Below, piece by piece: positions 1 to 23,673 of a stretch of 23,673 nt of DNA. Made by a program: the position numbers and the translations under genes. The stretch is from a virus: the IMG/VR virus record IMGVR_UViG_3300026209_000477, positions 1-23,673 of that record; one strand, written 5' to 3'. Every line of letters starts with the position of its first letter. Positions within the stretch are counted from its first letter, which is position 1. The notes below the pieces were generated by a model. That model was not told the origin of the DNA. It saw only the letters and a program-made list of their open reading frames with translations, and did no database searches.

Positions 1-388
1 CTGGTATATAATCTAAATCCGTTGCCGCCAACCAACAATCATCATTTGTAATAATGGGTATTTGAACTCTTTTTACATCCTCACCAATATCAGTATCTTC
101 ATGTAATCCATAAGACGAATGAGCCTTTCTTCTCATCAATCTAAATCCAGTTATCTCTGTTTCAAAACTATCAAATATTTCTTTAAAATATGGTGTATAA
201 TTTAATACTCCCCTTAATGGTACATTATTATGATGTTTTTTATGTGATTCTGCTATCTCATTAATACTCGGTAATGATATACAATGACCGAACGCTCCAT
301 CTTCATATTTAAATCGTTCTTCTACAAACTTTTTATCTTCTCGTAACTTATCTATATCATAAACTTTATTATTTCTACTCAACTTCAT
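1..388 (-). CDS. Asp/Asn beta-hydroxylase-like 2OG-Fe(II) oxygenase (partial, C-terminus off window)
   Basis: An open frame starts with ATG at 388 and runs off the left edge without a stop (129 residues visible). The end of the visible part contains H96-x-D98 followed by R107 and a PIITN segment (residues 111-115). This is the arrangement of the first metal-binding His/Asp pair and the cosubstrate-side strand in aspartyl/asparaginyl beta-hydroxylase-type double-stranded beta-helix enzymes. These use 2-oxoglutarate, O2 and Fe(II) to hydroxylate side chains. The second metal His would lie outside the window, so activity cannot be judged. The start overlaps the stop of the upstream QueC-like gene as ATGA, which suggests coupled translation. 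It would be the third oxygenase-type gene in about 2 kb. The fold assignment is fairly sure; the substrate is unknown. Confidence 0.65.
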   Translation of the reverse strand, partial: MKLSRNNKVYDIDKLREDKKFVEERFKYEDGAFGHCISLPSINEIAESHKKHHNNVPLRGVLNYTPYFKEIFDSFETEITGFRLMRRKAHSSYGLHEDTDIGEDVKRVQIPIITNDDCWLAATDLDYIP

Positions 389-942
389 TTATTTATCTTA
401 TCCATCTCTCTACATTGAAAACATTTACCACAAATCTCTCCTTCTCTACACCACCAAACTTTTTCTTGTAGTTCTTTTCCTAATCTATCCCAACACATTT
501 CTTTTGTAAAGTTTTTTATTGGTGTTGTTAATTTTATTTTATGATTGGTGTAAACATCATTTTCATTACAAGCCTCTACCACCGAGTATAATGTTTTTAA
601 ATTCTTTGGTGAGTCTTCATCACTTTCATCTGTTTTTGTAAACCCTACAGCCACCTCATCATATTCTTTTCGATAAGCAATTCTCATACCATCAACCAAA
701 CATATAAATACATCACCAAGAACACTTGCATACTGAACTGATTCTGTTAAATTAAATGGTCGTATCTTTTGTAACATTGGTTCTATACTTTGAACAGCAT
801 CCAATTGTTTATTAATCATACCACCTCTGTTTAATAATTTAATATGGTGTGCATGAACTTCACAATCACTTTGTTCTAAATGAAACTTTAGAAGTGTAGT
901 AGAATCAACCCCACCGCTCCACAACACTAAAACCTTATACAT
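385..942 (-). CDS. QueC-like PP-loop ATPase (7-cyano-7-deazaguanine synthase family)
   Basis: The 185-residue protein has an N-terminal PP-loop, SGGVDST at residues 9-15, which marks ATP pyrophosphatases that adenylate a carboxylate or similar group. Near the C-terminus it has C165-x5-C171-x2-C174-x2-C177, very like the zinc site that closes QueC. QueC turns 7-carboxy-7-deazaguanine into preQ0, used for queuosine in tRNA and, in several phages, for deazaguanine modification of genomic DNA. No QueD, QueE, FolE or DNA transglycosylase gene is visible here, so substrate supply would have to come from the host or elsewhere in the phage. It is shorter than typical QueC (about 220-230 residues), so a divergent PP-loop enzyme with another substrate is possible. 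It starts at an ATG forming TAATG with the oxygenase upstream and ends in an ATGA overlap with the next gene. Confidence 0.72.
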   Translation of the reverse strand: MYKVLVLWSGGVDSTTLLKFHLEQSDCEVHAHHIKLLNRGGMINKQLDAVQSIEPMLQKIRPFNLTESVQYASVLGDVFICLVDGMRIAYRKEYDEVAVGFTKTDESDEDSPKNLKTLYSVVEACNENDVYTNHKIKLTTPIKNFTKEMCWDRLGKELQEKVWWCREGEICGKCFQCREMDKINK

Positions 943-1565
943 TATTTAAAATGATCTCCAACAAATATTTCTTGAATTACATATCGTTTTCCCTTTGTTA
1001 CTGGAACAACATTATGACATAGAAATGACGGAAATAATGTTAATGAACCCTTTAATTGGTTCATTGTATACCACTCTTTTGTATTTTTATCTTGGATACC
1101 AAATTGAACTTCACCACCCTCGTATTCACTTGGGTCTGTGAGTTGGATAATCCCTACAATCTTTCTAACTGAACAACTTCCTACATTGAAATCTGTGTGC
1201 CAACCATAGAATCCACCATCTTGATATTCTATCAATTTTAGTTCATCATCACACCCTTTAATCTCAAAATGAAACACTTTATCATTTACGATATTGGCCA
1301 TTTGAAATATTTTATCTTGTAACCATTTCCAATCTTTATTTGGTTTATCAGGCCTGGACTCAATTGTTGGTTGATCACATAAATACCACTCTGTAGTTTT
1401 TCTAATCTCTGGTATAATTGTATTTCTACCATCTTCTCCACCAACTCCACCATTGACTTCTTGTTCAGATTCTATTATATCTTTTATTAATTCATCACAT
1501 TTTTCGTGTGATAAAAATGTAGGTATTTGAATTGAATATTTTAAATCGTTATTTTGTTTATACAT
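942..1565 (-). CDS. 2OG-Fe(II) oxygenase, prolyl 4-hydroxylase/PKHD-like
   Basis: The 207-residue protein has the full active-site signature of small prolyl-4-hydroxylase-like 2-oxoglutarate/Fe(II) dioxygenases. The metal ligands are H123-x-D125 (in GWHTDFN) and H184 (in FLCHNVVPV), and the 2-oxoglutarate-binding basic residue is R194 (in KGKRY). The strand between them carries the EYEGGEVQF segment (148-155) typical of this group. Known relatives hydroxylate proline or other residues, and many T4-like marine phages carry one with no known substrate. The N-terminal 90 residues form the usual helical support region. Its start overlaps the end of the next oxygenase by 8 bases in another frame. 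The two proteins share the same core motifs and order, so they look like diverged duplicates. Confidence 0.85.
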   Translation of the reverse strand: MYKQNNDLKYSIQIPTFLSHEKCDELIKDIIESEQEVNGGVGGEDGRNTIIPEIRKTTEWYLCDQPTIESRPDKPNKDWKWLQDKIFQMANIVNDKVFHFEIKGCDDELKLIEYQDGGFYGWHTDFNVGSCSVRKIVGIIQLTDPSEYEGGEVQFGIQDKNTKEWYTMNQLKGSLTLFPSFLCHNVVPVTKGKRYVIQEIFVGDHFK

Positions 1566-2169
1566 AAGTATCTCCTTCCATCCAAGAAACTAAAGAATAT
1601 CTAACCCCGTTTGTGATTGGTGTAACTCTATGTGATAAAAATGATGGAAATATGATTAAAGTACCTTGTGATTTCCTCGCTCTAACCAAATCACCTTTAC
1701 ACTCAGCTGTACAATGCTGTTTATCAATACATTGACAATCTGTTGAGTTTGTAATACCAAACTCTAACTCTCCACCATCATATTCATCTTTATCTGATAA
1801 TTGAACTATTGCAGTTAACTTTCTTAATGAAGCTTTTTTTGCTCCAATATCTGTATGCCAAGTGTAATTACTATCAACTCCATATTTTAGGAATATAAGT
1901 TTATCTAAACTTTCTATTTGGTAATTAAAATATTGTGTGTTTGCAACTTTTATTGCACCATTTAATTTTTTGGATAAATTTTCATCGTTAAAAGTTGTAT
2001 TGAGAGTTCTTCTGACATTTGTATTAACTAAATTCTCTGTATAATCACCAGCTAAATTTGCATCTACCAACTCATCCGTATCGAGAGCATCTCGTAATTT
2101 AGTACACTCTTCTTTAGCTAAAAAATTCTCTCTATATACAACAAACTGAAACCTATCATTTTTTTTCAT
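1558..2169 (-). CDS. 2OG-Fe(II) oxygenase with a Cys-rich insertion
   Basis: A 203-residue member of the same PKHD/prolyl-hydroxylase-like family. Metal ligands are H105-x-D107 (in TWHTDIG) and H180 (in FLSHRVTP), the 2-oxoglutarate-binding residue is R190 (in NGVRY), and the EYDGGELEF strand lies at about 129-137. Between that strand and the second His there is an insertion with four cysteines (C145, C147, C153, C157) that is absent from the neighbouring paralogue. It could be a small metal-binding or disulfide-linked loop near the active site. The ATG at 2169 lies 13 bases past the stop of the Hint-domain protein, with an AGAGGG-like ribosome site, so the two are probably cotranscribed. The reaction is assigned by family; the substrate is unknown, and the Hint protein next door is one obvious candidate. 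Confidence 0.83.
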   Translation of the reverse strand: MKKNDRFQFVVYRENFLAKEECTKLRDALDTDELVDANLAGDYTENLVNTNVRRTLNTTFNDENLSKKLNGAIKVANTQYFNYQIESLDKLIFLKYGVDSNYTWHTDIGAKKASLRKLTAIVQLSDKDEYDGGELEFGITNSTDCQCIDKQHCTAECKGDLVRARKSQGTLIIFPSFLSHRVTPITNGVRYSLVSWMEGDTYV

Positions 2170-2182
2170 TTACCCTCTTCTC

Positions 2183-3685
2183 TTAGTCTTTTCCAGGAAT
2201 ATTGTGAACTAATATATCTGAACTGAAGTAGGTATCAATATCTTCCACATCCAATGAATAAAAAATAATATCTTCTTCATCATAATTTTCCTGAATATCT
2301 ACTATATCAATCTCATTACCATCTTTATCAAACAACTTATCGTCTGTATCTAATCTCCAAGTTTGTTTAAATTTGTAAGTTCCGCTTCCTGCATTATTTG
2401 CAAAAGCACTTCCAAGTTGTGGGAATATATATTCGTTATTATCACTACCACTAATTGTATAATAATGTGGTGTAGTGTATACTCCACCACCAACTACAAC
2501 TGAACCAGTCATAAAACTTCCTGATAAATCTGATGTTGAATAATTCAAAAAATCTAAATCTCCATCTGGCATCCCAATTGGTTGAAATGATTTAACCACA
2601 TCACCTATTTGAACATCTTGAATCTGTTTTGTTGAGTCATCATACATACGAATTAAACTACCACTTGGTGTTGAAAGTCCTTGATGTGGTTTCAATGTCC
2701 ATACTGCCCAACCATCATTAGTGATATCATCATCTGCTAAAGTATCTACTGGTGGATATAATTTTAGGTGTTGTGGATTATAAAATGAAGAGATAACTTT
2801 AGTATCTTCTGGTGTTACTAATAAAGAAACTCTACCTTGTGAACTATATTTTTGATTATTAGAATCAACACTACCCGAACTTATTATAAAATTTTCATTA
2901 ACATTTCCAGTTGAAGTATTCAATCCTAATATAGCCGATGAAGATTGTTCCGTTCCGATAGTATCTGCTCTATAACTATTTAACATTAATTTTCCACCCA
3001 TTGTAACTTGCATAGATGCATCACCTTGTGTAGTTTTATTTACATAATCTGGCCAATCTCCAATACCATGTCCAATTGAAATTGATGATGAATCAAAAGT
3101 AGAAATTAAACTTGAAGATACTGGTGAAGTAGATAATGTTGACCTAAACCAATCCTTATTAAATGAACTACTTACTATTTGATATAATGTATCATCCGTA
3201 TGTTCAGGGTTATGTAAAAATAAATGAAAACTTCCAGAATGATTTGCTTGTCCTCTCATATCAAGATATTGTCTATTTGTAGGCGTAGTATTAAAAGAAG
3301 AACTAATATTAACATCTGCAAAACTTGAAGATATTATTCCTCGTTGTGCCATTGGTGGATTTGTACCAAATTCATTTGAATAATCACTACCATATATAAT
3401 TACATTATCATAACTTTGAGTTGCAGCATATTGTGCTATATCTGGAAAAAAATTAGTAAACACTGCAGATACTTGTGCAGAATACATATTTGTATTATTT
3501 TCAAAAAACTTAACTTCATTAGAACCACTTTCAATTGTGAAATCTAATCCAGCAATTATACCAGCTCTACTTAATGTAGGCCAACCACCTGCACTGCCTG
3601 TTACATAGTTCCAAAATTCTTTTGCTTTACTATGTACATCACTTCTTTGATTATAATTAATCATTTTATCTTTTGTTAGTGCCAT
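2183..3685 (-). CDS. Serine-rich protein with C-terminal Hint (intein-like) autoprocessing domain
   Basis: The 500-residue product has an N-terminal part (1-337) rich in repeated SSSF/ISSS-type segments and mixed beta-like sequence, resembling a virion protein. A C-terminal Hint domain spans about 338-495. Its block A fits S338 as position 1, followed by GSLIRM and an IQDVQIGDVVKS stretch (355-366). Block B is T404-T-P-H407 (TxxH). Blocks F and G are YSLDVEDIDTYFSSDILVHN (476-495), ending in the catalytic His494-Asn495. Only IPGKD follows. Because residue 496 is Ile rather than Cys, Ser or Thr, protein splicing is unlikely; autocleavage or transfer chemistry is more plausible. The ribosome site AAGGAG lies 6 bases before the ATG. 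Residues 47-66 faintly recall the C-terminal strand of ATP-grasp enzymes, but I do not rely on that. The Hint call is firm; the role of the N-terminal part is not known. Confidence 0.75.
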   Translation of the reverse strand: MALTKDKMINYNQRSDVHSKAKEFWNYVTGSAGGWPTLSRAGIIAGLDFTIESGSNEVKFFENNTNMYSAQVSAVFTNFFPDIAQYAATQSYDNVIIYGSDYSNEFGTNPPMAQRGIISSSFADVNISSSFNTTPTNRQYLDMRGQANHSGSFHLFLHNPEHTDDTLYQIVSSSFNKDWFRSTLSTSPVSSSLISTFDSSSISIGHGIGDWPDYVNKTTQGDASMQVTMGGKLMLNSYRADTIGTEQSSSAILGLNTSTGNVNENFIISSGSVDSNNQKYSSQGRVSLLVTPEDTKVISSFYNPQHLKLYPPVDTLADDDITNDGWAVWTLKPHQGLSTPSGSLIRMYDDSTKQIQDVQIGDVVKSFQPIGMPDGDLDFLNYSTSDLSGSFMTGSVVVGGGVYTTPHYYTISGSDNNEYIFPQLGSAFANNAGSGTYKFKQTWRLDTDDKLFDKDGNEIDIVDIQENYDEEDIIFYSLDVEDIDTYFSSDILVHNIPGKD

Positions 3686-3701
3686 TTAAAACTCCTTGTC
3701 A

Positions 3702-3731
3702 ATCATAGAATATTTCAATAATAAATATCAA
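3702..3731 (-). promoter_or_regulatory. Candidate sigma70-like promoter for the Hint-protein gene
   Basis: On the minus strand TTGATA (3731-3726) and TATGAT (3707-3702) are separated by 18 bases. Each hexamer matches the consensus at five of six positions. The -35 overlaps the stop of the GNAT gene, and the -10 lies about 15 bases before a strong AAGGAG ribosome site. This could start a separate transcript for the Hint protein and the oxygenases after it. In such AT-rich DNA chance matches are common. Confidence 0.4.
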
Positions 3732-4300
3732 GTATCCAATAAATCAATTATATTTCCTCGTATTCCGTTTTCTTTTAATGCATACAGCAATGGTGCTTTA
3801 TTCCATATTTCAATATCATACACAACATAATTGTACCCAAGTTCATATAAGTGTTTAAATCCATGTATTCCTATAGAATAATCTCTTATACCACGATATT
3901 CTGAATCAATCCAAATGTTATAACCATAAATATACTTACCAGTATAAATTATGTCAACTCCAGATTCAGTATAATCAAAACTTGGTGTATTATAAACAGG
4001 ACTACCATTTTGATCCCATGTCTTGTATATTTTTTGACCCAACCACAACCATGCTATAATTCTATCATCTTTAGTAATATAACTAAATATATCACCATTA
4101 TTAATTCTCCAATCAAAATCGGATTCATTCCACATACCTTCATAATCACCAATATCTTTTTTAAATAACTCTAATCCATCATTAAGATTATCTGGCTTCC
4201 CAACATGAAAATTAGAATTAATCTCCATACTTTTATAGAACCCCTGGTGATCCAGAAGATTGGTTTCAAATCGTATTAGTTTTTCTTTACTGTTTTCCAT
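3728..4300 (-). CDS. GNAT-family N-acetyltransferase-like protein
   Basis: The 190-residue protein has a GNAT-like C-terminal half. A beta-strand (GYNIWI, 126-131) leads into a motif-A-type acetyl-CoA loop, R136-G-I-R-D-Y-S-I-G144. A helix and a strand follow (YVVYDIEIW, 158-166), then an N-K-A-P segment (167-170) like the Asn/Ala-containing motif B of many acetyltransferases. The N-terminal 70 residues are unassigned, and residues 71-90 fit the early GNAT strands. Such enzymes move an acyl group from acyl-CoA to an amine on a small molecule or protein. The ATG at 4300 lies inside the last codons of the adenylating-enzyme gene (25-base overlap, other frame), so the two are probably coupled and may act in one pathway. 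Fold confidence is moderate; the substrate is unknown. Confidence 0.6.
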   Translation of the reverse strand: MENSKEKLIRFETNLLDHQGFYKSMEINSNFHVGKPDNLNDGLELFKKDIGDYEGMWNESDFDWRINNGDIFSYITKDDRIIAWLWLGQKIYKTWDQNGSPVYNTPSFDYTESGVDIIYTGKYIYGYNIWIDSEYRGIRDYSIGIHGFKHLYELGYNYVVYDIEIWNKAPLLYALKENGIRGNIIDLLDT

Positions 4301-4995
4301 CCTGATCTCTTCACTATATTATCACTTCTACCCTTCCAATAAAAGAACTCACCATCAAATGTAAAAATATCTTTTGTATCAAAAAAATCTTTATCGTAAT
4401 TAGATAACATAGACTCTCCTCTTAATCGTAAAGTTTTATCCAACATGATATCCCAACCACCAATGAGTTTTATTCCAAGATGTATATCATCACCCTTCAC
4501 AAAATTAGTACCCATAACTACTGGTATACATTCTGTAGAACCATAACCATGCATTACTTTTTGTACACCCAACTCTAACATAAACTCTACATCATCTACT
4601 GATGTTTCTTCGGCACCTATTAACATATGTTCTATAGAACTACAATTTGGTCTTAGTCCACTTTCTTTTAACATCCTTACCATTGTAGGTATTAATATTA
4701 ATTTTGTAGGTTTTAAATTTATCATTTGTTTAAACACTTCAGGTGAAAACTTATCACTATATATAGTTCCACCAATTTGTTCCATAGGTCTTGCCATAAT
4801 ATACGAACCGATTGTATATCTTGGTATAAAATCCAATAGTATATCTGATTTATTCAGACCAAATACTTCTATATTTGAATTGATTGAATGTTGTAAAGAT
4901 TCTTCACTATGTAAAACTTCTTTTGGTTTTCCTGTAGAACCTGTAGTTTTAAACTTCACTTTTACCCCACTTGATAATGTTCCAAACTCTTTCAT
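4276..4995 (-). CDS. Truncated ANL-superfamily adenylating enzyme (acyl-CoA synthetase/ligase-like core)
   Basis: The protein carries the central motifs of acyl/aryl-CoA synthetases, numbered here from ATG 4995. The phosphate-binding loop TTGSTGKPK is at 17-25, the adenine-pocket motif GYGSTE at 150-155, the ribose-binding Asp region FDTKD at 205-209, and the hinge segment GRSDNIVKRSG at 222-232. It begins just before the phosphate loop, so the usual 150 or more N-terminal residues are missing. It stops at the hinge, so the C-terminal lid with the catalytic lysine of ordinary ANL enzymes is missing too. It may be a minimal phage form completed by a partner, or a decayed gene, although the core motifs are intact. 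I chose ATG 4995 because the in-frame ATGs at 5001 and 5022 extend further into the DUF2061 gene; none has a clear ribosome site. It overlaps the GNAT gene at its 3' end. Confidence 0.72.
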   Translation of the reverse strand: MKEFGTLSSGVKVKFKTTGSTGKPKEVLHSEESLQHSINSNIEVFGLNKSDILLDFIPRYTIGSYIMARPMEQIGGTIYSDKFSPEVFKQMINLKPTKLILIPTMVRMLKESGLRPNCSSIEHMLIGAEETSVDDVEFMLELGVQKVMHGYGSTECIPVVMGTNFVKGDDIHLGIKLIGGWDIMLDKTLRLRGESMLSNYDKDFFDTKDIFTFDGEFFYWKGRSDNIVKRSGWKTVKKN

Positions 4996-5359
4996 GTACA
5001 TAGTGTGTAACAATAAATGCAATGTTACTATATATTGTCCACTCTAAAGATGAACTATTATCTAATCCTAATGCCTTACCAATAAAGAATAATACTATAA
5101 AAGAATAAACCCTCCAAGTAATTGTTTTAATTACACTTCTTCTTTTAGTATCACTTTCATTTAATCTATCCCAATTAACACGATTCCAAATATATTCGTG
5201 TATAAGATAACTTACAAACCCTATCGTGTAACTTGCAACTACCAATTTCAATGCAAATTCATTACCATGTCCTAATAGATATGATAATAAAAATATTGAA
5301 AGTAATCCTGCAGTTCTATAACTTAATGTTTTTACTGTTGTTCTATAATTTTTATCCAT
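4949..5359 (-). CDS. Tandem DUF2061 membrane protein
   Basis: The 136-residue protein is two copies of the DUF2061 module, about residues 5-64 and 72-131. Each has a basic start (K-T-x-x-[YW]-R), two hydrophobic segments (about 15-30 and 36-54; 84-98 and 106-121) and a closing H-E-x-[IV]-W-N signature (54-59 and 122-127). About four membrane spans in the inner membrane are therefore predicted. DUF2061 proteins occur in marine bacteria and in T4-like marine phages; I know of no established function. A GGAG ribosome site sits 6 bases before the ATG at 5359, directly after the zinc-ribbon gene's stop. The 3' end overlaps the next gene by 47 bases. The family call is confident, the function open. 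Confidence 0.8.
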   Translation of the reverse strand: MDKNYRTTVKTLSYRTAGLLSIFLLSYLLGHGNEFALKLVVASYTIGFVSYLIHEYIWNRVNWDRLNESDTKRRSVIKTITWRVYSFIVLFFIGKALGLDNSSSLEWTIYSNIAFIVTHYVHERVWNIIKWGKSEV

Positions 5360-5360
5360 T

Positions 5361-5606
5361 TTATTCTCCTTGTTGAACTTGACTCATCATATTTTTTGGA
5401 ACGACACCACAATTACCACAACTAAATACTTGAATCGGAACAATTGCCTCTTTACCATTTGGACTCATCAATGCTGATATTCTTTTCAAAAAGAATGATT
5501 GAATGAAAGATACATTCCCACACTCTTCACATTGAATTGTATCTGTTTGTGAAATATCTATTTCTTGTGGTGGTTTTTGATAGTTTCTATCTTTTTTCTG
5601 TTTCAT
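5361..5606 (-). CDS. Small zinc-ribbon protein
   Basis: The 81-residue protein has two CxxC knuckles, C26-x2-C29 (QCEECG) and C63-x2-C66 (SCGNCG), about 34 residues apart. This is the layout of a zinc ribbon that would bind one structural zinc. Between them lies a conserved-looking segment (FFLKRISALMSPNGKEAIVP, 38-57). The N-terminus is lysine-rich. Small zinc-ribbon proteins of this general form are common in T4-like phages of marine bacteria and may act in nucleic-acid binding or transcription, but I cannot name this one. AGGAAA precedes the ATG. It is followed after one base by the DUF2061 gene, so the two are coexpressed. Confidence 0.65.
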   Translation of the reverse strand: MKQKKDRNYQKPPQEIDISQTDTIQCEECGNVSFIQSFFLKRISALMSPNGKEAIVPIQVFSCGNCGVVPKNMMSQVQQGE

Positions 5607-5646
5607 TTTATTTTTCCTATTATTATTTCTAAATTATCAGTTAAGT

Positions 5647-6681
5647 TCATACCACTCCTTGTAATGTGTGTAAAGAATTAGTTTCTTTTAACATCTGTTT
5701 CCATATTGTTTCAAACTCGGAATAATTAGGATGTCCTTTTTTCCAAACTGCCTTTTCTTCATATTGTTCATCGGTAAGATTACCCCAATTTAAAACTTTA
5801 TAATATTGTGTCTTTACCTTTTTATTAGATAAATTTTCTTTTAATTCAAGTAATTTTAAAATCTCTTTGTAATTATCATTCTGTACTACAAAACTAAATA
5901 TCACCGTTTCAATGGTATCAATAGTATTTATAAATTCTAAGTTCCTCATTAACAAATCCCAATCTCCACCTCTTCTTGTAATCTTATAAGTTTCTGGTGT
6001 AGCAGCATCTATAGATATTTCCATAGTTTTTAAAAATGGATGAACACCTTTCATAGTTTCCCACAACTTTGGTGTAAAAGAATTTGCATTAGTATGTAAA
6101 TGTATATGTCCAACATTTGGATATTTCTTAGTATCAAACTCTTGTAAAAAACTTTTAAAGAAAGGACTTTGTAATGGATCACCTGTTCCACTTATATATA
6201 ATCTGTAAGCATCTTTTATAATCTCTTCTGTAACTATTTTATGAATCCGTTCCATATTTTTCCAATTAGGTGAATTTGGTGAATCCATAATCATTTCATT
6301 TCTACAAGTAGGACAAGATAATGCACAACTTCTGTCATAATTAAAAGCAACAACCAATGGTCCTGTAGTTGCTTCTGGTTTAAACTTTCTCCACAACACA
6401 CCTAAATCATCTTTATTGAATACAGGTAATTCAGAATCAAGTTCATCTGATAATAATTGTGAACAATTTTCTTCTATACAATTTTTAAAAGTAGAATCAA
6501 TCATACTCTGTCTATATTCTTTTGCAATCTCACCATTCCAAACTTCTTCCCAAGATTGTTCTAATATATTACCCATTGGTTTTGTAATCCATCCTGGACA
6601 ACAATTATAAACATTTCCATCACCGTGAATCTCTGTAAATGCCCACGGTTGTCTACACCATCGGTTCTTAATATCAATCAC
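5647..6681 (-). CDS. Radical SAM enzyme with N-terminal SPASM-like Cys-rich domain
   Basis: The 344-residue protein contains the radical SAM cluster motif C119-x3-C123-x2-C126 (in SCALSCPTC) and a GTGDP motif (165-169) equivalent to the GGE/GTGEP segment that binds S-adenosylmethionine. Beta/alpha-barrel sequence follows (HLHTNAN, EISIDAA). Before the barrel, residues 1-75 hold C9, C27, C28, C68 and C73 around a G-D-G-x-V-x-x-CC segment. This looks like a SPASM-type auxiliary Fe-S domain placed at the N-terminus rather than its usual C-terminal position. SPASM enzymes often modify peptides or proteins, but carbohydrate and other substrates are known, so the target is not determined. The start is GTG at 6681, giving a GTGA overlap with the clamp-loader stop and a GGAAAA site upstream. 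This ties its translation to a replication gene. Confidence 0.85.
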   Translation of the reverse strand: MIDIKNRWCRQPWAFTEIHGDGNVYNCCPGWITKPMGNILEQSWEEVWNGEIAKEYRQSMIDSTFKNCIEENCSQLLSDELDSELPVFNKDDLGVLWRKFKPEATTGPLVVAFNYDRSCALSCPTCRNEMIMDSPNSPNWKNMERIHKIVTEEIIKDAYRLYISGTGDPLQSPFFKSFLQEFDTKKYPNVGHIHLHTNANSFTPKLWETMKGVHPFLKTMEISIDAATPETYKITRRGGDWDLLMRNLEFINTIDTIETVIFSFVVQNDNYKEILKLLELKENLSNKKVKTQYYKVLNWGNLTDEQYEEKAVWKKGHPNYSEFETIWKQMLKETNSLHTLQGVV

Positions 6682-7601
6682 TTTATTTTTCCAATTACCT
6701 CAACAAACATAGCCATAATGTTTATTTCTTTATCCACTACAACTGCATCTGATTGTTGATATTGACTTAATGTTAATATACATTCTGCAACATGACCTCT
6801 TCCCCAATCATCTACGGTATCAAATAATAATCTGAATAAATCACTAAAGTCTGTTACTTTTGAGTCTGCTAATGTTTGTCTTATATTCTTAAATGAATTC
6901 TTTTTATCTTGTGTTTTTAAAATATCTAATACTTGTAACTTATAATCATTTTGTATTGCCATTCCCTCATCAATCACAAGTTTACCATTTACTACTTGTC
7001 TTTGTACTGAATTTATAACTCGTCTGATATCAGGATAACCACCATTAACTATAGTTACAATATCATCTACTGTTGCATCCACCTTTTCATTCTTTAAAAT
7101 ATTTGAAACATGAAGTGCAACTTGTTTCCTATCTGGTGGTATAATCTGAAATGATTGACATCTTGATTGAATTGGGTCTATGATTCTCTCAACGAAATTA
7201 CAAGTTAAGATAAACCTACAATGTTTACTAAATGTTTCCATTAGGTTTCTTAATGCAGCTTGAGCATTTGGTGTAATGTAATCACACTCGTCCAAGATAA
7301 TCACTTTCATATCTTGGAATCCAAGTGTTGAGGCAAAGTTCTTAACTTTCTCTCTTACTACTTCTACACTATTCTCGTCTGACGCATTAATATACAGATA
7401 ATCACAATCTATATTATTAACGAGTAATTTAGCGAGAGTGGTCTTACCTGTACCAGCCCTTCCAAACAATAAAAGGTGTGGTAAGTCTCCACTCTCCAAA
7501 TACACCTTGACTTTACTCTTGAGATGTTCATTCCCAATGTAAGTGTCAAGATTCGAAGGCCGATACTTTTCTACCCATAAACTATTTTTAATTTCTTCCA
7601 T
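6678..7601 (-). CDS. 44: Clamp loader large subunit ATPase (T4 gp44-like)
   Basis: This AAA+ ATPase (307 residues from ATG 7601) matches the clamp-loader large subunit of T4-like phages (gp44, 319 residues) and RFC-type loaders. It begins with the VEKYRPSNLD clamp-loader signature (10-19). It then has Walker A GRAGTGKT (47-54), Walker B VIILDECD (100-107) and the SRC arginine-finger motif (146-148). It opens the sliding clamp and places it on primer-template DNA. I prefer ATG 7601 because it forms TAATG with the methyltransferase stop, the same junction used elsewhere in the window; ATGs at 7616 and 7622 are in frame and would add 5 or 7 residues. No gp62-like small subunit gene follows; a radical SAM gene takes its place. 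Confidence 0.92.
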   Translation of the reverse strand: MEEIKNSLWVEKYRPSNLDTYIGNEHLKSKVKVYLESGDLPHLLLFGRAGTGKTTLAKLLVNNIDCDYLYINASDENSVEVVREKVKNFASTLGFQDMKVIILDECDYITPNAQAALRNLMETFSKHCRFILTCNFVERIIDPIQSRCQSFQIIPPDRKQVALHVSNILKNEKVDATVDDIVTIVNGGYPDIRRVINSVQRQVVNGKLVIDEGMAIQNDYKLQVLDILKTQDKKNSFKNIRQTLADSKVTDFSDLFRLLFDTVDDWGRGHVAECILTLSQYQQSDAVVVDKEINIMAMFVEVIGKIK

Positions 7602-8848
7602 TATAACTTTTTCCATATCCAAATTGGTTCACAAAATGTTTTTCCGTTTGTTTCTTGTGCTAATTGTAGTGATTCTTCTGTAAATCTATTATCCGAAGCC
7701 GTTCCAGCTCCACCACTATTTGGTCTCTGTGCCATTTCCATTCCAATACAACCTTGATATTCCGAGTCGTGGAATGTAGATAGAAAATCATTCATAGGAT
7801 TACAAATCTCTAACCATTTCTTACCATGAGAATTTAATCTCTTTTGTTTTGCTCCACTACTCGCATAAACATCACTTATGTTCACTAATAAATATCCACC
7901 ACTCTTTATAGAAACCCATAATTTTTTAAGAGTTTTCTGTAAAAATTGTTCATTCCATTCATCAATAGTTTTATATCTAACCCAACTTTGAGTATCATCA
8001 TAACTATATCTTTCAACTCCAAAATATGGTGGTGAAGTAAATACCGTATCAAACATATCTTCATACTCTTCAAAATCTACATCTTCTGCTGGTGATTCTA
8101 TAAACTCACAATCCTTATCAACTTCAAAAAACATATTTCTATGTGTATTATAGAAATCTTTCTGTTCCTTGTATATCGGATGATTTTCTTTTCGTGGGTC
8201 TATTCCAAGATAATATTTACCTGTTTCACTACCATAGAATCCTGCCAATCTATCTCCCCAACCTGCACTAAAGTCTAATATGTTTTCACTACCTAACTTA
8301 TCATATAATACTTTTGCCACATTTGGTTTAAACTGAGAACAAATATACTTTCTCAATCCAATCATGGTTCTCAATACACTACGATTTATTTTAGGTAATT
8401 TTAAAGTATAGGCTGCTCCCATTAAACTTACCATAAACTTTTCAGTTTTCCAAGTTCTTTCTGGACCTGGAGCAATAGTTCCATCTACACTCCATCTATT
8501 CTTTTGTTGAAAATAATTACTTGAACCATTTCCTGTATTGATTCTTCTAAAGTATTGTTGTTTACCTTGAAAAGATAAATCATATTTATATTCTGAACCT
8601 TCTCGAGCAAACCAAGTACCATCAACTAAAATTTCATTATGTCTCATACCTTTAAGTTTCATTAAATCCTTGTAGGCATCATTCTCTGAAATTAGAGCAT
8701 ACGGTATCCCATAAGTCATTGCAACTTTTGCAAGACTCTCTTTGACATCTTGTTTGTCAAATGTTTCTTTTATGTATTTCCATTCTCCTTCATCAATTGA
8801 AAGATATGGTTTCATATTTAAGAATTTATCAAAATAATCTAAATACAC
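7601..8848 (-). CDS. TSPPY-motif DNA methyltransferase-like protein (paralogue 1)
   Basis: The 415-residue protein has a C-terminal Rossmann methyltransferase. Motif I is ILDFSAGWGDRL (190-201), an acidic D217 follows at the end of the next strand (GIDP), and the catalytic loop TSPPYFGVERY covers 271-281. [ST]PP[YF] loops are typical of amino-methyltransferases acting on N4-cytosine or N6-adenine. The N-terminal 150 residues are unassigned. They align well with the protein encoded at 19735-20946, including the first residues, which supports the GTG start at 8848 directly after the clamp stop. The two share NMxPYxxIDExEWKYI near the N-terminus and ICNPMNDFL and GCIGMEM further on. The gene sits between clamp and clamp loader, usually adjacent in T4-like phages, so it looks inserted. 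DNA modification is the likely role; another nucleic-acid target is possible. Confidence 0.78.
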   Translation of the reverse strand: MYLDYFDKFLNMKPYLSIDEGEWKYIKETFDKQDVKESLAKVAMTYGIPYALISENDAYKDLMKLKGMRHNEILVDGTWFAREGSEYKYDLSFQGKQQYFRRINTGNGSSNYFQQKNRWSVDGTIAPGPERTWKTEKFMVSLMGAAYTLKLPKINRSVLRTMIGLRKYICSQFKPNVAKVLYDKLGSENILDFSAGWGDRLAGFYGSETGKYYLGIDPRKENHPIYKEQKDFYNTHRNMFFEVDKDCEFIESPAEDVDFEEYEDMFDTVFTSPPYFGVERYSYDDTQSWVRYKTIDEWNEQFLQKTLKKLWVSIKSGGYLLVNISDVYASSGAKQKRLNSHGKKWLEICNPMNDFLSTFHDSEYQGCIGMEMAQRPNSGGAGTASDNRFTEESLQLAQETNGKTFCEPIWIWKKL

Positions 8849-8849
8849 C

Positions 8850-9581
8850 TTAACTTACTTGTTGTGTTGCCACTAAGTAATATTCTGATTTGTATTCATC
8901 CACATTGAAGTTTATTTTACTCAAACCAGATTTACTGATTTTCAATGAAGCACTTGTACACTCTTTATTTGCACTTAATATATTTGCAAACATTGTAGCG
9001 TTAAATGATATTGGTTCAAGTTCAACATACTCTTCAACTTCAACTGGAATTGTAATACGATTACTTGCAACATTACTATAACCTATAACAACACTAACCT
9101 TTCCATCTTTTGTTATTATTGTAAATGATTCACTATCAGTAAGAGCTCCCTTACCCATAATGAATGTGTTTATAAAGTAAGAATTTACTTTAATATCTAA
9201 ATCAAATTCACTTGGTAAGTTTTTCAATGCTGGTGGTGTTGGTATAACACTTAAATCACTCAACATATACTTTGACTTAGTATTGTATTTAGTATCCGTC
9301 ATATCAATACTAATAAACTTATCTCCTGAAGATGTTAGTTTAAATTCTACATCATCACTTAATACTGATAATAGTGCTACAAGTTGTGGTGTATTATAGA
9401 CACCTAATTCTGATGGATCAACTCCAGAGAATTTATCTACTAATACACTACCAACTACTGACTTATCTCCTGAGATAAACCTTGTTGACAATTTTGTACC
9501 ATCACTAACCCACTTAACAGATTTAATCTCTCCACCAAGTGCGTATTTATTAATATATCTAATTAGTTGTGTTTTATTCAT
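8850..9581 (-). CDS. 45: DNA polymerase sliding clamp (T4 gp45-like)
   Basis: The 243-residue protein has the length and beta-rich pattern of T4-like processivity clamps (gp45, 228 residues). It begins with MNKTQLIRYINKYA and has alternating hydrophobic strands with sparse identity, including the SKYMLSDLSVIP inter-domain region (about 104-115) and a central IPVEVEEYVELEPISFN segment (175-191). The trimeric clamp would hold the polymerase on DNA and, in T4, also activates late transcription. It follows the polymerase gene and precedes, after one methyltransferase gene, its loader. The polymerase ends in a clamp-binding PIP-like sequence, which fits. AGGAAA lies just before the ATG, and a candidate promoter is found in the 66-base gap upstream. 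Confidence 0.88.
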   Translation of the reverse strand: MNKTQLIRYINKYALGGEIKSVKWVSDGTKLSTRFISGDKSVVGSVLVDKFSGVDPSELGVYNTPQLVALLSVLSDDVEFKLTSSGDKFISIDMTDTKYNTKSKYMLSDLSVIPTPPALKNLPSEFDLDIKVNSYFINTFIMGKGALTDSESFTIITKDGKVSVVIGYSNVASNRITIPVEVEEYVELEPISFNATMFANILSANKECTSASLKISKSGLSKINFNVDEYKSEYYLVATQQVS

Positions 9582-9616
9582 AACCTTTTTCCTATTTGTT
9601 AATTGTTAATTGTCTC

Positions 9617-9645
9617 TATATATACATATATATAAGAATCCTCAA
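9617..9645 (-). promoter_or_regulatory. Candidate promoter before the sliding clamp gene
   Basis: On the minus strand TTGAGG (9645-9640) and TATATA (9622-9617) are 17 bases apart, in the short gap between the polymerase stop and the clamp ATG. The spacer is a near-palindromic TA tract (TATATATA-TG-TATATATA type), so the -10 is low complexity and could be fortuitous. T4 gene 45 also has a promoter of its own, which makes a separate start plausible. Confidence 0.35.
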
Positions 9646-9647
9646 AA

Positions 9648-12146
9648 TCAAAAAAATCTTTCAATAGATTGTTGTTTATCAACTACTGCTTCCCAACCCA
9701 TACTTTCATAGAACATTCCTATTTTTTTCTTTAAAGCCTGTTCAAACATTCTACTACTATCTATCTTATTTTTGATTAAATCTAAAATTTCTCTTGGGTC
9801 TTCATATCCCTTGTATGCTATGGTATCAAATCCAAACTCATTATCTTTTAAATAAACCCATTTTATTTTGCTACCATTAGTAATCTTTTCATATTTTCTA
9901 CCCTCATACCAATAATCTAATAATGAATTGTAATTTATAGCCGCTTTAACATGAACTGGAGCACCTTTCTTGTATTTAGCAAATGAACTCTCTTCATCTC
10001 GTTCAATATACTTTCCAATACCTTTTACTCCGATTGGATTTGCCATAACATCAAAATGTAAATTATTCATATTCCTTTTAAAAATACTAATTCTCTCATC
10101 AATTTTTTCTTTAGGTACTTTTGCCAATATATCTTGTAAAACTTGTCCTAATAATTCTTTCATAGCGATTGCAAAATTACTACGAACCGTATCCAATCCC
10201 TTTACTTGTAACTTATTTACTTTTCTACCAGCATCATTAATAATATTTAATCCATATCGTTTCTTCACAATAAACAATGCTGTCTTAGCAATAACTTCTT
10301 GTTTAATATCAAATACATGATCATCTATATTTAAAAACTTTTTAGCAAAATAATCATAACTTTGATTTAAATAATCTTGTACTTCACCACACACTTCCAT
10401 AATTCTTTGAGTCATCATTGTTTCGGATAACTTTTCATTTGGATATCTATTCTCAATCAATGGAACTGCTGATGCGAAAATAGAGTCTGTATCAATATAA
10501 ATAACATAGTCTTCATTTGTTCCCAATTCTTTATTATAGAAATGATTAGTTATCTTTTTACTAAACTTAATCAATGATTGTCCTGTAAGTGTGGTTGCTT
10601 CTGCATTATCAATATCATAAAATCTAAATACTGGTAATCCCAATACACCATATAATGAATTTAATAATATCTTCTGTAAGTATTGTCGTCTATCGAAATA
10701 TTCTTCTTTCTTTTTATCACCTTGTTCATGAAACTTTTTAACAAGTTTTCTCATCTCTACTCGTTCATTAAACCACTTTGATAAAAGTGCTGGAATCAAT
10801 CCTTGTTTGTCTGTACGATATATTATACCATTACTTGATATACTTATTTTTTGACTTTCTAAATAATCTTTTAATTCTACTTCAGATAATTTACCTACTT
10901 TTTTTCCATTTCTATTTTTAACTTGATATGTTTGTTGATGGTTAGTCTTTATAAAATCATCTGCATTCCATTCGTCAATCTTACCAACTTTGGTTTCAGG
11001 TGAAATATTCAATGAACGAATAACACTTGGATACATTGATGTAATATCCAAGTCAAATACCCATTCGTGTCTTCCTCTTTGTGGTGATTGTACATAAGCA
11101 CCTGCAAATTTATCTTCAATCTTTTTAGGTCTTGGTGGTTTATTGGGTGCCACCACACCAATCTTTTTCAGATATACTAAGATAGCTCCCTCTAAATATC
11201 TTGAACTCATAAACACATCTTCATATGGTACATGACCAATATGAGCTATACCACGAGCAATATCAATAAAATCTAACTTATCATCTAATTCAGCAAGTAT
11301 TTCAACATCTCGTATATTATATTTAACAAACTTCTCTAAATCTTTTTCATATAAATCATTAAGTGTTCCTTCATAATCTATCTTTTTCATACCAACTTCA
11401 ACTTCACCAATGTAATCTAACCGATAACTTGATTGTTGTATTGGTGAAAACTTTCTATATAAATGTAAATAATCCATTTGATTAACACCAGCAATAGTAT
11501 ACTTTTTCTTGTATTCACTATAATAAATTTGTCCAATTGGTGATAACATAGTTGCTACATCTTTACCCAATACTCTTACTGCTCTATTATATAGATAAGG
11601 AACATCAAAACTATCACTATTCCATCCACTTAATATTGTTGGTTGTATTTCTGAATACTTTCTAAAAAATGAAGTTAATAATTCATATTCTGTAGTAAAG
11701 AACTCAACTATCTTATCATCTTTTGTATAATTCTGAAGTTGTTTTTTCTCATCCAATACATACGCAAAATATGTTTTAGTTATCTCATCATATAATGCAA
11801 TTGATGTTATTTTATTTGGAGCTTTCAATGGATCAGGAAATCCGTCTGTTACTTCTACCTCAATATCAAAAAATACTTTTCTATGTCCTACTGATACTTC
11901 ATCCGAATCAGTATATTGGTCTACTAAAAATCTTGTAGTTTGTGGTACATCACTTTCGTGTAATCCAGGAGTTTTATCTTCCCATTTAAAAATCTTTTTA
12001 ACTTTATCACCATCAAGTGTAAAGTGTTGTCCTGTTGAATTTTTTATATAAGCGTACTTTTTATATGGGATTATAAGATAACCCCTTTTATCATCCCAAA
12101 GATGAATTTTTTGTCTACGAACTTCGAAATAAATCGATTGATACAA
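9648..12146 (-). CDS. 43: Family B DNA polymerase (T4 gp43-like)
   Basis: The 832-residue replicative polymerase (T4 gp43: 898) has all exonuclease and polymerase motifs. Exo I is FFDIEVE (D94, E96), Exo II is GWNSDSFD (174-181) and Exo III is Y276NIRD280. Pol motif A is DLDITSMYPS (365-374), motif B is KILLNSLYG (492-500) and motif C is YIDTDS (550-555). The C-terminus ends in QQSIERFF, which fits the QxxIxxFF clamp-binding PIP motif exactly. The start is TTG at 12146, since no ATG occurs in the first 195 residues of this frame. GGAG lies 10 bases upstream and a good promoter about 30-60 bases upstream. It is intact and carries no intein. Confidence 0.95.
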   Translation of the reverse strand: MYQSIYFEVRRQKIHLWDDKRGYLIIPYKKYAYIKNSTGQHFTLDGDKVKKIFKWEDKTPGLHESDVPQTTRFLVDQYTDSDEVSVGHRKVFFDIEVEVTDGFPDPLKAPNKITSIALYDEITKTYFAYVLDEKKQLQNYTKDDKIVEFFTTEYELLTSFFRKYSEIQPTILSGWNSDSFDVPYLYNRAVRVLGKDVATMLSPIGQIYYSEYKKKYTIAGVNQMDYLHLYRKFSPIQQSSYRLDYIGEVEVGMKKIDYEGTLNDLYEKDLEKFVKYNIRDVEILAELDDKLDFIDIARGIAHIGHVPYEDVFMSSRYLEGAILVYLKKIGVVAPNKPPRPKKIEDKFAGAYVQSPQRGRHEWVFDLDITSMYPSVIRSLNISPETKVGKIDEWNADDFIKTNHQQTYQVKNRNGKKVGKLSEVELKDYLESQKISISSNGIIYRTDKQGLIPALLSKWFNERVEMRKLVKKFHEQGDKKKEEYFDRRQYLQKILLNSLYGVLGLPVFRFYDIDNAEATTLTGQSLIKFSKKITNHFYNKELGTNEDYVIYIDTDSIFASAVPLIENRYPNEKLSETMMTQRIMEVCGEVQDYLNQSYDYFAKKFLNIDDHVFDIKQEVIAKTALFIVKKRYGLNIINDAGRKVNKLQVKGLDTVRSNFAIAMKELLGQVLQDILAKVPKEKIDERISIFKRNMNNLHFDVMANPIGVKGIGKYIERDEESSFAKYKKGAPVHVKAAINYNSLLDYWYEGRKYEKITNGSKIKWVYLKDNEFGFDTIAYKGYEDPREILDLIKNKIDSSRMFEQALKKKIGMFYESMGWEAVVDKQQSIERFF

Positions 12147-12175
12147 CCTTGTAATTCTCCAATTTAATGTGTCTT

Positions 12176-12205
12176 AATATAACAACAAAACCCTATATGA
12201 GTCAA
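12176..12205 (-). promoter_or_regulatory. Sigma70-like promoter for the DNA polymerase gene
   Basis: On the minus strand TTGACT (12205-12200, five of six consensus positions) is followed 18 bases later by TATATT (12181-12176, five of six); a register with TTATAT gives 17 bases. It lies between the hairpin after the TonB-receptor gene and the polymerase start, leaving a leader of about 20 bases. This is the best-looking promoter in the window and would let the polymerase be made independently of the receptor. Confidence 0.55.
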
Positions 12206-12222
12206 GCCTTTTTTTAAGTAGA

Positions 12223-12249
12223 AGGGGGATAATATTGAACTATCCCCCT
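12223..12249 (-). terminator. Perfect 9 bp hairpin after the TonB receptor gene (terminator-like)
   Basis: AGGGGGATA and TATCCCCCT form a perfect 9 bp stem with a 9-base loop, beginning 10 bases after the receptor stop. The five G-C pairs are striking in such AT-rich DNA. No run of T follows the stem on the minus strand (TCTACTT, then an A run), so it is not a standard intrinsic terminator. It may be a transcript-end stabiliser, a processing site or an atypical terminator. Confidence 0.5.
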
Positions 12250-12259
12250 AAATACTATT

Positions 12260-15058
12260 TTAGAAATTAACACTTAACCCTAAGTTAAAGTATCTTGGTG
12301 TACCAAGAAATACTTCAGCATTATGAGCTGCGTGTACTTTATCTCCATAACTGTTGTATTGACTATGATCAACAGCGTCTTGTACATATACTTCATCCAA
12401 TGCGTTAAACACATGAGCGAATAAAGATATATCATATCCACTAACTGGTAGTTTATATGAAGCATGTAAGTCCACCTTAGAATATCCAGGTGCTTGCCAT
12501 ACTTGTTCTCTGTCAGCGTCTTCATCTGAACCATCATACTCTCGAGCATCAGGACTCCAATCACTATAGTTCTTTTCATAAGAATTCCATAGTGCTGAAA
12601 TTGCTAATCCCTTTACAGGTGTAATGGTAGCACCAAGTGCATATGATGTCTGTGGTTGATCACCAACAAACAATCCGTTAAGAGCGTATTGATAATCTGT
12701 AGCGGTTAAACCCGTTACATTACCGTTTTCATCATATTCATTTGATTGATATTTACCACTTGCATCACCATCAAACTTCCAAGTACCAAGACTTACGGCA
12801 GCCGTTAAACTAACCATCTTGTGTAATTGTGTAGAAGCTTCTACTTCTAAACCTTGATGTTTTTGATTAATACCTGTTAAGAAGATAACATCAGTATCAC
12901 CTGAATCACCTTGACCTGTGGTTACAGCTTTAGTAAGGTTTCTGTCTTTCCAATCTGTATTATAAACACCCGCTTTAACTGCGAATTTATCAGATTTGAA
13001 ATTGACTCCAGCCTCTGTACTAATGAAACTTTCATTCGTTGGATCAGAAGCAACCGTACCATCATAGTAAATTACATTATCCATGATTGGTGGTTTTTCA
13101 ACATAGCCAAAGTTACCAAAAAGACTAACATTGTCATCTATGTCGTACATTGCTCCACCTTTGAATTGCATCGTATAGATAGCATCAGCATCTACAACTT
13201 CATTTGCAACTGTAAAATGGTCTTGGTAAGAATACTTAATACTTGATAATCCACCCATACCATATAGATTTAAATTATCTTTTGTATAATTACCTTGTAC
13301 AAATCCACCTAACCAGTCAACTGTAGTTGAGTTATGATAAGCGATTATATCACCTAATTCAACTCGTTTACCATCAGGAGAGTTATCATCAGCATAATCC
13401 ATATAGTAATCACCACCAAGTAAATCGCGAACTTCACGAGCATGTTCGATACCCGCAGTTCTCCAATCTATACCTACTTGTATTTTTAACTCATCACTAA
13501 TATCGTAATTAAGTTTAGAAATTACACCGTATGTATCTTGACGATTAATACTATTTCTTAGAATACCAACTGATTGATTATTACCTTCACCATGTGTTCT
13601 TGGAAGTGCTCTTTTATCAACATATACTGTATCAGAATCACCTGAGTTATATGCGATAAGAGTATTCCAATCACGAGTCCAGGGAGAGCGACCATAATAG
13701 AATTTATAGTTTTCTCCACCTAAAGTACCATCGGCATCTAAAGTAGGAATCCTACCATAAGTACCTGTACCACCACCTGAACCACCACTCCAATAAAAGA
13801 CAGAACTTAAGCTTGTCTTATCATCGATAGCCCAAAAATGGTTTAAGTTAACCAATGGTTTATGAAAGTAATTTTCTCTCTCATTTAAGAAGTTGGGGTC
13901 ATGTCTGTCTGCCAATCCACTATCAAATAGTCCACCAACACCATACATATACCAGTATTGTTTACCTGTATATGAAGCATCTACTGGAGACCAGTTTTGA
14001 TTGAAGAATCGTCCAACATCCTTGAACTTACCATCTTCTCCAAGTGCGGTTTCATCATATCCATCTACACTTGCAGCAAAATCAGCGTCATAAGCACCAA
14101 TATTCTGTTTGTATAGATTCTGTCCATGTCGCTGTGGAGCACCGATTGCGTATAATTCCAATCGATGATCTTCATTCACTTGATAACTTGAACCTAAATA
14201 ATAAGCCCATGCATCTGTCCATGTTTTGTCGATAAGACCATCACCTGTTTTTCGTACAATAGCACCACTCAAGGCGAATTTATCACCAATAAGTCCACTA
14301 TTATAATTCAGAGTAGTTTTTAGAAAACCACCTGCACCACTTTCCTGTTTAAACTTCCCACCTTTTTCATAAGAAGCAGGGTCTGTGATTATGTTCATAG
14401 TTCCACCAATGGAAGGGGCAGCTAAATTAACAGCAGATAGTCCTCTTTGCATCTGAATTGATTGGGCTGCATCTGCAACACCATCCCAATTAGACCAATA
14501 GACCCATCCGTTCTCCATATCATTCTGGGGAACTCCGTTAATCATTACTGCTATATTCCTCTGATTAAACCCACGAACATTAATACGAGCATCACCCGCA
14601 CCACCACCTTGTTGTGTTGCATATACACTTGGTGTAGCATTCAAAGACATTGGAATATCTTGTGAACCAAGACGAAACTCAAGTTCTTCTTTACTAACTG
14701 TAGTGTATGCAACAGGTGTTTTTTCGTCAGCCCTTGAAGCCAAAACTTCGATGTCTGACAATGTAACTGCATCAATTGCTAAAGCAAAATCAACATTTAC
14801 ATCTTCTCCACCCACATCTACCTTTTGAGATAGAGATGAATATCCGATGAATGTAGCGGTAATAGTATAAGTTCCAGAATCAACTTTAATTGAGTAGAAG
14901 CCGTTTACACTAGCTACTGCTCCTAAGTCCGTTCCCTCTACTACTATATTTGCTCCATCCAAAGGATTTGTGTTAGAATCAGTTACAAGTCCAGTTATAG
15001 ATTGTGCGAACAATCCAGTTGTCATCATAATTGATACTAATAGATTATATATTTTCAT
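12260..15058 (-). CDS. TonB-dependent outer membrane receptor with N-terminal carboxypeptidase-regulatory-like domain
   Basis: The 932-residue product is a complete TonB-dependent receptor. It has a signal peptide (1-19, ending LFAQ), a carboxypeptidase-regulatory-like beta-sandwich (about 20-98, with NPLDGANIVVEGTDLG and the GTYTITATFIGY strand), and a TonB-box/linker region (about 99-112). The plug spans about 113-230 (SQDIPMSLNATPSVY, RINVRGFNQRNIAVMINGVP, GTMNIITDP). A long beta-barrel follows, ending in LGLSVNF with the terminal Phe needed for outer-membrane assembly. Such receptors import corrinoids, siderophores, glycans or peptides using TonB energy and are common phage receptors. This architecture is typical of Bacteroidota and relatives. 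AGGAG lies 8 bases before the ATG. There is no frameshift or internal stop. It is a bacterial-type gene between phage ribonucleotide reductase and phage polymerase. Substrate cannot be read from the sequence. Confidence 0.93.
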   Translation of the reverse strand: MKIYNLLVSIMMTTGLFAQSITGLVTDSNTNPLDGANIVVEGTDLGAVASVNGFYSIKVDSGTYTITATFIGYSSLSQKVDVGGEDVNVDFALAIDAVTLSDIEVLASRADEKTPVAYTTVSKEELEFRLGSQDIPMSLNATPSVYATQQGGGAGDARINVRGFNQRNIAVMINGVPQNDMENGWVYWSNWDGVADAAQSIQMQRGLSAVNLAAPSIGGTMNIITDPASYEKGGKFKQESGAGGFLKTTLNYNSGLIGDKFALSGAIVRKTGDGLIDKTWTDAWAYYLGSSYQVNEDHRLELYAIGAPQRHGQNLYKQNIGAYDADFAASVDGYDETALGEDGKFKDVGRFFNQNWSPVDASYTGKQYWYMYGVGGLFDSGLADRHDPNFLNERENYFHKPLVNLNHFWAIDDKTSLSSVFYWSGGSGGGTGTYGRIPTLDADGTLGGENYKFYYGRSPWTRDWNTLIAYNSGDSDTVYVDKRALPRTHGEGNNQSVGILRNSINRQDTYGVISKLNYDISDELKIQVGIDWRTAGIEHAREVRDLLGGDYYMDYADDNSPDGKRVELGDIIAYHNSTTVDWLGGFVQGNYTKDNLNLYGMGGLSSIKYSYQDHFTVANEVVDADAIYTMQFKGGAMYDIDDNVSLFGNFGYVEKPPIMDNVIYYDGTVASDPTNESFISTEAGVNFKSDKFAVKAGVYNTDWKDRNLTKAVTTGQGDSGDTDVIFLTGINQKHQGLEVEASTQLHKMVSLTAAVSLGTWKFDGDASGKYQSNEYDENGNVTGLTATDYQYALNGLFVGDQPQTSYALGATITPVKGLAISALWNSYEKNYSDWSPDAREYDGSDEDADREQVWQAPGYSKVDLHASYKLPVSGYDISLFAHVFNALDEVYVQDAVDHSQYNSYGDKVHAAHNAEVFLGTPRYFNLGLSVNF

Positions 15059-15085
15059 TTATAATCTCCTCTGTTTGTGTGTTAA

Positions 15086-15109
15086 GACGCATTTTTTCAT
15101 AGGTGCGTC
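15086..15109 (-). promoter_or_regulatory. Inverted repeat in the leader of the TonB receptor gene
   Basis: GACGCA (15109-15104 on the minus strand) pairs with TGCGTC (15091-15086) across a 12-base loop, within the 77-base gap between the reductase stop and the receptor ATG. An overlapping alternative pairing, ATAGG with CCTAT, uses part of this loop, so the two structures would exclude each other. A TTGACG hexamer overlaps the left arm, but I see no convincing -10 for it. This could be an operator, attenuator or processing site. I see no cobalamin-riboswitch B12 box, and the leader is too short for one. Confidence 0.35.
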
Positions 15110-15135
15110 AACTGCCTATTCGGGTATGTGAAATC

Positions 15136-17145
15136 TTAATTTGCATATTCTTGATCATCGTTATCCCCACTTAATGGTGGTATCTCACACGAATCATTAT
15201 TACAAAATTTATCTATTTCTGCCTCTTCGTTTTTAATTACTCCAAACGAAAGTGGTTTTAGTTTTTTTAATTTCTTGTTATATAACTTTTCATCTATTGC
15301 TTCATATGGCATTTGTTTGTAAGCTCCATAATCATGTCTTGGTAATAGTGAAATTCCTTTTAATCTGTATTGAAAATAATTCAACACATATGGTAGTTCT
15401 TCAGCTTCTGTTTCGGGATTGAATGTAGCTGTACAACTAACTTGGTTATCTGCCCAATGTCGTTGTAAGAATGCGGCTAAACTAAACTGTTCCCAGATTG
15501 ATAATTCAGCCGCAGTTCTAATCCCCTCACCTACATCTACTGGCACTTCTACAACTAATGTTGTTTTCTCTGAACCAAATGCTGGTTCTAATTTGTAACC
15601 TGCCTTTTTCAATGGCTGTATCAGGTCAGAGTTAACTGATAACCTAACTCTTCTAATATAAAATCTACTCTCTGGATAATGTAATCCTGGTGTTGCTCCT
15701 GCCAATAATGAAACCGTTCCACTTGGTTTTACACTTGTAGTCTTAATAGACTTAGGTACTGCAAACCAATCTGAATAAACTTTATCCCACTCTTGTATAA
15801 CATCATATCCATCTTCCAACCAATTTCGTAATGTATCTAATCCATTATTAGTAATGAATTGTGCTACTCCACTAACACTACATCCAATTCTTCTATTTCT
15901 CAACATAACTCTGTTTGTATCACTCCAATGTGTTCTACCAAGTGTTACGGTTTTGGCGTATAAATAAGCATATTTTAATGTACGAGAATAATCCTCATAT
16001 GAATCATGATTATTTGGAAATGTTTCTACTAAACAACATAACTCATAACTCTCTAACGATTGTTCTAAACATGGATTTCCACCTGCAACTCTGTGGTCTA
16101 CATCATCTCCACCATTCTTCATACGAGAAAAGTGTCTCATATTTTCTAACCATGCTAATCCAGGTTCTCCATTGTCTACTATTCTTTTACAAATGTCTGA
16201 ATAGTCCATACCTAATTCAGCAAAAACTGAATTATTTGAAGTCCACCCAAATTGCTCTCTATGTTTATTAACTTTATAATTCTTTAAATCTAAATATTCT
16301 TCATCATGTGGATCACCGAACACAATCTCTGCTGTTCGTCTTACATTACCTGCTACTACACATTTACCTATAAGATTCATAATATCAACAATTGTAGTAG
16401 TTGTAATTGGTTCACCACTATTCCTTTCTAATACTTTTCTAATATCTTCGTGAACTTCTTTTAGTGGTTCAGGTCCTGATGATACTCCACCGAATCCTTT
16501 GATTGGTACACCCTCATCTCTAATTAAACTATAATCAAATTCTACTGGCTGTGAACCATGAAAATAACTCTCTAATAATAACCTTAATGAATCCACCCAA
16601 CCTTCTCTTGTGTCTGGAATCTGAAAAGTTGTTAAATCCCTATCTTTATCAATACCTTTAACAATTATTTCACCAGCACCTTTTACATCAAAACCTACAC
16701 CAACACCTAACATTGATGCGTCCATTAAGAAACAAAATGGTTTTGAATAATCTTCTTTAATTGTTTTTGTTGATACGAAAGCACAATTGTTAAGTGCTGC
16801 ATATAACTTCTTTTCTTCTGTGATTGCTGTTCCCATAGCCCACAAACCACGGCCTGGTGGTAAGAATTTCATAGTGAACATTCTCTCATACATATCTTGT
16901 GCGGATTTTTGGGCTTGCCAAGGATTCCACCCTAATTGATGAGAGTTAATCCAATTCCATTGCATTGAATAAGTTCCTTCTACAACCCTTTGTACAGTTT
17001 CCCACCATCTTTCGTTTTTACCATTCTCTTTGATTCTTGAATAGGTTCTCATATAAACCAACTCACCAAGGCCATTAAAACCAAATGGTGGTTTTTTTCT
17101 TTTATACTTATCTATAAAATTTTCTGATAACTTAAACTTCTCCAT
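15136..17145 (-). CDS. nrdJ: Adenosylcobalamin-dependent (class II) ribonucleotide reductase
   Basis: The 669-residue enzyme resembles the monomeric Lactobacillus leichmannii-type ribonucleoside-triphosphate reductase (739 residues), which makes deoxynucleotides with a radical generated from coenzyme B12. The thiyl-radical Cys is C359 in NPCLEQ with E361 nearby. The reducible pair fits C121 (NNCAF) and C370 (ELCCLVE). The C-terminal shuttle pair is C648-x4-C653 (CNNDSC). The PPGRGLW segment (96-102) and the TTSVKPSGTVSLLAGATPG loop (about 479-497) are further hallmarks. All key residues are present. No class I NrdA/NrdB or class III genes are in the window. The phage therefore depends on host corrinoid for this step, notable because a TonB-dependent receptor follows 77 bases later. 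Confidence 0.92.
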   Translation of the reverse strand: MEKFKLSENFIDKYKRKKPPFGFNGLGELVYMRTYSRIKENGKNERWWETVQRVVEGTYSMQWNWINSHQLGWNPWQAQKSAQDMYERMFTMKFLPPGRGLWAMGTAITEEKKLYAALNNCAFVSTKTIKEDYSKPFCFLMDASMLGVGVGFDVKGAGEIIVKGIDKDRDLTTFQIPDTREGWVDSLRLLLESYFHGSQPVEFDYSLIRDEGVPIKGFGGVSSGPEPLKEVHEDIRKVLERNSGEPITTTTIVDIMNLIGKCVVAGNVRRTAEIVFGDPHDEEYLDLKNYKVNKHREQFGWTSNNSVFAELGMDYSDICKRIVDNGEPGLAWLENMRHFSRMKNGGDDVDHRVAGGNPCLEQSLESYELCCLVETFPNNHDSYEDYSRTLKYAYLYAKTVTLGRTHWSDTNRVMLRNRRIGCSVSGVAQFITNNGLDTLRNWLEDGYDVIQEWDKVYSDWFAVPKSIKTTSVKPSGTVSLLAGATPGLHYPESRFYIRRVRLSVNSDLIQPLKKAGYKLEPAFGSEKTTLVVEVPVDVGEGIRTAAELSIWEQFSLAAFLQRHWADNQVSCTATFNPETEAEELPYVLNYFQYRLKGISLLPRHDYGAYKQMPYEAIDEKLYNKKLKKLKPLSFGVIKNEEAEIDKFCNNDSCEIPPLSGDNDDQEYAN

Positions 17146-17249
17146 ACGCTTCCATAACTCCTATTTCTTCTTGTCCACAACTAATAATCTTCTTCCGTAT
17201 ATACCTATGATATATATAAACTTTTAAACAGCTTTTCTTTATTTTTTTC

Positions 17250-17285
17250 GAAGTTTTTAAAACTTTTTCTATGAAGTTTTAAAAA
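17250..17285. repeat. Short AT-rich direct repeat with palindrome between helicase and nrdJ
   Basis: GAAGTTTTTAAAA (17250-17262) and GAAGTTTTAAAAA (17273-17285) are near-identical 13-mers 23 bases apart. The first forms part of a palindrome, AAGTTTT-T-AAAACTT (17251-17265). They lie in the 162-base gap between the helicase stop and the reductase ATG, the longest gap in the window. The rest of that gap is AT-rich, with a TATATATAT tract near 17210 that could serve as a -10 but has no clear -35. Possible roles are operator sites or a weak terminator; low-complexity chance is also possible. Confidence 0.35.
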
Positions 17286-17307
17286 TAGAACACTTGGTGT
17301 GTACTTT

Positions 17308-18669
17308 TTATTCAAACCCTTCGCCGTCAAAATCTTTTTTCTTCTGTGCTAATGTCTTTCTAATATATTCATCAGCATTATTCATCTTTCCTTGTACTTC
17401 TTTACCACCTTGTGTGTTGGTTTCGTAAATCTGAATGAAACCTGTATTAGTATTAATGGTAGCTGGAAAAGTAATTCCATCTGGACCAAATCTATTTTTA
17501 ATCACATGAAACCTACCTGTATTTGCGATTTTGTCTTCTACTTTTCTACTCATACTCATAACGAAATCTGCTGTCATAACTTTTGAATAATCTTCTGAAA
17601 CCTTATCTGCCCCAATAACATCTTCTTCTAATGATGAACGATTTGCTTGTGAAGCCGTCCATATTGGTATATTAAACTCTCCTGCCACTCCACGAAGTTC
17701 TTCATAAACATGACCTATCTGATGTCTTTTTTCTGTAAAATTGACAGTAGATTTCATAATATCAGCATAATCTACAATAACCAAATCTGGTTTTATTCCT
17801 TGTAATTCACATTGTTGTAGATGAGCAGTTACGGTATTCACACTAGCAGTTCTTGTTGGCCAATACTTGATGATTAAGTTACCTTTTAATTTATCAATTG
17901 CTTTCTGTACATCTTCCTTGTAGTACTGAAGATTTCCTGTAGGTTGTCCACTAATAATACAATCATATCTCAATCCAACATAAGCTGCATTTAACTCCAA
18001 TGTATAATGAATTACAGTTAATCCCTTTTTTACAGCATGTGTTCCAAGTGCTTGTAGTGTCCACGATTTACCAATTCCTGCTGGAGCAACTATAACACCG
18101 AGTTCTCCACCAGCAAGTCCACCATCCATTAAATCATTAACACTATCCCAACCCGTAGGTTGAGTATCCCTTGCTTGTTTTGTCATTCTTTCTTCAAAAC
18201 CAGTAATATATTCGTGTCCTATATCTCTTTCCATCCCAGCAGTCATTGCTTTATCTATAATTCCCTTTATATCGTCATATTGTTGAGTTTCCAATAATTC
18301 AACTGATTGCATGATTGCATTTTTCATTATTTGGTTCTTACAAAATTCTAATGTTTTCTCTTTAACAAATTCTAAATCTGGGTCTTCTCTATGTTGCCAA
18401 GCACCTCTCAATGAATCTACAATTGCTGTTTTTAATACATCATTCTCTACATCATCAACCATAACTTTAATACTTTCCATTGTTGGTTGTGATTTATATT
18501 TAGAAAAATAATCCTTAATTGATTTAACCAAAAACTTATTTGAATCAGTATCGAAATAACTTACTTCAAGAATGTCTATAATCTGTTTTGTAAACTTAAC
18601 ATCTGTTAACAAACTTGATATAATTTTACTCTGAAATGAAGTTCCGTATTTTACTAATGATTCACTCAT
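17308..18669 (-). CDS. 41: Replicative DNA helicase (T4 gp41/DnaB-like)
   Basis: The 453-residue protein has a helical N-terminal domain (about 1-150) and a RecA-like DnaB-type ATPase domain. The ATPase domain begins with the TGWDSVNDLMDGGLAGGELG segment (172-191). It then has Walker A APAGIGKS (195-202), Walker B LVIVDYAD (296-303) and the downstream IPIWTASQANR glutamine-sensor region. It would form the hexameric 5'-3' helicase of the phage fork, normally paired with a primase (gp61); no primase gene is seen here. Its ATG forms ATGA with the stop of the methyltransferase upstream, so helicase synthesis is probably coupled to it. The length is close to T4 gp41 (475). Confidence 0.9.
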   Translation of the reverse strand: MSESLVKYGTSFQSKIISSLLTDVKFTKQIIDILEVSYFDTDSNKFLVKSIKDYFSKYKSQPTMESIKVMVDDVENDVLKTAIVDSLRGAWQHREDPDLEFVKEKTLEFCKNQIMKNAIMQSVELLETQQYDDIKGIIDKAMTAGMERDIGHEYITGFEERMTKQARDTQPTGWDSVNDLMDGGLAGGELGVIVAPAGIGKSWTLQALGTHAVKKGLTVIHYTLELNAAYVGLRYDCIISGQPTGNLQYYKEDVQKAIDKLKGNLIIKYWPTRTASVNTVTAHLQQCELQGIKPDLVIVDYADIMKSTVNFTEKRHQIGHVYEELRGVAGEFNIPIWTASQANRSSLEEDVIGADKVSEDYSKVMTADFVMSMSRKVEDKIANTGRFHVIKNRFGPDGITFPATINTNTGFIQIYETNTQGGKEVQGKMNNADEYIRKTLAQKKKDFDGEGFE

Positions 18670-19745
18670 TTGACTTCCTTTTGAAATACAAAGATAGGTT
18701 CATATTTTGAACCAGAACCATCACCATCTCTGGCCATTGTTGATAAATTTAATTTAAGTGTGTTGATGTGTTTATAACCTAATTGTTTTGTAATTTCTAA
18801 TGTTCCGTTTTCTATATTTTTCCCACTCGAAGTGTTCGCTATATTCAATAATAAATATCCATTATCTTTCGTAGAATCAAAAGTATTTTGTAAAGTTTGA
18901 AATAAAAATCCATCTATCCATTCTTGTTCTGTTGGAAATTTAATATAACTTTGTGTAGGTTCGTCCGCATACTTTTCAGTATTAAAATATGGTGGTGAAG
19001 TAAAACATAAATCTACTTTTTCTTTTGGTTTGAATACTTCACTACCAAGACAATGTAATTCTACTTCCTTACCAAGATAACTAAACTCTTCTTTAATCTT
19101 ATTCAACCCCTTAAATGTTTTTGTTGATGGTTCAGTACCAATATATTTCTTTACTCTACTGGATGAAAGTGCACCAAGTAATCGTCCACCCCAACCACAA
19201 CTCATATCCCAAACTACACCATCTCCACCATAAGTTTCATAAATGTATTTTGCAGCAGTAGGACGAAAATTAGATACGGTTTGTGTTCCACCATATATCT
19301 TTATGTTCTGTCTGAATCTATTCTCTGTCCAATGTGGTTTATCACTATGATTAAAATGCCATTTGATTGTCTTTCTAATTACTTCCTTTAACTTATCATC
19401 ATCGTGAAAGTTTTCCATTGGTGTGGTTTTTGCATTACCACATGGAACTTCCCAAAATTGTGGAAAGTAACTCCATGCCAATCTCAATCCATTCATAGTC
19501 TGAGTTATCTCATCACCTTCAAGTATTTGTTCGTGTTTAAAATTCTGTAACTTTCTCATCTGTTCGTGTTTCTCTTCTTCACGAATTGTATAGTGTGGGA
19601 ATCCATTCTTTCTATAGTATTTGAAAATAATATCAAGAGCTTCATCATCATCTATTCTCTCTAAACTATTGCAAACTTTATGATAATCTAAAGTTATTTT
19701 ATCTTCGTCTATAAACTTACTTAATATATTATAATCAACTGACAT
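18666..19745 (-). CDS. TSPPY-motif DNA methyltransferase-like protein (paralogue 2, divergent)
   Basis: Numbered from ATG 19745 (359 residues), a Rossmann methyltransferase domain occupies the second half. Motif I is VVWDMSCGWGGRLLG (177-191), an acidic residue ends the next strand (GTEP), and the catalytic loop TSPPYFNTEKY is at 249-259. The loop and the following TQSYIKF segment match the two related genes at 19735-20946 and 7601-8848, but the N-terminal half differs, so this is the most distant of the three. The longer ATG at 19772 would overlap the upstream gene by 38 bases; ATG 19745 has GGAAAA upstream, a shorter overlap (11 bases), and is preferred. An amino-methyltransferase on N4-cytosine or N6-adenine is the likely activity. 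The target recognition region is not identifiable by eye. Confidence 0.75.
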   Translation of the reverse strand: MSVDYNILSKFIDEDKITLDYHKVCNSLERIDDDEALDIIFKYYRKNGFPHYTIREEEKHEQMRKLQNFKHEQILEGDEITQTMNGLRLAWSYFPQFWEVPCGNAKTTPMENFHDDDKLKEVIRKTIKWHFNHSDKPHWTENRFRQNIKIYGGTQTVSNFRPTAAKYIYETYGGDGVVWDMSCGWGGRLLGALSSSRVKKYIGTEPSTKTFKGLNKIKEEFSYLGKEVELHCLGSEVFKPKEKVDLCFTSPPYFNTEKYADEPTQSYIKFPTEQEWIDGFLFQTLQNTFDSTKDNGYLLLNIANTSSGKNIENGTLEITKQLGYKHINTLKLNLSTMARDGDGSGSKYEPIFVFQKEVK

Positions 19746-20946
19746 TTTTCCATAACCAAATTGGTTCACCAAATGCTACATTTTGTGTTTCTTGTGTTTT
19801 CTCTTTCAAGTGTTCATCAAAATATTCACTTTTAGCATTTCCTGCTCCACCACTATTAAATCTTTTTGTCATTTCCATTCCAATACATCCATAATATTTT
19901 AATCCTTTAGACTTTAAAAAATCATTCATTGGATTACATATATCAAAATAACCTTTATCCTTTGGATTATAAACATCTGCAATATTAACTGCAAGTATTC
20001 CATCTTTTTTTAATGTTGGAATAATCTTCTCTAAAGTTTTATGTAAAAAGTTTTTATTCCAACTATCAATATCTTTATATCTAATATAACTTTGTGTATC
20101 TTCTTCTGAATATTTTTCAACATTAAAATAAGGCGGTGATGTAAATATAGTATCAAAGTAATTATGATATTGTGTATAATCTACATCTTCTGCAGGTTTA
20201 CATATTAAATCTACATATTTATCACTTTCAAATATTGTTTGGTGTTTTTTATAAAACTCTACTTGTTTCTTATAGTTAGGATGATTCTTTGTGTTTGGGT
20301 CAATTCCTACATAATGATTTGTTTTATCTGATGCGTAGAATCCAGCCAATCTATCTCCCCATCCAGAACTAAAATCTAATACATTCTCACTCTCAAACCT
20401 ATCATAAAAAGCTTTAGCAATACTTGGTTTGAATTGTGATGCAACATACTTTCTTAATGTGGTTGCCATTCTAATTGATTGTTCATCAACCTTTGTTAAT
20501 ACTTGTTCCAATGAATAGAATGCCCTAACTATTGTTTTAATTCCTTTTACTGTTTGCCAAGTTCTCCATCCACTTGGTGTCCTTGTCCAATCAACTTTCC
20601 ATCTATTCTCTATGTGAAATGGATTAGAAGCATTATTACCTGAATTATCTCGTTTGAAGTAAAAATCACTTAATGGATATTTTGATTTCCTTTCATTTCT
20701 CGGAAACCATTCATCTTCTATTAAAATATCAGGCCACCATGAACCTTTTAATTTGTTTAAACTCTTGAGTGTTTGTCGTTCCGATATAACTGGGATAGGT
20801 GGCCTGTATGTTACTAATACTTTTGATAATTCTTCTATTACATCTTCTTTCTCATATGTTTCAATTATATATTTCCACTCTTTCTCATCAATGAAAATAT
20901 ACGGTTCCATATTATAAAACTTCTTAAAATGTTCTTGTATTGTCAT
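19735..20946 (-). CDS. TSPPY-motif DNA methyltransferase-like protein (paralogue 3)
   Basis: This 403-residue close relative of the protein encoded at 7601-8848 is alike from end to end. It shares an N-terminal NMEPYIFIDEKEWKYI-type segment (12-27), an FHIENRW region, RKYVASQFKPSIAKAFYD, motif I VLDFSSGWGDRLAGF (189-203), GIDP (214-217) and PAEDVDY. The catalytic loop is TSPPYFNVEKY (269-279), followed by ICNPMNDFLK, GCIGMEM and the C-terminal FGEPIWLWKN. The full-length match argues for duplication within this phage lineage or repeated capture of one family. The ATG at 20946 forms ATGA with the stop of the small basic gene upstream. The likely product is an N4-cytosine or N6-adenine modification of phage DNA. 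Confidence 0.78.
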   Translation of the reverse strand: MTIQEHFKKFYNMEPYIFIDEKEWKYIIETYEKEDVIEELSKVLVTYRPPIPVISERQTLKSLNKLKGSWWPDILIEDEWFPRNERKSKYPLSDFYFKRDNSGNNASNPFHIENRWKVDWTRTPSGWRTWQTVKGIKTIVRAFYSLEQVLTKVDEQSIRMATTLRKYVASQFKPSIAKAFYDRFESENVLDFSSGWGDRLAGFYASDKTNHYVGIDPNTKNHPNYKKQVEFYKKHQTIFESDKYVDLICKPAEDVDYTQYHNYFDTIFTSPPYFNVEKYSEEDTQSYIRYKDIDSWNKNFLHKTLEKIIPTLKKDGILAVNIADVYNPKDKGYFDICNPMNDFLKSKGLKYYGCIGMEMTKRFNSGGAGNAKSEYFDEHLKEKTQETQNVAFGEPIWLWKNVS

Positions 20947-21128
20947 CCTAAATTACTATATAAATCTTGTACTTTTTTATCGTAAAATTCTTTTCTTTTC
21001 TTTTCACGATATCGTTCACGAGCTTTTGCTTTTATCTTATCTGAATTTCTTCTATAGTGTTCCATTTGCCATCTTTTTTGAGCTTCTTTCTTTTCCTTTT
21101 TTGTTTTATATTTAATTTTTCTACCCAT
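20943..21128 (-). CDS. Small highly basic hypothetical protein
   Basis: A 61-residue protein of which more than a third is Lys or Arg, with aromatic residues spaced through it (KRWQMEHYRRNSDKIKAKAR, 18-37). It is predicted to be helical throughout and probably binds nucleic acid. The pattern recalls the basic lead segments of some HNH homing endonucleases, but no HNH catalytic residues are present. It overlaps the 5' nuclease gene by 8 bases at its start and the methyltransferase gene as ATGA at its end. This snug fit is the best evidence that it is real. No function is assigned. Confidence 0.6.
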   Translation of the reverse strand: MGRKIKYKTKKEKKEAQKRWQMEHYRRNSDKIKAKARERYREKKRKEFYDKKVQDLYSNLG

Positions 21129-22191
21129 GAGTTTTCTCTGCCATGTGATTCAATCTATTAAATGTTGTTGCTAACCAACTATTTAAATTAGGTAGTGCTG
21201 TATATAACTTATCTTCCAAAAACATTTTTTGAAATTTGTGTTTAATAATTCTTTGGATTGGTTGTTCTAATTGATTCTTAACTCTTAATTTTGAACTTCC
21301 AGACATAATACCATCTGTTAAATCCATAAGTTTTTTATTTAAATGTAGTTGTTCTTCTGATTTACTAATCACTTCACACACTTTATATTTGTCTTTGTTT
21401 ACCAAAGAACTTTTTAATAAATCATCTATTGTAATTTCATGTGGTGATTCTAAAAATGGAAACACTTTCAGTAATGTTTTTAATCCAGCACCTTTAATTC
21501 CAGGTATTCCATCTGATTTATCTCCATCCAATATTCTATACAATAAAAAGTTTTTTGAATTAATTCCATATTCATCTAAAATTCTATCTTCATCATACAT
21601 TAATTTCTTTGTAGGTGAATAGACTTTGATATTTTCATCAACTAATTGTAGAAAATCTTTATCGGTTGACATTATAGTAGATTTTGAATCTTTGAATATA
21701 TGTTTTGCACAATATCCAATCACATCATCTGCTTCTATATTTTCTATATTGGTAATGGTTAAAGGTAAACATTCAAGATACTCAATCACTCTATTTAATT
21801 GAGCAATCATCATCTTATGTTCATCTTCACGAGTAAGTGAAACACCAGTCGTTCTATTTAAACGAACTGACATCTTCCTACCCATTTTATACTCTGGAAA
21901 GATTTTTCTACGGCGGTTAGACCCACCTTTACCATCAAATACTATGATAGTTCGTGTGGGTCTTACCATATTAATAGTATAACCAATCGACCTTAAAAAA
22001 CCAACTATTCCACCAATGTGGATCCCGTCCTCATTAGTAGTTGGTATTGCGGAAAACACTCTAATAAAAGTGTTTAATCCATCTATCAGTAAAACCGAGT
22101 CATTTGGTTCACCACTATCAACCTTTCCGCCAGATTTCTTAATCTCCTCAAGTATAGATAAGTGTTTCGGATTAATCACCGATAACCTCAT
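21121..22191 (-). CDS. rnh: 5'-3' exonuclease / flap nuclease (T4 RNase H-like, FEN/PIN fold)
   Basis: The 356-residue protein has the acidic metal sites of the FEN1/T4 RNase H family. These are D37 (LLIDGLNT), D86 (IIVFDGKGG), E153-x-D155-D156 (IEADDVIGY) and D177-x-D179 (STDKDF). The helix-hairpin-helix region is GDKSDGIPGIKGAG (223-236). The RRRKIFPEYKMGRK arch/clamp helix region (93-106) is present. It removes RNA primers and 5' flaps from lagging-strand fragments. The C-terminal 100 residues are helical, as in T4 RNase H (305 residues). The ATG at 22191 overlaps the recombinase end by 20 bases, and there is no other in-frame Met before the first catalytic Asp. It follows UvsX and precedes the helicase group. 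Confidence 0.9.
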   Translation of the reverse strand: MRLSVINPKHLSILEEIKKSGGKVDSGEPNDSVLLIDGLNTFIRVFSAIPTTNEDGIHIGGIVGFLRSIGYTINMVRPTRTIIVFDGKGGSNRRRKIFPEYKMGRKMSVRLNRTTGVSLTREDEHKMMIAQLNRVIEYLECLPLTITNIENIEADDVIGYCAKHIFKDSKSTIMSTDKDFLQLVDENIKVYSPTKKLMYDEDRILDEYGINSKNFLLYRILDGDKSDGIPGIKGAGLKTLLKVFPFLESPHEITIDDLLKSSLVNKDKYKVCEVISKSEEQLHLNKKLMDLTDGIMSGSSKLRVKNQLEQPIQRIIKHKFQKMFLEDKLYTALPNLNSWLATTFNRLNHMAEKTHG

Positions 22192-23284
22192 CTGTGAATT
22201 CTACATCATCAATACCAAGTTTCTCTTGATACTTTAATATAACCTTATCACAAATGATTTTATAGACATACTCTTTTATCTCATCATTACTGGTAATCAA
22301 CTCTTCCCAATCTTTTGATAGGAATTTGTGTTCTTTACCCTTTTCGTCTGTAAGAGTATACCAAGAACCACCTTGTTTAATTAACTTATGTTCTTTTAAC
22401 ACAGTCAACCACGCACCATAATTATCAATACCCCTGTCGAAGTACATATCATAATCTGCGTGTCTTAAAGGTGGGCCTAATCTATTCTTGACAATTTGTG
22501 CTCTACACTTCATACCCAATACATTTTTACCTGTATCTTTGATTTGCCCCATATTCTTCAAACGAATACGAGTTGAAGCGTGGAATGGTAATGCTTTTCC
22601 ACCACTTGTTGTCCAAGGGTCTCCAAACATTACTCCAAGTTTTTGTCTAAGTTGGTTGGTAAATATTAAAGCAATTTTCTCTCTTCCAATCATTTGAGTA
22701 ATCTTTCTCATAGCCTTTGAAATAATAATTGCTTTAGCTGTTGCCCAACCATCCTTGTTAAAGTCCGCTTCTAACTCTACTTTTGTAGTAGCTCCAGCAA
22801 GTGAATCAACCAAGATAGTTACTAACCTATCTTTATCACTTTCACGAACTTTAGTTACGATTTCTTCAATCGCTTCAAAGATATCTTCTACAGTTTCTAA
22901 ATGTAGATATAACATCTTACTCATATCAATACCAATCACATCCATAAACTCTTGAGAAACTGAAGTTTCAGTATCTATATAAACTGCTACTCCATTTTTC
23001 TTTTGAGTTTCTGCGAGAATGTGAGCACCAAGTAGAGATTTTCCACTTGATTCTAATCCGTTGATTTCAGTAATTCTACCTACTGCAACTCCACCATTTG
23101 GCTTATTTGATATTGCCAAATCTAACATGGAACTACCAGTAGAAATAAAATCCTTGATATCGGTAGGTGTTGTATCCGTACCATCAAGAAAGTATGCTAC
23201 TTTAGTATCTTTGAACTTTTTATTTAGTGAATCGGCTAATGTACTAGCCAACACATCATTTACTGATGCCTTTTTCTTTGACAT
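22172..23284 (-). CDS. uvsX: UvsX/RecA-type recombinase
   Basis: The 370-residue RecA-fold recombinase has Walker A GLESSGKS (76-83), Walker B LVTILVDS (154-161), a TNQLRQKLGVMFGDPWTTSG loop-1 region (about 209-228) and a GGKALPFHAS loop-2/filament segment. The Walker A and GGKALPF sequences are closer to bacterial RecA than to T4 UvsX itself. Position next to a gp32-like gene and replication genes supports the UvsX role in strand exchange and recombination-dependent replication. AGGAG lies 7 bases before the ATG. No UvsY mediator is recognised in the window. Confidence 0.9.
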   Translation of the reverse strand: MSKKKASVNDVLASTLADSLNKKFKDTKVAYFLDGTDTTPTDIKDFISTGSSMLDLAISNKPNGGVAVGRITEINGLESSGKSLLGAHILAETQKKNGVAVYIDTETSVSQEFMDVIGIDMSKMLYLHLETVEDIFEAIEEIVTKVRESDKDRLVTILVDSLAGATTKVELEADFNKDGWATAKAIIISKAMRKITQMIGREKIALIFTNQLRQKLGVMFGDPWTTSGGKALPFHASTRIRLKNMGQIKDTGKNVLGMKCRAQIVKNRLGPPLRHADYDMYFDRGIDNYGAWLTVLKEHKLIKQGGSWYTLTDEKGKEHKFLSKDWEELITSNDEIKEYVYKIICDKVILKYQEKLGIDDVEFTDEVIGD

Positions 23285-23305
23285 TCATTTCTCCTATCAA
23301 GTTAA

Positions 23306-23369
23306 TAGTGTGTAGTTAGGGAATACAATAACACCCATCTCTACTTTTGTTGTATGTTGCCACACACTA
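23306..23369. repeat. Inverted repeat in the gp32-uvsX intergenic gap
   Basis: TAGTGTGT (23306-23313) is the reverse complement of ACACACTA (23362-23369), enclosing most of the 98-base gap between the gp32-like stop and the uvsX ATG. The right arm also lies within a small palindrome, CACTA-A-TAGTG (23365-23375). At the end of the gp32-like gene the minus strand reads CATAAATA, seven of eight positions of the T4 late promoter TATAAATA. The gap may hold a weak terminator or a regulatory site for uvsX; no clear sigma70 promoter is seen. Confidence 0.35.
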
Positions 23370-23382
23370 ATAGTGTTATTAT

Positions 23383-23673
23383 TTATGAATTAAATAGGTC
23401 GTCAAAAGCATCTGATGTATTAGATACTTTAGACTTCTCAAGTTCAGATGTAGAAACGGTATCTGATTTAGATTCCTCTTCTTTTGTGTCATCTTCACTT
23501 GGATTCAACCATTCATTCAAAATTTCCGTCATATCATCATATGATAGTTCTTGATAGATTTCTGTAATGTCCTGTTGTTTCTTTACGACCTCTAAGACTT
23601 CTGGCTCATCAGAAATTGGTGTTTGATTAGGTTTTACCCTAATGTTAGTTTTTGGAAAACTAGCACCTGTTTC
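23383..23673 (-). CDS. 32: gp32-like single-stranded DNA-binding protein (partial, C-terminal end only)
   Basis: An open frame enters from the right edge and stops at 23383 (96 residues visible). It holds a linker, then a strongly acidic tail rich in Asp, Glu and Ser (DDTKEEESKSD) ending in SDAFDDLFNS. A disordered acidic tail tipped with hydrophobic residues is the hallmark of T4 gp32 and other ssDNA-binding proteins. It recruits other replication proteins. The OB-fold DNA-binding domain and start lie outside the window. Position immediately before uvsX agrees with a T4-like recombination/replication cluster. The assignment rests on the tail and context only. Confidence 0.65.
   Translation of the reverse strand, partial: ETGASFPKTNIRVKPNQTPISDEPEVLEVVKKQQDITEIYQELSYDDMTEILNEWLNPSEDDTKEEESKSDTVSTSELEKSKVSNTSDAFDDLFNS

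Follow-up and report, generated by a model that had tools for sequence, protein, structure and literature searches.

Described systems and the receptor locus

TonB-dependent receptors (TBDRs) mediate the uptake of large or scarce nutrients in Gram-negative bacteria and also commonly serve phages as points of entry. Among phage-encoded proteins that alter the host surface, Lc of the temperate phage PA-2 is a porin. Lc and the protein described here are both phage-encoded outer-membrane proteins, but the latter is a predicted TonB-powered receptor in a T4-like genome.

The TBDR ("SusC") of the marine megaphage Mar_Mega_1 (LR745206) is read as a carbohydrate-uptake auxiliary metabolic gene (PMC9723777). 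It is likewise a TBDR of a marine phage, but is only about 28% identical to the present receptor over the plug region, falls in a different subfamily and occurs in different phages. BFVD supplies the only convincing full-length viral match, entry A0A8D9FQQ5, "SusC [uncultured marine phage]". Among the isolates and annotated phages of INPHARED, none has this TBDR family above approximately 31% identity, and the long INPHARED matches, which are only approximately 30% identical, are in unannotated human faecal contigs. The initial annotation stated that a phage-carried receptor has no common precedent. This is nearly right for the isolates and annotated phages of INPHARED but overlooks the distant megaphage SusC. 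Phage-borne TBDRs as such are not wholly new. What is new, with respect to the open literature and the databases searched, is a widespread, cassette-like TBDR family of T4-like phages that comes with a pseudoknot leader of its own. A search of openly accessible literature found no report of this phage receptor or of its leader RNA.

Two described RNAs resemble the leader of the receptor gene. In the T4 gene 32 operator, binding of gp32 starts at a pseudoknot and extends from there across the ribosome site (PMC535899, PMC3014915). Both leaders belong to T4-like mRNAs and have an H-type pseudoknot followed by an A/U-rich region of lower structure in which UUAA-like words and the ribosome-binding site are found. 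The likeness is one of layout; the T4 leader precedes a different gene, and the TBDR leader is strongly conserved in sequence across phages. The preQ1-I riboswitches (RF00522; PMC11625349) are likewise small H-type pseudoknots with an A-rich L3 just before the Shine-Dalgarno site, but their stem and loop lengths differ from those of the TBDR leader, in which P2 has 6 bp and there is no L2 gap. As drawn, CA precedes the P1 3' strand in the TBDR leader, versus AC or UC in preQ1-I. The inner G-C pairs of P1 are invariant, and an AC register is compatible with the covariation.

The window, which is the whole stretch of DNA analysed, is a 23,673-base (23.7-kb) linear IMG/VR fragment. The TBDR gene lies in a replication module that also contains a DnaB-like helicase, a UvsX-like recombinase, an exonuclease and a clamp loader (Table 1). 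The initial annotation described an intact 932-residue receptor with a signal peptide, regulatory-like domain, plug and barrel ending in Phe, located between nrdJ and a DNA polymerase on the same strand. The reading frame, Pfam domains and structural model bear out this description, and the shared strand is the minus strand. The leader pseudoknot, the empty and deleted sites, the second phage context and the Marinimicrobia origin go beyond that annotation.

Table 1. Positions of the receptor gene, its leader and its flanking features in the window.
Feature	Position	Strand	Description or basis
TBDR gene	12260..15058	minus	932 aa; signal peptide, CarboxypepD_reg-like domain, TonB-box region, plug, barrel, terminal Phe
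Shine-Dalgarno AGGAG of TBDR gene	15066..15070	minus	sequence
Leader H-type pseudoknot RNA (predicted)	15083..15122	minus	leader inspection, covariation, covariance-model hit E 9e-13
Pseudoknot P1	15119-15115 / 15103-15099	minus	AUAGG/CCUAU
Pseudoknot P2	15109-15104 / 15091-15086	minus	GACGCA/UGCGUC
Pseudoknot L1	15114-15110	minus	CAGUU
Pseudoknot L3	15098-15092	minus	A-rich
TTTCACATACC element	15123..15133	minus	directly 5' of pseudoknot; shared by the majority of phage leaders but not by every one
nrdJ, class II (B12-dependent) ribonucleotide reductase	15136..17145	minus	upstream flank of TBDR site
Family-B DNA polymerase (polB), phage type	9648..12146	minus	downstream flank of TBDR site
Terminator-like hairpin GGGGGATA-N9-TATCCCCC	12224..12248	minus	directly past TBDR stop; read from sequence
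Sigma70-like promoter TTGACT-18-TATATT	12176..12205	minus	before polB; 10/12 consensus match only

The TBDR gene starts with ATG, 7 nt downstream of AGGAG. Read by eye, the N-terminus (MKIYNLLVSIMMTTGLFAQ) resembles a signal peptide. It is followed by a CarboxypepD_reg-like domain (residues 20-103) and a plug (PF07715, residues 112-220; 52.4 bits against a cut-off of 23.9). The barrel (PF00593) scores 57.9 bits against a cut-off of 27 (E 7e-18), and there are no internal stops. The protein ends in VNF, with Phe as the terminal residue. Nearly all aligned phage copies read as having both a signal peptide and a terminal aromatic residue. The AlphaFold2 model, built from a 78-row alignment, has a mean pLDDT of 83 and a pTM of 0.77 and consists of a plug and a large beta barrel. 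Its matches among known structures include Fiu, BtuB, FyuA and FhuA at Z 33-38. The motif EVLASRA (E104-A110), at the position expected for a TonB box, is invariant in 32 phage TBDR proteins. It is a candidate TonB box, and energised transport is putative.

The SusC/RagA family TIGR04056 matches only the N-terminal part of the receptor (63.9 bits) and does not reach its curated cut-off of 368.25. There is no SusD lipoprotein gene beside the receptor gene, the neighbours being nrdJ and polB. The BtuB-type family is absent from the NCBIfam matches of the phage receptor, and PHROG 5687, which has no function given, matches the plug region. The G+C content is 35-40% within the TBDR gene versus approximately 28-34% across most other DNA of the window. 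The hairpin past the TBDR stop has a loop beyond the limit of the terminator scan and a weak T-tract.

Distribution, exchange and bacterial origin

A scan of IMG/VR with the receptor protein yields more than 300 related stretches. The best 80 of these are full length or nearly so and are 66-86% identical to the receptor, apart from one near-copy at 100%. The reading frame is open in every viral copy checked. Most of the best 80 loci, on dozens of independent contigs, share the order helicase-nrdJ-TBDR-polB (context A). The longest context-A record (131.8 kb) contains a T4-type major head protein, a tail sheath and a single TBDR. In a second phage group (context B, 12 loci), the receptor gene does not adjoin nrdJ. 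Its neighbours there, named from sequence only, are Hsp20-like, deformylase-like, IMPDH-like and QueC/QueE/FolE-like genes. Two longer context-B records encode either a baseplate wedge protein resembling gp6 or a phage primase. Both contexts are those of marine T4-like phages. The idea that each phage has two receptor copies, one per context, finds no support in 21 records, mostly fragments, each of which has one.

All 12 context-B loci contain a membrane protein of approximately 280-330 aa (for example L251:3339-4328 and L247:17503-18336), directly before the TBDR gene where checked. This protein has no match in Pfam or PHROG. Near their baseplate genes, context-B phages also encode another protein of approximately 430 aa, which has a signal peptide and looks secreted or outer-membrane-like (L249:9546-10859, L253:2571-3857). 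The one copy scanned has no family match. In another viral contig, two tRNA genes lie directly behind the phage TBDR (L062, 12731-12880).

The site between nrdJ and polB is found in several states. Among 70 further nrdJ loci, the TBDR gene is directly behind nrdJ in 48 and polB is directly behind it in 12; the empty sites have no pseudoknot leader. In one locus (L417), the nrdJ-polB gap contains GTTAATTTCTAA, which corresponds to the last TBDR codons (VNF and stop), as well as the TBDR terminator, so a counterpart of the hairpin in the window is kept. By its sequence, this gap is a deletion scar of the receptor gene. In a few of the 70 loci, a glutamine synthetase gene fills the slot, and at least two glutamine synthetase loci have the leader after the synthetase gene. 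On the basis of these receptor, empty, glutamine synthetase and scar states, the slot is an exchange site for nutrient-related genes and looks like a hotspot for them. Glutamine synthetase genes (PF00120/PF03951) occupy this position, either alongside the TBDR cassette or in its absence, in L243 (2082-3071, on the 131.8-kb record), L424, L428, L430, L396 and L397.

The receptor gene is also exchanged between phages. Pairwise distances of the backbone genes intercorrelate mostly at rho 0.8-0.9, and at 0.5-0.7 for nrdJ. TBDR distances correlate with the phage backbone at only rho 0.16-0.25 and with the adjacent nrdJ at 0.43. Since its distances hardly follow the phage backbone, the receptor is swapped between phages as a cassette.

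Close phage TBDR pairs have dN/dS values of 0.11-0.29, and bacterial pairs are similar. Conservation is 0.95 in the plug, 0.83 in the strands and on average 0.78 in the extracellular loops, the limits of which were placed by hand from predicted strands. Loops L7, L8 and L11 are conserved at 0.89-0.93, and L4 is lowest at 0.61. These values indicate that the phage receptor is kept under purifying selection. Some of the conservation could come from its use as a phage receptor.

The bacterial proteins nearest to the phage receptor are those of Marinimicrobia (SAR406, Neomarinimicrobiota; for example L082 and L083), with up to 72% full-length identity. Of 245 Marinimicrobia genomes, 121 match the receptor at E 1e-100 or better. 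The chromosomal copies are of the same family as the phage copies, but they have no pseudoknot leader and their neighbours are housekeeping or unrelated genes.

In an initial tree, the 32 phage TBDRs all belong to a single clade (SH-aLRT 100) nested within the Marinimicrobia, and contexts A and B interleave. In a tree with more bacterial rows, one TBDR from a Marinimicrobia MAG (L091/L498) is inside the phage clade, and a topology that keeps this sequence out of the clade is rejected (p-AU 0.015). The trees therefore do not prove a strict single transfer. Phage-to-host transfer or recombination is possible for this sequence. The tree topologies point to a single old transfer from host to phage as the main history, along with what was probably one back-transfer or a recombination. 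The MAG contig has 4266 bases and contains the TBDR in tandem with another TBDR, with no leader.

The polymerase of this phage lineage is not found in the 245 Marinimicrobia genomes, in which the best matches are only 34-37% identical. The host is probably of Marinimicrobia type, as judged from the origin of the receptor gene only.

Proposed role of the receptor

The reading that is modestly favoured is that leader and importer form a movable cassette of marine T4-like phages, in which a host-derived TBDR under pseudoknot-controlled translation brings nutrients into the infected cell by TonB-powered import. By its sequence, the receptor gene was acquired long ago from Marinimicrobia-type bacteria and has been retained under purifying selection. 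It would be transcribed with a short phage-specific leader, and the pseudoknot would fold just upstream of the ribosome-binding site. The pseudoknot would then set translation of the receptor, acting either as a small-molecule riboswitch or as an operator bound by a phage protein, on the model of gp32 and the T4 gene 32 leader. The receptor would be placed in the outer membrane, powered by the host TonB-ExbB-ExbD system via the conserved TonB-box region, and would import a scarce nutrient that supports phage replication. As a host-derived gene that is intact in phage genomes, the receptor classes as an auxiliary metabolic gene with a putative metabolic effect.

The substrate lead is genomic. 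In non-Marinimicrobia loci with room for a neighbour, the gene directly downstream of the receptor relative encodes an exported PF01663 type I phosphodiesterase/nucleotide pyrophosphatase (E ~1e-89) in 13 of 41 cases, and PF01663 is within 5 kb in 2 more. The link is absent from all 25 Marinimicrobia loci with room; strong PF01663 homologues are found elsewhere, unlinked, in 13 of 16 such Marinimicrobia genomes. Because relatives in other phyla often precede this exported enzyme gene, the best and sole substrate lead, which is a hint, points to a nucleotide or other phosphodiester. The linked relatives are only approximately 44-50% identical to the phage receptor, so the substrate may have changed. 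An imported nucleotide or phosphodiester would make sense beside a reductase and a DNA polymerase. Assignment of a substrate from structure was rejected, as the PDB matches are generic; siderophore, B12 and haem receptors tie in the structural search, with BtuB, Fiu and FyuA level.

A conserved, regulated and repeatedly exchanged receptor would imply that marine T4-like phages remodel the outer surface of the infected cell in a way that feeds replication. The remodelled cells are probably SAR406, an abundant, uncultured group.

The initial annotation had proposed nutrient import, receptor replacement against superinfection, and decoy binding. Import is the best supported of the three by the TonB-box region, the plug, most ligand-side loops, purifying selection and the host-type family, and a pure decoy is unlikely. 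Receptor replacement is doubtful, though it is the strongest competitor to import. Here the phage allele would compete for TonB or replace an entry receptor and so block rival phages, and allele swapping would reflect an arms race. TBDRs are well-known phage receptors, and FhuA-T5 complexes are among the structural matches. The exchange of alleles almost independently of the backbone, the occasional loss of the gene and the low conservation of L4 (0.61) fit this explanation as well. However, the surface loops are conserved as in a working importer, with L7, L8 and L11 at 89-93%. An extra receptor should normally increase adsorption rather than reduce it, and a block would not require an intact TonB-box region or plug.

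It is improbable that the receptor supplies cobalamin (B12) to the adjacent class II reductase NrdJ. The two genes adjoin in context A and BtuB is among the structural matches, but the BtuB matches are level with those of siderophore receptors. In addition, nrdJ without the receptor is common (the 12 direct nrdJ-polB loci), and the context-B receptors have no adjoining nrdJ. At Rfam thresholds, a cobalamin riboswitch is found neither near any of 12 Marinimicrobia homologues nor at any of 6 phage loci.

The leader RNA and neighbouring genes

The leader element preceding the importer gene is approximately 35 nt long, is a short distance upstream of the Shine-Dalgarno site and is present in contexts A and B. 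Its consensus is (A)CAGG-CAGnn-GACgCA-CCTG(T)-nnAAAAA-TGcGTC, and its distance to the Shine-Dalgarno site is about 12-27 nt, mostly 16-19. The element is found in 76 of the first 80 viral TBDR loci. Of the remaining four, three are truncated where their contig ends, and in the fourth the A-loop is longer.

Covariation supports folding of the leader as an H-type pseudoknot RNA. In a gapless alignment of 63 distinct sequences, which are related and were retrieved by a pattern restricting several P2 letters to purine or pyrimidine, 97.1% of cells are paired and 6 of 11 pairs have double changes. In the same set there are 46 double-change cells versus a shuffled mean of 9.8 (0 of 500 shuffles as high) and 0-16 in slid controls. 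Positions 4-6 of the P1 5' strand were free in the pattern, and positions 5 and 6 have 19 double changes and no mismatches. Four inner pairs are invariant, and G-U pairs occur at P2. The folding energy of the leader (z -0.14) is uninformative because the program cannot form pseudoknots.

The element is confined to phage receptor genes in the DNA searched. Over 953 kb of phage and bacterial DNA, the covariance model finds only five receptor leaders at E <=8e-12, and the next match is at 0.085. The pseudoknot occurs once per phage record over approximately 330 kb. In two IMG/VR pattern scans, all 129 occurrences with enough downstream DNA precede a TBDR and the others reach the contig end. There is no convincing match in the 245 Marinimicrobia genomes, including their TBDR homologues. 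A 22-nt partial match in a bacterial sequence (L448) is judged to be chance; the P1 5' strand is missing and no gene of the window is nearby. At the Rfam 15 gathering score, the window and five phage loci yield tRNAs only, and at E 10 there is no relevant family for the leader.

The pseudoknot probably sets the timing or translation of the receptor. A tentative extension is that the leader is a new, phage-confined class of pseudoknot riboswitch that senses the imported nutrient or a downstream metabolite. If this were true, the virus would equip the infected cell with a full "sense and import" module. A purine or 7-deazapurine is one candidate ligand, based on the QueC-like gene in the window and the QueC/QueE/FolE-like genes in context B. 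Because the RNA is compact, covaries strongly and is dedicated to one target gene, a ligand or protein partner can be sought directly, and the pseudoknot marks phage-borne copies of the receptor in sequence data.

There is also a small chance that the leader repeats act as DNA operators, with a repressor recognising two inverted repeats that interleave. Sites for dimeric proteins could also give inverted repeats with compensatory changes. However, the element sits in the leader, shortly before the Shine-Dalgarno site, the H-type interleaving has an invariant A-rich loop and nearly constant spacing, and P2 contains G-U pairs. The TTTCACATACC element next to the pseudoknot is possibly a promoter or a part of the leader. 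A general phage promoter role for TTTCACATAC is ruled out, since there are few further copies across the phage records.

There is a negligible chance that the locus arose by faulty assembly or comes from host contigs wrongly labelled viral: G+C is raised in the receptor gene and mislabelled bacterial contigs do occur in some collections, but dozens of contigs share the same junctions, the same site has empty and deleted alleles, longer records bear capsid, sheath and baseplate genes, and the leader is phage-specific. The initial annotation had suggested looking for the gene at the same locus in sister phages. The receptor recurs there, and this arrangement in dozens of other contigs excludes a chimeric join as a general explanation.

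Several other genes of the window are of note. A QueC-like protein (PF06508) is encoded at 385-942 and, together with the context-B QueC/QueE/FolE-like genes, suggests 7-deazaguanine chemistry. Two tandem 2OG-Fe(II) oxygenase-like genes (942-1565 and 1558-2169) encode enzymes unusual for a phage. The 500-aa, Ser-rich, structural-looking protein at 2183-3685 has no match in Pfam or PHROG, and its C-terminal part is Hint/intein-like by eye. A short AMP-binding (adenylate-forming) enzyme, 248 aa long (4276-5022), has a 92% identical copy in another contig (L061). A radical SAM/SPASM protein, also an unusual phage enzyme, is at 5647-6681. Three related DNA-methylase-like genes (PF01555-type) are at 7601-8848, 18666-19772 and 19735-20946. 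Two of these are approximately 71-73% identical in DNA over long stretches, which points to a duplication inside the replication module.
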